Source of the DNA: an uncultured Nitrospirota bacterium
GTDB lineage: Bacteria > Nitrospirota > Nitrospiria > Nitrospirales > UBA8639
Reading direction: 5' to 3'
Length of the DNA: 64,000 nucleotides
Assembly: GCA_937139405.1 (NCBI GenBank)
Contig: CAKZPV010000032.1
Coordinates: forward strand, 186,001-250,000
A program made the translations under genes and the position numbers. Below, one piece after another: positions 1-64,000 of this stretch (the first letter of the stretch is position 1; every line of letters starts with the position of its first letter). Under the pieces are notes generated by a model. The model worked only from the letters and a program-made list of their open reading frames with translations. It was not told the DNA's origin and ran no database searches.

Positions 1-684
1 AAATCAGGGGAACACGTTCATCTTGCCCAATTATTGACCTTTATGGTCCTGGGCGAACAGCTCGCACATGATTGTGCGCACGCCCAAATTTGTTTGGCTC
101 CTGCACCAGGCATGAAAAAATTCTTGGCAAGCCAGGCACGACAAGAAGGGTATCATGCCCTCGCATTTCAAGGGGCCATTCGTTGGTTGACTCCACAATC
201 TCGACATCCATCGCCGATGTCCGAACACATGAATGCATACCGAAAGCTCTTGGAAGACGCCATTGATCGTCGAGATTTTGCAGAGACCCTTGTAGCAGAA
301 CAAATCATTCTCGAGGGGTTAGGAGAAGCCATTCTCAAAAAAATTGAGGCAGGGCTAGCAAAACGTGGTGCACCATTTCATAGACTTAGACGAATGCTCA
401 TTCATCAAGAAGAAGCTCATCACCAATTTGGCCTCCGCGCGCTCACCGCCATGTTGGAGCGAGACGAGGAATGCGACGAGACGTTACGTGATCGAACACA
501 GAAATATCTCCCCTTAGCCAAAACACTCCTCTTCTCGGCACAAGACGCGTTCTATTCAATCAACGAAGATCCACAGGAATATTGGAACGAGTTTCAACAA
601 CACCTGCCTGTCTGGCTTTATACTCATTCATCACAACCGCATCACTCGCGATTTTTTCCGCTTGCAGCCTGTATCCACTCATAA
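1..684 (+). CDS. ferritin-like di-iron protein (5' partial)
   Basis: The reading frame is open from the first base, so the N-terminus lies outside the window. The visible 227 residues form a helical protein with the spaced carboxylate and histidine ligands of ferritin-like di-iron proteins: a Glu in VLGEQLAHD, an ExxH in QEGYHALAF, a Glu in AEQIILEGLGE and an EExxH in HQEEAHHQFG near base 410. This fits a di-iron carboxylate oxidase or oxygenase-like fold; the substrate cannot be told. The stop codon lies 17 bases before the next start, so it is probably co-transcribed with the glycosyltransferase. The last 40 or so residues lose the helical pattern. Confidence 0.75.
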   Translation, partial: KSGEHVHLAQLLTFMVLGEQLAHDCAHAQICLAPAPGMKKFLASQARQEGYHALAFQGAIRWLTPQSRHPSPMSEHMNAYRKLLEDAIDRRDFAETLVAEQIILEGLGEAILKKIEAGLAKRGAPFHRLRRMLIHQEEAHHQFGLRALTAMLERDEECDETLRDRTQKYLPLAKTLLFSAQDAFYSINEDPQEYWNEFQQHLPVWLYTHSSQPHHSRFFPLAACIHS

Positions 685-701
685 GGAAAGAACCAGAAAT
701 C

Positions 702-1397
702 ATGATCTGGGTGGTTATCCCTACATACAACGAAGAACATGCCCTCCCCCACACGCTGACTTCAGTGTTCCAACAACACGGCGAGTTCAACGTGATCGTC
801 GTTGACGGCGGAAGTCTCGACAACACCCACGATATTGTTCGAACGCACGATCGTATAACCTGGTTGACGGCTCCTAAAGGCCGGGCCTCGCAAATGAATG
901 TTGGAGCAAACTACGTGCTGGCACAGCAAGCTTCATCGAATGACTGGCTGCTCTTTCTTCATGCTGACACACTTCTTCCAACTCATGCCTTCAAGCAACT
1001 CAGTCATTTAGCAGAAGATAGCACGTGTCAAGCGGGAGGATTTCAGCACCAGTTTTCTGGGAAAGACTGGCGACTCCGAATGATTTCTTGGTTGGACAAC
1101 TTTCGGTGTCAGCGCTCACAAATCATCTATGGCGACCAGGCTCTATTTGTCCGTGCAGGACTCTTTCGTCAGCTGGGAGGATTTCCTCTACTCCCGATGT
1201 TGGAAGATGTCAGATTTTGCGAGCAACTTCTTCTCCATACCACTCCCCGACTTTTAGCTTCTCCGGTTGTCACTGATGCGAGAAAATTTATTCAGATGGG
1301 GATTTGGCGAAGTTTTATCCGCGTTCTAATGATCATTCTTCATGTTGAATTTGGCCTTCCGACCTTCACCCCTTCTTTTTTTGCTGATGTTCGCTAA
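702..1397 (+). CDS. TIGR04283-type family 2 glycosyltransferase
   Basis: A 231-residue GT2-fold enzyme transferring a sugar from an activated donor. The protein opens with WVVIPTYNEE, followed by VVDGGSLDNT, the family-typical GRASQMNVGA and an LHADT element in the metal/nucleotide position, then the GDQALFVR and LEDV acceptor-side motifs. I start it at the ATG at 702, preceded by AAGGAAAG; an upstream in-frame extension would overlap the ferritin-like gene and adds no conserved sequence. TIGR04283 members are annotated as arsenosugar-type glycosyltransferases, but no arsenic gene is visible here, so the substrate is open. Confidence 0.85.
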   Translation: MIWVVIPTYNEEHALPHTLTSVFQQHGEFNVIVVDGGSLDNTHDIVRTHDRITWLTAPKGRASQMNVGANYVLAQQASSNDWLLFLHADTLLPTHAFKQLSHLAEDSTCQAGGFQHQFSGKDWRLRMISWLDNFRCQRSQIIYGDQALFVRAGLFRQLGGFPLLPMLEDVRFCEQLLLHTTPRLLASPVVTDARKFIQMGIWRSFIRVLMIILHVEFGLPTFTPSFFADVR

Positions 1398-1591
1398 GAG
1401 CGTATTATTGTGAAGTTCTGTCTTCATGGGCAAAACGAGGCGTTGCTGTTTTCAACACAACATAACGTAAAATAACGAACAACGAACGGCCCACTCCCTC
1501 CGCAGTTTGCTCACCGGCTGCATGAACATTTTCCCACAAACTCTCAAGAATTCCTGTGTCACCAACCGATACCATAAACACAGGAGAGAAT

Positions 1592-1855
1592 ATGAGCCAC
1601 AACAACGAGCCCCTTACTCACACAGAAGACCTTCCCAGCTTTCTTCAAGATTTCGAAGACACAGACCTTCAGCGCTACACCTGTTTTGCTAGTGAATTTC
1701 GTGATCAACGGATGGAATCAGGATCCATTGCCGAAGCTGGCTTCTGGAATACAGTGGTCAACCTCTGTATTGATGAGCGGATGCGGCGGGATCAAGACAT
1801 TCGGCGATTAGAATATATGTACCGGACGGGTGTGGATCCAGATCAGTATAGTTAA
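1592..1855 (+). CDS. small conserved protein, paralogue of the gene at 2255
   Basis: An 87-residue charged, soluble protein with no recognised domain. It starts at the ATG after CAGGAGAG. Its C-terminal two thirds align with the product at 2255-2491: shared elements include RFATEWRDQR/CFASEFRDQR, an FWN motif, ERxRR, RRLExM and a closing TGxDP. The function is unknown. The two paralogues flank one lipoprotein gene on the other strand, which suggests an old local duplication around it. Confidence 0.7.
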   Translation: MSHNNEPLTHTEDLPSFLQDFEDTDLQRYTCFASEFRDQRMESGSIAEAGFWNTVVNLCIDERMRRDQDIRRLEYMYRTGVDPDQYS

Positions 1856-1881
1856 GTTATCCTCAAGAACCTCACGAAACT

Positions 1882-2148
1882 TCACGGCTTACCCTTTTGC
1901 AATTCCTTTAAACGTTCTTCTGCCTTTCCCGCTATTGGGCTCTTCGCGTGATCACGAAGAATGCGCTCGTACAGCTCTTTAGCATGCGTTTGATTCTGTT
2001 GTTGCTCTTCGAATTGTGCTGTTTCAAATAATTGTTGCGGATCTTCTCCGCAGCCCATGAGCATTCCCACGATCAAACCTAAGCCAAGCCATCGGCTGAA
2101 ATTTTTCACACGTAACGACAAAGATTCGAGCACGAATTTTTTTCTCAC
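1882..2148 (-). CDS. small lipoprotein with TPR-like segment
   Basis: An 88-residue lipoprotein. A GTG start at 2148 is favoured because GGAGG lies seven bases upstream. The N-terminus is basic, followed by a hydrophobic stretch and the lipobox LMGC with Cys33, so it is probably lipid-anchored. The mature part (QLFETAQFEEQQ through AEERLKELQKG) resembles one helical repeat of the TPR/YbgF type with the phrase ILRDHAKSPIAGKAEERL. It is convergent with the gene ending at 1855 and divergent from the one at 2255. Role unknown. Confidence 0.7.
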   Translation of the reverse strand: MRKKFVLESLSLRVKNFSRWLGLGLIVGMLMGCGEDPQQLFETAQFEEQQQNQTHAKELYERILRDHAKSPIAGKAEERLKELQKGKP

Positions 2149-2254
2149 AAGAACACCTCCAAAGCTAAGGAACCAATTCCAAGCCGCCGATACATCTATT
2201 TCAAGCAAGCACATTCTTCATACACAATATTGTATCAGGAAGGTTCGATGTCTT

Positions 2255-2491
2255 ATGCATCCTGAAGATGAATTGATCGATGCTCTCAAAAGTTTTAACG
2301 ACTGTGAAATTCGGGTCTATACCCGATTTGCCACAGAATGGCGTGATCAACGCGTGACGGACGGCTCACCTTCAGAAGTGGCTTTTTGGAATTCGTTAAT
2401 TTCTTTGATGGTGGAAGAACGGCATCGGCGCAAAGAAGAAGTGCGTCGCCTGGAAACCATGTTTCAGACAGGACGTGACCCAGAATCATAA
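2255..2491 (+). CDS. small conserved protein, paralogue of the gene at 1592
   Basis: A 78-residue soluble protein starting at the ATG at 2255 with AGGAAGG about twelve bases upstream. It shares with the 1592 product the phrases WRDQR, AFWNSL, EERHRRKEEVRRLE and TGRDP. No catalytic motif or known domain is visible. Conservation of aromatic and Arg/Glu positions in both copies argues that both are real genes rather than chance frames. Confidence 0.7.
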   Translation: MHPEDELIDALKSFNDCEIRVYTRFATEWRDQRVTDGSPSEVAFWNSLISLMVEERHRRKEEVRRLETMFQTGRDPES

Positions 2492-2558
2492 TGCTCTCTC
2501 CTGTCACCTCGCACGGCCTGTTTCTCGTATTTGAGACCTACCACACTCAAGAACCTGT

Positions 2559-3770
2559 CTAGGCTTCCTCAACAACCTGTTCATACAACGTTCTCGTCCG
2601 TTGAGCAATTGCAGTCCAGCTAAACAGCTCTTCCGCCCGTCGACGTCCGGCTTCTCCCATTGGTTGACGCAAAGCTGGATCTCGCATCAATTGATTGATC
2701 CGTTCGGCCAAGTCCTGGGCAAACTGCACTGGATCCTTGGGGGAAAATGGAGCCTCTTCATACTGCTCGACTGGAACGACAAATCCGGTTTCATCTTCTA
2801 CCACAACTTCGGGAATACCCCCTACTGCCGAAGCCACCACTGGCTTTTCACAGGCCATGGCTTCTAAATTGATGATGCCAAAGGGTTCATAAATCGAGGG
2901 ACAGCAAAACACCCCGGCATGTGAATACAATTCAATGAGACTGGCCTTATCTAAAACATCTTGAATCCAATAAATATGTTGGCGATGCGCAGAGACCTTT
3001 TCCAAGGCCTCTTTCATTTCAGCGGCAATCGCTGGGGTATCAGGTGAACTGGCACATAACACAATGGGAAAATCCGGATCTAAATACGACAAGGCCTCCA
3101 ATAAATGGATAATTCCCTTTTGACGGGTAATACGACCCACAAATAATACATACGGTTTGCCAGTTGGAATACCATAGCGCGTCAACACCTCATAGCTCTC
3201 TACTTTGTGGAATTCATGAAGATCAATCCCATTATGAATCACATGCACTCGTTCTTCCTGAACCTGAAATAATTTGAGAATGTCGGCCTTGGTGCCTTGC
3301 GAGACGGCAATAATGGCATCGGCCATTTCCAACGCCGTTTTTTCCACCCACAAGGAAAAATCATAGCCCCCCGCCAGCTGTTCCCGTTTCCACGGACGAA
3401 GAGGCTCCAAGGAATGCGTCGTGACGACTAACGGAATGCCAAAATTCAACTTGGCCAAAATTCCTCCCAACAAACTGTACCAAGTATGGCAATGCACCAA
3501 ATCGGCATCCAACCCATCCGCATTCATCTGCCAGCATCGCTGCACGGCCCCGAAAACAGAATGCAAGGGTTTGGGTGCACCAAAGGGCACTTCACCAAGA
3601 GGGAACCCCCTCACCTTCAGATTCCCCTGATCAACATGTTGATCCCCGAAACACCGCACTTCCACAGGAAGCATGTGGGAGAGCTCTCGGCTTAAATACT
3701 CCACATGCGCGCCGGCTCCACCATAGGTGTACGGAGGAAATTCATTGGTCAGCATCAAGACTTTCATCAT
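2559..3770 (-). CDS. GT4 glycosyltransferase, glycogen synthase-like
   Basis: A 403-residue two-Rossmann (GT-B) transferase. The N-terminus has LTNEFPPYTYGGAGAHVEYL, the acceptor-side glycine-rich signature of GlgA/GlgM-type enzymes. The C-terminal half has the nucleotide-sugar site: LFVGRITRQKG, then PSIYEPFGIINLEAMAC with the E-x7-E pair, then VGGIPEVV. The length fits the short 'Corynebacterium-type' glycogen synthase family (TIGR02149) rather than the longer E. coli GlgA. No other glycogen gene is adjacent, so a role in glucan or maltose-phosphate synthesis is inference. Two consecutive ATG codons offer the start. Confidence 0.85.
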   Translation of the reverse strand: MMKVLMLTNEFPPYTYGGAGAHVEYLSRELSHMLPVEVRCFGDQHVDQGNLKVRGFPLGEVPFGAPKPLHSVFGAVQRCWQMNADGLDADLVHCHTWYSLLGGILAKLNFGIPLVVTTHSLEPLRPWKREQLAGGYDFSLWVEKTALEMADAIIAVSQGTKADILKLFQVQEERVHVIHNGIDLHEFHKVESYEVLTRYGIPTGKPYVLFVGRITRQKGIIHLLEALSYLDPDFPIVLCASSPDTPAIAAEMKEALEKVSAHRQHIYWIQDVLDKASLIELYSHAGVFCCPSIYEPFGIINLEAMACEKPVVASAVGGIPEVVVEDETGFVVPVEQYEEAPFSPKDPVQFAQDLAERINQLMRDPALRQPMGEAGRRRAEELFSWTAIAQRTRTLYEQVVEEA

Positions 3771-4902
3771 ACGTAAATTCCGATAGAACTCTATCCAGAC
3801 AATAATCGCCTACCTTAATAGAAAACCATTAATAAGTCATCTAGTTAGTGAAAAGGGAACTGAGGAATGTGGCCTTTATTCAAACACAGGCAGTGGCGCG
3901 GAAACAATCAACTAAAACTTGGATTCAGACAGAAATACCAGAACACTGCTTGAAGATATCCACGGACGTACTTTTTTGCTTCCTTCACTCGTATGGGACC
4001 TCTACTCCTTCAAGTCTAAAAAAGAGATGTCTTAAATGTTGCGACCCGTATACATCATCCAATGGACTCACACATGCCAGTACTCCAAGCACCCGTATTT
4101 TTTGAGAAAGTAGAGAAGTTGAAAGCTCCCCATGGATTTTCGTTTCCCTGAAGCATCTCTGTTTGGAAGTGTTTTCAGAGTCAGCTGTTCCAGTCCAATA
4201 AGATCCTTAACACAGCTCAAAATAAGTCACTTATGGAAAATGCATAACACAGAGACAGCGCAGTCTGTGAAGGCAGACTAGCAAGGCGAACGAATCAGAA
4301 CGATCGTTCATGATCTCCAACTCGGTACGGTTAGGGCAGGAAGCAAGATCTTCATATTGGTCAAATTTTGGATTTCAAATCTGCAGTTCACATTCTTGAC
4401 TTTCCGAAAGTCTTCAGGAATTGCCCAATCACCTTTCGCCAGGAGACACATAGCACCATCGATTTCCACTGACATTCCACCCTCTAACCCAACAGGTCAG
4501 GGAACTGACCAGAATTTAAGACGTATACAGGATGAAAAACCTTGTGATGAAGATTTCAATATGAAATCAGGCGAGGTTCACACTCCAGACATCATCGCGA
4601 TCATTTTCCCTCAACAATGTGTCATCCAACGGATACAAAGTGCATCGTATCGAAATATGATTTGAAGCTCGATCAAGAATTAAAATCTCAAGATATCTAT
4701 TATCTGAAATTCTGCTTATGGTCTCTATTGCAGAAAACATCAAATCTCTCTTTGAAACAAGGAGCGTTTATTGATTCCCGTACACATAGGAACCTCTGTC
4801 TTTGCAAAGATTCAAAAAAATGGCATCTCATTTGCTATTTCAAGCATGTATAACAGCAAGACATACTATACAAGTGTGATGAAAAAAAGGAGGGCAACAC
4901 CA
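3771..4902. other. 1.1 kb gene-poor intergenic stretch
   Basis: Short frames exist here (for example 3848-4105, 4357-4665 and 4617-4853) but they lack ribosome binding sites, known motifs and protein-like composition. No tRNA, riboswitch or strong terminator was recognised. It may be decayed coding sequence plus the promoter of the lipoprotein gene at 4903. Confidence 0.5.
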
Positions 4903-5814
4903 ATGCAACCTCTACCCATTTCTGCAACTGTTCCGTTTTTACTGTCGGCAGCATTATCTTTCGGATGTACAACGACGCTTCCCCAGCATCTACCCACACC
5001 TGGGGCACCTGAAGAAGGACTTTCACCTTCCTCAGGTTTAGCCTATGGGCGATTCAAAATAGATATAGGAACAGCAAGACCGGTCGGTTTGAGACCTTCG
5101 ACCAACCATGCGCATATCCTATGGCGCAATGAAGTCACTGGGGAACGCTTTAGTCATCCATTACACCACAGTGGCTCGTTTTTCTGGAACCTTCCAGGTG
5201 GACGCTATGAGATCACCGATATCTGGATGGGATTTAACAATCTGTCTTTTGTGAAAGGGAATAGCATTCGATTCCGTGTGGTACCTGGGAGAGCGGTCTA
5301 CCTCGGCACGCTCAGCTATCGGCCCCAAGTTGTTGATCAACATGGGGCATTAGACATTCTCGACGAATTTGAGACCGAACAACGACAACTCAAGCAGCGT
5401 TATCCGACTTTTTCGAAAAAAGCCCCACCCCTGAAGGGATTAATGTTTATACTTCCACCAGAGGAGTGGGGAAGTAAGTTCCTGGACATTATTCTCAATA
5501 ATCAGGTCTTGGAGCCGTTTCTTCTCGACACTGGCGCCACCCATACTGTCATCACAACCCGAACGGCCAGGACACTAGGGATTACGGATTGGACGTTATT
5601 TCCTTCGATGGATTTTTTCACGAGCAGTGGAACGATTACGTCACCACTCAGCCAAGTCGATTCGATCAGGGTGGGAACTCATGTCATGCAAGACGTGGAA
5701 GTGGCTATCGACGTCGATGACCATTTGCCTTATGGACTCCTAGGAATGAACTTTTTACAGCATTTTCACGTTGTGCTCGATCAGAAAGGGCAGCAGGCAA
5801 AACTCATTCGGTAA
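4903..5814 (+). CDS. retropepsin-like aspartic protease lipoprotein
   Basis: A 303-residue exported protein. The start is the ATG at 4903, because AAGGAGG sits nine bases upstream; the longer in-frame extension has no such signal. The N-terminus has a hydrophobic segment ending ALSFGC, a plausible though not ideal lipobox (Cys22). Residues about 50-170 form a beta-rich domain of unknown type. Residues about 195-303 form a clan AA aspartic protease unit: FLLDTGATHTVIT carries the catalytic DTGA, and the closing YGLLGMNFLQHF is the typical psi-loop partner. Single-domain retropepsins work as dimers. Likely role: periplasmic or outer-membrane-linked proteolysis. Confidence 0.8.
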   Translation: MQPLPISATVPFLLSAALSFGCTTTLPQHLPTPGAPEEGLSPSSGLAYGRFKIDIGTARPVGLRPSTNHAHILWRNEVTGERFSHPLHHSGSFFWNLPGGRYEITDIWMGFNNLSFVKGNSIRFRVVPGRAVYLGTLSYRPQVVDQHGALDILDEFETEQRQLKQRYPTFSKKAPPLKGLMFILPPEEWGSKFLDIILNNQVLEPFLLDTGATHTVITTRTARTLGITDWTLFPSMDFFTSSGTITSPLSQVDSIRVGTHVMQDVEVAIDVDDHLPYGLLGMNFLQHFHVVLDQKGQQAKLIR

Positions 5815-5953
5815 TGTAGTCGGCACGACCTCTTACAAAGAGAAAAAGCGTAGCTGACTGAGCGTGGACTTCGTTACGGAAACGTTAGGCCAGTTTGAGA
5901 CGAAACCATTTTTCGTATTCAAGAGTGAGATAGCAACAACTGACCCCGTAAAC

Positions 5954-6292
5954 TCACTTCTTTTTCTTTGGCTTACTTGAGCGAACGGCGGCCGCATAAG
6001 AACGATCAGCCCAGATCTTCGCTTCATCAGGGTCATCGAAAATTTCCTCCGGTGCCATGAAGTAGGACATCTTAAAGGCCTTCCCCTGTTTCTCGTAACT
6101 AAATTGCTCCAACTCTCGTTCAGTAAAATGGGGGGATATGGTCTCGTCGGCTTTAAGATACAAGGAATCATCCGCCACTAACCCAAACATCAAGCCCTTG
6201 TGGAAAATTCCGTACCCACCAAACATGCGGCGTGGCTGTATGAGCCCAAATTCGCTAAAGACTTCTTTTAAATATTCAACGTACGCGCTCAT
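5954..6292 (-). CDS. TfoX/Sxy N-terminal domain protein
   Basis: A 112-residue protein matching the TfoX N-terminal domain: RRMFGGYGIFHKGLMFGLVADDSLYLKAD followed by FxYEKQGKAFKMSYFMAPEEIFDD. It ends in a lysine-rich tail. The ATG at 6292 is preferred over an upstream TTG. Many stand-alone TfoX-N proteins have no proven competence role; only Sxy/TfoX of gammaproteobacteria is well studied, so function here is open. It sits just downstream of the GGCT-like gene on the same strand. Confidence 0.8.
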   Translation of the reverse strand: MSAYVEYLKEVFSEFGLIQPRRMFGGYGIFHKGLMFGLVADDSLYLKADETISPHFTERELEQFSYEKQGKAFKMSYFMAPEEIFDDPDEAKIWADRSYAAAVRSSKPKKKK

Positions 6293-6308
6293 GCTACTCA
6301 CGACCAAA

Positions 6309-6917
6309 TCAAATATGAGAATAGTTCAGGATTCTCCCAATCAACAATTCATGTGTTGTCCGTCTTGTTTCATCCGGATCTTCGACAGACTCAACCTGTT
6401 CGATTGACTGAACATAGGCGTCCGGAAACTGCAAATGCTTCGCACCAAGAACAACCAATTGCTTATACCAGTGATACGGCTTTAGATTATTGCCAATAGA
6501 GGGTGATTGTGCAAAATAGGTAAAACACGTGTACTCCTGTCCTTGATAGTGCAACTTAATTTGTTGATCTCTATAGCCAGACCCCACTCCTTCAATGCGA
6601 TCGAGGTCATTCTTATGATCGTGCTCCACTTGATAGAGGGCTCCATAGACTCGATCAAATTCACCCTCCGTGCGGACCGCGTTACATTTACTCGATCCAT
6701 CCTGCCCTTTTTTATGAAATTCAAGACGGTGTTTATACAGCTCGACCACACCGAACAACGTTGCAGAAGTCACTCGTTCGAGCAAACGAACAGGATGGAG
6801 ATTCGATCCATACGCGAAATAATAGAGCAGCGTCTCACGCCTCCTTGATCTTTCTTTGACGAAGCCAAGCGTTATATAAATCGCATTAAGAACCAAAAAT
6901 ACCGGTGGGCTTTCCAT
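6309..6917 (-). CDS. gamma-glutamylcyclotransferase-like protein
   Basis: A GGCT-fold protein (AIG2-like) with the diagnostic YFAYGSNLHPVRLLER, then GALYQV and a LDRIEGVGSGY segment carrying the conserved acidic residue used as general acid/base in this family. The ATG at 6917 gives 202 residues and overlaps the upstream PPOX-like gene by 32 bases. However the family normally begins within a few residues of YFAYGSN, and a strong AAGGAGG lies at 6840-6846, nine bases before an in-frame CTG at 6830, so a shorter product is quite possible. It may open gamma-glutamyl amines or peptides. Confidence 0.8.
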   Translation of the reverse strand: MESPPVFLVLNAIYITLGFVKERSRRRETLLYYFAYGSNLHPVRLLERVTSATLFGVVELYKHRLEFHKKGQDGSSKCNAVRTEGEFDRVYGALYQVEHDHKNDLDRIEGVGSGYRDQQIKLHYQGQEYTCFTYFAQSPSIGNNLKPYHWYKQLVVLGAKHLQFPDAYVQSIEQVESVEDPDETRRTTHELLIGRILNYSHI

Positions 6918-7431
6918 CCAAGCTCAGTTGATTCTTCTTTTGCCAATATTCTGAAATTCCTCCTTCACCTTTATTCTCCGCCCACTTCGTAAGGACCTGA
7001 CGATCTTCAACATGGTCCATGAAGGGAACGGCGTAGCCACAGGAAGTTTGGACCAAGTCGATAGACACTAAGAAGTACTGTCGCGTCCCTACTGTGGAAG
7101 ATATTTGCTTCGAAAACTCCGCCCAGCGAGCATCCCTCGGATGAAAGACCTGAGCCGTCCCATAGACACGAAGAATTCGTGGCGGCCCTTCAAAGGCACA
7201 CCACATCATGGTCATTCGATTAGATTCAGACAGATGTGCGGCGGTTTCATTCCCGCTCCCGGTTAAGTTCATCCAAAGAATTTCATGAGAGTTGAGTACA
7301 CGAAGAGAATCTTGACCCTTCGGTGAGAGATTGATTCGTCCATCCGGCGCAGCGGTCGCCACAAAAAATACTTTTTGCTCATTAATAAATGCACTCAACT
7401 CATCACTCAATTCTGGAAATTGATCAGCCAC
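6886..7431 (-). CDS. pyridoxamine 5'-phosphate oxidase family protein
   Basis: A 181-residue split-barrel flavin-binding family member. It shows FFVATAAPDGRINLSPKG, the typical N-terminal strand and turn, followed by ILWMNLTGSGNETAAHLSESNRMTMMWCAFEGPP and RVYGTAQVF. Members of this subgroup are soluble FMN- or F420-dependent reductases of unknown substrate; it is not a close match to PdxH. The 3' end overlaps the GGCT-like gene, so the two are probably one transcript. Confidence 0.8.
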   Translation of the reverse strand: MADQFPELSDELSAFINEQKVFFVATAAPDGRINLSPKGQDSLRVLNSHEILWMNLTGSGNETAAHLSESNRMTMMWCAFEGPPRILRVYGTAQVFHPRDARWAEFSKQISSTVGTRQYFLVSIDLVQTSCGYAVPFMDHVEDRQVLTKWAENKGEGGISEYWQKKNQLSLDGKPTGIFGS

Positions 7432-7577
7432 AATTATGCTCCATTAATTCAAATTTGTACCATAGTAGATGATTCTCTAGATTATCGCTAATGACACAAC
7501 TCGCGTCCAGACAAACTCTGTTGTGGAGCCTACCAATAATAAGAACGACTGTTTAAATTTGAAGATATGATTATGAT

Positions 7578-7722
7578 GCCGGGTTTCGGCCCGGCAGCCG
7601 AGCCACTTTGGTTTCGGTCAAAGTGGCCAAAACCATGTTGGCCGTAGTGTGGCCCTTCGGGTTCCCTGTGCGGTTCGCCGACTCCGGCGTCGCGCAAACT
7701 CGCTCCGCTCAAACAATGCGCG
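7578..7722 (-). repeat. structured dispersed repeat, copy A
   Basis: Reverse-oriented copy of a repeat also found at 9423 and 43312. On the minus strand it holds three hairpins. The first has stem TGCGCG/CGCGCA (7717-7722 with 7691-7696) around a loop with TTGAGCGGAGCGAGTT. The second is a 9 bp stem (7619-7627 with 7602-7610) closed by a CCGAAA-type loop. The third is GCCGGG/CCCGGC (7590-7595 with 7578-7583) with loop CCGAAA. Loops are conserved between copies while stems differ but still pair. Chance frames within it are not genes. Confidence 0.8.
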
Positions 7723-8014
7723 CCTTTCTCCGTGTCGCCTGCACTGCTCGGCCACACCACAAGGCCAGGCGGAGGCGCTGGAAACAATGAGACTCATTAT
7801 TAGAGAGAGTAATTCACTAGGTTCAGGCAAAGCCTGCCAATGATTTAGAAACGTCCTCCCAGAGAGCCGAACAGCAGGCGTGGATTAGAGAAAGGTAAGA
7901 AAAGAAGGAAGAAATCAGCCCCTCTTAACAGTCACAAAGCATCACCATCTACTTTGGTATAGCAAGACCTGATCCTATAGTTAAATTTCCTCACCAAGGT
8001 TCAACCGTGGAGCC

Positions 8015-8105
8015 GCATAACAGCAGCGTTCACCGGGCAGCGTAGATCGACGTTGCTTTCAGAACCCGCGCGGGCCACTGCTCCGTGTGCAACGATTTGT
8101 TAAAT
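8015..8105 (-). other. attC: integron attC-like recombination site
   Basis: The site lies directly behind the DUF4062 gene and overlaps its TAA stop. Read on the minus strand it starts with ATTTAAC (R''), then a five-base spacer AAATC, then arm L''. It ends with arm L', a six-base spacer GCTGCT and GTTATGC (R'). The arms at 8028-8040 (GTTCACCGGGCAG) and 8078-8093 pair completely except for three single extra bases in the second arm, which is the extrahelical-base pattern of attC sites. R' departs from GTTRRRY at one position. Length is 91 bases, within the usual range. Confidence 0.7.
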
Positions 8106-9212
8106 GCGTTTCTCTGCATCAGTCGAATCGACGACCTCTGGCTTTGGCCCTGGCGTTCGTCGCGTGACAGGCTCGCGCCGCAAAGCGCGCAACTGAACCA
8201 TCGTGCGGTCTCCATAGGGCGTAAGTGTCCAATATGTCTGCTTGTCTGTAACGCTTCGCTTTCGATCACTTTCTCGTATCAATCCAAGTGCCCGGAGTTG
8301 CACTAAACAGGTGTCGATATCAGGTGTGGTGAACCTAAAATCATCGAGCGTTTGTGTTTTAAGATCTTCGTCTTCCGCTAGATCTTCATTTGCAATCTGC
8401 TTGAAGTGCGTATCAAATGCACTTCGTAGACTGCTTTCTGACGTTTCATCAATTAAAACTGGTGATACGCCAGCAAAGATTTCATTCCATGTAGGGAGAA
8501 TCGTTGCTTCGTAGCCAACCCTGTTGAAGTACGACCCGCCTAGCTCTCTTGCGGTGAAAGTATATGCCAGTTCAAAGGTATCTTCATCTTGCAGTAGGTC
8601 TTCTGTCCCCGGCGGGGCCTCAGTGCGAATCTTCTGTAGTTCCGATTCAAGTGTAGAAATTTGTTCGCGTAAGGAGAGAACGTCTCGAATTGTCGCATCC
8701 GTCGGAACGGCGTCTGCGCGAATCCAACCAACCGCTGGGTGGCGTTTGATGTTTGCAGTTAGGCCAACAATCACCTTTGCCTTGAGTTCCTCCGCAGTTT
8801 CCCAGTAGACACATGTATGCTTCGATTCGACCTTGGTACGAAACGCTTCAAGCTTCTTCCATGCATCAGGATCAGTTTCCGTCTTGTCCCGTGGCAAGTT
8901 GTCGGGTTTCAAGTGAAGCAGCGGAATAACTGCTGTCTTTGTCTTGCGTGCATAGTCGTATTCTTTCTCTGTGTAGCCGATGCCCGCTTCGTCAAGTGAG
9001 CCGTATCGTCCACCAATCAACAGCACGTAGTAGTCCGAAGAGTCGATCACATCCTTTATAAGTTGCCATGCGGTATCGTCAGCAGCAGGAAAGAGTTCCA
9101 TGCCAGCAGGCATATGATCCAATTCAAGGACTGCCTTGAGGACCGCCTGACGTTCGTCGATCAGATCACGAAACGTTGACGAAATGAATACTTGAAATCG
9201 CTTTTCAGTCAT
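8100..9212 (-). CDS. DUF4062 domain protein
   Basis: A 370-residue cytosolic protein. Residues 1-110 form a DUF4062 module: RFQVFISSTFRDLIDERQAV, the PAGMELF segment, YYVLLIGGRYGS and the closing YTEKEYDYA. The fold is TIR/flavodoxin-like, and the family is common in signalling or defence-linked NTPase proteins. The middle has a coiled coil (LREQISTLESELQKI), and the C-terminal 150 residues look like a DNA- or partner-binding winged-helix region. No effector domain is fused. The gene is flanked by the GGAGCCGCATAA repeat and an attC-like site, so it appears to be a mobile integron cassette. Confidence 0.8.
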   Translation of the reverse strand: MTEKRFQVFISSTFRDLIDERQAVLKAVLELDHMPAGMELFPAADDTAWQLIKDVIDSSDYYVLLIGGRYGSLDEAGIGYTEKEYDYARKTKTAVIPLLHLKPDNLPRDKTETDPDAWKKLEAFRTKVESKHTCVYWETAEELKAKVIVGLTANIKRHPAVGWIRADAVPTDATIRDVLSLREQISTLESELQKIRTEAPPGTEDLLQDEDTFELAYTFTARELGGSYFNRVGYEATILPTWNEIFAGVSPVLIDETSESSLRSAFDTHFKQIANEDLAEDEDLKTQTLDDFRFTTPDIDTCLVQLRALGLIRESDRKRSVTDKQTYWTLTPYGDRTMVQLRALRREPVTRRTPGPKPEVVDSTDAEKRI

Positions 9213-9243
9213 TCGTTATAAAAGCACCTAACAATGTTTAGGC

Positions 9244-9255
9244 GGAGCCGCATAA
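9244..9255. repeat. 12-bp direct repeat bounding the DUF4062 cassette
   Basis: GGAGCCGCATAA at 9244-9255 recurs in the same orientation at 8009-8020, next to the R' end of the attC-like site. The two copies bound a 1.2 kb unit with the DUF4062 gene, as expected when an integron cassette inserts and both junctions carry the same core. No second attC arm is visible outside 9255. An imperfect palindrome CCTAACAATGTTTAGG at 9227-9242 lies between this boundary and the start codon. Confidence 0.55.
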
Positions 9256-9422
9256 GAGCGGGATCTTCCCTTTTCTGACCTCTAGACCCAGAAGCATAGT
9301 TTAATAATCACCGGAATTTGTCAAGGGAACAATGGATTTCCGCTAACTCCTGCGGCAATGCCGACTCTGGAGAGAATCCCTGCCTTGGGTACGGCTGAGT
9401 CTCTGGCCAAACACGACTTTCT

Positions 9423-9569
9423 GGCGAACCTGTTTGAGCGGAGCGAGTTGTTCGCCATCATGATTTGGCCAAGGACGAAGGCACCCCAACGGGGCCGCGG
9501 CCGGGCGGAAATGGTTTTGGGTCCTTTTGCCGAAACAAAAGGACCTCGTCGTGCGGGGGCGAAACCCCG
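9423..9569 (+). repeat. structured dispersed repeat, copy B
   Basis: Forward copy of the family. Hairpin 1 has stem GGCGAAC/GTTCGCC (9423-9429 with 9450-9456) around a loop containing TGTTTGAGCGGAGCGAGTT. Hairpin 2 has GTCCTTTTG/CAAAAGGAC (9521-9529 with 9536-9544) and loop CCGAAA. Hairpin 3 has CGGGG/CCCCG (9554-9558 with 9565-9569) and loop GCGAAA. The rest of the 9257-9878 interval has no gene; around 9620-9690 it carries irregular short reiterations of CATCCCCGC/CAATCCCCGC. Confidence 0.8.
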
Positions 9570-9878
9570 TCTTAAATTTCTATAGATTCCTCCAAGCACC
9601 AACCCGAATAACTGAGTTTGCGGGGATACCCCCGCATCCCCGCTTGCATCCACGCAATCCCCGCAAACATCTGCATCGCAGCATCCCCACAAACCATTGT
9701 TTTTCCTATAGTTTTTTGAATTCGATGTTTGGCAAGACGCTTGCGATAGCCCATTTCCATTCACAACCGCACACGGAAAGGAGGCAAAGAGATTTCAAAC
9801 GCACAGTGAAACACAGAATCAAAAAAAATGGCCCCCTAAACATTCTTTCTCACGAACAAACACACAAAGGAGACACTC

Positions 9879-10745
9879 ATGACTCACAGACCTAATCAGC
9901 CAAATCCTTCAGAACCCGGAAAAACCCAGAAACCCTCATTATCGACTGGGGTTGAACAATCAGACAGCAAAGAAATTCTGTTCCTCGCGGCAGGGCTTAT
10001 TACCCTGACCCTTGGACTTGGTGGTCTCTTTATGTATTCCGCTGACGAATCATTGCCTGTGACGGCATCTCAAGAGGCGGCAGATGAAGTGAGTACCTTC
10101 CAAATGGCAACCGCCTTTGCAACCCCCTCCCCTTCCCCGGACACATCAGTTCCCTCCTCTCCATTAATGACCGAACCATCTCTTCAATTGGTGAGCAGTT
10201 CTCCTGAACCCCAAGAATCCGAACACACGAATGTCTATTTCGAATTCGATCGTTGGGGCTTATCTGATGGAGCGAAAAGCTTGCTCAACACTCAAATCAC
10301 CGCACAAGGAGAAGAATGGACCGGAGCTCTTCATATTGACGGCTATACCGACGCACAAGGGCCTGATACATACAATCGCACCTTAGGACTGAAACGTGCC
10401 GAAGCGGTGAAAACCTATCTCATCTCTCTGGGAATTTCTGAAGATCGGATTCAGGTGAAATCGTTTGGAAAAGATGGAGCGGTGTGTGAAGAACAGACCC
10501 CTGACTGTTTTGAACACAACCGACGAGCGCATGTTGCCTTTCTTTCTCAACCCGTCGTTCAGCAAGACGACAGCCTCCTTTCCATGAACACTGATGCAAC
10601 TGAGGATTCCACTCCTGCATCCTCATCCTCCATGATGGATTCTCCCTCCATCGACGAATCCGAAGCTGAGATCGCACTTCAGGAAGAGATTCCTGGAGAA
10701 CTGGTAGCCGTTGATCCATTGGCTTCTCCTGACAGTCTTCCATAA
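9879..10745 (+). CDS. OmpA-family C-terminal domain protein
   Basis: A 288-residue envelope protein starting at an ATG with AAAGGAGAC upstream. Residues about 32-50 form a single membrane segment; a Pro/Ser-rich linker follows. Residues about 116-226 form an OmpA/MotB peptidoglycan-binding domain: NVYFEFDRWGLSDGAK, HIDGYTDAQG, YNRTLGLKRAEAVKTYL and NRRAHVAF. Two cysteines (VCEEQTPDC) may form a disulphide. The tail is acidic and low-complexity. The likely place is the inner membrane with the domain in the periplasm. A strong hairpin directly downstream ends the transcript before the sortase pair. Confidence 0.88.
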   Translation: MTHRPNQPNPSEPGKTQKPSLSTGVEQSDSKEILFLAAGLITLTLGLGGLFMYSADESLPVTASQEAADEVSTFQMATAFATPSPSPDTSVPSSPLMTEPSLQLVSSSPEPQESEHTNVYFEFDRWGLSDGAKSLLNTQITAQGEEWTGALHIDGYTDAQGPDTYNRTLGLKRAEAVKTYLISLGISEDRIQVKSFGKDGAVCEEQTPDCFEHNRRAHVAFLSQPVVQQDDSLLSMNTDATEDSTPASSSSMMDSPSIDESEAEIALQEEIPGELVAVDPLASPDSLP

Positions 10746-10751
10746 ACCATT

Positions 10752-10790
10752 CCCAGGCTGATCCATTGTTGGAGGATCAGCCTGGGTCTT
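10752..10790 (+). terminator. hairpin terminator after the OmpA-domain gene
   Basis: A perfect 13 bp stem, CCCAGGCTGATCC (10752-10764) with GGATCAGCCTGGG (10774-10786) and a nine-base loop, starts seven bases after the stop codon and is followed by TCTTCCT. The T-run is poor, so it may also act as an RNA-protecting hairpin. Confidence 0.7.
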
Positions 10791-10852
10791 CCTAATTTCA
10801 GCCCTGATGAATGTCTATGGATTTACCACATGTTGTGACAACAGGAGTTGCT

Positions 10853-12946
10853 ATGAAAATTCGTAGGTTTCGCGTGTGTCTCTTACTGTTCTGGTTGCTA
10901 AGCAATTTGGGAGGGCTGCCCCTTCCACCTGTCGTCGCTCAACCAGCTGAAGATTCCATTCAGGAATCTGTCGGCAAAAAAACCGAAGGCGGGGTGTTGC
11001 TCAAAACCTCCTCCCGTATGACACCCATACCCGCCCCATTGTTGAACACCACAGTGACGATGACGATCAGCGGACTCATTGCTCGCACGACCGTGTCTCA
11101 AGAATTCAGTAACCCGAGCGATGAATGGGCGGAAGGCGTGTATGTCTTTCCCTTGCCCGATCAGGCTGCGGTGGACCACTTACGCATGAAGATTGGTGAA
11201 CGGGTGATCGAAGGACACATTCAAGAACGAGCTCAAGCCAAAAAGACCTACGCTGCCGCCAAAGTCAAAGGGCAACGCGCCAGCCTGGTGGAACAAGAGC
11301 GTCCGAATATCTTTACGACATCCGTGGCTAACATTGCGCCGCATGCTCCCATCACCATCGAAATCGAATACCAAGAAGTCGTGCAATATGACCAAGGCCG
11401 ATTTTCGCTTCGATTTCCAATGGTCGTTGGGCCGCGCTACATTCCTGGGCAACCGCAGGACATTCCCGAGCCTTCTTCCTCACAACATGGTCTTGGATGG
11501 GCACCCAATACGAATCACGTTCCAGATGCATCTCGTATTTCTCCACCGGTTCAACATCCTTCTCATGGGCCTCTCAATCCCATCACTCTGCGAATCGACC
11601 TGGCCCCGGGGATGCTCCTTCAGAAGATCGACTCACCCACTCATCCCATCACCATTACCAAACATGAAGCCAACTTCTACCAGGTGTCGCTTCAACATTC
11701 GTCAACGTATGCGGATCGAGACTTTGAACTGATCTGGACACCGCTCTCCCAGGACAATCCACAAGCCAGTGTGTTTACGGAACAACGTGATGGTGAGACC
11801 TTTCTCTTCATGCAACTCATGCCGCCGACCTCCACCTCTTCGGCCCAAAAGACTATGCCCCGAGAAGTCGTCTTTGTCATCGATACCTCGGGGTCCATGG
11901 GGGGAACATCACTGTCGCAAGCCAAAGCAGCGCTTTCCTTGGCACTCGCCCGCTTAACGTCCAACGATACGTTCAATCTCATTCAATTTAATTCCGTGAC
12001 CCACAAACTCTATTCCACTGCCCGACAAGCTTCTCGTTCACGAATTCATGAAGCCCAGCGCTACGTCAGTGGATTGCAGGCCACAGGCGGAACGGAAATG
12101 CTTCCCGTGCTCAAACAGGCCCTCGTCCATATGCCCAATCACGAAAACGCGTATCGCCTCCGCCAAATCATTTTTATTACCGATGGTCTAGTCGGCAATG
12201 AGGAAGCGCTCTTTACTCTTCTGCAGCGCAAAATAGATGACTCTCGTTTCTTTACGGTTGGCATCGGCTCTGCGCCCAATGGGCATTTCATGCGGAAAGC
12301 GGCGCAATTTGGAAAAGGCACCTTCACATACATTGGCTCAACCGCGGAAGTGCAAGAGAAGATGAATCGCCTCTTTCTCAAATTAGAACATCCCGCCCTC
12401 ACCAACATCACTATTCAGGCAGGAGAATCGACATTCGATGACATTCTTCCAAACCCTTTGCCAGACCTGTACCACGGTGAACCCCTGACCGTCGCCTTTC
12501 GGACCACCGCTCTTCCTTCTTCGATCACGATTACCGGGAAACAAGGAGACAGACATTGGGAAACAACTCAATCTCTTATTGATGCGAAGCCACGACGCGG
12601 CATCACTGTCCATTGGGCACGCCAAAAAATCTCGCAACTCATGGATCAACAAACCCAAGAAAACGACAAGGCTCTGTTCCGACAATCGATAGTCGATCTC
12701 GCACTCAAACATCATTTAGTGAGTCGCTATACCAGTCTCGTGGCCGTAGACGTGACACCGGCAAGACCTGATGCCCAGCCACTTCATACCCATGCGTTAA
12801 AAACCACTGTGCCGCATGGGATGAAATATGAAGCGATATTTGGCTGGCCGCAGACCGCCACACCCGCCACCCTTTATCTTCTACTAGGAAGTCTTCTGTT
12901 ATGCCTGACATGGATCTGGTCACGACGATACCTCGCACACCGCTAG
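10853..12946 (+). CDS. VIT/vWA-domain sortase target protein (TIGR03788-like)
   Basis: A 697-residue exported protein. The ATG at 10853 follows ACAGGAGTTGCT and opens a classical signal peptide ending near PPVVAQ. Residues about 45-175 form a VIT domain (VSQEFSNPSDEWAEGVYVFPL). Residues about 338-510 form a von Willebrand A domain with the MIDAS motif DTSGS at 344-348. The C-terminus is a sorting signal: WPQTA at 665-669, a hydrophobic helix, and a basic tail SRRYLAHR. The neighbouring sortase overlaps its 3' end. This is the pair known as class GN sortase and 'marine proteobacterial sortase target'; here the canonical Leu of LPxT is Trp. Likely cell-surface or periplasmic anchoring. Confidence 0.88.
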   Translation: MKIRRFRVCLLLFWLLSNLGGLPLPPVVAQPAEDSIQESVGKKTEGGVLLKTSSRMTPIPAPLLNTTVTMTISGLIARTTVSQEFSNPSDEWAEGVYVFPLPDQAAVDHLRMKIGERVIEGHIQERAQAKKTYAAAKVKGQRASLVEQERPNIFTTSVANIAPHAPITIEIEYQEVVQYDQGRFSLRFPMVVGPRYIPGQPQDIPEPSSSQHGLGWAPNTNHVPDASRISPPVQHPSHGPLNPITLRIDLAPGMLLQKIDSPTHPITITKHEANFYQVSLQHSSTYADRDFELIWTPLSQDNPQASVFTEQRDGETFLFMQLMPPTSTSSAQKTMPREVVFVIDTSGSMGGTSLSQAKAALSLALARLTSNDTFNLIQFNSVTHKLYSTARQASRSRIHEAQRYVSGLQATGGTEMLPVLKQALVHMPNHENAYRLRQIIFITDGLVGNEEALFTLLQRKIDDSRFFTVGIGSAPNGHFMRKAAQFGKGTFTYIGSTAEVQEKMNRLFLKLEHPALTNITIQAGESTFDDILPNPLPDLYHGEPLTVAFRTTALPSSITITGKQGDRHWETTQSLIDAKPRRGITVHWARQKISQLMDQQTQENDKALFRQSIVDLALKHHLVSRYTSLVAVDVTPARPDAQPLHTHALKTTVPHGMKYEAIFGWPQTATPATLYLLLGSLLLCLTWIWSRRYLAHR

Positions 12947-13599
12947 GTCATCGCATGGCTTGGATTGTGGCGAGTCTATTGTTCGTCTTCGGAAGCTGGC
13001 TGATCGGACATGGAGTCGGGATTCACGTCAAAGCAATAGCCGCCCAATGGCTGTTGCACCATGCCTGGCAGGAGACCCTCACCACACAACAACCGATCAA
13101 ACCCTGGCCATGGGCAGACACATGGCCAGTCGGGCGTTTACTGGTGCCGCGACTGGGCATCAATCAGATCATTCTGGCGAATGCGAGCGGGCAATCCTTA
13201 GCATTTGGTCCTGGGAAGGTGGGGAATGGCAGTTCTTTCGATGACGACTCGTTCAACCTCATTGTCAGCGGTCACCGCGATACGCATTTTTCGTTTGTTC
13301 AAGATTTACAGTTGGGAGATCTGATGACCTTCCAAACGATTCAAGGAGATTGGCGTCGCTTTGTGGCGGAAACGATCGAGGTCGTTGACAGTCGAATTGA
13401 CACATTGCCATTGAAGCAGAAAAGACCCGACTTGCGACTGATCACCTGTTATCCATTCGATGCGATACGACCAGGTGGACCGCTTCGCTATGTGGTCACT
13501 GCAGGACCAGTCACACCAAGGGTTGTCTCTGAAACAGGGTCGACAACAATCCGTAGCGTCGGCGCTAAAGGAAGGGGCATGATCGTGGAAGGCGGTTGA
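12901..13599 (+). CDS. class GN (Gram-negative) sortase
   Basis: A 232-residue membrane-anchored cysteine transpeptidase. Residues about 18-40 are the single N-terminal membrane helix. The catalytic set is present: His125 in SGHRDTH, Cys183 in LITCYPF and Arg196 in GGPLRYVV. It starts inside the 3' end of the target gene (46-base overlap) with AGGAAG upstream, so the two are translationally coupled and it should process the adjacent WPQTA protein. The last 35 residues exceed the usual sortase core and lie antisense to the end of the radical SAM gene. Confidence 0.88.
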   Translation: MPDMDLVTTIPRTPLGHRMAWIVASLLFVFGSWLIGHGVGIHVKAIAAQWLLHHAWQETLTTQQPIKPWPWADTWPVGRLLVPRLGINQIILANASGQSLAFGPGKVGNGSSFDDDSFNLIVSGHRDTHFSFVQDLQLGDLMTFQTIQGDWRRFVAETIEVVDSRIDTLPLKQKRPDLRLITCYPFDAIRPGGPLRYVVTAGPVTPRVVSETGSTTIRSVGAKGRGMIVEGG

Positions 13600-15122
13600 G
13601 CATGCAGATAGGCTTGATGGTCATGCATGATCGATTGAGGAGGCAACATCTCCCATAACGGGCCTAATTTTTTTTGAATTTTTCTTTGATAAAAGGAAGG
13701 GCATTCCATCGTGTCGCCTTCCAGAAACGGTCTGAGGCCAGTTTTGTAATCGAGTTGTCTGCGGACTTTTTTGTGGTAGTTGATTCGCCCGAACCCTCCT
13801 GTGGAGACCGAACGCACGAAATTATACCATTTGGGAATCATCCCGCGATTTCGCATAAATCGCTTGGCAATCATCGGCCAGGAAAACGCATGCTCGGAGA
13901 TATCGATGACATAATCGTAAAATTCCGGCCATGAATAATTTTGGGGCTTCACATTCATCCCATGATTGTTATCAAGAAAATGAAACGGAACGGGAAGGAC
14001 TCGACCATCCTGCTGAAGCGTTAAATTATACGGAGCCGACTGCCCATAGGCTGTCAGCAAGGAGAAAGCCGGGAATGCCCCGGGAGCCGCATCCAAAAAT
14101 TGCTTGGTGAGTTCGAATGGCTCTGCTCCTTGCTCCGAATCTAGCCCCAGCACAAAATTAACTTGTACATAAGGGATATATCGAAGCACCATATTAATAT
14201 GATCCGAGACCTGTTTAACTTTCTCTTCTCCAACTTGTCGTCCAGTCTTTGACTTCCCCCCCATGTCGTACCAAGACTCGACCCCCGGAAGGATGGCTCT
14301 GAAGCCATTTTGTTTCATCCGCTTTAAATGCGGCTCCGTTAAAATCGAGAGCGTACTTTCGGCAATAAAATCGATACGATTTGGAGGAATCGCCGTATCG
14401 ATGGCATCCATATATTCTTGAAATCTCACGCCAAAATTCGGATCGTGCCAGGCCACAATCGGCCGTTTCATCTTCGTTAAGAGGAATTTCAAATCCTCAC
14501 TAATTTGATCGAAAGACAATGGCTGATAATCCACTTCCGCATCCACACAAAACCCACAGGTATACGGACACCCCATGCTCCCGATCATCGGGACGATTTT
14601 AAAGTAGGACGTTGGTGCCTTATCGATAGTGGGTTCTATAAACTTCCATCGTTCCTTCACCCCAGGCAATTCCATCGGTTGCTGCTTGGCCTGGAGATGC
14701 TGCCCCTGCGGCCGATGTGGCGCACAATCAGAAAGGATGTCATTAATCAAAGGTTTATCGGTAAACCCCAGCACATAATCGAAATATTGGGCAGAATCCT
14801 GCGGATAACTTCTGGCATGAGGCCCGCCCAATACAGTGACGGCCCCACGGGTTCGAAACAAATTACTAATGGCATAGGCGGTTAAGGCTGAACGGGTAAA
14901 TGAGCCGATAAAGACAATGTCTGTTTCTTCGACTAATTCTTGTTGAAGGTCTTCGCGACCGGTATAACAAATAAACCGAACCTGATGACCTAACTCCTCA
15001 CACCACACAGCCACAACTTGCGGCATAATGCTCGCCAGGTTTTGGTTCATCATTTTGGCATAGAGGGAATTGGTAGGACCTTTCGTCACTAAGTCAATGA
15101 TTGTCACCCGAAGAGGGCGCAT
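13488..15122 (-). CDS. B12-type radical SAM protein
   Basis: A 544-residue protein. The first 150 residues form a Rossmann-like cobalamin-binding-type domain (DIVFIGSFTRSA, VTVLGGPHARSYP), though no DxHxxG cobalamin ligand is visible. Residues about 178-400 form the radical SAM barrel, with the cluster ligands C185, C189 and C192 in CPYTCGFC, then HDPNFGVRF and the GVESW/VNFVLGLD strands. The substrate cannot be read; such proteins methylate or rearrange unreactive carbon or phosphinate centres. The 3' end overlaps the sortase gene by 112 bases on the opposite strand. Confidence 0.85.
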   Translation of the reverse strand: MRPLRVTIIDLVTKGPTNSLYAKMMNQNLASIMPQVVAVWCEELGHQVRFICYTGREDLQQELVEETDIVFIGSFTRSALTAYAISNLFRTRGAVTVLGGPHARSYPQDSAQYFDYVLGFTDKPLINDILSDCAPHRPQGQHLQAKQQPMELPGVKERWKFIEPTIDKAPTSYFKIVPMIGSMGCPYTCGFCVDAEVDYQPLSFDQISEDLKFLLTKMKRPIVAWHDPNFGVRFQEYMDAIDTAIPPNRIDFIAESTLSILTEPHLKRMKQNGFRAILPGVESWYDMGGKSKTGRQVGEEKVKQVSDHINMVLRYIPYVQVNFVLGLDSEQGAEPFELTKQFLDAAPGAFPAFSLLTAYGQSAPYNLTLQQDGRVLPVPFHFLDNNHGMNVKPQNYSWPEFYDYVIDISEHAFSWPMIAKRFMRNRGMIPKWYNFVRSVSTGGFGRINYHKKVRRQLDYKTGLRPFLEGDTMECPSFYQRKIQKKLGPLWEMLPPQSIMHDHQAYLHAQPPSTIMPLPLAPTLRIVVDPVSETTLGVTGPAVTT

Positions 15123-15470
15123 AGATACCTCCAGAACATTTACGAGGGATAGGTGAAAAGGGGAGAAAAGTTGAGTAAAAAACCGAGGAATGGGCCTCCA
15201 GATAATACAGAGCCTATCGGAAAGGAAGAGACGAGGTCAAGAAACGATTCGCACGGATGAGGAACATGACCATTTCATCATGTTTCGAATACTTCACTTA
15301 TCTCAACTACATTCTTCCGACTTTTGTGGAAAAATTCAACGAGAATAGGTAATTGCTGGCGGGCATACCCATCGCCATGCAATAGGTTGTCAGGAGATCG
15401 ACATTATTCTGTGTGTCCGTCGTCGACAGCGGACTATCATCATGCTTAGCAATATTGTATGCAATGATCC
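15123..15470. other. intergenic region between the radical SAM gene and the kinase block
   Basis: About 350 bases between the start of the radical SAM gene and the 3' end of the hybrid kinase gene. It should hold the radical SAM promoter, but no clear promoter, terminator or small gene stands out. Confidence 0.4.
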
Positions 15471-16628
15471 CTACTGACTTGCTGTAGCAAGAGCCTCGCG
15501 CATCACGTCTTCAATCTGCTTCGGATTGGATGGAAATGTCATGTGAAAGGCTGTACCCACACCCTCCTCAGATTCCACCCAAATGCGGCCAGAATGCAGG
15601 TCAACGATTTTCTTGCACAACGCTAATCCAATGCCGGTTCCTTCGACCTTCGTTCCATTGTCTACACGCTGAAACAGTCCAAAAACACTCTCAAGCGATT
15701 CAAAAGGAATCCCAACACCATTATCCTGCACCTTCAACACCCACATCGAACCTGTCAGTTGCGCAGAAATAGTGATACACGGTGTTTTGTCGCTTCGAAA
15801 TTTTAAGGCATTGGACAGGAGATTCTGAAACAATTGCAACAAGCACATTCGGTTGCCTGAAATGGTTGGTAACTCGCCATATTCGATTTTGGCACCTGTC
15901 GTCGTGATGAGCACCTCGAGTTGAACGATCACCTCATTCAGTACAAGGTTCAGGTCTACCGGTTCAAATGATTGCTGTGACCCTCCGATTTTGGCAAATT
16001 CTAATAAGGCTTGAATGAGCTGACTCATATGGTTCGCACTTTTCATCGCACGATTCAAATAATCTTGCGATCGATCGGTGAGCGTATCTTTGAGATCCAA
16101 TTGAAGCAATTCCAGAAATTTCATGACTCGCCGCACCGGTGCTTGAAGATCATGAGATGCCGTATAGGCAAATTGTTCCAACTCTCGCTGCGAACGTTGA
16201 ATCTCTAACTGCTGCTCATGCGTAACGCGAAGCAATGAAGCTTTTTCGACTGCACGCGTCACTGCACGAAACAAGCCTTCAGGAGTTAATTTACCTTTCA
16301 CTAAATAATCTGCAGCACCACTTTTCATGGCTTCTGAGGCCACCGCTTCATTTCCCTGTCCCGTGAACATCAGCACGGGACAAAATTTTCGCTTGCCATC
16401 AGAGGCAAGAGACGTAATGAATTCCAGTCCATCCAGATCCGGCAATTGATAATCAATCAAAATACAATCAGGCTCCTCTTTCTGACATAACTCCCATCCC
16501 TCAACACCTGAATCCGTCTGAATAATACGAAAATCTCTTTGAGGCATTTGCCCGAGATAGCGAACCAAAATCTCACGATCTTCTTCGCAATCATCAATGA
16601 TCAGAACGGAAAGGGGGGAGGCACTCAT
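15471..16628 (-). CDS. receiver-histidine kinase hybrid
   Basis: A 385-residue soluble signalling protein. Residues 1-125 form a receiver with the acidic pocket IDDCEED and phospho-acceptor Asp59 in ILIDYQLP. A short coiled coil leads to HisKA with His159 in ASHDLQAP, and the HATPase_c domain follows with NLLSNALKF, VQDNGVGIP and GTGIGLALCKK boxes. There is no membrane segment, so input comes through phosphorylation of the receiver. Its start overlaps the stop of the upstream receiver gene by four bases (ATGA). Confidence 0.9.
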   Translation of the reverse strand: MSASPLSVLIIDDCEEDREILVRYLGQMPQRDFRIIQTDSGVEGWELCQKEEPDCILIDYQLPDLDGLEFITSLASDGKRKFCPVLMFTGQGNEAVASEAMKSGAADYLVKGKLTPEGLFRAVTRAVEKASLLRVTHEQQLEIQRSQRELEQFAYTASHDLQAPVRRVMKFLELLQLDLKDTLTDRSQDYLNRAMKSANHMSQLIQALLEFAKIGGSQQSFEPVDLNLVLNEVIVQLEVLITTTGAKIEYGELPTISGNRMCLLQLFQNLLSNALKFRSDKTPCITISAQLTGSMWVLKVQDNGVGIPFESLESVFGLFQRVDNGTKVEGTGIGLALCKKIVDLHSGRIWVESEEGVGTAFHMTFPSNPKQIEDVMREALATASQ

Positions 16629-17083
16629 TTCGTAACCTCCTGTCTCGGAAGAATCACGACTTCAAACCAATAATCTTTCATACGTGCCATCGATTGCACA
16701 AATCCATCGAGATCCACTGGTTTTTGAATATAACTATTCGCTCCAACACGGTAGCATTGTTCGATATCTCGCTGGTCAGAAGAGGTGGTCAACACCACAA
16801 CTGGAATCGTCTTGAGAGAGGGATCCTGTTTAATTTCTTCTAAGACTTCTCGCCCATCAGTGCCTGGCAAGTTGAGATCAAGGAGGATTATTCCTGGGCG
16901 AGGAGCTGAGCCTGCAGCACCATACCCACCCCGTTTATGTAGATAGTCCAACGCATCTTCACCGTCAACGCACCGGATGATGGGATTTTTCAACCCAGCC
17001 TTCTGTAAACTCCGAACCGTTGTTTCATAATCTTCAGGACTATCTTCAATGAGTAAAATAGGCTGGCTTGGGGTCATCCGCAT
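16625..17083 (-). CDS. single-domain response regulator
   Basis: A 152-residue stand-alone receiver. The start at 17083 is chosen because GGAG sits eight bases upstream; a longer frame to 17107 exists. It has the acidic pair in LLIEDSPED, phospho-acceptor Asp69 in ILLDLNLPGTDG, the LTTSSD switch Thr and the Lys of IQKPVD. The motif style is that of Rcp1-like regulators, which carry no DNA-binding output and pass phosphate to other proteins. It is translationally coupled to the hybrid kinase downstream. Confidence 0.9.
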   Translation of the reverse strand: MRMTPSQPILLIEDSPEDYETTVRSLQKAGLKNPIIRCVDGEDALDYLHKRGGYGAAGSAPRPGIILLDLNLPGTDGREVLEEIKQDPSLKTIPVVVLTTSSDQRDIEQCYRVGANSYIQKPVDLDGFVQSMARMKDYWFEVVILPRQEVTK

Positions 17084-17110
17084 AATCAGTTCTCCATCTT
17101 TATACAATGC

Positions 17111-17572
17111 TTACGTATCACTCATTTCGACCTGTGGAGCCATAATCACCTGACTCCAATAATCCATAAGACACGACAGAATAGGAACGCATTCAGCAGG
17201 CGTATCGGGTTTCTGCACACAACTATTCGCCCCCAAGTCATAGCATTCATTGGCTTCTTTTTGCGTGGGGGAAGAACTGAATACAACAATGGGAATAGTC
17301 TTCAACAATGACGTATGCCGTATCAACGACAAAAACTGTCGCCCATCCATATCCGAGAGATGAAGATCTAAGAAAATTAACGCAGGCGTCGAAAGAGACC
17401 TCGCATCACTCCAGACTCCACGATTAAAAAAATAGTCTAGCGCCCCTTTTCCACTTCCAAAATGTTGAACCGGGTTTTTTACTCCTGCCGCTTGCAGACC
17501 TTCTACCAGAATAGAAAGATCCTCAGGTCCACTTTCGATGACGACAATTAATTGGTCGGATCTCACTCCCAT
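17111..17572 (-). CDS. single-domain response regulator with altered acidic pocket
   Basis: A 153-residue receiver related to the gene at 16625. The phospho-acceptor Asp69 (FLDLHLSDMDG), the FSSS switch residue and Lys in VQKPDTP are kept. The usual acidic pair is IESGPED, so one of the two Mg-binding acidic positions appears to be Ser. Metal binding and phosphorylation may be weaker. It lies between the large sensor kinase and the next receiver, all on the same strand, with gaps of 27-66 bases. Confidence 0.85.
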   Translation of the reverse strand: MGVRSDQLIVVIESGPEDLSILVEGLQAAGVKNPVQHFGSGKGALDYFFNRGVWSDARSLSTPALIFLDLHLSDMDGRQFLSLIRHTSLLKTIPIVVFSSSPTQKEANECYDLGANSCVQKPDTPAECVPILSCLMDYWSQVIMAPQVEMSDT

Positions 17573-17638
17573 GACCTTTTCTCCTTTGTAATACTCATAT
17601 GACGAATCTCAGGGTCTCCAAACGAAGGTCTTTGGTCG

Positions 17639-20461
17639 TCAATTCACCACAGCTTCATGCATGTTCTTCGATTGATCCTCGGCTTCTTCTGCCATGTGAT
17701 TTGGCTCTAACGTGAAAAAGAAAGTGCTTCCTTCGCCATATGTCGACTCTACCCAAATTCGCCCACCATGACGTTCAACCATTTTTTTGGTCATGGTTAA
17801 ACCCGCACCCGTACCTCCACCGAATTTGTCTCGCCCATGCAACCGCTTAAAAATTCGAAAAATTGTCTCGAGATGTTTCTCTCGAATACCAATGCCATTG
17901 TCTCGAACAAAAAAGACCCGGGGCAGCCGGACCGCGGCCTCATCTATTTGGCTCTCAATATACCCGATCTCAATCCACTTCTCGGACTTATCGTTATACT
18001 TCATGGCATTCGTAATGAGATTGCGAAAGATCTCGCCGACCCGAATGCCATCACATGTTACCGTCGGAAGGATGTCAGGCACGTAGACTAAAGTACCGCG
18101 TTCTTTCAATCCAACTTCAAGTGATTCCAAGATATCCTTGAGAACAGAATCCAAATCTGTCGGTCCCACCCCCAACTCGGATCGACCCACTCGAGAAAAA
18201 TACAACAGGGCATCGAGCAACGTTTCCATATGCCGCGACAATCGAATGATGGTTTGACATCTCACCTGCGCCTCATTATTCAGCACCTCACCATGATCCT
18301 CGAGGAGAATTTTAGAATAGTTATGAATACCTCGTAAGGGTTCCTTGAGATCATGAGAGGCAATATAGGCAAATTCATCAAGCTCTTGATTACTGGTCGC
18401 CAGCGCTTTATTCCATTTCAAGAGCGCCAGTTCAGAAGCCTTCCGCTCAGAAATATCTGCAAAGGTCACCACCGCTCCAATGATATTTTGCTTCTCATCA
18501 CGCATAGGCGTGCTGGTATAAGCGGCAGGAAAGCTCGTCCCATCTTTACGCCACAGGATTTCATCTTCTACATGATGAGTCTCTCCATCCCTGATCGCCG
18601 CATACATGGGGCATTCCTCTTGAGGATACGGCGACCCATCTGACTTTGTATGATGCATGGTTGCATGCATTGGAACACCAATTAACATCTCAGAGTCATA
18701 ACCTAACATTGTTGCCGTTGCTGAATTCACAAAGGTGGTCTTGCCTTCTAAATCCAGCCCATAAATTCCCTCTCCAGCAGAATTCAAAATGAGTCGATTC
18801 CAAGCTTCACTTTGAATGAAAGCCTCTTGTATGTGTTTTCGTTCCGTGATATCGACAACCGCTGCCAGAACGAATTCGCCGTCTTCTGTGGTCAAGGGAT
18901 TCAGCCCAATTTCAACAGGGAACTCGCTGCCATCCTTCCGCCGCCCGTAGAGCTCTCGCCCCTGGCCCATTTGACGAGGTTGTGGTGAGTGAAAGAAAGC
19001 AGTCCGTAGCGCAGGATGATTGTGCTTGGAACGTTCAGGAAGAAGGATTTCAATTTTATGCCCAACGAGTTCCTCCTGCGAATAACCGAATTGTTGGACC
19101 ATCAACTGATTGATGAGGACAATGATCCCGTGCTGATCAACCATAATCATACCACTGGGAGCTGCTTCCACTATTTCCCGAAACTGATTCTCTTTCCGTT
19201 CCAATAATGTAGTTCGTTCTTCGATTTGTTGTGCCATAGCGTTGAAGGACATCGCCAATTGTCCGACTTCGTCTTTCGAGTAAACAGGAAATCGAATCTT
19301 CTTCTCTCCACGTCCCACTGCAGCCGCTGCCCTGCTAAAATCTTTGAGGGGGGACACAATAGATCGGGAAAGAAAGAGGGCTCCAATGAGTGCGAAAAAT
19401 AAGAGCCCGATACTCAGCAAAAGGGTTTCTTGTTGAGTCGTAGTGGCTTTCGCTAAGACATGATGATAGGAGTCATGAATGGCCACAATCACATACCGCT
19501 CTGGATCTGCTGGATCAAATTGAGCCTTAGCTAGCCCTATCACAGATTCCTTCTGAAAGTTTGTATGGATAAAAGGCTGCCCCCCCGACTGCGTACTGGC
19601 TAACCATTCTGCTGCATCTGGGATCGAACTCTGAATCTTGTGGGATTCACCAAAATCGAATCCAAACGTTTTGAGTGACTCAGGGTGGACAAGATAGTCT
19701 CCTTCATTATTGGCGACATACAACATCTGTTGGGATTTCAGATTGCGATGCATATCTGAAAATAGATAACTCATGTTTACATTCACGACGAACATGCCAA
19801 ACACTTGTCCCAAAGGTGTAAAGATCGGCATGGCGATTCGTAGAGTTGGCGTCAGAGGGCTCGAGATCTCGCCGTGCTCGCGATTGAGTCTGATTTGAGA
19901 AAAGTGGATGGTTCCACGCGGTTGACGAATCGTGTCTTGAAAATACGTTTCGTCCCCAATTTCTTGTAACTCAGCTTCTGGTGTTTGCTCAATATAACCC
20001 CATGGTTGACTGACCCGAACCAGTTCCCGCCCATTTTGGGCAACGCCAATAAATTGAATTTGAAAGAATTCTGTCTTGGCTTCCATAAATTTAGTTACGA
20101 TTGTGGCAAATCGATTTTTCCAATCTTGAAGAGTCGATTGGTCTAACGGATCTATTCCACCTGAGATCTGCGCTCGAATGATACCTCGAAAAGGGGGAGT
20201 GCCAGTAAGAAAACGAACATCTTGGACAAATCCTCTGATTTCTGTGGAGAGGCGTACTCCAGCTAGTTCAGCATCGTGCCCAACCTTCATGAGTGACTCG
20301 TTCACCAAAGCCGCGTTAAAATTTTTAGTGGTCCAATAGGACACAGTCCCCCATGTGACAAGAACCAAAGCTCCGATAAGGACTGTGACTTTGGTTCGGA
20401 ATGCTAGTCGATATGAATGAGCTGTTGGCGTATCAAAATATTGGAGAGTATGGTCAGTCAT
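17639..20461 (-). CDS. membrane histidine kinase with Cache, HAMP and two PAS domains
   Basis: A 940-residue sensor kinase. Membrane helix 1 is at about 23-43. A large periplasmic dCache-like sensor covers about 45-340, with YLVHPESLKTFGFDF as a typical element. Helix 2 is at about 347-366, then HAMP (367-420). PAS 1 covers about 425-540 (ends VVDITERK), PAS 2 about 550-675 (ends FADISERK), HisKA has His703 in IASHDLKEP, and HATPase_c has NLITNAMKY, VRDNGIGI and GTGAGLTMTKK. It probably senses a small extracellular ligand and feeds the receivers directly downstream. The ligand is unknown. Confidence 0.92.
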   Translation of the reverse strand: MTDHTLQYFDTPTAHSYRLAFRTKVTVLIGALVLVTWGTVSYWTTKNFNAALVNESLMKVGHDAELAGVRLSTEIRGFVQDVRFLTGTPPFRGIIRAQISGGIDPLDQSTLQDWKNRFATIVTKFMEAKTEFFQIQFIGVAQNGRELVRVSQPWGYIEQTPEAELQEIGDETYFQDTIRQPRGTIHFSQIRLNREHGEISSPLTPTLRIAMPIFTPLGQVFGMFVVNVNMSYLFSDMHRNLKSQQMLYVANNEGDYLVHPESLKTFGFDFGESHKIQSSIPDAAEWLASTQSGGQPFIHTNFQKESVIGLAKAQFDPADPERYVIVAIHDSYHHVLAKATTTQQETLLLSIGLLFFALIGALFLSRSIVSPLKDFSRAAAAVGRGEKKIRFPVYSKDEVGQLAMSFNAMAQQIEERTTLLERKENQFREIVEAAPSGMIMVDQHGIIVLINQLMVQQFGYSQEELVGHKIEILLPERSKHNHPALRTAFFHSPQPRQMGQGRELYGRRKDGSEFPVEIGLNPLTTEDGEFVLAAVVDITERKHIQEAFIQSEAWNRLILNSAGEGIYGLDLEGKTTFVNSATATMLGYDSEMLIGVPMHATMHHTKSDGSPYPQEECPMYAAIRDGETHHVEDEILWRKDGTSFPAAYTSTPMRDEKQNIIGAVVTFADISERKASELALLKWNKALATSNQELDEFAYIASHDLKEPLRGIHNYSKILLEDHGEVLNNEAQVRCQTIIRLSRHMETLLDALLYFSRVGRSELGVGPTDLDSVLKDILESLEVGLKERGTLVYVPDILPTVTCDGIRVGEIFRNLITNAMKYNDKSEKWIEIGYIESQIDEAAVRLPRVFFVRDNGIGIREKHLETIFRIFKRLHGRDKFGGGTGAGLTMTKKMVERHGGRIWVESTYGEGSTFFFTLEPNHMAEEAEDQSKNMHEAVVN

Positions 20462-20705
20462 TCTTGTCCATTCAAAATTTAAAGCCCATTCTTATAATTA
20501 TCGGTTTGTTAGTACTCGTGCTTTAATATTTGTAGGCGTTCTTGAAAATTTTTACCCTGTTATGATGCTTTCATTTCCGTTCTTGACTCACTTTCAGACC
20601 CACAAGAAGCAGTCAATCAATACACCGGACTCCTACTCTGTCCAGCCTTCTTTGATCCCTTCCCCGTAAAGCTTTTTTCAGATATGCCGATATAAGTTCT
20701 ACACA

Positions 20706-20789
20706 GTGAAAAAAGCAAACCATCTGTAAAGATGGGACGCAAAGCCAAGGGACCGGCCAGTACATGAGTCCGGTTAGCCCGGTTGCCAC
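20706..20789 (+). promoter_or_regulatory. class I c-di-GMP riboswitch aptamer (GEMM-I)
   Basis: The sequence matches the GEMM-I core closely. GCAAACC is followed by stem P2, CCATCT (20720-20725) with GTAA tetraloop and AGATGG (20730-20735). The invariant joining segment GACGCAAAGCC lies at 20736-20746, a third helix follows (ACCGG ... TCCGGT), and GGTTGCC closes P1. The base before CAAACC is G (20715), the position that reads a guanine, so c-di-GMP rather than cGAMP is favoured. It lies 200 bases upstream of the response-regulator operon starting at 20990, with a terminator between. Confidence 0.87.
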
Positions 20790-20822
20790 GAAATCGAATA
20801 ATGATCGGTATTCGTAGCCTTG

Positions 20823-20856
20823 CGCCTATCTTTTCAAGAAGATCGGCGTTTTTTTT
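20823..20856 (+). terminator. intrinsic terminator of the c-di-GMP riboswitch
   Basis: CGCC-T-ATCTT (20823-20832) pairs with AAGAT-C-GGCG (20839-20848), nine pairs with one T/C mismatch, loop TTCAAG, then eight T residues at 20849-20856. Placed 34 bases after the aptamer, it is the natural expression platform: ligand state would decide between termination here and read-through into the operon. Confidence 0.82.
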
Positions 20857-20989
20857 GATTTCCGGATAGAGGCGAAAGACTCTAGAAGCTAACTGATGGT
20901 ATCTCTCGAAATCCCAGCTCCACCACTCGATACTTGGACTCGTCCATGAGAGATGCAAGGACCCCATGGCTAGAGGAGGGTTTCTCACT

Positions 20990-21433
20990 ATGGCAAAACA
21001 CGTTCAATCCCATACCGTCTTGGTCGCGGACGATAGTCCGGATGACTGCCTCATCGCCATGCGGGCCTGGGAAGAAAGCAAGTTAGGAGTTGACGTCCGC
21101 TTTGTTCACGATGGCAAGGAACTGTTGGACTATTTATATCGACGCCGAAAATACTGGCAGGGAACAGACCTCCCGCAGCCTCACCTGATTCTTTTGGATT
21201 TGAATATGCCAAAAAAGGACGGGAGAAAATTTTTAGTCGAGCTCAAATCGAACCCTGCAATCAGTCATATTCCAGTCGTGGTGTTTTCCAACTCGACTCA
21301 CCCACGGGACATTCAGATTGCCGAAACGCTAGGAGCGTTTGACTTTATTACCAAACCCGATACCTTTGAGGAATATCAACAGGTATTCAAGGAGTTGGGC
21401 CAAACCATTTTAAACCGAGAGGTGGTCATTTGA
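20990..21433 (+). CDS. single-domain response regulator, riboswitch-controlled
   Basis: A 147-residue receiver. The ATG at 20990 follows AGAGGAGGG by nine bases; an upstream in-frame ATG at 20966 would lie before that site. The acidic pocket is VADDSPDD, the phospho-acceptor Asp70 sits in ILLDLNMPKKDG, the switch Ser in FSNST and the Lys in ITKPD. No output domain. Its last bases overlap the TTG start of the following hybrid kinase, so the pair is coupled. It is the first gene behind the c-di-GMP aptamer and terminator. Confidence 0.92.
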   Translation: MAKHVQSHTVLVADDSPDDCLIAMRAWEESKLGVDVRFVHDGKELLDYLYRRRKYWQGTDLPQPHLILLDLNMPKKDGRKFLVELKSNPAISHIPVVVFSNSTHPRDIQIAETLGAFDFITKPDTFEEYQQVFKELGQTILNREVVI

Positions 21434-22593
21434 CGCGAGCACTGGCTGCAGATTCCCAGCTCAAGGTCTTGCTGATCGATGATGATGAGGATGATGCCCT
21501 CATCACCCAGGATCTTCTCCAGCAAGCCAGCGCCCACCAATTTGAATTCGAATGGGCTCCAACCTACGCGGTCGCTCTTGAGCGCATCCAAGCTCGCGAA
21601 CACCATATTGGATTATTGGATTACCATCTGGGAACCAGGACAGGTCTTGATTTATTGCATGAAGCAAAGGCCAAGGATATTCATCTCCCTATGATTATGC
21701 TCACCGGCCAAGGGAATGAATCTCTTGTCATAGAAGCGCTCGAATCGGGAGTCATCGACTATATCCCCAAGCGGAAAATTTCATCAGAGAACCTGGAACG
21801 GGCCATTCGTCACTGCCTCGAAAAAGTCAAACTCCAGTCCGAAGTCTCGTTATGGCAAAATCAATTGGAGATCTCCAATCAAGAACTTCGAGAGAAGAAT
21901 GAAGAGATACAACGCTTCTACCACCTTGTCGCTCACGAACTCAAAACACCCCTCACGGCAGCCGGTGAGTTTGTCCACATTTTACTGGAAGGGATTGCGG
22001 GATCGCTCAATCCCAAGCAAGTGGAGTACCTCAATCTGATCCATGGATGCTGTAGCCACCTACATCGCAACATTTATGACTTATATGAGATCACCAAACT
22101 CGAGACAGGGAAACTCAGTGTCCACGTTGCAGAAGACTCTTTGCCTGACTTGATTCACGATGTAATTCAGTATCTCACGCCCAAAGCCAACACCCAAGAG
22201 ATCTGCATACAAACGGCTCTTGCACCCGACCTTCCAACTGTCTTGTTGGATACACAACGCATTAGACAGGTTCTGCTCAACCTGATAGAAAATGCATTGA
22301 AATTTTCACAAAAAGGTGGAGAAATTCTGATATCGGCATGTGAAGACTCGTTATGTCCCGGGCGGGTTCGCATTTCTGTTCAGGACACGGGAATTGGCAT
22401 CCCCAAAAAACAATTGAAAAGAATTTTCGAGCGTTTATATCAAGTTCAAGAAGATCCCACGGCTTCTTCTCCAGGATTAGGATTAGGATTATTTATTTGT
22501 CGTGAATTGATCAAATTGCACGAAGGGACGCTCTCTGTAACCAGCACACTTGGAAAAGGAAGCACATTTAGTTTTACATTGCGCAGTGCATAA
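21430..22593 (+). CDS. receiver-histidine kinase hybrid
   Basis: A 387-residue soluble protein starting with TTG in a four-base overlap with the preceding stop. The receiver (1-125) has LIDDDEDD and phospho-acceptor Asp64 in LLDYHLG, then a coiled coil. HisKA has His169 in LVAHELKTP, and HATPase_c has NLIENALKF, VQDTGIGIP and GLGLGLFIC. The architecture matches the hybrid at 15471, but the closest receiver relatives in the window are those at 23065 and 23857. Likely accepts a signal from the upstream receiver. Confidence 0.9.
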   Translation: MTRALAADSQLKVLLIDDDEDDALITQDLLQQASAHQFEFEWAPTYAVALERIQAREHHIGLLDYHLGTRTGLDLLHEAKAKDIHLPMIMLTGQGNESLVIEALESGVIDYIPKRKISSENLERAIRHCLEKVKLQSEVSLWQNQLEISNQELREKNEEIQRFYHLVAHELKTPLTAAGEFVHILLEGIAGSLNPKQVEYLNLIHGCCSHLHRNIYDLYEITKLETGKLSVHVAEDSLPDLIHDVIQYLTPKANTQEICIQTALAPDLPTVLLDTQRIRQVLLNLIENALKFSQKGGEILISACEDSLCPGRVRISVQDTGIGIPKKQLKRIFERLYQVQEDPTASSPGLGLGLFICRELIKLHEGTLSVTSTLGKGSTFSFTLRSA

Positions 22594-22634
22594 AAAGGCT
22601 GCAGTTTATTCGATCAAGAAGCAAGGGGTATCTG

Positions 22635-23024
22635 ATGGAAAAAACCATTTTGATTATTGAAGACGATGAAAATATTTCCAAAGCGCTAGATGTTCGCCTC
22701 CAAGCAAGAGGGTACAAGGTCGTCACAGCTTTTGATGCGATTCAAGGCATGCAGAAAGCGACAGGAACGTTGCCGGATGTCATTCTGCTCGACATCACGA
22801 TGCCTGGAGGAAATGGATTAACTCTCGCAGAACGCCTCAAAGCATCCACACACACACAAGCCATTCCCATCATCTTTTTGACCGCAAGTCAACAATCTGA
22901 TTTGCGGCAAAAGGCTATGGCGCTCGGCGCAGCCGCCTATTTCGAGAAGCCTTATGACTTTGACTATCTCCTGGCAGCGCTTCGGGCTGCGATAGAGCAC
23001 CCTCATGTCCATCTAGCCATCTGA
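22635..23024 (+). CDS. CheY-like response regulator
   Basis: A 129-residue receiver with TILIIEDDENISKAL, phospho-acceptor Asp53 in ILLDITMPGGNG, switch Thr in FLTAS and Lys in YFEKPYD. The motifs resemble OmpR-type receivers rather than the Rcp1-like neighbours, but there is no output domain. An AAGGGG site precedes the ATG. It is the third gene of the riboswitch-led block. Confidence 0.9.
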   Translation: MEKTILIIEDDENISKALDVRLQARGYKVVTAFDAIQGMQKATGTLPDVILLDITMPGGNGLTLAERLKASTHTQAIPIIFLTASQQSDLRQKAMALGAAAYFEKPYDFDYLLAALRAAIEHPHVHLAI

Positions 23025-23064
23025 CCTGACTAGCCTGAAAAAACCAAATTATAAGAGGAAATTA

Positions 23065-23565
23065 GTGGATACTCTCGACGGCATTTCTGCAACAAACAAT
23101 CGCTCTGGTATCAAAAATTTAGGAGTGGCGCTTGACAGCGTGCGAATCTTGCTCATTGATGATGATGAAGATGATGCCATGATCGCTCAAGACCATTTGG
23201 CACGAATTCCTGGGAAAAGATATCATGTCGACTGGGCTTCCACCTTTCAGAGCGGCATCACAACGCTTCTAGAGCAAAAACATGATGTTTGCATTGTCGA
23301 CTACTGCTTAGATAAGGGAACAGGATTAGGCCTCTTGGCAGAAGCCTCAAAATATCACTGTCCCGTCCCCATCATTATGATTAGTGGAACCACAGATAAC
23401 ACCTTGCGCAATGAAGCCATGGGATTTGGAGCAGTCGGTTTCCTCTTTAAGTCAGAAGTGAATTCGTATGGCCTTGAAAATGCAATCGATAAGGCCCTGC
23501 TCATCGATAAGACAAGCGCGCGTGCCGAGGATCATTCTCATGTTCCTCAATACCCTTTCCGTTAA
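23065..23565 (+). CDS. response regulator receiver protein
   Basis: A 166-residue protein with a GTG start after AAGAGGAA. A 25-residue lead precedes the receiver, which has LLIDDDEDDAMI, phospho-acceptor Asp79 in CIVDYCLDKGTGL, MISGTTD and FLFKSEV. It is strongly similar to the receiver halves at 21430 and 23857 (DWASTFQSG against EWASTYQQG), so it looks like a kinase-less duplicate. No output domain; the last 15 residues are unstructured. Confidence 0.88.
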   Translation: MDTLDGISATNNRSGIKNLGVALDSVRILLIDDDEDDAMIAQDHLARIPGKRYHVDWASTFQSGITTLLEQKHDVCIVDYCLDKGTGLGLLAEASKYHCPVPIIMISGTTDNTLRNEAMGFGAVGFLFKSEVNSYGLENAIDKALLIDKTSARAEDHSHVPQYPFR

Positions 23566-23856
23566 CGTTTCCTCCTTTTCAAAAATATTCCGATGAAGAA
23601 AATGGTTTACCTTACATACACTGGTCCACCAATTACACATTGCTGACAGGCCCAGATTCAGTGCTTCTCCTCCGTTTTGTTTAAGATTCTCCCTAGAACA
23701 CCCGATAAAGCAGACAACAAAGAGAACTATCCTCACTCAATCAAAAGGATTGGATACGACGCGTCGATATGTCTCGGTCGCACCCGCATATCTAAAACGT
23801 GAATCCCCCTCTTTCATCCAAGGTCATGGCGCCATACATTTCACGCCTCTTTCAGT

Positions 23857-25167
23857 ATGATGAAACTCGCACAATCTCATACAGTAACTAGTCCTTTGGC
23901 CGTCCCCTCGGAGATCATCCGTGTCCTGCTTATCGATGACAATGAAGATGATGCCATGATTACCCAAGCGACGCTCACTCAAATTCGAGGCGTGGCCTTT
24001 GAAGCTGAATGGGCCTCAACCTATCAACAAGGCCTTCAGAAACTCAAAGAAAACTCACACGACATTTGCCTCTTAGATTATTGTTTGGGTCACCAAACTG
24101 GATTGCAAGTTCTTGGGGAAGCCCTCAAATTTGGCTGCCATACTCCAATTATTATGATGACTGGAGCGACTGATCGAGAAATTGATTTACAAGCGATAAA
24201 GTTGGGTGCCGCCGATTATGTGATTAAAGGTGAAACAAACCCTGGCCTCTTGGAACGAGTCATTCGTCATGCGCGAGAACGCCGCAAAGCTGCCGATGAG
24301 CGAGAACAGCTCACTCAGCAGCTCGTCGAAAGTTCACGCCGTCTGGGCATGGCAGAAGTGGCCACGGACGTCTTACACAATATTGGCAATGTTATGAATA
24401 GTCTGAATGTGTCGGCTGGGCTTATTGTTCAACATGTCCGTGATATGCCGGTCGGTGACGTTCAACGCACTGCGACGTTACTGTCCACTCATCAGGATGA
24501 CTTAGGAACCTTTTTTACTAATGACTCAAAAGGTCAGCGGGTTTTAGCATTTTTAACGCAGCTCGGGAATCACTTAAACGAGCAACATGACCAAGCGTGC
24601 CAGGACTTGGAAGCCATCATAACGCAAATCGATCATGTGAAAGACATTATCGCAGCACAAGAAGATCTTGCTGGAACAAGTGGCATTCATGAACCAGTGC
24701 TATTAAAAGATCTGGTTGAAAACGCCTTGAAGATCCATGCGCCAGGATTCGAAAAAAATCACATCACGATTTTCCGAGATTATGTTGACCTGCCACAAGT
24801 GATCACCGACAAACAACAGGTTCTGCAAATTCTGGCCAACCTCATTCGCAATGCCAAACATGCCATTCGGCTACATGACCAAGGCCCACACAACTTAACG
24901 ATTCAGATTCAACCTCATCCGCAAGAGGACACCCGAATCTGCATTCAAGTGATTGATACCGGAATCGGCATTCCCACAGAAAACCTCCATCGAATTTTTG
25001 CTCAATCATTTTCAAAGAAAAACCTTGGACAGGGAACTGGGCTCCATAGCAACGCACTCGCCGCCAAAAACCTGGGAGGCTCACTCACCGCTTCCAGCGA
25101 AGGCAAAGGCCATGGTGCAACCTTTACTCTTGAACTCCCCGTCAAATTTATGGAAATTCCAGCGTAA
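23857..25167 (+). CDS. receiver-histidine kinase hybrid (DVLHNIGN type)
   Basis: A 436-residue soluble protein. The receiver at about 20-145 has LLIDDNEDD and Asp74 in LLDYCLGHQTGL. The dimerisation part is not a standard HisKA: it carries GMAEVATDVLHNIGNVMNSL with His174 as the presumed phospho-site, a form common in environmental bacteria. HATPase_c follows with NLIRNAKHAI, IDTGIGIP and GQGTGLHSNALAAKNLGG. A 290-base gap separates it from the preceding receiver gene, so it may have its own promoter. Confidence 0.88.
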   Translation: MMKLAQSHTVTSPLAVPSEIIRVLLIDDNEDDAMITQATLTQIRGVAFEAEWASTYQQGLQKLKENSHDICLLDYCLGHQTGLQVLGEALKFGCHTPIIMMTGATDREIDLQAIKLGAADYVIKGETNPGLLERVIRHARERRKAADEREQLTQQLVESSRRLGMAEVATDVLHNIGNVMNSLNVSAGLIVQHVRDMPVGDVQRTATLLSTHQDDLGTFFTNDSKGQRVLAFLTQLGNHLNEQHDQACQDLEAIITQIDHVKDIIAAQEDLAGTSGIHEPVLLKDLVENALKIHAPGFEKNHITIFRDYVDLPQVITDKQQVLQILANLIRNAKHAIRLHDQGPHNLTIQIQPHPQEDTRICIQVIDTGIGIPTENLHRIFAQSFSKKNLGQGTGLHSNALAAKNLGGSLTASSEGKGHGATFTLELPVKFMEIPA

Positions 25168-25324
25168 TTCTGGCCCTGTAGGTGAAGGAATGTTGCGTTA
25201 AACAACTTCTTCCTATACCCTCATAGATGAATCGACCGTCTCGTTAGACCAAGCCATTCTCTGGCCTTTCTGGCTGGTGTCGTTGCTCAAATCTCCGTAG
25301 ACCGGCCTCGATAAAGACCCACCA

Positions 25325-25348
25325 GGCTTGAACAATGTTGTTCAAGCC
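25325..25348. other. inverted repeat upstream of typA
   Basis: GGCTTGAACA (25325-25334) pairs with TGTTCAAGCC (25339-25348) around a four-base loop, 41 bases before the typA start. There is no T-run after it. It could be an operator, a leader hairpin, or the end signal of the kinase gene. Confidence 0.5.
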
Positions 25349-25389
25349 GTGGATCCTATGCTCCATACCTATCTAGAGGAATAGCTGTT

Positions 25390-27225
25390 ATGCCGAATCA
25401 AAAACGACGAAAAGACCTTCGCAACGTGGCTATCATTGCCCATGTCGATCATGGCAAAACCACCTTGGTAGACGCGCTCCTCAAACAAACCGGGGCTCAT
25501 GTGTTTAAAGACGGCGAAGCCGTCATTATGGATTCGAATCCACTGGAAAAAGAACGTGGAATTACCATTTTTTCAAAAAATGCCTCATTACTCTATAAAG
25601 ATACCCGCATCAATTTGGTCGATACCCCTGGCCATGCCGACTTTGGCAGCGAAGTCGAACGAATCCTTCGAATGGTAGACGGTGTGTTACTCTTAGTCGA
25701 TGCCTTCGAAGGCCCCATGCCTCAAACCAAATTCGTCCTCAAAAAATCATTGGAACTGCATCTCAAGCCGATCGTCGTGATCAATAAAATTGATCGACCG
25801 AATGCCCGACCTGAAGAAATAGTCAATCAGACCTTCGATTTGTTTTGTGAACTCAACGCCACTGACGAACAATTAGATTTCCCTATTGTGTATGCCTCTG
25901 GAAAAGAAGGAACGGCTACCCTGGATCTGCTGGATCCCGCCGTGGATATGAAACCCGTCTTGGATACCATCATCCATCGAGTCTTGCCACCCGTCGCTGA
26001 CCCGGAGCAACCGTTTCAAATGCTCGTCACCATATTGGAATATGACTCGTACATTGGTCGTGTTGCTGTCGGCCGGATTGTCCATGGCAAGATCGGGCTG
26101 GGCAATCCCATTGTTGCCGTCAAGAGAGATGGCGCTCTAGCTCGTGGAAAGGTGACAAAACTATTGGCCTATCAGGGACTCACTCGCGTCGAAACCGAAT
26201 CGGCTCAAGCGGGAGACATTATTTCTTTGGCAGGGGTTGATGATGTACGCGTTGGAGAAACCCTCGCCTCCCCTCAAAATCCGACAGCACTCCCGACAGT
26301 CAATGTTGATGAGCCCACCATTTCCATGAACTTCTCACACAATACTAGTCCTTTAGCCGGAAAGGACGGCGGGCGATTTCTCACATCTCGCCATATTCGA
26401 GAACGTCTGGCTCATGAAGCCATGATGAATGTCGGCATCAAAGTGGAGGAGGCTGATGGTGGTGAACGGTTTAAAGTCTCTGGGCGAGGAGAACTCCATT
26501 TGTCCATCTTAATTGAAACCATGCGACGCGAAGGGTTTGAACTAGAAGTATCCCCGCCAAAAGTTATTTACAAAGAAATTGATGGTGAAACTCTTGAGCC
26601 AGTGGAGCTTGTGGTCGTCGAGGTAGACCCCGGCTATCAGGGTTCGGTCATCGAGGCTCTTGGCGGACGAAAAGCTGATATGAAAGACTTGCAAATTAGT
26701 TCTGTTGGGACTGTCCGCATGGAGTTTCACATTGCATCACGAGCTCTTTTAGGATTTCGCAGTGAATTGTTGAGAATGACAAGAGGAAGCGGTGTGATGT
26801 CCCAAATTTTCTATGAATATCAACCATTCAAAGGTGACATTCCTCATCGTTCAGCTGGCGTTTTGATTTCTCACGGCCCAGGGCAAGCCGTAGCATATGG
26901 TCTCTGGGGACTCCAAGATCGTGGGGAAATTTTCCTTCATCCCGGAGCTGACATTTATGAGGGGATGCTGGTGGGCATCAATAATAAAGGTAATGATCTT
27001 GTGGTGAATGCTATCCGCGAGAAAAAGCTGACGAATATCCGAGCTGCTGGATCTGATGACGCCATTAACCTTGTCCCACCTCGAGAAATGACATTAGAAT
27101 TTGCTTTGGAATTCATTGAGGATGATGAACTGGTTGAAGTCTCGCCAAAAAATATTCGACTGCGTAAGCGGTTTCTCACTGATAACGAACGCCGTGCCGC
27201 CCGCAATCAAGCCAAACGAGCATAA
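25390..27225 (+). CDS. typA: translational GTPase TypA/BipA
   Basis: A 611-residue ribosome-binding GTPase. The G1 motif is AHVDHGKTT (17-25), the switch region [12 protein letters not shown]3 is DTPGHADFG and G4 is NKID. EF-Tu-like domain 2 and EF-G-like domains III and V follow, then the family-specific C-terminal domain with [19 protein letters not shown]. Length is normal for BipA. It acts on the 50S subunit, especially in assembly and stress or cold adaptation. The gene stands alone between the kinase block and dapF. Confidence 0.97.
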
Positions 27226-27251
27226 GCGCAAGCCCATTCTGTCTGAAATCT

Positions 27252-27281
27252 CCTATTTCCCTCATTACCCTGGGAATTAGG
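27252..27281 (+). terminator. possible terminator after typA
   Basis: CCTATTTCCC (27252-27261) pairs with GGGAATTAGG (27272-27281) with one mismatch and a ten-base loop, 27 bases after the typA stop. Pyrimidine-rich but not pure T sequence follows, so support is modest. Confidence 0.35.
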
Positions 27282-27390
27282 ACTTTCCTCTTTGGCCTTT
27301 TTTACGTATAATTCAGATCCTACCAACTAGTCGGGCCTGGCCCCCAAAGGCCTCCCCCCCGGCAAAGATCCATCCCATTGTGGAGCAGGC

Positions 27391-28257
27391 ATGAAAAATA
27401 CTTTTTTTAAAGGACATGGCTTGGGTAATGACTATATTGCCCTCGATCCCACAAAACTCTCATTTAAACTGACTCCTCGAATCATCCGAACACTCTGTGA
27501 TCGCAATTGGGGCATCGGAAGTGATGGAATTTTGTCCTTAGTCCCTTCCAAAAAATCAGATTTTGGCCTGCGAATCTATAATCCAGATGGTAGTGAGGCA
27601 GAAAAATCTGGGAATGGATTACGTATTTTTGGATGTTATCTGTACCACACTAAACGCACGAGAAAAAAACACTTTACCGTGGAAACCAAGGGTGGTGTGG
27701 TTGAAATTCATCTGGAGTTGAATGGCCAGGGGTTAGTCGGTGGAGCAACCGTGGACATGGGCCGTGCTGTCTTTCAACCCATCGCATTACCCTGTACGTT
27801 ACGCGTCCCCGAACTCATTCAACAGCCAGTGAAAGCAGCCGAGCAGTCACTTCGCTTTACAGGAGTCAGTGTGGGAAATCCCCATTGTGTCGTCTATAAA
27901 AAACGTGAGGAACGGTGGACCCGTGACGATTTACTTGAAATCGGGCCAGAACTCGAAAACCACACCATTTTTCCGCAACGGACCAATGTGCAATTAGCCG
28001 TCCCTATTGGCCCCAAAGCCATTTCTATTCTCATATGGGAACGTGGAGCCGGAGAAACACAAGCCTCAGGATCATCAGCTTGTGCCGCCGCCTGCGCCGG
28101 TGTACGACTAGGATTGGTTAAAAGCCCTGTTCGAGTCAAAGCCCCAGGCGGCACATTAGATATTACAGTTGACCCGCAATACAACATCACGATGAAAGGG
28201 CCTGTTATGGAAGTGGCTCGTGGAGAAATTAGCCCCGCCTTCGTTCATAATCTCTGA
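27391..28257 (+). CDS. dapF: diaminopimelate epimerase homologue lacking both catalytic cysteines
   Basis: A 288-residue protein with the DapF two-lobe fold signatures: KGHGLGNDYIALD, GIGSDGIL, YNPDGSEAEKSGNGLR, VGNPHCV and WERGAGETQASGSSACAAA. In DapF the two racemising cysteines lie in CGNG and ACGxGACA; here these positions are Ser73 and Ser226. Position 73 matches the numbering of the H. influenzae enzyme. Either this is a variant epimerase using serine, or a related isomerase of another substrate. It stands alone with no other lysine-pathway gene nearby. The symbol is given for the family. Confidence 0.8.
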   Translation: MKNTFFKGHGLGNDYIALDPTKLSFKLTPRIIRTLCDRNWGIGSDGILSLVPSKKSDFGLRIYNPDGSEAEKSGNGLRIFGCYLYHTKRTRKKHFTVETKGGVVEIHLELNGQGLVGGATVDMGRAVFQPIALPCTLRVPELIQQPVKAAEQSLRFTGVSVGNPHCVVYKKREERWTRDDLLEIGPELENHTIFPQRTNVQLAVPIGPKAISILIWERGAGETQASGSSACAAACAGVRLGLVKSPVRVKAPGGTLDITVDPQYNITMKGPVMEVARGEISPAFVHNL

Positions 28258-28596
28258 CATTTCTTTTCCCTGTTTTTCCTATTTTGTACCCCACACAATT
28301 CGGTCTTTCCTTATTTTAAATGTGAGACCGTATATTCTAAAAGGGATGAGAACACCATACCTGAGAAAATTACTCTACCTATTCTCGAATAGTACAAGAA
28401 AGCAATTCTGTTATGCCTGACTTGAAAAACGCAACCAGATGAATTTTCTCAGAACAAAGAGTTTTGACAATTTCAGTCATGAATGCAACTGAGGATTACA
28501 TCGCCTCTCTCATCAAAAGTATGCGTAACGTCTTTCAAGAACTTCTTCTTCCTCAAAGATTATCACCACTCCAATAACCTTCATCACAATCAACTT
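28258..28596. other. intergenic region between dapF and hrpB
   Basis: About 340 bases, AT-rich. A longer in-frame start for the helicase exists at 28483, but the extra residues look non-conserved. No RNA gene or clear terminator was seen. Confidence 0.4.
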
Positions 28597-31110
28597 ATGC
28601 AAGTAGAACGCCTTCCCATTGTCAACATCATCCCTCAGCTACAAAGAATTCTCAGTGAGCACTCTCTCGCCCTTCTGACAGCAGAGCCAGGAGCAGGGAA
28701 AACCACTCAAATACCTTTGGCTCTCCTCAAAGAATCCTGGTTAGATTCAAAAAAGATTATCATGTTGGAACCGCGAAGATTAGCCGCGCGTACAGCAGCA
28801 AATCACATGGCCAGGTTGCTCGGGCAATCCGTCGGAGAGACAGTGGGGTACCGTACGCGATTAGATACAAAGATAAGCTCAAGTTCGAAGATCGAGGTCG
28901 TGACGGAAGGGATTCTCACGCGCATCCTTCAACATGATCCTTCACTGAATGATTACGGCCTTGTTATTTTTGACGAATTTCATGAACGAAATCTTCAAGG
29001 CGATCTGGGTTTGGCTTTGACCCTTCAGACTCAATTAGTCTTTCGCACTAACCTTCGCCTCTTGATCATGTCCGCCACTCTAGACACACGAACTCTCTCT
29101 CTACAACTGAAGCAAGCACCTGTGATTACGTGCAAAGGAAGAGCTTTTCCAGTTAGCACACGTTACATAGGAACATTCCAAAGACGAGAGTTTCCCCAAC
29201 AAGTCGCCAGAGCCATCCAGCAACTCTTGAAAACTGAACAGGGTAATATCTTGGTCTTCCTCCCGGGATCCCGAGAAATCCGACGAGTGGAGCAGCAACT
29301 CTCAGCCTTTTCCCTTCCCAAATATATTCTGATTGCGTCCCTTTATGGGAACCTCTCTCCTCAGGCACAAGATCAAGCTATTCTTCCACCACCAACTGGA
29401 TGGCGAAAAGTCGTTCTGTCGACCAATATTGCGGAAACCAGCCTCACGATTGAGGGCATTCGCATCGTCTTGGATTCGGGTCTCATGCGAGTTCCAAGAT
29501 TCGACGTGAAAAGCGGAATGAGTCGGTTAACCACCATACCGATCTCTCAACAATCTGCTGAACAACGCCGTGGCCGCGCCGGACGGCTTGAATCTGGTCT
29601 ATGCGTACGCTGTTGGCCAGAAGCATCACAAGGAACATTGTCTCCTCGAACTCGACCTGAAATTCTGAATGCTGACCTCATGTCCTTCGCATTGGAATTA
29701 GGCATTTGGGGCATTCACGATCCCATGGAACTTTTCTGGCTTGACCCACCGCCTGCGGGTGCCTTCGCTCAAGCCTGTCAGCTTCTTCAGTCCCTGGGTG
29801 CATTCGATAAAGAAAATTGCATAACAGAGCATGGCAGAACAATGTCAGAACTGCCACTACATCCACGACTTGCACACATGGTTCTCAAAAGCACACAACA
29901 TGCTCTTGGATCCTTAGCTTGTGATATCGCAGCAATACTAAGCGAAGGGGATCTCTTTACTAAAAGATCGGTTGGGACAACACAGACAGATCTTCGAACG
30001 ATCGTGGAAGCCTACTATCAACAGACGCATTCTGAGAAAACGGTTGGGATTGTACAACGCATCAAACAATCCTCGCACGCCTGGCAGCGAACTCTTCGTC
30101 TAACCCAATCTGATCCTGAATCAGATCACATTGAACAGATCGGGATCCTCTTAAGCGCTGCCTACCCCGACCGTATCGCCCAACGGCAATCCGACGGAAG
30201 TCGACGGTATAAGCTGGCCAATGGCCGATTCGCTCGTTTTTTTCAGCCAAATCCGTTGGAGCATGAGGAATACCTGGTCATTATTCATTTAAATGGGGCA
30301 CAACCAGTTTCCCTAATATCCATAGCTACGCCACTTTCTCATAAGGATCTTATGAAACATTGCGTCCATCTCATCCAGACACAAGAGCATGTGAGTTGGG
30401 ACGAAACAACAGAGTCCGTGGCCGCACAACGAGAAGAACGATTGGGAGCACTCATTCTGAGCAAGAGTCGGTTACACCAGCCCAACTCTGATTTTCTTCT
30501 GACAGCACTCCTGAATGGCATTCAACAGAAAGGGCTGACCTGTCTTTCCTGGACGAAGGGTCAACAAAATTGGCAAGCCCGCGTCAATTTCCTTCATCGA
30601 GTCATGCCTCAAGAGATGGACTGGCCGGATGTGACAGATGAAACCTTACTCAACACAATTGAAACATGGTTGGCACCATATCTCTCGAACATATCAAGTC
30701 TCGTTCAATTACAAGGAATAGACCTAACCTGGCCGCTTCAGGCTCATCTTTCGCAAGAACAACAGCACACTCTTAACACATTAGCACCAACTCATCTCAT
30801 CGTTCCTACAGGATCTCAGATTGCCCTAGATTATTCTTCGAGCGAGATCCCAATTTTGGCAGTTCGCCTGCAAGAAGTTTTCGGGATGACCACAACACCG
30901 ACCCTGGCCAATGGTCAAATCCCTGTCCTGATTCATTTGCTCTCGCCTGCCCAACGGCCGGTTCAAGTCACACAAGATCTCAAGAGTTTCTGGCAAACGG
31001 GATATGCAGAAGTCAAAAAAGAACTCAGAGGCCGTTACCCAAAACATTTCTGGCCTGATGATCCTCTTCAAGCCCCACCTACGCGAGGCAAAAAAAATAC
31101 CCGCCGTTAG
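28597..31110 (+). CDS. hrpB: ATP-dependent RNA helicase HrpB
   Basis: An 837-residue DEAH/RHA-type helicase. From the ATG at 28597 the motifs appear in order: Walker A in AEPGAGKTTQIP (about 30-40), LEPRRLAARTAA, DEFHER (motif II, the HrpB form of DEAH), SATLD, then STNIAETSLTIEGI and QRRGRAGR. HA2 and the HrpB-specific C-terminal region follow (GRYPKHFWPDDPLQA near the end). Known HrpB proteins have about this length. An upstream ATG at 28483 would add 38 residues without motifs. The RNA target is unknown. Confidence 0.93.
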   Translation: MQVERLPIVNIIPQLQRILSEHSLALLTAEPGAGKTTQIPLALLKESWLDSKKIIMLEPRRLAARTAANHMARLLGQSVGETVGYRTRLDTKISSSSKIEVVTEGILTRILQHDPSLNDYGLVIFDEFHERNLQGDLGLALTLQTQLVFRTNLRLLIMSATLDTRTLSLQLKQAPVITCKGRAFPVSTRYIGTFQRREFPQQVARAIQQLLKTEQGNILVFLPGSREIRRVEQQLSAFSLPKYILIASLYGNLSPQAQDQAILPPPTGWRKVVLSTNIAETSLTIEGIRIVLDSGLMRVPRFDVKSGMSRLTTIPISQQSAEQRRGRAGRLESGLCVRCWPEASQGTLSPRTRPEILNADLMSFALELGIWGIHDPMELFWLDPPPAGAFAQACQLLQSLGAFDKENCITEHGRTMSELPLHPRLAHMVLKSTQHALGSLACDIAAILSEGDLFTKRSVGTTQTDLRTIVEAYYQQTHSEKTVGIVQRIKQSSHAWQRTLRLTQSDPESDHIEQIGILLSAAYPDRIAQRQSDGSRRYKLANGRFARFFQPNPLEHEEYLVIIHLNGAQPVSLISIATPLSHKDLMKHCVHLIQTQEHVSWDETTESVAAQREERLGALILSKSRLHQPNSDFLLTALLNGIQQKGLTCLSWTKGQQNWQARVNFLHRVMPQEMDWPDVTDETLLNTIETWLAPYLSNISSLVQLQGIDLTWPLQAHLSQEQQHTLNTLAPTHLIVPTGSQIALDYSSSEIPILAVRLQEVFGMTTTPTLANGQIPVLIHLLSPAQRPVQVTQDLKSFWQTGYAEVKKELRGRYPKHFWPDDPLQAPPTRGKKNTRR

Positions 31111-31478
31111 GGTCAACCTTGACAAGAATCCAACACGGACACGTATCAATTCGTTGTTGACGGGAAACGATCAACTATCCATGAAAAATCCTTCTGCAAA
31201 ATTGAATCAAATACACCTTAGACAAGGGCACCACGTTCCACCGCTCATACAATGTTCTTTATGAACATCTTCACGAACATCTCTGTGCCGAACTTACCCT
31301 TTAGAGACTTCACAAATTTCGAGAGATTTCCTTTTTTCTACCATTTAGAGCAGACGACCGCTCCTCGATCAAATCGCATTCAACCAACACCATCTGATAT
31401 GGTAGAAAATCGGACCTCATTTTCCTGTCTGAAGCTTTTTTACATGGAAGTCTGCCCCCAAGGAAGGAAGTCCTCATT
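31111..31478. other. intergenic region after hrpB
   Basis: About 370 bases with a small inverted repeat, ATGTTC/GAACAT at 31252-31268, and otherwise nothing recognisable. Frames crossing it have no ribosome site and no protein-like pattern. Confidence 0.4.
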
Positions 31479-32048
31479 ATGCAGTGTCATATTTTTAGCA
31501 AAAGCTTCGCCTTGTATTGGTCTCACACTTTAGCCGTCCTATTTGTGTTCTGGATTCCAGCATACGGTGCAGAGCCTATTGATGGATTTCGGAACCTCAA
31601 GTTCGGCATGACTCCACAGGAAGTCCAGACCCTCAAGAACTGTTCAACATCTCACGAATGCATGTATGAACTTTCCAATAAAAATCGCTATGTACAATTG
31701 ACCTATGGTCCGAAAGACGGAAGAACAGACCGTGAAGCACCCCAACCTCTTCGGCTCTCTAAGATTTCGTTCGACATGGGACAATATTCGGAAGGTTGGT
31801 ACAACCAGTTGCAGATGATCTTGGGAAACAGCTATCGCCTGACTCATGACTTCACAGACGAAAGAATGAACGCATTTCTTGCGAAGCAATTCGAAGAACT
31901 TCAGGCAGGCTATGAAGATGGTCAGATTATTTTAATCGTGAATCGTCGGCAGTTTGGGAATATGGTACTCAAACTTGTTTATCAAGACACCACACTGGCG
32001 TCAGAATTTGTTCGGCAAAGACCTCGTCTTGAACCAACGACACCCTAA
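31479..32048 (+). CDS. secreted protein of unknown function
   Basis: A 189-residue protein with AAGGAAGG upstream of the ATG. Residues 1-31 form a signal peptide ending WIPAYGAEP. The mature part begins DGFRNLKFGMTPQEVQTLKNC, a pattern seen in many small periplasmic proteins ('FGMs.eEv' opening, with repeated beta-beta-alpha units). Two cysteines (CSTSHEC) could pair. It shows a vague resemblance in layout to the product at 52138, too weak to call homology. No function can be given. Confidence 0.7.
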   Translation: MQCHIFSKSFALYWSHTLAVLFVFWIPAYGAEPIDGFRNLKFGMTPQEVQTLKNCSTSHECMYELSNKNRYVQLTYGPKDGRTDREAPQPLRLSKISFDMGQYSEGWYNQLQMILGNSYRLTHDFTDERMNAFLAKQFEELQAGYEDGQIILIVNRRQFGNMVLKLVYQDTTLASEFVRQRPRLEPTTP

Positions 32049-32116
32049 GCTTTTAGAATTTCTACCATGATCGTGGAGAAGAGTCAGTCCAAATCTTACT
32101 TTTTCAACTCACTGTT

Positions 32117-32509
32117 TCAACTCGCTTCTCTCGGCAATGAAGCGAGCTTTGGTATGAGCAAGCGTGGATGTAACTTTCTGCCTCCAATAAACATTGAAAG
32201 CGGAAGCACCATAATCCCTGATTGGCGTTGTTGATGCATGAGCCGTCTCCAACACCGACGACACAGATCATGATCTTTCAGCGAAACGGCACGACCCAAC
32301 TTACTGGAATGTGGGTTTCGCCGTGGTGACACAAAGACCTTCACGTCTCCTCCACATTGTGCGCATTGTCCAATTCCACACCCACTGCCTTTACTCGATT
32401 TAGGCAGGCTCAATCGATTTCCGTCAAAAAAATTTTTCCGCTTCGGATTGCAGCGAGATTCAAACGGTGACATGGGGTCAGAGGCTTCCAATCTCAGGAG
32501 TCGTCTCAT
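32117..32509 (-). CDS. small zinc-ribbon-like protein
   Basis: A 130-residue basic protein. The ATG at 32509 has GGAGGG five bases upstream, which fixes this start over a longer frame. It carries two CxxC knuckles, CAQC (49-52) and CRRC (83-86), suggesting one structural zinc. Many Arg and Lys residues surround them, which would suit nucleic-acid or ribosome contact. No family was recognised; it stands alone between two intergenic stretches. Confidence 0.55.
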   Translation of the reverse strand: MRRLLRLEASDPMSPFESRCNPKRKNFFDGNRLSLPKSSKGSGCGIGQCAQCGGDVKVFVSPRRNPHSSKLGRAVSLKDHDLCRRCWRRLMHQQRQSGIMVLPLSMFIGGRKLHPRLLIPKLASLPREAS

Positions 32510-32819
32510 GGCATCCCTCCATAACTGGTCTATGCGATGACATTTACTATCTCGATTCAGCAAAGGATGTGCCTAGGCCATGTGAAGCCATCTAATCCAA
32601 AAAACCGTCTAAGAGAGGAAGGGGAAATTCGTGGAAAAATGCAGAGAATCGAATAGCCTATGTGGAGAATGAGGCCTCGCTCGAAACCTCTTAGGGAAAG
32701 ATCCAGCTCTCAAAATTTTGACAGAATGTGGGCACTACTGACGGAAAAGTAGACATTCCAGTCTTCTTTCTGAATCCGGCTGAAATCTCATCCCAATCTC
32801 AGGACCAAGAGAAATAAAC
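32510..32819. other. intergenic region between the zinc-ribbon gene and the regulator
   Basis: About 310 bases. It should hold the promoter of the small gene at 32509 and the transcript end of the response regulator. No clear hairpin, RNA gene or repeat was seen. Confidence 0.4.
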
Positions 32820-33269
32820 TTATACCGGTACTCTCTCGGGTGCCGATTCATTCAAAATGAGCCAATACAGACCAAGGTTTTGGACAGCTTGTGAAAATTC
32901 TTGAAAATCTACCGGTTTGCGAACATAGCTGTTGGCTCCTAATTGATAACTCTTCACAATGTCCTGTTCTTCTTTGGAAGAAGTCAGAACAACCACAGGT
33001 AAAAATTTTGTTCGATCATCAGCACGCAAACGTCTCAACACTTCTAATCCGTCGATTTTAGGCAACTTGAGATCTAACAAGATGATCTGCGGCATGACAT
33101 CCATATCTCGCCCGGCATGAGCACCGGTCCCAAACAAGTATTCCAAAGCCTCAACACCATCGCGCGCCACGACCACTTCATTCATAATATTATTTTTCTT
33201 TAGCGCTCGCATGGTCAGTTCTTCATCATCGGGATGATCCTCTACTAAAAGAATGTGCTTGTGTGTCAT
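32820..33269 (-). CDS. single-domain response regulator
   Basis: A 149-residue Rcp1-like receiver with AAGGAGGATATC before the ATG. It has [12 protein letters not shown], phospho-acceptor Asp66 in [12 protein letters not shown], switch Thr in LTSSKEE and Lys in VRKPVD. No output domain. The gene lies 29 bases downstream of the heme-motif kinase at 33299 on the same strand, so they form a pair. Confidence 0.93.
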
Positions 33270-33298
33270 GATATCCTCCTTAGTTAAAACAAGTATGA

Positions 33299-35032
33299 CT
33301 ATAACGTAAAATAAAACGTGGCTCCTTCATCGACTGCGCCTTCTGGCCAAATTTGCCCACCGTGACGCTGAATGATGCGATGTACCGTTGCGAGGCCAAC
33401 TCCTACACCAGGATATTCGGTATACGCATGTAAGCGTTGAAAGGCACCAAATAATTTATGGGCATAGGTCATATCAAAGCCTGCACCATTATCTTTTACA
33501 AAAAAGGCTGCCTGTCCTTTGTACTGTCCATGCCCAAATTCAATGCGTGGATGTTGCTGTTGTCGAGTAAACTTCCACGCATTACCCAGCAAGTTTTCTA
33601 GGACGGCTCTCAGCAACTGCGGGTCAGCTGTGGCCAAGAGATTATTCGTCACGACACATTCCACCTCTCGCTCAGGCTCAAACTTCTGCAAATCATCCAG
33701 AATGCTTTTCGCGATCACGCTCATGTCGAATGTTTGGGAATGAATTTCCGCCCGCGTGAGCCGAGCGAGATTCAACATGGCATCGATCAGCTGTGACATA
33801 CGTTGGCTGGCTGCGCGAACCCGATTCAAATAGCTTCGCCCTGAATCATCCAATTTCTCATCATAGTCTTCCAGCACGGCCTGACTAAAACCATCAATAC
33901 CCCGCAGCGGTGCACGAAGATCATGAGACACTGAATAACTAAATGCTTCTAACTCCTTATTGCTTGCTTCTAATTGCGCAGAACGTTGCAGAAGTTGTGC
34001 GTTAAGACTGCGACTATCATCCTCTGCACGTTTCCGTTCAGCAACTTCCCTGATAAGCTCCGCATTCGAAGCAGCGAGTTTTCCCGTTCGTTCTTGCACT
34101 CGTTTTTCCAAATTATCCCTGGCTTGCCGAATCGTATCTTCTGCCAATTTCCGTTCCTTGATTTCCATTTCCAAATGTCGATTAGATTCATACAACTCCG
34201 TTGTGCGATGCTGAACTTGTTCTTCTAATTCACTCGAAACTCCACGAAGTTTTAATACAACTAATCCGAACCCTCCCGACCACAACATCACCAAGACGCC
34301 GATCATTCCATAGGATTCGCGCCAATTCATGCTGGTCATGTTCTCTAATGAATTCAGAGGATACACGATTTCCACGATCCCCCCCACCTGTCCGACTTGC
34401 CAATCACGCTTTGGACTATCCGCTTCCTCATTATGGCAATTCACACACCCCTGCTGCATACGGCCAACCGTGGCAAAACGCAGTGCTTGACGACCATCCA
34501 CCTGTTCAACACGATAATAAGACTGTTCAGGATATGTCTTTAAAAATTCCAAAGCCTCACCTTGAAACCCATCCAATGGCTGTTCCTTATCTCCCGCTTG
34601 AGGAAAGGGATATTCACTCAAGAGACGCACTTGCTCACCAGGTCTCCTTGAGGTCAATTTCCCTCCCAAGCTCGAGCTTAATAACGTCGGTAAGGGAATT
34701 GCTCCTTCTGTTTTTTGAGAACTCGGAGTCTTCATCCCCAGGATATGTAGTCGCTGAATAGCTTCAACCGCATACCATTCCCTCATGTCACTCGACTCTC
34801 TGGCGTAAGTGTCGGCACCTCGAAGGGCAATCGTGGCAACCATTTGTGCCTTCAACTGCGAAATATGTAAATAAATGACGAGCAGACAGAGAATGAATAA
34901 TAAACTGAGCACCAGAATAATATGCGTGTGGAGAATTTCTAAGCCACCTACGGCCGCTCTGACGCATTTTCTCCATAGACCAAATGTCTGAACCGACATA
35001 TCTTTTTCAAGCGTTACATCCGACACAAACAT
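33299..35032 (-). CDS. membrane histidine kinase with CxxCH (DUF3365/Tll0287-like) sensor
   Basis: A 577-residue kinase. Membrane helices lie at about 36-56 and 241-261. The periplasmic part between them has [13 protein letters not shown], a CxxCH c-type heme site at 196-200, as in Tll0287/DUF3365 sensors. A long coiled coil (about 265-365) follows, then HisKA with His370 in SVSHDLRAP, and HATPase_c with [17 protein letters not shown] and [10 protein letters not shown] bound heme would let it sense redox state or a gas. It is paired with the receiver at 32820. Two ATG starts are possible (35032 or 34999). Confidence 0.88.
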
Positions 35033-35458
35033 CTATCCTTTTTTGATGCCAGGACATGAGTGAAGATATTTCCTCAACAAGGCAATTCTCTGAATAACCC
35101 TTTCGGACAAGTTTCGATAGAAATTTAGCAGTCTTTCAGTGAAACAACGCTGCAATACTCAACCTATTGGGTATGAATGGCTCAAAATTTTCTTTAACGA
35201 ATTGATTGACTTGAAAAAGTACGGACGCAAGGGTCAGATCCTTCCAAACCACATGCACAATCACTCAAATCCACACCCATCAAACCTACCAACAGAGAGT
35301 ACTCAGGCAAAACTAGAGGAAGAGAAAGAGCCAGACAGAGATGATCATCTCATGAAGGTCAAAACTCGGTAGAAGTTTTGAAGGTTGGTATATATCCACT
35401 CAAGAAGAAGGCAAACAAGTATTCAACGCTTCTGAGATGAGGCTCGCAGGAAGAAATT
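35033..35458. other. intergenic region between the kinase and the ATPase operon
   Basis: About 425 bases. A frame at 35139-35372 has no good ribosome site and a low-complexity polar sequence, so I do not call it. The region should contain the kinase promoter and the 3' end of the ATPase operon. Confidence 0.4.
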
Positions 35459-37789
35459 TTACACAGGGGCTTGATTTTGTAGCGCCACGGCCATCATCGC
35501 ATCCTCATTTTCAGTCGTGGTCATGGATTCACCATCATCGGATACGGTCGACTCCAGTTCTTGATCCTCTTCATATGTCTGGCGTACATCTAAAATCTCA
35601 ATATCTAACTGTGCCTCTGGGTATAACCTTCGTAAATCCCATTCGGTAATCCATCCCCGCACATATTCACGCATCCTTGTACTTGAGAGTTTTTCGACAG
35701 CTGAAACTGGTGGAGGATTCCAACTATACGCTGATCCGTGGAGTCCTCGAAGACGCTCATACAGGGCATCAACCATTTGGTCATAAGGCCGAATGAGTGC
35801 TTCACCCTCTTGTTCAATAAGACGGATTCCGTTGAGTGCTGCGGACGCAAGAGCAGTGACATCGGCACTCCCAACTTCTTCGCTCTGTGCCAGCATTTCG
35901 ATTTTTTGCGTATCTTGTTTTTCTTCCAGAACCACACTTTGAAAATCATCTGTGAGGGCGACAATGCCAGTAATTCCTGGACACACCGCTTCCTCCAGAA
36001 CTCCCAGCCAACGAGCAACTTCCGCATAGGATTTCATTCGCTGCTTAAATGAATACCGGCCAATAATTTCTGCCTCATCGATGAGTAAAATCCATCCTTT
36101 GAACCCAGCGGCTATCATCAATCTTGAGACGAATTGAAAACGATGCCACGCGAGATCTTGTGCGGTGACTTTCTCAAAAACATACGGGATCTCGGGTGCA
36201 CAACCTTGAAGATATTTCTTGAGTTGGCCATTGCTTAATGGATCCCCTGCCCAAAACCGGATGATCCGATGACTCAGCTCAGGATCGTTAATCATTCGTT
36301 CATACAAATACAACGTCGCAGCAAACCGCGAATCACAGCCTGAATCTTGTCGATGAACCCAATCATATAATTCGGCATATTGGGGACTTTGAAAATTCAG
36401 CTCTCCCGCAATTTCGGTTAAAGCATCCCCTTGTTTCCCAGGAACACTGGCATCATTCATTGCTGCTCGAAACAGAGTGGCCAGATTATAAAATGGTGTT
36501 TCCTTACTGATGACTATTGGGCTACAAACAAATTGTTGTTCAATAGCCACATGCTGCAAGGCTTTGAGAAGATGCGACTTCCCACTCCCAAATCCACCTT
36601 CAATCACCAATCCTTTAGTGGACGTTCCTTGGCAAGCTTGGGTAGACATTTCTTGCAATAATCGCCGAAATTTTCCTTCAAGATCTGGCTGGTGACTCCC
36701 TAAGACTTTCACGACATCTCGATTCGGCACACCAGATCGTAAAGCTTCCATTGTCCGTTGATGGCTGACATCACCATTGGCCATAGCCATACGTTCAGCA
36801 TGATGATCCCAAGCATCTGTCCTATCTTGTTCATTTTCAACAGCACCCAACCGAATTAACGCACCTAATGGGTTTTGATATTGCCGATCGCGGACTTCGT
36901 CCCAAATACGCAATTTCAACGCTTCATATCGACTGAGACCTCGTCGCACATCCGTCAGAAATTCTGGAGGAACGGATACCACTAACAAGAGACTTTCCAA
37001 TTCATCCGTTCCATCAATAAATTGCCGCAACATTTCATAAGCATCAAGCGTGGCAGACACCCCATAGTACAAGCCCTCGGGAGACGTAGGCTTTTTACTT
37101 TCCAGGCAGCGACTCAAATCCAACGAAACAACTAAGCCTGCTTTGCCCACGAGTCTCAACCAGCGTGACAACGAGGCAAACATATAACGGGCATTCGTAC
37201 GGACAATTTTTTGAAAAATTAACGCCTCCTTCAAGGATGAAAGTTGGCGCAATTCTCCGCATAACCAAGCCTTGACTGGTTCAGTCATAAATGGGCTTTC
37301 CGCTCCCGAGTCCATTTGTCCCAAGCAGAGGCGAATCATCGCCATCCGAAACTCTTGACACATATGCGTATCTCGATAAATGGCTCGTTCAAGCCAGCTA
37401 TTCAAATCTCGACGCAGCAACGGCTCCGCTCGCTCATTCATCCGAGCCACTCCTGACATCGAAAAATCTTCTTCCCCATCAGGAATGTGATACCCATTTT
37501 CTTGAAGCAATCGTCGTACAAATTGCGAAGCCAACTCATCCCATGGGACTCGACGAGCCACTTCATGGAAAAATTTATCCATCATATGAATCTTAGTATC
37601 TTTCGCGTCAATCCGAACACAAGCATACTGCTCCCTTTCAGCCAAACTCATCAATTGATCCTGTACCTGAGCACGATCCATATCGGAAGGGGTCACGATG
37701 AATTTGACCGACGATCCACCTTGCCCAACAAATCGCTGGAGATATTCTTGCTGAATCGTTTGTAACCACTCCTGAGGTCGTAACTCCAT
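35459..37789 (-). CDS. tandem BrxC/BrxD-like (DUF2791) ATPase, copy 1
   Basis: A 776-residue protein, last gene of a three-gene operon, with AAAGGAT before the ATG. Residues about 1-310 resemble a DUF2791 module opening GGSSVKFIV, but its P-loop lysine is lost (TPSDMDRAQ) and its Walker B strand is VVSLDLS. Residues about 340-740 are an intact module: EALRSGVPNRDVVKVLGS, Walker A GGFGSGKS (398-405), ISKETPFY, HRIIRFWAGD and Walker B ILLIDEAE (567-574). The Asp/Glu-rich tail is low-complexity. It is a clear paralogue of the product at 37891. BrxC/BrxD proteins are BREX anti-phage ATPases, but no PglX, PglZ or BrxL gene is nearby. Confidence 0.85.
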   Translation of the reverse strand: MELRPQEWLQTIQQEYLQRFVGQGGSSVKFIVTPSDMDRAQVQDQLMSLAEREQYACVRIDAKDTKIHMMDKFFHEVARRVPWDELASQFVRRLLQENGYHIPDGEEDFSMSGVARMNERAEPLLRRDLNSWLERAIYRDTHMCQEFRMAMIRLCLGQMDSGAESPFMTEPVKAWLCGELRQLSSLKEALIFQKIVRTNARYMFASLSRWLRLVGKAGLVVSLDLSRCLESKKPTSPEGLYYGVSATLDAYEMLRQFIDGTDELESLLLVVSVPPEFLTDVRRGLSRYEALKLRIWDEVRDRQYQNPLGALIRLGAVENEQDRTDAWDHHAERMAMANGDVSHQRTMEALRSGVPNRDVVKVLGSHQPDLEGKFRRLLQEMSTQACQGTSTKGLVIEGGFGSGKSHLLKALQHVAIEQQFVCSPIVISKETPFYNLATLFRAAMNDASVPGKQGDALTEIAGELNFQSPQYAELYDWVHRQDSGCDSRFAATLYLYERMINDPELSHRIIRFWAGDPLSNGQLKKYLQGCAPEIPYVFEKVTAQDLAWHRFQFVSRLMIAAGFKGWILLIDEAEIIGRYSFKQRMKSYAEVARWLGVLEEAVCPGITGIVALTDDFQSVVLEEKQDTQKIEMLAQSEEVGSADVTALASAALNGIRLIEQEGEALIRPYDQMVDALYERLRGLHGSAYSWNPPPVSAVEKLSSTRMREYVRGWITEWDLRRLYPEAQLDIEILDVRQTYEEDQELESTVSDDGESMTTTENEDAMMAVALQNQAPV

Positions 37790-37890
37790 AACAGATATCC
37801 TTTAGTTTGAAAATGGAGGAATACTTACCATGCTTGAGATTCACTCACGAACACCCGAAACATGTCCGAGCCAATTCACAAAATTGAATA

Positions 37891-40170
37891 CTAGGATGAT
37901 TCCGTCAATGCAGGCTGCAAAACTTCTTCTTGTGAATTTTCCAACTCAATATCTTCCGAATAATCCTGTTTGATTTCCGTTAACTCGATTTCAACTTTCT
38001 GGTTTGGATCTAAGCGCTTTAAGTCCCACTCAGTAATCCATCCTTTGACATACTCACGCATCCGAGTGCTTGACAAGCGCTCAATCGTCGGAACTTGAGG
38101 AGGATCCCAGCCATACGCCGCACCATGAATACCCCGGATTTTATGGTAAATATCTTCAATCAACTGATCATAGGGCCCTACCAACGGAATGCGCTCACAT
38201 TCGATTAATCGCATGCCTTGTTCTGCTTGTCGAGCCAAGACTAAATCCGTCTCTGAGCCGGTTTCTCTCAATTTTTCTGGAACTTTTTCCCGATCTCCCT
38301 TTTCTTCCAAAATGGCGCTCTGGAAATCATCCGTCAACGCCATCACCGCCGCCAATCCAGATTTATAGCCTAGATCTGCGAAACTCGATGCTTCAAGACG
38401 TCCCAACCACCGAGCGAGCTCTGCGTACGATTGCGCACGTTGTTTAAAGGAATATCGTCCCACAATTTCAGCTTCATCAATCAAGAGAATCCACCCGGAA
38501 TATCCAGCCGCAATCATCAGCCGAGACACAAATTTAAACCGCTGCAAGGCCATTTCCATAGGAGACACACGCTCAAAGCGATAGGAGGCATTGGCATCAC
38601 AGGATTTGAGATATCGTTTGATCTCAGCATCTGTCAACGGATCACCAGCCCAGAAGCGAATCATACGATGACTCAGCTCAGGATCATTTACCATGCGCTC
38701 ATAGAGAAACAATGTCGCAGCAAATCTCCCGTCAATCTCTCCGCCTTGCCGATGCACCCATTCATAAAATTCCGCATATTGAGGACTTTTAAAATTTAAA
38801 TCAGCCGCCACTTCTGCTAACGCATCCCCACGTTTCTGGGGAATATCAGCCGCACCCACGGCAGCCCGAAACATTAATGTCGGACTATACAGCGGAGTTT
38901 CTTTACTGATCACCACTTTGCTACAGACAAATCGGGACTCCAAAGCCGTATGTCTCAGTGATTCCAATAAATGTGATTTACCTGTACCGAATCCACCTTC
39001 GATTAATAATCCCTTGGTCGTCCAGCCTTTATGAATACTGGCTTGTGCATCTTCCAGCATTTGTTGAAATTTTGATTTCACCGTTGGCTGAGGGCACCCT
39101 AAAGCTTTGACGGCACCTGGGCTAGGCACACCTGCACGAAGTGATTCGATGACGCGTTGATGTTGAACATCATCCTTGCGGCTACCCACACGAGTCAGAA
39201 GCCGACTCTCTTCAAAAAATGGTTCAGCTTGTTCAGTGATTCGAATCATGGGCGCAAAAGGATTGGGGCGCGTTTTATCACGAACATCGTCCCAAATACG
39301 AAGCTTGAGCGCTTCGTATCGATTTAAGCCTAAACGTTGATCTGTCAGAAAAGCCTTTGGCGTGACTACAACCAACAACAATCCTTCCATATCGTCACTA
39401 CCATCGATAAATTGCCGTAACATTTCGTACGCATCCATCACTGCCGAAGGCGAATAGCTCAAGGACTTGGGATCTGTCCCCTTCTTCCCCATGAACGCTG
39501 AAATATCAATCGTTAATACCACGCCTGATTTGCCAAGTAGACGAACCCAATGCGCAAACGACGCAATCAAGTCCCGAGCATTGCTACGAGTCACTTTTTG
39601 GAATATCAGCAATTTCTTGAGCGCGGCCATTTGTTTCAACTCTCCACGGAGCCACGCTTGTATCGCGCTAACCTCTTTGGATTGACGCCCTGAAGGGTCA
39701 AGCTGAGAGAGACAGAGTTGAATCATCGCTAAGCGAAATTCGCGGCTCATTTCAAAGTCTTGGAACAAACTGCGTTCTAACCAAGAATTCACATCTCGTT
39801 GAAGAGTTGCTTCATCACAATTATTCAACGAGGCGAGAAACCCCCAACTACAGGCCTCACGTTCGTCAGGAATTTTACGATCATTCTCACGAAACAGTTT
39901 CTGAATACAGACAAATGCTAGAGCATCCCAATCAACTTGCTTCGCGATTTCTTGAAATAACAAATCAATGAGTTGAACCTTCGTCGTTCGAGAATCAGCT
40001 TCGATCGTGACAAAGTCTTCTTCTCGAGCTAACGCTCCGACCCCAGAAACCACAGCCTTGGTGTCTTCTGCTTCCTCAACCACGACAAACTTGACCGACG
40101 ATCCTCCTCGGCGAATAAATCCTTGGAGATAGGCGGCTTTAAGTACTTTCAACCATTCCTGTGGAGACAT
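37891..40170 (-). CDS. tandem BrxC/BrxD-like (DUF2791) ATPase, copy 2
   Basis: A 759-residue protein with GAGGG upstream of the ATG. It has the same plan as the product at 35459. A first module (about 1-310) has GGSSVKFVV but a broken P-loop (EEAEDTKAV) and VVLTIDIS at the Walker B place. A second, intact module (about 335-735) carries ESLRAGVPSPGAVKALG, Walker A GGFGTGKS (392-399), HRMIRFWAGD, Walker B ILLIDEAE (561-568) and GRYSFKQRAQSYAELARWLG. The shared C-terminal block LSSTRMREYVKGWITEWDL is nearly the same in both. Gaps are 101 bases to copy 1 and 79 to the helper gene. It probably oligomerises with copy 1. Confidence 0.85.
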   Translation of the reverse strand: MSPQEWLKVLKAAYLQGFIRRGGSSVKFVVVEEAEDTKAVVSGVGALAREEDFVTIEADSRTTKVQLIDLLFQEIAKQVDWDALAFVCIQKLFRENDRKIPDEREACSWGFLASLNNCDEATLQRDVNSWLERSLFQDFEMSREFRLAMIQLCLSQLDPSGRQSKEVSAIQAWLRGELKQMAALKKLLIFQKVTRSNARDLIASFAHWVRLLGKSGVVLTIDISAFMGKKGTDPKSLSYSPSAVMDAYEMLRQFIDGSDDMEGLLLVVVTPKAFLTDQRLGLNRYEALKLRIWDDVRDKTRPNPFAPMIRITEQAEPFFEESRLLTRVGSRKDDVQHQRVIESLRAGVPSPGAVKALGCPQPTVKSKFQQMLEDAQASIHKGWTTKGLLIEGGFGTGKSHLLESLRHTALESRFVCSKVVISKETPLYSPTLMFRAAVGAADIPQKRGDALAEVAADLNFKSPQYAEFYEWVHRQGGEIDGRFAATLFLYERMVNDPELSHRMIRFWAGDPLTDAEIKRYLKSCDANASYRFERVSPMEMALQRFKFVSRLMIAAGYSGWILLIDEAEIVGRYSFKQRAQSYAELARWLGRLEASSFADLGYKSGLAAVMALTDDFQSAILEEKGDREKVPEKLRETGSETDLVLARQAEQGMRLIECERIPLVGPYDQLIEDIYHKIRGIHGAAYGWDPPQVPTIERLSSTRMREYVKGWITEWDLKRLDPNQKVEIELTEIKQDYSEDIELENSQEEVLQPALTESS

Positions 40171-40249
40171 AATTTTCCCTCAATATCCTTTTAATCTGCT
40201 TCCCCTTGTCGGTTCCCCTTAGGGAAACTTAAACGGGAAGACAACATGG

Positions 40250-41119
40250 TTATCCTGCTTTGACAAAGGAAATCCCGTAATAAGTTTTTTCCCGTCCTCC
40301 TTGTGCAATTACGGTCAATGTTTTGGACACATCGCGAACACCCGTACTTGCATGGAAATTGGCACGATGGTGATTTTTCGTTGTAATCGTTCCGCTTTTA
40401 TCCAACAAATAGACATCTCTTCCAAACTCTTGCCGCGTATATTCACTGGCCTGCCAGGGCAATAAAGTCAGCAATTGATAGAGCTCCAGCAACGGTATGA
40501 CCGTCCCTTTCCCAACCAAATGTTTTCCACGACCAGCGACGACAATGGAATACGCCGTATAGAGCATTTCTAGAAAGGTCTGTGGTTTAAACCGTAGAGG
40601 TTTGTTTTGGACTTCCTTCAGCCGTTTGACAAGTACCGACGGGCGCAAACGACTTTCTCGCATACGATCGATAGACACAGCCCGTTCTTTATGTAAAATC
40701 TTCAAAAGAACAGGATAGGAAAACAAATACCCATCATGTTCATAGAGATTCACACCCATCTGTTGGGCTGTGGTGAGCAGTTCTTGACGAAAGTCATTCC
40801 CAGCGAGATAACTGGCTTCATCGAAGTTAAGACGTTCTTGCGTTTTGACAAAATCACACCCTAAGCCCAGCGTGGCTGCCTTGCCTTCATCCAATAATTT
40901 ACGCAGCTTCACAAGGTCACCGACTTTGGCCGCATCCTTGATTTTTTTAAACGACGCCATCACTTGCTTCGTCGTTTTCACGAGATCACCGGCTTCCGCC
41001 TCAATTTCAGCAAGCGCTTGCTCCAAACTTCCCGTTTGGGAATCCATCAGAGGGGGAGATTTAGTCTCTACCGCATCCAACAGACCTGTAGCCGATTCAG
41101 AATCGTATGACTCAGACAT
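40250..41119 (-). CDS. helper protein of the ATPase operon, unknown family
   Basis: A 289-residue soluble protein, first gene of the operon. The ATG at 41119 has AGGA five bases upstream; another ATG lies two codons earlier. Residues about 25-80 form a coiled coil with many Lys and Glu. Residues about 110-200 have GVNLYEHDGYLFSYPVLLKIL and a winged-helix-like RPSVLVKRLKEVQ. The last 100 residues include LYQLLTLLPWQASEYTRQEF and DVYLLDKSGTI. No catalytic motif is seen. Coupled order suggests an adaptor or DNA-recognition subunit for the two ATPases. Confidence 0.8.
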   Translation of the reverse strand: MSESYDSESATGLLDAVETKSPPLMDSQTGSLEQALAEIEAEAGDLVKTTKQVMASFKKIKDAAKVGDLVKLRKLLDEGKAATLGLGCDFVKTQERLNFDEASYLAGNDFRQELLTTAQQMGVNLYEHDGYLFSYPVLLKILHKERAVSIDRMRESRLRPSVLVKRLKEVQNKPLRFKPQTFLEMLYTAYSIVVAGRGKHLVGKGTVIPLLELYQLLTLLPWQASEYTRQEFGRDVYLLDKSGTITTKNHHRANFHASTGVRDVSKTLTVIAQGGREKTYYGISFVKAG

Positions 41120-41362
41120 ATCCATCCTATTTCTCAGAAGTTTTCACTTGGAATGTACCTTCCCCGTGGATGACGAAACGGTACAGATCAAAACCACCTG
41201 CCCATGAGGAATCATTCGGTAAAATTTCAGGACTTCTTAATATTTTCAAGGAATGTCTTCCAGAAATAGAGAAAAAAATTCCGCTGTTTTCATTGAATCA
41301 CGCTATTCGCGTAACCTATATAATCCTATGTAAAATACGTGGTCTAGGTGCAAAAAGAACAA

Positions 41363-42166
41363 ATGACCAATAATCGAACACCACCTTTTGCTGTCATTAC
41401 CGGAGCCTCTCGGGGCATTGGGGCAGAATATGCTCGGGCCTTAGCAAACGAAGGCTATGACTTACTTCTCATCGGACGGGACATGACTCGACTCGAAACA
41501 CTCCGGCAGGAACTACTACATGAGAATCAGAGAGAGGTCTGGATGGAATCCTTGGATCTCAGCCAACCTCAGGCAGCGGAAAGATTGCATGAGCTGGCAC
41601 AGTCTTGCAGATCAGAGATATCACTCTTGATCAACAATGCCGGATTTGGAATGTATGGAGATTTTGCAGAAATGCCGCAGATAAAGATTCGAGAGATGCT
41701 CCAGCTTCATATGAACACGGTTGTGGAAAGTGTTCGATTATTTTTGCCTGCCATGCTAGCTCGAAAACAAGGCACCATCATTACCGTGGCTTCCGTTGCC
41801 GGATTCTTTCCCATCCCTTATATGACAGAGTATGCGGCCACCAAAGCCTTTCTCATCGCTTTTTCAGAAGGGCTGGCCCGCGAGACGCAAAACCAAGACG
41901 TCACCATTCAGGCTTGTTGTCCGGGATTTACGGAAACAGACTTCCATCAATCTGCAGGGCATCAGCCTAAACATGTCGTATCCGGACAATCGGCACAACT
42001 AGTCGTTCAGACTTCGTTGCAAGCCCTGAAATCCAAACGAACGCTCGTAACCATTGGCTGGCAAGGTCGCCTAGCCTTATGGATTAGTAAATTAATTCCT
42101 CACTCCATCATGATGGCCATCGCAGGAAAAGCCGTCAAACCACCATCCGCCACTCATTTAAAATAG
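41363..42166 (+). CDS. short-chain dehydrogenase/reductase
   Basis: A 267-residue classical SDR. The cofactor motif TGASRGIG is at about 13-20, NNAGFGMYG follows, and the catalytic Ser and YxxxK are in SVAGFFPIPYMTEYAATK. CCPGFTETDF is the usual helix region. The Arg in LIGRD suggests NADPH preference. The substrate is unknown; such proteins are often named DltE-like or YqjQ-like. I use the ATG at 41363; a GTG five codons earlier is possible. It diverges from the ATPase operon across about 240 bases. Confidence 0.9.
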   Translation: MTNNRTPPFAVITGASRGIGAEYARALANEGYDLLLIGRDMTRLETLRQELLHENQREVWMESLDLSQPQAAERLHELAQSCRSEISLLINNAGFGMYGDFAEMPQIKIREMLQLHMNTVVESVRLFLPAMLARKQGTIITVASVAGFFPIPYMTEYAATKAFLIAFSEGLARETQNQDVTIQACCPGFTETDFHQSAGHQPKHVVSGQSAQLVVQTSLQALKSKRTLVTIGWQGRLALWISKLIPHSIMMAIAGKAVKPPSATHLK

Positions 42167-42411
42167 AAGGAACAGGTTTTTCCTGAATCAAGATCTTTCG
42201 TGTGGGATTAAGGTGAAATTCTGAAAGTATAAGTCAAATTGGATACTCAACCAATTCAGTATAATAAGGATGATCTTAACGTATCCATCATAGCGATGAT
42301 GTCTTTCAACAATTTAAGTGGGATACAATCTCGTTCTTTTCCACTCTGAAAACTTTGAGTATCTTTTTTCCTTGAAGAAAAGATTACAGTTATTTTTCGA
42401 AGAGAGACTAA

Positions 42412-42885
42412 ATGGAAGAAGTAAAGGATTTGTGGCTGAAGTTCAATCAGTATTCAAACAAACTAGCTGCAGCGCTAGGCAGAACAAGTAATATTGTAGG
42501 TGAGTATGGAGAGTATTTAGCACATCAATACTATGGCGGAAGGCTTCTTGATATATCAGAATTTAGCGCAGACATAGAATCTCCAGATGGGAAGCGATAT
42601 CAGGTCAAATCGAGAAGAATCAAAAGAACCCCTTCAACTCAACTAAATATTATACGCTCCTGGGATTTCGATTATCTGGTTGTGGTTCTGTTTGACGCAA
42701 ATGGTGCGATCAAGCAAGCATTAGAGGTGCCTGTTGAGGTCGCAAAAGAATATGGAACAGCCAATAGCCTCCAAAATGGATGTGTAATTACAATAACCCA
42801 GAAATTTTTGAAGGATAAAAGATCAATAGATATTAGTATTCCTCTCGGAGCCTTAAACAAATCAAAGGAGGAGACGGCCAAATAA
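42412..42885 (+). CDS. PD-(D/E)xK-like nuclease-fold protein (DUF6998-like)
   Basis: A 157-residue protein, clearly more AT-rich than its neighbours. Residues 28-70 hold a restriction-nuclease-like core: IVGEYGEYLAHQYYGG with Glu31/Glu34, then Asp54 in SADIESPDG and QVKSR with Gln64 and Lys66, matching an E...D...QxK active site. This sequence type is found in DUF6998 and related endonuclease-like proteins. No methylase is adjacent. It sits on a patch with a pseudogene and repeat copy C, so recent acquisition is likely. Confidence 0.65.
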   Translation: MEEVKDLWLKFNQYSNKLAAALGRTSNIVGEYGEYLAHQYYGGRLLDISEFSADIESPDGKRYQVKSRRIKRTPSTQLNIIRSWDFDYLVVVLFDANGAIKQALEVPVEVAKEYGTANSLQNGCVITITQKFLKDKRSIDISIPLGALNKSKEETAK

Positions 42886-42890
42886 AAATT

Positions 42891-43249
42891 CCCCTTAACC
42901 ACACCATTACTCCTTCGAATAACAATCGGGAATCAGCTCGGTTTCATCAACGAATATTTGGATTTTAAATTGTGAAAGATTGGTGGCACTTCACCGTCGT
43001 GGAAGTCAATTCTACGCTGTTCGATACAGACGAAAATTTCTCAACCCTTAATTGGCTTTCAAAGTGAATGAAACGCAGTTTAATGACATACTCGAGCGCG
43101 TCAAAGAGGAAGGTATTCTTTGCAGTAGCAGCCCAAGATCAAAAACCGACGGGACATTCAATACCAACTATGATGGGCGTGGCGCTTATTTTGTAGATCC
43201 CATTGGCCACGTCTTTGAAATTCTCACAAGAGATTATGTCCTAGACTAA
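42891..43249 (+). pseudogene. broken VOC-family (glyoxalase-like) gene
   Basis: Translation from 42891 gives PLNHTITPSNNNRESARFHQRIFGF, the usual start of a VOC dioxygenase/glyoxalase-like protein, then hits TAA at 42966. The same frame continues with WWHFTVVEVNSTLFDTDE, also typical. The remaining part, AFKVNETQFNDILERVKEEGI through GRGAYFVDPIGHVFEILTRD, lies in another frame from about 43052. One stop and one frameshift therefore separate the pieces. AAAGGAGG lies upstream but no ATG follows at the right place. The whole fits a decayed single gene of about 120 codons. Confidence 0.78.
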
Positions 43250-43311
43250 TTGTTCCCTTCCATTGTCCGACGCCTGCCGCTCAGCACAATGGGGGGACGC
43301 TCTTATTCATC

Positions 43312-43454
43312 GGCGGGCCTTGTCTGAGCGCAGCGAGTTGGCACGCCTTCCTTCGCTTTTGCGTCCAACCAATCTAATATAGCTGAGCGGGGCGTCAATG
43401 GTTTTGGGTCCTTTTCCCGAAAGAAAAGGACCTCGGCTGCCGGGCCGAAACCCG
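43312..43454 (+). repeat. structured dispersed repeat, copy C
   Basis: Forward copy of the family. Hairpin 1 is GGCGGGCC/GGCACGCC (43312-43319 with 43340-43347, one mismatch) around TGTCTGAGCGCAGCGAGTT. Hairpin 2 has a 10 bp stem GGTCCTTTTC/GAAAAGGACC (43407-43416 with 43423-43432) and loop CCGAAA. Hairpin 3 is CGGG/CCCG (43441-43444 with 43451-43454), again with loop CCGAAA. It begins about 60 bases after the VOC pseudogene and ends just before the gene at 43483. Confidence 0.8.
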
Positions 43455-43482
43455 CCATTAATTGTACATTTCGATTGCAGTT

Positions 43483-44340
43483 CTAAGAGGTAGACGCGTC
43501 AGCCCGACTGAGGGCGCGCATGAGAATGGGATCTTGATAAGCCACTTCACTGAGTGCATCTAAAAGATGCAGTTCTTTTTCTTTCGCCAAGGCCTTGGCT
43601 TTCTTGTATTGCCGCACATTGAAACGCGCGACGGAAGGTTGCCCATTAATAATCTGACAGGCCAACACACCTCGATCTGTTAACTCCAATGTACCCCCAT
43701 TATCCAATAAGGTGCGAGCTTCCTCTACAGTCGTTCCATGTAACTCTGAAAAATCCTCTAAGCCGCTGGTTTCGATTAACCGCCCATCTGGCATCACACA
43801 TTTTCGTTTAAAATATGGCGACCAGTCTTTCCGGAAATCAATATACCGAATATCACCGCCAGCCGCGACGTCCGATTCAATCGTGGCATAATCCAGCCCT
43901 AAGTTGGGTTGTTTCAGACGATCCTGTAATTCTTGCGGTAACCCACGATAAAACACTCGCTCCATAGCCTCCTCAAGTGTCAAACCATAGCTCTGATGCA
44001 ATCGTTCAGCCGCAGCATATTGCTCAACATCCATCCCCCATGTCTGAGTGGGTTCCTTTCCGGTTGGATCCACCTTGGAAACAAACGCACCTTTTGTGAC
44101 CAACAAGCCATCCTGCGGATAGAGATACACACCTCCCTCTGCGAGTAACCGCTCCACTGTTTCTCGAGGAATGCCATAACTCTCAGAAAGGACCTGTGGG
44201 CGCATCGCGAGATTGTCTTCCCCGGTCATAGCACAGACCATGACGTTGCCAGGTGGATCGTGGTCGGTATAGTTTTCTAAAATGTTATACAAGACCGGGG
44301 CCTTTTCTTTTTTGGCTGGTCGTTTTTTGACTTTGTACAT
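43483..44340 (-). CDS. conserved protein of unknown function
   Basis: A 285-residue soluble protein with AAAGGAGCGAGG before the ATG. The N-terminus is Lys-rich (KVKKRPAKKEK). Several alternating helix-strand segments follow, with phrases such as VLSESYGIPRETVERLL, VYLYPQDGLLVTKG and SGLEDFSELHGTTVEEARTLLDNGGTLELTDRG. These look like repeated 'HTH then beta hairpin' units of about 35 residues. No catalytic motif or known family was recognised. It is unlikely to be a chance frame, given its length and ribosome site. Confidence 0.7.
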   Translation of the reverse strand: MYKVKKRPAKKEKAPVLYNILENYTDHDPPGNVMVCAMTGEDNLAMRPQVLSESYGIPRETVERLLAEGGVYLYPQDGLLVTKGAFVSKVDPTGKEPTQTWGMDVEQYAAAERLHQSYGLTLEEAMERVFYRGLPQELQDRLKQPNLGLDYATIESDVAAGGDIRYIDFRKDWSPYFKRKCVMPDGRLIETSGLEDFSELHGTTVEEARTLLDNGGTLELTDRGVLACQIINGQPSVARFNVRQYKKAKALAKEKELHLLDALSEVAYQDPILMRALSRADASTS

Positions 44341-44547
44341 CCCCCTCGCTCCTTTTGCTGATCATCTCAGACCAATATTTCTTGTTGTTCACAATTCCCT
44401 TGCTTGGTTTTTGACAACGTCATTTCGAGCAATGTATTTCCTACAACAGATTTCACCATGATTCCTTGCAGTTCCGAAAGCCATAATGGTAGAAAATAAT
44501 CCTAACATTTCTACCGTCGTATTCATTACCATATCCTATCGTCACCC

Positions 44548-45123
44548 ATGTCTAAAGACGCCCTGCTTCAAGCCTTTCATGATCTTGAAGCCTTCAAATG
44601 GAATGCCCAAGAGGGTTTTCGCTTAGCTTCAGGAAAAACTAGCCCCTATTATGTGGACTGCCGTATTGTATTGGCTCATCCTTACTCCCGTCACCTGGTA
44701 GCACAATTAGCCTTTGATCTACTTAAACCACAAGATTTCAATTTAATTGGCGGGTTAGAAATTGGTGCAATCCCCCTTGCCACGAGTATTTCGGATTTCG
44801 CGTTTACTTCAGGCGTTAAAAAAGAATGGCGTACGTTCGTCGTGCGCAAACAGGCCAAAGACCATGGCTTAGGCAAGTTGATAGAAGGCACATTTGATCA
44901 GGGAGAAAAGGCGGTCGTGGTAGACGATGTCCTCACAACAGGAGGTTCACTCCTGAAAGCGACCGATGCGGCCCGCAATCAGGGCTTAGAGGTCCATCAC
45001 GCCTTTGTCATTGTTGATCGATCTGAATCCGATCGGCAGGACCACCTCACAGAACACGGCCTCACACTTTCCTCTCTTCTATCCCTCGATGATTTAAAAA
45101 GAACCGTTCCGTCCTCCCAGTAA
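44548..45123 (+). CDS. pyrE: orotate phosphoribosyltransferase
   Basis: A 191-residue enzyme of pyrimidine synthesis that joins orotate to PRPP to give OMP. The PRPP-binding loop VVVDDVLTTGG lies at about 123-133, with LASGKTSPYYVDCR near the N-terminus and the flexible catalytic loop VVRKQAKDHGLG (Lys101, Lys104, His106) in between. Length is normal. Other pyr genes are not adjacent. Confidence 0.93.
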   Translation: MSKDALLQAFHDLEAFKWNAQEGFRLASGKTSPYYVDCRIVLAHPYSRHLVAQLAFDLLKPQDFNLIGGLEIGAIPLATSISDFAFTSGVKKEWRTFVVRKQAKDHGLGKLIEGTFDQGEKAVVVDDVLTTGGSLLKATDAARNQGLEVHHAFVIVDRSESDRQDHLTEHGLTLSSLLSLDDLKRTVPSSQ

Positions 45124-45274
45124 GCATATTAGAAACCAACCGCTGATATGTTCTCCACCACCATATCCTTGACCCTGCGTTAAAGCCAGGCATACAATTT
45201 TGATAGTAAGAATAATCCGTTTCTACTCCTTCAGACACAGGTAAAGTCTGTTCACTTTTATCGAGGAGCTTACA

Positions 45275-45694
45275 ATGAAGCGAATATCCCTTTCAGGCTT
45301 TCTTATTCTACTTTTCTTCCTAGCTTGGGCACCCAATCACACACAAGCCGAGCCCTATCTCCTAACGGTCCAGCAGCTGAAAGCCAGCATGGACAAAGCC
45401 CATCAACCTAGCCAAAAAGGATTTATATTGATTGACGTTCGCTCACCTGAAGAACATCAAGGGGGATTTATTCCCGGAACAGATTTCAATATTGATTTCC
45501 GAGAAATTCAGAATCGGCATCAAGAATTACGCGCGGAGTTAGACAATCACGTCGTGGTGTATTGCCAATCAGGCCATCGAAGCAACATCGCAGCCGAAAC
45601 GCTTATGAGTTTAGGATATAAAAATGTCTACAACGTGGAAGGGAGTATGAATGCATGGGAAGAAGCCAGATTCCCTATAGAAAATCCTCGATAA
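45275..45694 (+). CDS. secreted rhodanese-like protein
   Basis: A 139-residue protein with a signal peptide (MKRISLSGFLILLFFLAW, cut near TQAEP), so it is periplasmic. The rhodanese domain covers residues 30-135: LIDVRSPEEHQGGFIPG and the active loop YCQSGHRS with Cys97 as the persulphide-carrying residue, followed by NVEGSMNAWEEA. Single-domain periplasmic rhodaneses move sulphane sulphur; the partner is unknown. CGAGGAG precedes the ATG. Confidence 0.9.
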   Translation: MKRISLSGFLILLFFLAWAPNHTQAEPYLLTVQQLKASMDKAHQPSQKGFILIDVRSPEEHQGGFIPGTDFNIDFREIQNRHQELRAELDNHVVVYCQSGHRSNIAAETLMSLGYKNVYNVEGSMNAWEEARFPIENPR

Positions 45695-45707
45695 ACACAT
45701 TCATGAA

Positions 45708-46601
45708 TCATTTTCTTAGGGGCTCTTTCGTTTCTTGGACGGTCGAATAAATCTCATCAAATTGGTGATGCATCTCTCGAAACACTTCTAATAAATTCGG
45801 ATCAAAGTGCGACGGCTTAGTCCGCTCATTCCCGTTCAGCATGATGTCTATCGTTTTGACGTGCGAAAACGCTAGCTTGTAGGGTCGGCGGCTGCGTAAA
45901 GCATCATAGAGATCACACAGCATGACAATCCGCCCGGTGACGGGAATCTGTTTCCCCTTCAATCCACATGGATAACCACTTCCATCCCATCGCTCATGAT
46001 GTGTCAGCGCCACTTCTTTTGCCATCTCGAGTAACGGAGAAGCCGATCCGCTCAACAGGCTTGCGCCTAAGAGCGGGTGCTGCTTAATCGACTCCCATTC
46101 CTCATCGGTCAGCGGCCCCTGCTTTCCCAATACGGCATCGGGCACACCGATCTTTCCCACGTCGTGCATTGGCGCAATGGCAAATAATCCTTGCGCCCGA
46201 GCAGGCTCCCAACCAATATTCACGGCCATCGATTTCGCATAATGACTCAAGCGTTCAATATGGGCACCAGTTTCTTCATCTTTATACCGTGACGCCCTAG
46301 CTAACCGGAGCATCGTATCCGTGTAGGACTGTTCCAACTCCGTGTTTTTGTGTTGCTCTGCATCCAGAGCAAGTTTCAGATCTTTGGCATACGTCAGTAA
46401 TTGAGCGTGAGCCTGCTTCAGCTGGTGAGTTTTCTTCTCTTCTTTTTCCAACATCTGCTTCAGGTCTTTGGCATAAACCAACAATTGGGAACGAGCCGCC
46501 TGCAACTGCCTCTGAGCAGCATCTGGTTGGGGAAGAAAGTCGCTTTTCTTCTGTGAGGAGCCAGCCCTTTTTCTCGTTGATTTATGAAGCTTGAAATTCA
46601 T
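45708..46601 (-). CDS. HD-GYP c-di-GMP phosphodiesterase
   Basis: A 297-residue protein. Residues 30-95 form a coiled coil containing two copies of a segment, QLLVYAKDLKQML and QLLTYAKDLKLAL. The HD-GYP domain (about 100-290) has the family helix SRYKDEETGAHIERLSHYA, the HD pair at 146-147 (APMHDVGKIGVPD), HHE at 201-203 and GSGYP at 207-211. These metal ligands fit hydrolysis of c-di-GMP to pGpG or GMP. Its start overlaps the stop of the receiver gene by four bases, so the receiver probably controls it. Confidence 0.92.
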   Translation of the reverse strand: MNFKLHKSTRKRAGSSQKKSDFLPQPDAAQRQLQAARSQLLVYAKDLKQMLEKEEKKTHQLKQAHAQLLTYAKDLKLALDAEQHKNTELEQSYTDTMLRLARASRYKDEETGAHIERLSHYAKSMAVNIGWEPARAQGLFAIAPMHDVGKIGVPDAVLGKQGPLTDEEWESIKQHPLLGASLLSGSASPLLEMAKEVALTHHERWDGSGYPCGLKGKQIPVTGRIVMLCDLYDALRSRRPYKLAFSHVKTIDIMLNGNERTKPSHFDPNLLEVFREMHHQFDEIYSTVQETKEPLRK

Positions 46602-46975
46602 CGCTCCAAAACCTCTCTGGCTTTTTTGATGAGCTCAAGAGGACTAAAAGGTTTGATTAAATATCCGGCAAGTGCAAGTGAGGCCATCTGGTCCTGAGCG
46701 TCCAGACCATCTCTGGCCGTCAACATCACAATTGGCATTTTTTCCGTTCGGGGATTTTGGCGTAGTTGAGTCACCACCTCACACCCATTGAGGCCTGGCA
46801 TCATCCAATCAATTATGAGTAAATCCGGACTACATTGATTCACAACATCTAATGCCTGAGACCCGTCCACTGCGGTAAGAATTCGATAGGTAGGATTTTC
46901 GAGCGTGACCTGTACCAATAACCTGAGATCTTCATCATCATCTGCAATCAAAATCGTTTTAACTGAAGAACTCAT
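46598..46975 (-). CDS. response regulator controlling the HD-GYP protein
   Basis: A 125-residue receiver with ILIADDDEDLRLL, phospho-acceptor Asp56 in LIIDWMMPGLNG, switch Thr in MLTARD and Lys in LIKPFSPLEL. I use the ATG at 46975; a GTG three codons earlier is possible, and neither has a strong ribosome site. Stop and start overlap with the HD-GYP gene. RpfG-type proteins fuse these two domains; here they are separate but coupled. Confidence 0.9.
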   Translation of the reverse strand: MSSSVKTILIADDDEDLRLLVQVTLENPTYRILTAVDGSQALDVVNQCSPDLLIIDWMMPGLNGCEVVTQLRQNPRTEKMPIVMLTARDGLDAQDQMASLALAGYLIKPFSPLELIKKAREVLER

Positions 46976-47006
46976 AGAGATCACATACTGGCTAAGCCAG
47001 TCTCAT

Positions 47007-47906
47007 TCAGAGAAGGTCTAGTTCATTCTCAATATTTTCATCCTCCTTGATGAGATCAGTAATCTGACCGGCCATATCATTTGTTTCTTCAAATGATCCA
47101 GCCTGCCACATCCGCACATCGACTTTTCTTGCCACCGTTATAAACCCTGAGTGAGCCACCATGCGATGATCTGGACGCACACTACGCCCTTTCACATTCC
47201 ACGTCCGAAGAAGCGTCTCAAAGTTTTGGACTAACGTAAACACCTTACTCTCCTCAAGAGCCTGTACAGTCTGCATGACTTGTGGAACTGTAGGGACAAA
47301 ACTCAGATAAATGCCACCAACCCTCAAGGCTTGTGCCGCATGAGGCACGACGTGCCATGGTTCAGGAATGTCTAAAACCACACGATCAAAGGACCAGGAC
47401 GAACTCCCTTCACCTATTTCGATTCCTTCATAGGCATCACGAATCTGCAGAAAATGATTCGGCATTTTCCCCATAAATCGTTCAATATTTTTGGAGGCAG
47501 TCGCAGCAAAATCTTCACGCATTTCATAACTGACGACACATCCTCGATCACCGACCGCACGTAACAACGCCATCGTGAGTGCTCCAGACCCAACTCCAGC
47601 CTCAAAGACTCGTGCTCCCGGATACACATCTGCCCACATCGGGATAATGGCCAGATCTTTGGGATAGATAACCTGTGCGCCTCTAGGCATCTTCAATGAA
47701 TATTCAGCCAACGTGGGATGAATAGCGATCATGACTTTATTTTGAGAAAATTCTATGGTGGTGCCATCAGGTTTCCCAATAATTGAATCATGAGAAATGC
47801 GATCACCACTATGTTGAAACACCTCACCTGTTTTCAATGTGAGCGCATAATGTCGCTCTTTCTTGTCAATCAAATGAATGCGTTCGCCTGCTTGAAAGTA
47901 TTGCAT
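47007..47906 (-). CDS. trmI: tRNA (adenine-N1-)-methyltransferase TrmI
   Basis: A 299-residue class I SAM enzyme that makes m1A58 in the T-loop of tRNAs. An N-terminal beta domain (about 1-70) precedes the Rossmann part, with YPKDLAIIPMWADVYPGARVFEAGVGSGALT (SAM loop near 103-112), the Glu of VVSYEMR, and VVLDIPEPWHV, the adenine-site motif of the family. Length is close to Thermus TrmI, plus a short acidic tail. Confidence 0.92.
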   Translation of the reverse strand: MQYFQAGERIHLIDKKERHYALTLKTGEVFQHSGDRISHDSIIGKPDGTTIEFSQNKVMIAIHPTLAEYSLKMPRGAQVIYPKDLAIIPMWADVYPGARVFEAGVGSGALTMALLRAVGDRGCVVSYEMREDFAATASKNIERFMGKMPNHFLQIRDAYEGIEIGEGSSSWSFDRVVLDIPEPWHVVPHAAQALRVGGIYLSFVPTVPQVMQTVQALEESKVFTLVQNFETLLRTWNVKGRSVRPDHRMVAHSGFITVARKVDVRMWQAGSFEETNDMAGQITDLIKEDENIENELDLL

Positions 47907-48147
47907 CGCTCAGCAATCTACCATGGAAATTCGTACTCTCGATACCCTTCGAAATGAGGGAAGATTTTCCTTGAGCAAAGGCTATCAGGACTATCATTCT
48001 TTTCTTGACACCCCTTGTTAGCAGCCGTATGATTGAATCTATCGTCATCCCGTCTTATCATTGTCTACAGACCCCAACATTACCCTTAGCCCTATCACGT
48101 TCCAGGAGAGTGAACCTTTTTTCATAGATGCTCTTCGCTGATCTCTC

Positions 48148-48837
48148 ATGAAACGACTCTTTACAGTCATCGGTCTCGGACGTTTTGGGTATAGTGTCGC
48201 CCAAACGATGGTTGAAAAAGGATGTGAAGTTCTTGCAATCGACAAAGATGAGGAACGTATTCAAGCCATTAGCGATATTGCGACATTCGCCGTTCAATGT
48301 GATGCCACTGATGAACGGGCATTAAAAGCCGTCAGTGCACAAAATGTCGATGTGGCCGTTGTGAGCATCGGTGAGAACATTGAAGCGAGCATTCTCATCG
48401 TTCAGACACTCAAAGAAATGGGCGTAAAATCCATCGTGGCTAAGGCCGTGGCCACGATCCAAGGCAAGATCTTAAAAAACTTGGGAGTCGACGAAGTCAT
48501 TTATCCAGAACGAGATGCAGCCATTCGTCTCGCACACCGTCTGGTATCGCCAGGTGTGATTGAATATTTAGAACTCTCGCCAGGCTATAGCGTTGAAGAA
48601 GTGTCCGTGTCTGATACGCTTTCAGGGCTAAGTTTAGAAGAAATTAAATTACGCGGACAACATAACTTAAATATTATTGGCATCAAGCAACAAGTGAGTC
48701 GAATGGTCAAAGGCCGCATCATGACCGAAGAGACCTTTAACTTTACTCCCAAACCTGATGATGTTGTTGAAAAAGGTGATGTTCTCGTTATGATTGGGCA
48801 AGAAAAAGACTTGGACCGATTCTGCAACGATGTGTAG
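48148..48837 (+). CDS. ktrA: KtrA/TrkA-type potassium channel regulator
   Basis: A 229-residue cytosolic RCK protein. The N-terminal Rossmann domain has the dinucleotide loop IGLGRFG and the Asp of VLAIDKD; the RCK_C domain (about 140-229) has SPGYSVEEVSVSD and DVLVMIGQEKDLDRF. Such subunits form octameric rings that gate KtrB/TrkH membrane pores in response to ATP/ADP, NAD(H) or c-di-AMP. The membrane partner is not in this window. The symbol is by family. Confidence 0.9.
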   Translation: MKRLFTVIGLGRFGYSVAQTMVEKGCEVLAIDKDEERIQAISDIATFAVQCDATDERALKAVSAQNVDVAVVSIGENIEASILIVQTLKEMGVKSIVAKAVATIQGKILKNLGVDEVIYPERDAAIRLAHRLVSPGVIEYLELSPGYSVEEVSVSDTLSGLSLEEIKLRGQHNLNIIGIKQQVSRMVKGRIMTEETFNFTPKPDDVVEKGDVLVMIGQEKDLDRFCNDV

Positions 48838-49238
48838 GAAATTTAACGCACCTGTCAAATATCTCCGCATTATCTTATCTCTTTAGATACATTATTCTCC
48901 TGAATCCGGTATTTTCCCCACATGACCCATCCAGGGATTGAATGTTTTTGCCGATCTTGTGTAGGCACTCATTCTTATCCAAGTAGTCAATAGTAAGGGG
49001 TAGTGACAATTTCCTTAATTTTTTCATAAGCTTACGGCCTAATTATTCATGATAATTGCAGAACAACTACGAACATGAGGCAATCACTATTCATAGACAA
49101 ACCCCTATCATTCAAGAGCTATATAATCGTTCGACATCTACATTGGCTTGATTTTTGCTGTAGCCAATCTTATCTAATGTTCAGTGCATGTTGAAGATGT
49201 CTAAACATTCAAGTGAAGAAATTGGTTAGGAACACATC
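48838..49238. other. upstream region of the sigma-70 gene
   Basis: About 400 bases. A plausible promoter is TTGATT (49148-49153), 17-base spacer, TATCTA (49171-49176), about 60 bases before the sigma start. The rest holds no recognisable gene or RNA. Confidence 0.35.
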
Positions 49239-50384
49239 ATGAAATTTCAAAGCGTCATGGAACACCGCAAAGAAACCGATGGGGTCGCGGTGAAAATCGC
49301 TGACCCCAAATCAACCGTCAAGCCCTACAACCCGGCCCTGGAATCATTGTATTTCAGATCCTTTGGCAGCCGTCCACTTTTGAATAAAGACTCAGAAATC
49401 ATCCTCGCCAAGGAGATTGATGAAGCCTCGCATGCCATTCGCCTCATCATTAAGCAAGGGGTACAACTCACTCATAGCCTAAAGAAATGTCCTGAAAAAG
49501 AAGAAGCCGTTGCTGTACTTAAAGAAACGTTGGAATTAAGCGGCCTTTCAGCTCCAGCCATTGAAAAACTCAAAGCGACATTGATCGTACTGGCGGAAAA
49601 CCACTCTGACCAACAAGACAAAGTGCAATCGCTTTGTCAGCGGTTACAAAAAGCCAAGTACCAATTAGAAAAAGCTAAATCTGAACTGGTTCAACGCAAC
49701 CTACGCTTGGTAGTCGACATTGCCAAGCGCTATACCGGCCATGGTCTAGCATTTCTCGATCTTGTGCAAGAAGGCAATATCGGCCTGATGAAAGCCGCCG
49801 AACGCTTTCAATATCAAAAAGGTTTTAAATTCAGCACCTACGCCACTTGGTGGATTCGACAAGGCATTACTCGAGCATTGGCCGATCAGTCTCGTACGAT
49901 CCGTGTTCCGGTACATCTCAATGAAATTTCCAATAAAATTGCGCGGACATCCAAACGGTTGACTCAACGTTTTGCGCGTCCAGCACAAGTTGAAGATATT
50001 GGGGATGCCCTCCAACTGAGTCGCGAGAAAGTTCACGAAACCATTCAAGCGTTTCAAGACCCCATCTCCTTAGAAACACCTGTCGGAGAAGGAGATACCT
50101 TTCTCACAGACTTTATCCCAGATCAAACCACCATTACACCTGATGGTCCCGTCTCACGCCAGGAAACCAATCAGCAGGTTCAACGAATTTTAGATTCGTT
50201 AACCCCGAGAGAACAAAATGTGATCCGCCTTCGATTTGGGATCGGGCAAGATGAACCTTGGACGCTTGAAGAAGTTGGTCAAAGCATGTCAGTTACTCGT
50301 GAACGTGTTCGCCAAATCGAGGCAAAAGCGCTTCAAAAATTAAAAGAGCCAGCCATGAAAGATATCCTGGCCGCCATAAAATAA
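49239..50384 (+). CDS. RNA polymerase sigma-70 family factor (RpoD-like)
   Basis: A 381-residue sigma factor without region 1.1. Region 1.2 is seen in SLYFRSFGSRPLLNKDSEIILAKEI; a helical non-conserved region (about 70-155) follows. Regions 2.1-2.4 cover NLRLVVDIAKRYTGHGLAFLDLVQEGN through FSTYATWWIRQGITRALADQSRTIRVPVH. Region 3 is TSKRLTQRFAR and region 4.2 is WTLEEVGQSMSVTRERVRQIEAKALQKL. It is short for a primary sigma and could be an RpoS- or SigA-group alternative factor; several group 1/2 sigmas are usual in such genomes. Confidence 0.92.
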   Translation: MKFQSVMEHRKETDGVAVKIADPKSTVKPYNPALESLYFRSFGSRPLLNKDSEIILAKEIDEASHAIRLIIKQGVQLTHSLKKCPEKEEAVAVLKETLELSGLSAPAIEKLKATLIVLAENHSDQQDKVQSLCQRLQKAKYQLEKAKSELVQRNLRLVVDIAKRYTGHGLAFLDLVQEGNIGLMKAAERFQYQKGFKFSTYATWWIRQGITRALADQSRTIRVPVHLNEISNKIARTSKRLTQRFARPAQVEDIGDALQLSREKVHETIQAFQDPISLETPVGEGDTFLTDFIPDQTTITPDGPVSRQETNQQVQRILDSLTPREQNVIRLRFGIGQDEPWTLEEVGQSMSVTRERVRQIEAKALQKLKEPAMKDILAAIK

Positions 50385-50557
50385 TTTTTTTGCGCGCTCA
50401 GTGCTCCAGGACCTCACTCGAGCCCTTCGCTACAGGCCATTCACCAAAAAGGATGGACATCCCTCCCCAAAATACTTGTCAACTAGGGCTCCTTCTCTTT
50501 AGCATAGGGAACAGTATTTCCAAGCAACTGAAAACCAAGTATGAGGAATAATTATAC

Positions 50558-50905
50558 GTGTCCACCGACAGCATAGAAACAATTCGCGAAGAATATCGAC
50601 TTTACCTACAAACGTTTTATACTCAGCTGAACCTCGCTCCACCATACCACAGCATTGAAAAAGCGGTACAACATTTATCTAATACCCTTCGAACAAAGTC
50701 CGCTCCATTCCTCCAAACCTTACTCGAAGACCCTGAAAAAAAGTGGTCGTTATATGAAAAAATTTTTGAGGCCTCTGGGCTATCTCGAAAACACCGCGGC
50801 ATCATCACCCAATTAGCGCTCACACCAACCTATGCTCCTATAACTCAGGAATCCCTTCGCTTCTTAAGAATTTTTACGGATAGACCGTCTTCCAATGCTT
50901 GCTAA
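50558..50905 (+). CDS. small helical protein of unknown function
   Basis: A 115-residue protein with a GTG start after ATGAGGAATA. It is predicted all-helical, with phrases TIREEYRLYLQTFYTQL and LQTLLEDPEKKWSLYEKIFEASGLSRKHRGIIT. No known family was recognised. It lies alone between the sigma factor and lpxC on the same strand. Confidence 0.6.
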   Translation: MSTDSIETIREEYRLYLQTFYTQLNLAPPYHSIEKAVQHLSNTLRTKSAPFLQTLLEDPEKKWSLYEKIFEASGLSRKHRGIITQLALTPTYAPITQESLRFLRIFTDRPSSNAC

Positions 50906-51109
50906 GAATATTTTCGGTCCTCCACGCATCACAATGATAGAGAAGCCCTCGTAATAATATTGCGACAAAAAAATACATTTGTTGTATTCCTACAACACCT
51001 CCAATTACCTTTATTTTTTTGATTTTTAGAAAAAACCTATTATTTCTCCACGCATCTTCATAGTATAAATTTTGCATATCCATAATGAAAGGTATTCATA
51101 ATCTTTCTT

Positions 51110-52057
51110 ATGCGTCAACAACAAACTCTTTCTAAATCTGCATTTTTCTCTGGTATAGGGCTTCACTCAGGAAGCCTCACATCTATCGCCATTCATCCTG
51201 CACCACCAAATACTGGAATTATCTTCGTCAAGCAAATTGGCGATCAGATGGCATCCTGTCCGGCAACTATCCAATATTTAGCGCAAACTGATCATTGTAC
51301 GACATTGCAATCTGGTGATTTCCAGGTTCAAACAGTCGAACATATCTTGTCTGCGTTAGCCGGACTGGAAATTGATAACGCGTATGTCGAAGTACAAGGG
51401 AATGAAATTCCGGCAGCTGATGGAAGTGCCGCCCCATTTGTTGAAAATTTAGAAGATTGCGGATACACCCTACAGGAAGAACCTCGCAATTACATAAAAA
51501 TTGTTCAGCCAATTCATGTAGAGGATGGAGAAAGGTCGATTACGGTCCTTCCTGCCGCACTTCCGCGTATCAGTTATTTCATAGACTTCCCACACCCATT
51601 GATTCAACAGCAAAATTTTCAACATTCCTGTACGCCCCATGAATTTGCAAGAAATATTGCTGCGGCTCGAACGTTTGCGTTTCGGCAAGAAGTCGAATTT
51701 CTTTGGTCGCGTGGACTGGGCTTGGGCGGCTCCTTGAATAACACCGTAGTCTTTTCAGAATCAGGATTAGTCAATAAAGATGAATTACGATTCCAGAATG
51801 AATGTGTTCGTCACAAAGCGCTTGATTTCATTGGTGACCTTTCTCTCATCGGCGCTCCAATCATTGGGCATTTTGAAGCAAAGCGAGCTGGGCACCTACT
51901 TCATACCCAACTCGTGCAAGCCATTTTGGATAATCCCGATAAGTGGATTATGTTAAACGCGGGAAAAATAGAGCAATCCGAAATCCTTAATCGAACAACT
52001 TCGACTTCCAACACACCCTCTCTAACTGAACTCCAACCAGCCTTTCTTTCCGTCTAA
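51110..52057 (+). CDS. lpxC: UDP-3-O-acyl-N-acetylglucosamine deacetylase
   Basis: A 315-residue zinc deacetylase, the committed step of lipid A synthesis. The N-terminus TLSKSAFFSGIGLHSG is typical. Zinc ligands are visible as His78 (QTVEHILSAL), His235 and Asp239 in RHKALDFIGDL. The base region is AGHLLHTQL with His262/His265, and the hydrophobic-passage region matches. Its presence shows the host has a lipopolysaccharide outer membrane. Other lpx genes are not adjacent. Confidence 0.94.
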   Translation: MRQQQTLSKSAFFSGIGLHSGSLTSIAIHPAPPNTGIIFVKQIGDQMASCPATIQYLAQTDHCTTLQSGDFQVQTVEHILSALAGLEIDNAYVEVQGNEIPAADGSAAPFVENLEDCGYTLQEEPRNYIKIVQPIHVEDGERSITVLPAALPRISYFIDFPHPLIQQQNFQHSCTPHEFARNIAAARTFAFRQEVEFLWSRGLGLGGSLNNTVVFSESGLVNKDELRFQNECVRHKALDFIGDLSLIGAPIIGHFEAKRAGHLLHTQLVQAILDNPDKWIMLNAGKIEQSEILNRTTSTSNTPSLTELQPAFLSV

Positions 52058-52137
52058 CTCAGGCTTCTCATTGCTGAGTGCTGTCATTGAGGATGGCTTT
52101 CACTTAATAGATTTCTCATAATAATTGCCATAAACAA

Positions 52138-52716
52138 ATGGGCATGTTACCGTTTCGCCCACTCATGACCCTAGCAACTCTCCTCCAAAACATCCTCAGC
52201 CTTTTCCTCAAAAAATGGATATCCGTGAGTGCCCTTAGCTTCCTCCTGTTATCAGGAACGGCCATCGGTGGAACCCCAATCGAACAAGACCCCAAAGGGT
52301 TCTTTGGGCACCAATGGGGAGACTTGCTGGCGCACCAGCACAATCTGAAAGAAATTGATGCCTCCAATACTCTCCATATTTATACAATCAAACAAGGCAA
52401 TCCTCAGGTAAATGGCATTCCCATGGAGTCAGTCAAACTCTATAGCCTAGATGGGCAATATGCACGAGTCCTTTTCCGTTACAAGGGAAAGTCTACGCAC
52501 GCATCATTATTGAAATATTTGGAAAACCGCTTTGGAAGAAGCCGTCCGACACATGGAGGCATGATGAGAGGACTCAATCAACAGTATACCTGGCGTGGGC
52601 CTGACACAGAAATCACTGTGACCTACCATGGATTCCGAGAAAGAGGATTTCTTGCTGCCGAAAGCCGCGTCTTAGCCCCGAAATTTCTCGACGTCCACAG
52701 CGACGATTCCTTTTAA
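52138..52716 (+). CDS. secreted protein of unknown function
   Basis: A 192-residue protein. Residues about 10-44 include a long hydrophobic segment with the cleavage-like sequence GTAIGGTP, so export is likely. The mature part has GFFGHQWGD, SVKLYSLDGQYARVLFRYKG, LLKYLENRFGR and TWRGPDTEITVTYHGF, alternating strands and helices without catalytic residues. Two ATG codons near 52138 could start it. No family was recognised. Confidence 0.7.
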   Translation: MGMLPFRPLMTLATLLQNILSLFLKKWISVSALSFLLLSGTAIGGTPIEQDPKGFFGHQWGDLLAHQHNLKEIDASNTLHIYTIKQGNPQVNGIPMESVKLYSLDGQYARVLFRYKGKSTHASLLKYLENRFGRSRPTHGGMMRGLNQQYTWRGPDTEITVTYHGFRERGFLAAESRVLAPKFLDVHSDDSF

Positions 52717-52788
52717 TTCCCGCCAGAGCTCCTGGGACGAAACCCGGCAAGAGAGATACATTTCTATCGTAATAATCATGACTTTCTT

Positions 52789-54444
52789 TCAACTTTTACC
52801 TGTTTCTGATGCCAAGAGCTCTCGAGCTTCCAGAACTTTTTTCACCACCATCTCGACATTCTCTTTATCCACAAACGGCGACAGGATAAACGACTTTAAT
52901 GCAACAATTGGCTCTCCATAATCTGTTTTTTGATAACAATCGGTTAACGACAACATCACACCACGCCCTTCCATGCCTTCGTGGTGCAGAAAATTATAGA
53001 TTTTTCTGTTGTACTCATTATGCTGCAGGAGTATGTCGCGACATGCCGGATCCTGCATTTCTTTCTCTTTTATCTTAAAGGTATCGACACCATCAGGATA
53101 GGCACGAAATAACGTAACCGTTCCAAAATTCTCGCGATTAAGCACAGTGGTGCAGGCATGACTTTCTAAATGCTCGGTTAAGAGCTGAGCCATTTCCACA
53201 ATATGACCAATAATGACACGCAAGCCTTTCTTTCCAAAGAGCTTTAAATTGGCAATGGCTGCCAACGTGCCTGTCCCCGACCGAGAGGTTTCTAACGTAT
53301 ACATTCCTGGTCGATGCTCGCCAAATTGATAGAGATACGGCATTTGCTCTTGTGGGCGCCGAAGACGAGTGAGATCAGCTTCTTCTTTTACCAACACTAC
53401 GCTGGAAATATAGGGTGTAAATCCCGGCTTGTGAAAATCAATGCCAATAGAATCAGCGCAAGCGAGATCTTGTATATGATGGCAGACTCCCGCTAACGCG
53501 CGTAGGGTGCGAGGACGAAACCCCAGCGAATTGTCTTCAAACGAATAATCAGTGAATACCGACCATGCCCATCCAATGACTGCATCGGCATGAATATGCG
53601 GAACGTATGATAATTGAAATTCTTGGACGAGTTCATCCCTGAGCGTCGTGATCGCTCGAATATCATCAAGGCCGAAGGCATCGGTCGTCCCAAGCGTGGC
53701 AATGATACCCACAATTTTTCGACCAACCTTGAGAGCTTCGGTCACTTGCATTCGAAGCACATCAACATTCATCGCATTGTGCTCTGTGGTGGGAATCGTA
53801 ATGAGATTTTTAGCCCCCAATCCCAACCAACCAGCAATGTTGTATCGGCAGTAATGACTAGCGTCACTGGCAAACATGACCGCATCTTCACGAATGCCTT
53901 CTTCCAATGAATCTGGCAATGCCTTTTCCAAACCTATTTTCATGCCATAGAGCGTGGTGCCCGTTCCTCCAAAGGTAAACACACCACCGGCTCGCTCCGG
54001 ATCATACCCCAAAAGCGTGGCCAACATGGCTACCACTTCTACTTCAGCTAACGCGACACGATGACTATATTCATCCCATGCTAAATTGGGATTATAGAGC
54101 GAAGACAGCAGCACGCCGATCAGAGAAGAAATAGTTACCGGCGGTACAACATTTTGTTGGGTGCGTGGATGGCCCCATAAGGTTAAACCTTCACAATATT
54201 CAACGAGTTCTTCTGTCACCTCTTCCACAGTCTTGCCTTCTTCCGCTAATCGTTTCGTTTTGGCAGCACCATAATCCAACGTTTTTCGTTCACCTAAAAT
54301 TGGCCGTTCGCTTTTCAGGGTATCAACAGCATCAATAGCCCGCATCAGGCTATGAACGAAATAGGAATCATGTACACGATCAGAAACAGGCTTGGGAAAA
54401 GCAGTCCGAATGGTTTCTAAGAGTTTTCGATACGGAGCAGCCAT
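52789..54444 (-). CDS. PLP-dependent group II decarboxylase-like protein
   Basis: A 551-residue fold-type I PLP enzyme of the glutamate/aromatic amino-acid decarboxylase group. It has the phosphate-binding GGTGTTLYGMKI (about 159-170), HADAVIGW with the pyridine-nitrogen Asp287, and the Schiff-base Lys339 in GIDFHKPGF. The SRSGTGTLAAI segment in the second half is typical of amino-acid decarboxylases. The substrate cannot be inferred from the sequence. It diverges from the DUF6445 gene across 157 bases, so the two may share regulation. Confidence 0.87.
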   Translation of the reverse strand: MAAPYRKLLETIRTAFPKPVSDRVHDSYFVHSLMRAIDAVDTLKSERPILGERKTLDYGAAKTKRLAEEGKTVEEVTEELVEYCEGLTLWGHPRTQQNVVPPVTISSLIGVLLSSLYNPNLAWDEYSHRVALAEVEVVAMLATLLGYDPERAGGVFTFGGTGTTLYGMKIGLEKALPDSLEEGIREDAVMFASDASHYCRYNIAGWLGLGAKNLITIPTTEHNAMNVDVLRMQVTEALKVGRKIVGIIATLGTTDAFGLDDIRAITTLRDELVQEFQLSYVPHIHADAVIGWAWSVFTDYSFEDNSLGFRPRTLRALAGVCHHIQDLACADSIGIDFHKPGFTPYISSVVLVKEEADLTRLRRPQEQMPYLYQFGEHRPGMYTLETSRSGTGTLAAIANLKLFGKKGLRVIIGHIVEMAQLLTEHLESHACTTVLNRENFGTVTLFRAYPDGVDTFKIKEKEMQDPACRDILLQHNEYNRKIYNFLHHEGMEGRGVMLSLTDCYQKTDYGEPIVALKSFILSPFVDKENVEMVVKKVLEARELLASETGKS

Positions 54445-54601
54445 GAGATCAGTCTCCTTTCACAAGGTGACGAAATTGCGTGGGTTCATCCTTATTCACC
54501 TGTCATCAACTCATCGCACTTGACTCTCCAACTTCATCCAGCGCACCATGCTACGGATTTCTCAATTTATTTTACCGCACCAATTCGCTTAAAGGGATTC
54601 A

Positions 54602-55366
54602 ATGCCCAAGGCCCTCCGCCCAGACTTATTTGACGTTAATCCGAATCCTAATCTTTCGATTCATGAGGTCGGATTAGGTAGGAACAAAGTTATCATTGCC
54701 GATCATTTCTATCTCCACCCCGACGATATTCTCCAAGCTGCCTTGGAACTGCCGTTTACGGACCGGTTTGAAATTGTGGGAAATTTCCCAGGAGTGCGCG
54801 CAAGCCTCAACGTCAATACCCAACCATTAATTGACCACTTAAGTCAGATATGGGGAAGCAATCTCCTGCCGTTTTTTTCACCACAACCTGTCGTACTCCA
54901 AGGCATCAAGATGCAGGATTTCCGCTTAAACGTGGGACAACGTCAACCGCATATCGATCAAGATGTGACCGCCATGGTGTACCTCAATCCGGACGGTTAT
55001 TGTAAAGGTGGGACAGGGCTCTACCGCCACCGGCCAACGGAACTTGAACGAGTGCCAATCATGCCGGATGCCTCCATTAGGCAGTTAGCCAATCAACTGG
55101 AATTGAGTGATGAGTTTTTTTCGAGCCCGGAAGGGTATGAGAACTTTCAAAATAGTATGATCTTCAACCCATTGTTTGCTTGTCGAGACAACCAATATAT
55201 TAATGATGGAAACATCTATTGGGAATTACTCCAACTCATTGAGATGAAACCCAATCGGCTCATGATCTTTGACGGCCGGTGTTTTCATTCTCAATACATC
55301 CAGCCTGGCGACTACGATCAAGCGTTTCGAGTGAACCAAATTTTGTACCTACGGCAAGAAGCCTAA
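54602..55366 (+). CDS. DUF6445 family 2-oxoglutarate/iron oxygenase-like protein
   Basis: A 254-residue protein with a double-stranded beta-helix pattern. HID at 117-119 (RQPHIDQDVTAMVYLNP) gives the HxD iron pair, GGTGLYRHRP follows, and the distal His is in FDGRCFHSQY with Arg in AFRVNQILYL for 2-oxoglutarate. This fits the DUF6445 branch of prolyl-hydroxylase-like oxygenases. The substrate is unknown. It lies head-to-head with the PLP decarboxylase, a pair that could modify one amino-acid-derived compound. Confidence 0.8.
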   Translation: MPKALRPDLFDVNPNPNLSIHEVGLGRNKVIIADHFYLHPDDILQAALELPFTDRFEIVGNFPGVRASLNVNTQPLIDHLSQIWGSNLLPFFSPQPVVLQGIKMQDFRLNVGQRQPHIDQDVTAMVYLNPDGYCKGGTGLYRHRPTELERVPIMPDASIRQLANQLELSDEFFSSPEGYENFQNSMIFNPLFACRDNQYINDGNIYWELLQLIEMKPNRLMIFDGRCFHSQYIQPGDYDQAFRVNQILYLRQEA

Positions 55367-55628
55367 TCTTCTTCTCCCATCTCATATGCCACATTATCGA
55401 GAAATGCTGTCCCACTTCCTAAACAAACACATTAGCTACCCCTTTACTCAGGGTGAACGCTCGTCTAGCCGCCAACGGTGGCCGCAGATTGTATCTAAAA
55501 TAGAGTCTTTGCTACTTTGCTGTGTAATCAAAAAAGCCTTTTGACATTCAGGTCCTCGATTGCTCAACTAATTTTGCTTACACTGTTAAGTATTTCAGAT
55601 TGAAATAACTTATGATTCAAAGCAGAAA

Positions 55629-56144
55629 ATGAAACCATTTTCGTTCTACCGGCTTTTTCTTGTACTCGCCTTAATTCATTTGGCGATAAATTCCAATGAT
55701 AGCCTTGCAGTACTCTCTCCTTGGAATGATTTACTGAAAGCTAAGAAAATTACTTGCTCTGTTACAAAGCAAATCTTGACAAGATGGATTGGGGGAAAAC
55801 CAGTTATCGAAGAAGGTATTAAAGAAGAAGAGTTGCCAGAAAATTTCAAGCAGTTTTTTTATTTTTATGATTTTGATCATTCCTCTGAAACAGCCTGGGA
55901 AGAATGGCACTCTCACAAATTTCCGGTCAAAATTGTTTATGGTGGAAATTCAAAGGACGGAAAGCTATGGCTCACCTTGATTGATGATGCCCCAAAAGGT
56001 GGCCTAGCTTACAATGTGACAACGGTGTTTAGCGAATGGCTAGTTGGTACAAAAAAATACATGATGGCGAAATCCGTTCATAAAACATCTATTTTTGGAC
56101 CGATTATTTACCAACAATATGGCACCTGCGAAGTTGCCAAATAA
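55629..56144 (+). CDS. secreted protein of unknown function
   Basis: A 171-residue protein, AT-richer than its neighbours. Residues 1-27 are a signal peptide (SFYRLFLVLALIHLA, cut near SLAV). The mature part is beta-rich with many aromatic residues (FFYFYDFDHSSETAWEEWHSH). Two cysteines (Cys43 and near the C-terminus, GTCEVAK) could pair. No family was recognised; flanks of 262 and 438 bases are empty, so it may be a recent arrival. Confidence 0.6.
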   Translation: MKPFSFYRLFLVLALIHLAINSNDSLAVLSPWNDLLKAKKITCSVTKQILTRWIGGKPVIEEGIKEEELPENFKQFFYFYDFDHSSETAWEEWHSHKFPVKIVYGGNSKDGKLWLTLIDDAPKGGLAYNVTTVFSEWLVGTKKYMMAKSVHKTSIFGPIIYQQYGTCEVAK

Positions 56145-56582
56145 ATCCATAAAGAAAACATGATGTCCCAAAAGAAACGAATTGAGAGCTTGATGTTGGG
56201 AGATTCGTAGGAATGAGCTATTGAATGTTAAACGAAAATAAATGAGAGAATTCTAGTTAATTTAATCTCTTTATGGCGTGGAAGAAATCAAATAGCTGCA
56301 AAAAAAGAACTCGTCTCCTAATTTTCATGAAAAGACTCTCCTGGTAACATAGAAAAATTTCATAGAGATTGTTAATGGATCCCTCAATATCCCCCGATTT
56401 GCGACATTCTTTATCTTGGATTAATTGCTTATTTTTTTTTGAGAGGTTGTGCAAGTGCTTCCACTTATATTGTCATGTTAATAACGGAAATGCCTCCAGC
56501 CCTTTCGTGCTTCTGATCTCATTTGGGACCTTCGCAGAAGGAGATTATTGCGAAGACCGCTTGCATTCCTATTCCTTGTTTC
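56145..56582. other. intergenic region before the POT transporter
   Basis: About 440 AT-rich bases at the 3' side of both neighbouring genes. No clear terminator hairpin, RNA gene or repeat was seen. Frames crossing it have no ribosome site. Confidence 0.4.
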
Positions 56583-57962
56583 TCACACCTCACGCTCTGT
56601 GGCTTGCAAATAGCTGGTTTCCTGATATCTCCCGACGACAAAAAGAAACAGACATGCGACCAGAAACATCACACCCGCAAAGAACCAATAATATTCAGGC
56701 CCTGTCAGCATCACTGAGCCGTCCGGATTTTGAATCCATCTATTCACTAAAGAAGTAAATCCATTCCCTAAGGAAACCGAGAGTAAGAAAATCCCCATGA
56801 TAAGTGACTTAAGTTTAAGAGGGGCTTGGGTGTAAGAAAACTCTAGACAAGTAATGGAGACCATAACCTCGGCAGCCGTCATCACAACAAACGCCAACAA
56901 TTGCCAGGCTATTGAAGGCGTTTGCCCTTCGGCAATGAGTTGTTCAATATATGCCGAAATCATGAATGCCACCACTGTCACAAAAAACCCAATTGATATT
57001 TTCCGTAACGCTGTCAATTCCATGCATCGGCCCAACAAGGGGTAGACCCCATAAACAAATAGAGGAATGAACATGAGAATGAGGATCGGATTGATCGCTT
57101 GAATTTGTGAAGGGAGCCACTCAATCCCCATCAAATGTCGGTCCATATGCTGAGCTTGAAGCACCCAGGCAGAAGCAGTTTGATCAAATAACGACCAAAA
57201 AGGCACGACAAACAAATAGATACCCACCAGCCGAAGAATTCCTTTTCTCACCTTGGGATCTTTTAATTCTTGAATAAGTCCTGATTGATCAGCTGGTATA
57301 TGAGCATATTGGTTTCTTCCTGCCCAGAAAATCACTGTGGCCAAAAACATCAAAATACCAGGCACCCCAAAAGCAACACCCGCCCCATAATTTTCGAGCA
57401 ACGTCGGTGTCAACATTATTGAACAAAAGGCCCCCACATTAATGGCAAAGTAAAACCATGAAAATGCCTTTGGAAGCAGATGCCGATTCATCGAACTAAA
57501 TTGATCTCCTAGATTGGCTGACACGCAGGGCTTTATCCCTCCTGAGCCAATAGCAATAAACGTCAGTCCTATTAATAATCCTAGACGAGTATGATCAAGA
57601 GCCAGAGCGACATGACCGGCACAATAGACCAGAGACAGAATTATTATTGTTTTATATTTTCCCCACAAGGCATCGGCTAGCAAAGCCCCCACAAAAGGGA
57701 AAAAATAGACCGCGGCTCCAAAGCGATGAAAATATTCCATTGCTTCAACTTCTCTCATAGAGTCGATCTCACCTTGAGCATTCATGAGCATACTGGTCAT
57801 AAACACCACCAGAATTGCCTTCATGCCATAATAGCTAAATCGCTCGGCGGCTTCATTCGCCACTAAGTGAAACACACCTGGAGGCATCGCAGATGTTTCC
57901 AATGGTTTTGTACGATATTCTGGTTTGGCCATCAGTGATTTTCGGTCAGAAGAGAAAATCAT
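56583..57962 (-). CDS. POT-family proton-dependent oligopeptide transporter
   Basis: A 459-residue MFS protein with about 12-14 membrane helices. The first helix has the POT signature NEAAERFSYYGMKAILVVFMT with the ExxERFxxY proton/substrate motif; FSWFYFAINVGAF is the second family signature. It imports di- and tripeptides with protons. The ATG at 57962 or the one at 57932 (MAKPEYRT) could be the start; neither has a strong ribosome site. Confidence 0.9.
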   Translation of the reverse strand: MIFSSDRKSLMAKPEYRTKPLETSAMPPGVFHLVANEAAERFSYYGMKAILVVFMTSMLMNAQGEIDSMREVEAMEYFHRFGAAVYFFPFVGALLADALWGKYKTIIILSLVYCAGHVALALDHTRLGLLIGLTFIAIGSGGIKPCVSANLGDQFSSMNRHLLPKAFSWFYFAINVGAFCSIMLTPTLLENYGAGVAFGVPGILMFLATVIFWAGRNQYAHIPADQSGLIQELKDPKVRKGILRLVGIYLFVVPFWSLFDQTASAWVLQAQHMDRHLMGIEWLPSQIQAINPILILMFIPLFVYGVYPLLGRCMELTALRKISIGFFVTVVAFMISAYIEQLIAEGQTPSIAWQLLAFVVMTAAEVMVSITCLEFSYTQAPLKLKSLIMGIFLLSVSLGNGFTSLVNRWIQNPDGSVMLTGPEYYWFFAGVMFLVACLFLFVVGRYQETSYLQATEREV

Positions 57963-58059
57963 TAGGAGAGAAATTGAAGATTACAGGTTACCAGCTATAT
58001 TCAGTACAATCCCATAGCAGTTTTATCGATCGCAACATTATTGAACGAATTAACCCTTG

Positions 58060-60027
58060 ATGTCATTGGACAATAGCCCCTTCATTGTCTTGCTATTTCT
58101 CTTCTCTCTGGTTTTAGGAATACATCCATTCGGTATTCCTAGGATTCAAGCCGATGAATCAGCTATTCCCACGCTAGATCCAATCCTTGTCACCGGGTCC
58201 GCCCATCCTACTCGTCTTCATCGTTCGACTCAAAGCCATACCATTGTCGACCATACAGACGATTCTCCTATTCACCCCAATCGTCTGGCCAGTATTCTTC
58301 AACACGTCCCAGGTCTTCATTTGGATGAAATGGGAGGACGCGGGGGAATCAGCTCAATGTATCTACGAGGCGCCGATCCCAACTTTACGTTAATCATGGT
58401 AGATGGAATCCCTTTAAACGATTCCACTGACCAGCGCGGCGGGTCCGTCGACCTCTCAACCATTCCAATCGACCAAATCACCCGAGTTGAAATTGTTCGC
58501 GGACCGCTCTCAGCCTTCTATGGTTCGGAAGCCATGGCCGGTGCGATCAATCTCATCACAGACTCCCATTCAGAAAATTCAAAAGGTCGCATCCTTGTTG
58601 AAGGAGGTCGATTTGATTCACAGAAAGGGTTAATCCAAGGCCAAGGCACATTCGGCCCTTTCTCGGCTAATCTTTCATTTTCCCATTCCGGCAATGAAGA
58701 ACAAGTCGAGAAAGATGCCTTTTCTCAACATGCCATTGGCTGGAACATTGGCATGGATGTTAGATCGCAATGGGATATTCGCTTAACGGGTCAATACGCC
58801 AAATCTTCCGTTCGAAGTTTTCCGGAAGGAAGCGGTGGCCCTTCATTGGCCCTACTTCGAGAAACAGAAAGACGTGAGACCCAAACATTCTTAACCGGTC
58901 TGACCGCTTTTCTAGAGACTCCTACAGGATGGCTTCATCAGCTCTTTTTGAGTCTTTCGAAACGATCGCAGGATGTGGACAATCCGGGGGTTCTTGCGAC
59001 TCCATCTTTCTTTCAAATACCGGCAACACGCTTTAGCACGGAGTATACCCGCTATCAGGGTCGCCTGACAGAAACCTGGACAATCACCCCATATTCGACG
59101 TTTTCATTTGGCGGACACATCACTCACGAGCGAGGAAGCCGTAATGGAACGCAAGACTTGAGTTTCTTCGGAGGACGTGCGGATGAACCGCTTGATTTTT
59201 CTCTGGATCGGACATTTGGGGGAAGCTTCGTCGAGCTGACGGCAACGGCATGGGAAACATTGACCCTGAACACCGGCGCTCGATTAGATTTTGCTAAACA
59301 GATACAACCTAGGGTGAATCCTCGGGTGAGTGCACGATATCAACTACTTCCTTTACTCCACCTTCACGGAGCATACGGCAAAGGATTCAAGCTTCCGGGT
59401 CTAGCCAGTCTTGAAGATCCTGTTATTGGTAATCCAAACTTGAAACCCGAAACGAGCACGGGGTGGGATTTGGGGCTGGAATATTACACACCACATCACG
59501 AAATAACAGTCTCGGCCACATATTTTCACAATCGCTTTCGGGGCCTCGTCGATCTGGATCCTGATCTTCTCACTCAAGGCCTCTTTCAACTCACCAACCT
59601 AGATACGGCCGTCACGAAAGGATGGGAATGTTCTGTAACGCTCTCTCCCCAATCCCTCGTCTCCTTTCAAGCGAATCTGACGTATTTGACCACTCGCGTT
59701 ACTAAAACTGGCGACAAATTAAGAAATCGCCCAAAATGGCGTGGTGGGTTAGGATTGACCGTTCAGCCATCTCCCAAAGTCAGCTTCAATACCCGACTCA
59801 CCTTCGTCAGTTCACGGCTGGATTTTCAAATACCCACACAAACGACTCGTGTGGGAGGATATACTAAAACCGACGCAACGATCAGCTATCTCCCTGCCCT
59901 GGACTGGCGCTGGTATGCCACCCTAGAGAATCTCACAAATGCATCATATGAAGATTTTCGTGGTTTTCCAGCTCCACCCCTCACCTTCCGGATAGGAATC
60001 GAGTATCTGTTCGCTCCTACTTCTTAA
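58060..60027 (+). CDS. TonB-dependent outer-membrane receptor
   Basis: A 655-residue receptor starting at ATG 58060. A signal peptide ends near IQADES; DPILVTGSA is a TonB-box-like segment. The plug domain (about 55-175) has GLHLDEMGGRGGISSMYLRGADPNFTLIMVDGIPLND and VEIVRGPLSAFYGSEAMAGAINLIT. A 22-strand-type barrel follows, ending with GFPAPPLTFRIGIEYLF. The plug sequence resembles BtuB/CirA receptors for cobalamin or siderophores, but no cobalamin riboswitch or ABC importer is near. It diverges from the POT transporter over about 95 bases. Confidence 0.9.
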   Translation: MSLDNSPFIVLLFLFSLVLGIHPFGIPRIQADESAIPTLDPILVTGSAHPTRLHRSTQSHTIVDHTDDSPIHPNRLASILQHVPGLHLDEMGGRGGISSMYLRGADPNFTLIMVDGIPLNDSTDQRGGSVDLSTIPIDQITRVEIVRGPLSAFYGSEAMAGAINLITDSHSENSKGRILVEGGRFDSQKGLIQGQGTFGPFSANLSFSHSGNEEQVEKDAFSQHAIGWNIGMDVRSQWDIRLTGQYAKSSVRSFPEGSGGPSLALLRETERRETQTFLTGLTAFLETPTGWLHQLFLSLSKRSQDVDNPGVLATPSFFQIPATRFSTEYTRYQGRLTETWTITPYSTFSFGGHITHERGSRNGTQDLSFFGGRADEPLDFSLDRTFGGSFVELTATAWETLTLNTGARLDFAKQIQPRVNPRVSARYQLLPLLHLHGAYGKGFKLPGLASLEDPVIGNPNLKPETSTGWDLGLEYYTPHHEITVSATYFHNRFRGLVDLDPDLLTQGLFQLTNLDTAVTKGWECSVTLSPQSLVSFQANLTYLTTRVTKTGDKLRNRPKWRGGLGLTVQPSPKVSFNTRLTFVSSRLDFQIPTQTTRVGGYTKTDATISYLPALDWRWYATLENLTNASYEDFRGFPAPPLTFRIGIEYLFAPTS

Positions 60028-60158
60028 ACGATTTCCGAGCGATTCTTAGCGCATTTCAGTAATCACCCCTGTCAATTAATAAGCAAACTACGCCCTAACA
60101 AGCATCAAGATCCCTCTTAAGCTCACAAGGATTTTTACCGAAAAAGGAGAGAAGAATC

Positions 60159-60173
60159 ATGAAAAAATACTAG
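60159..60173 (+). other. possible micro-ORF (MKKY) with strong ribosome site
   Basis: AAAAAGGAGAG sits at the right distance before ATG AAA AAA TAC TAG, 51 bases upstream of the HDOD gene. It could be a leader peptide or the remnant of a lost gene start. Confidence 0.3.
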
Positions 60174-60224
60174 AAAATTTTTCTTGAGCGTTACCAACAA
60201 TCCTCATTTGCTAAGGACACGTTC

Positions 60225-61211
60225 ATGCAACTGTCACTGCCATTAGATATCAAGCAAAGCGAAGAAACGGCGACGATTTTTGAGAGAATAAAAGACTGCA
60301 AGTCTCTCCCAATTTTATCCCCATTAGCTTCAAGAATCCTCAAAATGTGCCAAGATGAGGAAACCGAAGCCTCGACATTGGCCAACGTGATTGCTCAAGA
60401 TCCAGGGATGGCTGCACAAATTTTATTCATGGCCAATTCCGCCTATTACGGAGGAGCTCGCCACAAAGTGACCAGTATCATCCAAGGCGTAAACCTCCTT
60501 GGATTTACTACCATTGCGAACTTGGCACTCTCATTCTGCTTTTATCGTCTTATTAAAGATGTCAAAGACACATCCACATCAGCCATCAATCATGTACAGT
60601 TTTGGCGGCGATCTATCTTTGCCAGTATGGCCGCTCGAGCCATTGGACAACACTTAGACCACCCTGACACTGAACTCATGTTCCTTTCTGCGCTCCTACA
60701 AGATATCGGGATCTTAGCTTTAAATGAAGTGGCCTCTGATGAACTTATGCAGTTACACGGACATGTTGTTGTAAGCCATGTCGAGCAATATGAACTTGAG
60801 TTGGAACATCTCGGAGTTGACCATTCGCAAGTCGGCGCCTGGCTTGCCCAACAATGGGAACTACCGGAAGAATTTCAGCTAGCCATTCTCTATAGCCATA
60901 CCTCAGAATTATTTGAAACACCTTCAGATTTTCAAGCACTCGTGGATGTCGTGGCGCTGTCCAGCTTTGTCGCTGATATTTGGATGACTCCCCAGACCGA
61001 AACAGCCATTGATCTGGTGCGTGAAAAAAGCCAAGGGCGTTTGACCATTCAACCAGATGATTGGGGACCAATTTTAGATCATATTATGGCAGGTATTCCT
61101 CAAATCGCGAGCTTTTTTCATACAAAATTGGGTAGCTTTGAAGAGATCACTCATATCCATCGCTTAGCACTTAAACAGCTCACACCGACACCCCAACCGC
61201 AAGCCAACTAG
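60225..61211 (+). CDS. HDOD-domain signalling protein
   Basis: A 328-residue soluble protein made of an HDOD domain (about 25-230). It has ERIKDCKSLPILSPLASRILKMCQDEE, VIAQDPGMAAQILFMANSAYYGG and ALLQDIGILALNEV, a QD pair where true HD enzymes have HD; HDOD proteins lack full metal sites and act as signal adaptors. The C-terminal 100 residues are helical. It is convergent with the GGDEF gene 47 bases downstream, so the two may belong to one c-di-GMP-linked pathway. Confidence 0.9.
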   Translation: MQLSLPLDIKQSEETATIFERIKDCKSLPILSPLASRILKMCQDEETEASTLANVIAQDPGMAAQILFMANSAYYGGARHKVTSIIQGVNLLGFTTIANLALSFCFYRLIKDVKDTSTSAINHVQFWRRSIFASMAARAIGQHLDHPDTELMFLSALLQDIGILALNEVASDELMQLHGHVVVSHVEQYELELEHLGVDHSQVGAWLAQQWELPEEFQLAILYSHTSELFETPSDFQALVDVVALSSFVADIWMTPQTETAIDLVREKSQGRLTIQPDDWGPILDHIMAGIPQIASFFHTKLGSFEEITHIHRLALKQLTPTPQPQAN

Positions 61212-61258
61212 CAGTTACACGAATCTCTCAGGCAATAAGGTTCCAGGGTTCCCTTCTC

Positions 61259-62404
61259 TTAGGAAGCATCTACCATTTCCAACGCGATGCATAATTGATT
61301 CCGCCCCCCCTCTTTCGCCCGATACAACGCTCGATCAGCTCGTCCCAACCATGTGGCCACAGTTTCTCCAGACTGTAATTCAGCCACACCAATTGATACC
61401 GTTGCCGGAATACTGATCTCTTGATAGCAAAACGGTTCGTGATGTACCGCTTCTAATAACCGCTCCCCTAAGCGCTGGCACAATTCATAGTTCGCACCAG
61501 GAAGTAGTACACAGAATTCTTCCCCCCCGTATCGGGCAACAAAATCTGTCTTTCGCGGAAACGTAGAGACTAGACGATCGGCTAACTGCTGAATCACGGC
61601 GTCTCCAGCGGGATGACCGTGTGTATCATTGATCTGCTTAAAGTGATCAATATCCACCATAAAGACACAAGCCGGCGTTTCTGAAAAGAAACTGAGGCTA
61701 ACGGTGCGTTCTAGCTGTAGATCTAACGCTCCACGATTATAGAGCCGTGTCAAAGGATCTAATTCCATTTCTTTTCGGACCGTTCCTAGTTCTTTTTCAA
61801 CTGACCGCAACTTCTCACCAAGCCGCTTAATCCTCTGCTGTTGCCGCTTTTTTCGTTCATCGACAACCGTATTCATTCCCTGAACAACGGCCAATAGAGC
61901 CTGCTTCACTTCGCTGAATGAACCACCTTCGGTGGCCACTCTCAACTGTCCGATATAATCCTCCACTTGCTGATCCGTTTCTTGGTCTTCGACAATCGCC
62001 CGCCCGACAGTGTTAGTGAATTCCCATAGCACGTTTCGCACATCTTGCAGGTTACGATTAACATACAGTTTTTCATGTTGGCGATGCTTATTCACAAATG
62101 TGGTAAGGCCTCCCCAATCGCGCCGAAAATCTTCCTCAGCAATATCCGAACCCTCCTCACGGATTGAGTTACCGACCAACACGTGCATGGCCCACCGCTC
62201 AAATTCTTTATTAATATCTTCTTCAGAAAGCTCCTCCAAATCAAAGGCATGTCTTCCCATACTACGCAACACCCTGGCCAATGGTTCTAAGGCTTGATCA
62301 TGATCATCTGCTACAACAGGTTCATTCAACTCACTTGCCTTAGGATCACTCATCACTTCCTGACCTTTCAGATCAGCTTTTCCCTTTGACCAAGATCCAA
62401 ACAT
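61259..62404 (-). CDS. GGDEF diguanylate cyclase
   Basis: A 381-residue soluble protein with GAGGAGGAATCG before the ATG. Residues about 35-185 form a helical sensory region without a known name; residues 185-212 form a coiled coil. The GGDEF domain (about 213-380) has DPLTRLYNR, FMVDIDHFKQINDTHGH and the active site GGEEF at 293-297. The inhibitory site RxxD (RKTD, 284-287) sits five residues before it, so product feedback is likely. It makes c-di-GMP from GTP. Confidence 0.93.
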   Translation of the reverse strand: MFGSWSKGKADLKGQEVMSDPKASELNEPVVADDHDQALEPLARVLRSMGRHAFDLEELSEEDINKEFERWAMHVLVGNSIREEGSDIAEEDFRRDWGGLTTFVNKHRQHEKLYVNRNLQDVRNVLWEFTNTVGRAIVEDQETDQQVEDYIGQLRVATEGGSFSEVKQALLAVVQGMNTVVDERKKRQQQRIKRLGEKLRSVEKELGTVRKEMELDPLTRLYNRGALDLQLERTVSLSFFSETPACVFMVDIDHFKQINDTHGHPAGDAVIQQLADRLVSTFPRKTDFVARYGGEEFCVLLPGANYELCQRLGERLLEAVHHEPFCYQEISIPATVSIGVAELQSGETVATWLGRADRALYRAKEGGRNQLCIALEMVDAS

Positions 62405-62653
62405 CGATTCCTCCTCTAACGCAAACTGACTGACAACTGACTAATATAAACTGCAGGTTTTTTGGTACACGAACATTCTCCGCTGAAGGGAGGGTGTAGG
62501 ATGATCTGTTTAATTCAGTTATCGGCTATTCTTGTAGGTCTCTTGAACGATATTTGCTATGATGACGACTAACATTCATCGCATCCATTACTTGTGTGAC
62601 CAACTTAACGCTTACCCTCATCCCCTAGTAATTATTCCAAACATTAGATATCT

Positions 62654-63418
62654 ATGGTCCAACCTCGGCTTATTTCCAGTCGTCAAAACCCTCAGTTTAA
62701 ACGTTGGACCTCGTTACTTGAGACTCAAGGAGTCAGAACTCACCAGCAATGTCTCGTAGCCGGGACAAAACTTCAGAATGAAATCACTCAAATACTAGAA
62801 ACATCTATTTGCGAAATCTTAATTCCGCAATCCCACGAAATGAGAGAAAGTCTTTCTGTTTTGGGAGTCAACTTTGTCCTCTCCAATGAGCTCTATCACG
62901 CATTAGATGTGTTTGGCACCAAAGAACCACTATTTGTCTGCACAACCCCCTCAATACCCCACTTTGATTTGACTCAACCTCCCCGAGGCCTTGAAATCCT
63001 CTGTCCTATTGGTGACCCCGGAAACTTAGGTGCCCTTCTTCGTTCTTGTCGGGCATTTGGCGCACGCACCGTCATTCTTCTTCGCGAAGCAGTACATCCC
63101 TTTCACCCGAAAGTCATTCGAGCAAGTAGTGGTGCAGTTTTCGCCCAGTCACTCAATCAAGGCTGTTCAATTACAGAGTTGTCTAACTCTGAAGTCTTGA
63201 AATGGATTAGCGCGTTGGATATGAAAGGTGCGAATGTCGCAACCGAGTCATGGCCACAACATGTCCGCCTGCTTATGGGCGAAGAAGGGGTAGGGATTCC
63301 CTCATATGATTTTCCTCAACGATTCAGCATCACTCAAATTCATTCATCTATCCCGTTAAATGCTACTGTTGCTAGCAGCATAGCCCTGCATGCTTATCGC
63401 CAACAGCATCGACAATAA
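62654..63418 (+). CDS. SpoU/TrmH-family RNA methyltransferase
   Basis: A 254-residue SPOUT enzyme for 2'-O-methylation of RNA. An N-terminal substrate-binding domain of about 100 residues (ISSRQNPQFKRWTSL) precedes the knot fold: motif 1 GDPGNLGALLRSCRAFGA, motif 2 LLMGEEGVGIP and motif 3 SIPLNATVASSIALHAYR. The layout fits RlmB/TsnR-like rRNA methylases, though the position modified is unknown. Motif 3 has PLNATVASS where NVSVA is most common. Confidence 0.9.
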   Translation: MVQPRLISSRQNPQFKRWTSLLETQGVRTHQQCLVAGTKLQNEITQILETSICEILIPQSHEMRESLSVLGVNFVLSNELYHALDVFGTKEPLFVCTTPSIPHFDLTQPPRGLEILCPIGDPGNLGALLRSCRAFGARTVILLREAVHPFHPKVIRASSGAVFAQSLNQGCSITELSNSEVLKWISALDMKGANVATESWPQHVRLLMGEEGVGIPSYDFPQRFSITQIHSSIPLNATVASSIALHAYRQQHRQ

Positions 63419-63485
63419 TCCCACAGATTAAGAAATCTTAATAGGCAGGTGTTGTCAAAAAATTATTTAGTAAATGGAGAATTTC

Positions 63486-63692
63486 ATGATTCCAGTAGGT
63501 ACCTATCGTCACTACAAAGGCAAGACCTATCAGGTCATTGGCGTCGCCAAGCACTCAGAAACCGAAGAAGACTTGGTTGTATACCAAGCCTTGTATGGTG
63601 AATGTGGTCTATGGGTCAGACCCTTGAACATGTTTTGTGAGAAAATCGAGATAAACGGCAAATCAGTCTCACGTTTTGAGCTGATACAGTAG
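63486..63692 (+). CDS. DUF1653 family protein
   Basis: A 68-residue protein. The ATG at 63486 has GGAG seven bases upstream, better than the ATG at 63474. The sequence GTYRHYKGKTYQVIGVAKHSETEEDLVVYQALYG...LWVRPLNMF covers the DUF1653 family almost end to end. Its function is not known. It follows the RNA methyltransferase after 67 bases on the same strand. Confidence 0.9.
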   Translation: MIPVGTYRHYKGKTYQVIGVAKHSETEEDLVVYQALYGECGLWVRPLNMFCEKIEINGKSVSRFELIQ

Positions 63693-63816
63693 GAGACCAG
63701 AGCCTGAAAAGTGAGGAATGCGTAAGTATGGAGAACAAAATCGAAACGATCGCTCACTATTTTCATGAACTTTTTATTCCCACCTTTTCACTTTTGCGAC
63801 CTCACGTTTTACAGCC

Positions 63817-64000
63817 TCAAAGCTGGTCGGCTAATACGGCACGAGTCTGCTCTTCACGATAGGCCCGCAGCCGCTGAGATAGGTCTGTATCGGCTAGAGC
63901 CAAGATGGCAGCTGCAAGCAACGCCGCATTGACTGCACCGGCACTTCCGATTGCCAAAGAAGCCACCGGAATCCCTTTGGGCATTTGGACAATCGACAAT
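63817..64000 (-). CDS. purE: N5-carboxyaminoimidazole ribonucleotide mutase PurE (partial)
   Basis: Only the C-terminal 61 residues lie in the window; the frame is open to the last base, so the start is outside. [34 protein letters not shown] is the strongly conserved PurE C-terminal block, which contributes to the octamer core and the CAIR/N5-CAIR site. Class I PurE works in bacterial purine synthesis together with PurK, which may lie beyond the window. Confidence 0.93.

Follow-up and report, generated by a model that had tools for sequence, protein, structure and literature searches.

A helper and two fused BrxC/BrxD-family ATPases of Nitrospirales: motor of a defence-like cassette, probably put to new use

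ATPases of the BrxC/BrxD type are common in phage defence. BrxC and the BrxD of Type-2 BREX belong to one AAA+ family, PF10923 (formerly DUF2791); in PMC12839542 BrxD is assigned to the ORC/Cdc6-like class, and its proposed role is to load the helicase BrxHI or to activate it. A partnership of a BrxD-like ATPase with a helicase is also found in Shango, which consists of a TerB protein (SngA), the ATPase SngB and the helicase SngC. Also compared were PbeABCD, in which PbeC is an ABC ATPase (PMC10853773), and the Zorya, Dpd and DISARM systems, whose ZorD, DpdE and DrmD models are matched by the SNF2 helicases of distant relatives of the operon described here.

The window analysed here (64,000 nucleotides of an uncultured Nitrospirota bacterium) contains three minus-strand genes that the first-pass annotation had described as a helper and two tandem BrxC/BrxD-like ATPases separated by gaps of 79 and 101 bases, an arrangement that the ORF coordinates bear out (Table 1). 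ATPases A and B are 51% identical; the blocks LLIDEAE, GRYSFKQR and LSSTRMREYV that had been pointed out in both proteins lie in register along with the Walker A motif, and of the domains in A and B alike the C-terminal one alone keeps both Walker A and Walker B, as had been claimed for the second half. A profile search recovers PF10923 (BrxC_BrxD) in A with 109 bits (E 3e-31) and in B with 110.7 bits (E 1e-31), above the gathering cut-off of 22.2 bits, so both are members of this already known ATPase family; the helper has no Pfam or PADLOC family. The neighbours of the operon in the window are a sensor histidine kinase, which begins 426 bases beyond ATPase B, a response regulator and an SDR-like gene. 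Scans for promoters and terminators scored below the shuffled mean and do not delimit the ends of the operon. Between the SDR-like gene and a 285-aa gene lies a gene for a DUF6998 protein (window 42412-42885), in place of which relatives carry a different small gene; it looks like a recent replacement.

Table 1. Features of the ATPase operon and of the adjoining signalling genes (window positions)
Feature	Position	Strand	Remarks
Helper, 291 aa	40250..41125	-	ORF, ATG start
ATPase A, 759 aa	37891..40170	-	ATG start; fused pseudo-ATPase and ATPase, BrxC/BrxD family
N-half of ATPase A, approximately residues 1-315	39226..40170	-	BrxD-like domain without Walker A; GG[AS]xVK[FV] conserved instead
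C-half of ATPase A, approximately residues 330-745	37936..39183	-	BrxD-like domain, predicted active
Walker A of ATPase A, GGFGTGKS, residues 392-399	38974..38997	-	
Walker B of ATPase A, LLIDEAE	38467..38487	-	
ATPase B, 776 aa	35459..37789	-	ATG start; tandem paralogue of A, same two-domain build
C-terminal Walker A of ATPase B	36575-36598	-	
C-terminal Walker B of ATPase B	36068-36088	-	
Sensor histidine kinase, 577 aa	33299..35032	-	Tll0287-like domain, CVNCH c-haem motif; candidate operon member
Stand-alone response regulator, 149 aa	32820..33269	-	candidate operon member

The operon had been thought not to belong to BREX, and this is upheld: PglZ (PF08665) has zero matches in the whole genome in a search that detected its positive controls, the BrxD equivalog scores 90.4 and 77.8 bits for the two ATPases with a cut-off of 350, and the BrxC equivalog scores 22.8 bits with a cut-off of 400, against B only. 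No PglX methyltransferase occurs among the window proteins scanned, which represent part of the window's ORFs. The accompanying statement that the window has no helicase was wrong, since an HrpB RNA helicase is encoded at 28483-31110, but this is an ordinary type and not a BREX helicase. BREX membership is therefore rejected on the absence of PglZ and the low equivalog scores; the window ATPases share with BrxD and BrxC the AAA+ family and, in their C-terminal halves, the Walker motifs, but BrxD and BrxC are single-domain proteins, whereas each window ATPase has two domains, one of them inactive, and no PglZ or other BREX gene adjoins. Shango membership is likewise rejected: the SngB model matches the window ATPases at 56-57 bits, but neither TerB nor an SngC-like helicase lies beside them (TerB is matched just once in the genome, on a separate contig, C45), and the operon differs in its helper and in its paired inactive and active ATPases. 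Membership in PbeABCD, which would call for a CxC-type ABC ATPase (PbeC) and a DndE-like PbeD, is rejected because the ATPases are BrxD-like AAA+ proteins and no Pbe model is among the PADLOC matches. The likeness to Zorya, Dpd and DISARM concerns the helicase only, and the window operon carries none of that helicase.

The family domain is present twice in each of the ATPases, with two and three stretches matched by PF10923. In the aligned N-terminal halves the P-loop is absent, a GG[AS]xVK-type sequence stands in its place and Walker B is mostly reduced to its Asp (LDI), while FGxGKSH and a Walker B with a final DE are found in every aligned C-terminal half. Judged from these alignments, each protein is a fusion of two PF10923 AAA+ domains, of which the N-terminal one has lost its P-loop and the C-terminal one has kept Walker A and Walker B intact. 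ATPase A was modelled with AlphaFold from 39 sequences (mean pLDDT 87.5, pTM 0.86), and the model gave weak Foldseek E-values (best 0.0019); when the Foldseek PDB candidates were re-ranked with VIA, BrxC (9zll) scored Z 10.9 over 288 aligned residues with an rmsd of 5.0, tied with VchTnsC, Orc1/Cdc6, another BrxC structure (9zdx) and RdrA at Z of about 10-11. The predicted fold thus agrees with the ORC/Cdc6-like class without proving it. The helper has no informative relative in Pfam, PADLOC or PDB by sequence. Its predicted model (mean pLDDT 83) has an N-terminal tail disordered to residue 30, a long antiparallel helical hairpin (34-98) and an alpha/beta region; beyond these, a stretch rich in helices leads into strands, a part that may be read as winged-helix-like; fold searches with Foldseek and VIA returned generic helical hairpins alone and effectively tested the hairpin part only.

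Loci with a related helper occur in Myxococcota, Thermodesulfobacteriota, Bacillota, Chloroflexota, Actinomycetota and other phyla, and there the two halves of the ATPase are separate genes of approximately 320 and 420 aa (the N-terminal half, for example, in L088-L108). The order helper, N-half, C-half is constant in the distant loci with enough sequence, and in a neighbourhood survey it is fixed wherever a locus extends far enough to show it, in keeping with the original suggestion that helper and ATPases form a unit. In 12 loci (L088, L090, L091, L092, L094-L097, L099, L104, L105, L108) the C-half is followed by a 185-aa protein (fam10) and an SNF2 helicase, both also present in the cut locus L139; some of these helicases carry a C-terminal Mrr nuclease domain and others end before it. 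Four loci (L100, L101, L106, L107) have a ResIII-type helicase instead of the 185-aa protein and SNF2. Across the split cassettes the helicase thus appears to be the fixed partner, with or without a nuclease, which by analogy fits the loader logic of BrxD and BrxHI. The window version has the same helper type, both ATPase halves and their order, but is fused, duplicated and without the 185-aa protein and the helicase or nuclease. For the cassette, the helper and the paired inactive and active ATPases, no name or description was found in Pfam, NCBIfam, PADLOC or the non-subscription literature searched; the SNF2-linked cassette is apparently unnamed, although a published name is possible.

Several loci depart from this pattern. 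A protein of approximately 500 aa is encoded 5' of the helper in the ResIII form (L100:1-493, L101:7838-9439, L103:869-2257, L106:4966-6471), the L106 copy of which has no Pfam match. In locus L098 an SNF2 helicase accompanies an ATPase that is fused too; as this locus sits on a long branch, its fusion may have arisen independently. Two g4 genomes have a split trio without fam10 and SNF2 (L119:3445-6677, L141:3252-6445), adjoined by a divergently transcribed ORF pair; within the window's family, G033 and G239 have the split trio alone beside such a pair, and that of G033 (L119) is Ski2-helicase-like in our reading of its sequence. The apparent opposite-strand gene family 18 of the GC-rich loci was rejected, since tblastn showed its members to be antisense ORFs over the ATPase-C gene.

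In a tree of C-terminal halves the fused proteins of the window's family form one clade (100/100) next to the split forms linked to SNF2; A, B, the third copy and the single copies are each a clade of their own inside it; the helper tree agrees, with the family as one clade (100/100). These topologies show one fusion, an early duplication from which the third copy arose, and subsequently a tandem duplication that produced A and B in g1, g5, g6 and g9. The third fused paralogue (867 aa) is on the same contig but beyond the window, at a distance of approximately 31-35 kb from the operon. A 246-aa gene directly upstream of it (L040:11138-11878) has a weak transcriptional-regulator-like match below the cut-off; as a conserved partner of the third copy it was rejected, since only g1 and g9 have it among the genomes compared. 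ATPase copies are present in 20 of the 20 other genomes of the genus (ATPase A with 82-91% identity where found) and the helper in 18; the assemblies of the remaining two are fragmented. ATPase relatives extend to most genera of this family of Nitrospirales, and sampling of further families of the order found none; of 396 Nitrospirota genomes, 16 have the helper, 14 of them in the window's family. Helper, A and B are all missing from the near-complete genomes of g2 and of two of the three g5 members (the two g5 genomes retain the third copy only), so the function is not indispensable in the family. The named relatives are Nitrospirales MAGs, and viral contigs and plasmids yielded no relatives at the sensitivity used; with the vertical tree and conserved synteny, this led to rejection of a mobile-element origin for the window copy. 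One MAG labelled Nitrospinota (L085) has a Nitrospirales-type fused ATPase with the kinase pair, and because it groups inside the window's family, the label is probably wrong.

Where synonymous sites are unsaturated, dN/dS of the helper, A and B is 0.034-0.065, below that of the kinase (0.11) and of the SDR-like gene (0.13). That the operon is a decaying remnant of a defence cassette, as the missing helicase and fam10 and a stop codon in the helper of one MAG (G027) could suggest, is highly improbable given these ratios, the conserved catalytic motifs and the retention of three paralogues across genera. That the genes are core, change slowly and keep their active site favours a cellular function over fast-turnover defence or decay. 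Comparative analysis identifies the operon as the ATPase module of a wider cassette, inherited vertically and under strong purifying selection in one family of Nitrospirales.

The fam10 protein is absent from the window genome and from six other genomes with the fused unit, although the same query does detect it in two split-cassette genomes (G091 and G268); by these searches both it and the helicase are gone from the Nitrospirales fused form. It is unlikely, but conceivable, that the operon is a still-active defence system to which a host enzyme supplies the helicase or nuclease in trans: nearly all split-ATPase relatives with enough sequence adjoin a helicase, several of them with the Mrr nuclease; close relatives of the split cassette are common to Bacillota, Thermodesulfobacteriota, Myxococcota and Nitrospirota, a spread over four phyla like that of mobile defence genes; and the genome has one strong SNF2 match, a 1178-aa protein 175 kb away with 36% identity over the helicase core, the CxC...CxxH N-terminus of which we read as SWIM-type. 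This SNF2 protein was rejected as a dedicated partner because it is not co-distributed with the operon: the near-complete, operon-bearing G025 and G026 lack it, while it occurs in relatives that have no operon; moreover, the core distribution, slow evolution and lack of plasmid or viral copies are unlike those of defence genes. The initial suggestion of a possible defence role therefore fits the ancestral cassette better than the Nitrospirales genes, which are core, slow-evolving and without an effector.

In all genera of the fused clade for which this part is sequenced, the kinase and response regulator come after the ATPase gene, with the kinase 9-34 bases past the single ATPase gene in g3, g7 and g8 and 400-700 bases away in g1 and g5. 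This adjacency is suggestive only, because the whole region is syntenic between the genera, and could be mere synteny. In g7-g8 the kinase orthologues are shorter and apparently without the Tll0287-like domain, so a haem sensor has probably been gained or lost beside the operon. The AAA+ complex could be a signalling or stress machine, the output of the kinase and response regulator in, for example, transcription or membrane/redox processes rather than DNA processing; the pairing of these genes with the ATPase gene and the response regulator itself, which is 96-97% conserved and, having no output domain, must act through a partner protein, speak for such a role. It is nonetheless quite unlikely, given that synteny is general in the region, that no kinase lies directly beside the third paralogue and that the kinase varies much more than the ATPases do.

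The best explanation, to which we give a probability of roughly one half, is that a domesticated ATPase module now functions as a chromosomal DNA-associated AAA+ machine; the origin of the module is well supported, and its present function we infer. From a cassette of helper, Walker-less ATPase, active ATPase and then helicase, the two ATPase genes have become fused, the helicase and 185-aa protein are missing, and the fused gene was then duplicated. The fused protein may assemble into an ORC/Cdc6-type AAA+ oligomer, either a ring or a dimer, with inactive and active domains in alternation; the helper, with its coiled-coil hairpin and winged-helix-like region, may be an adaptor to DNA or to a partner; and ATP hydrolysis by the C-terminal halves may load or remodel a complex on chromosomal DNA, as proposed for BrxD and BrxHI. 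The Nitrospirales form would then be a BrxD-type loader without a helicase, which, its own helicase being gone, would serve a chromosomal function in trans, and the adjoining kinase and response regulator would probably set its activity or expression. Doubtful, though worth stating, is the stronger version in which a mobile defence-type ORC/Cdc6-like module has become a two-component-controlled chromosomal machine with alternating subunits, a bacterial counterpart of a complex for origin recognition or helicase loading, fixed in the core genome of the genus and of most of the family.

Because the module is a permanent part of the chromosome and the DNA-attacking parts are absent, the motor of a defence-like cassette has probably been put to new use. 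In the window operon the ATPase module occurs alone, with its domains covalently linked and with no nuclease or methylase, so its core activity is directly open to study. Its relatives define an apparently unnamed cassette of helper, ATPases and SNF2-nuclease over several phyla, and the Nitrospirales branch would be a case in which the passage from a defence-like module to a core machine of the cell can be traced.
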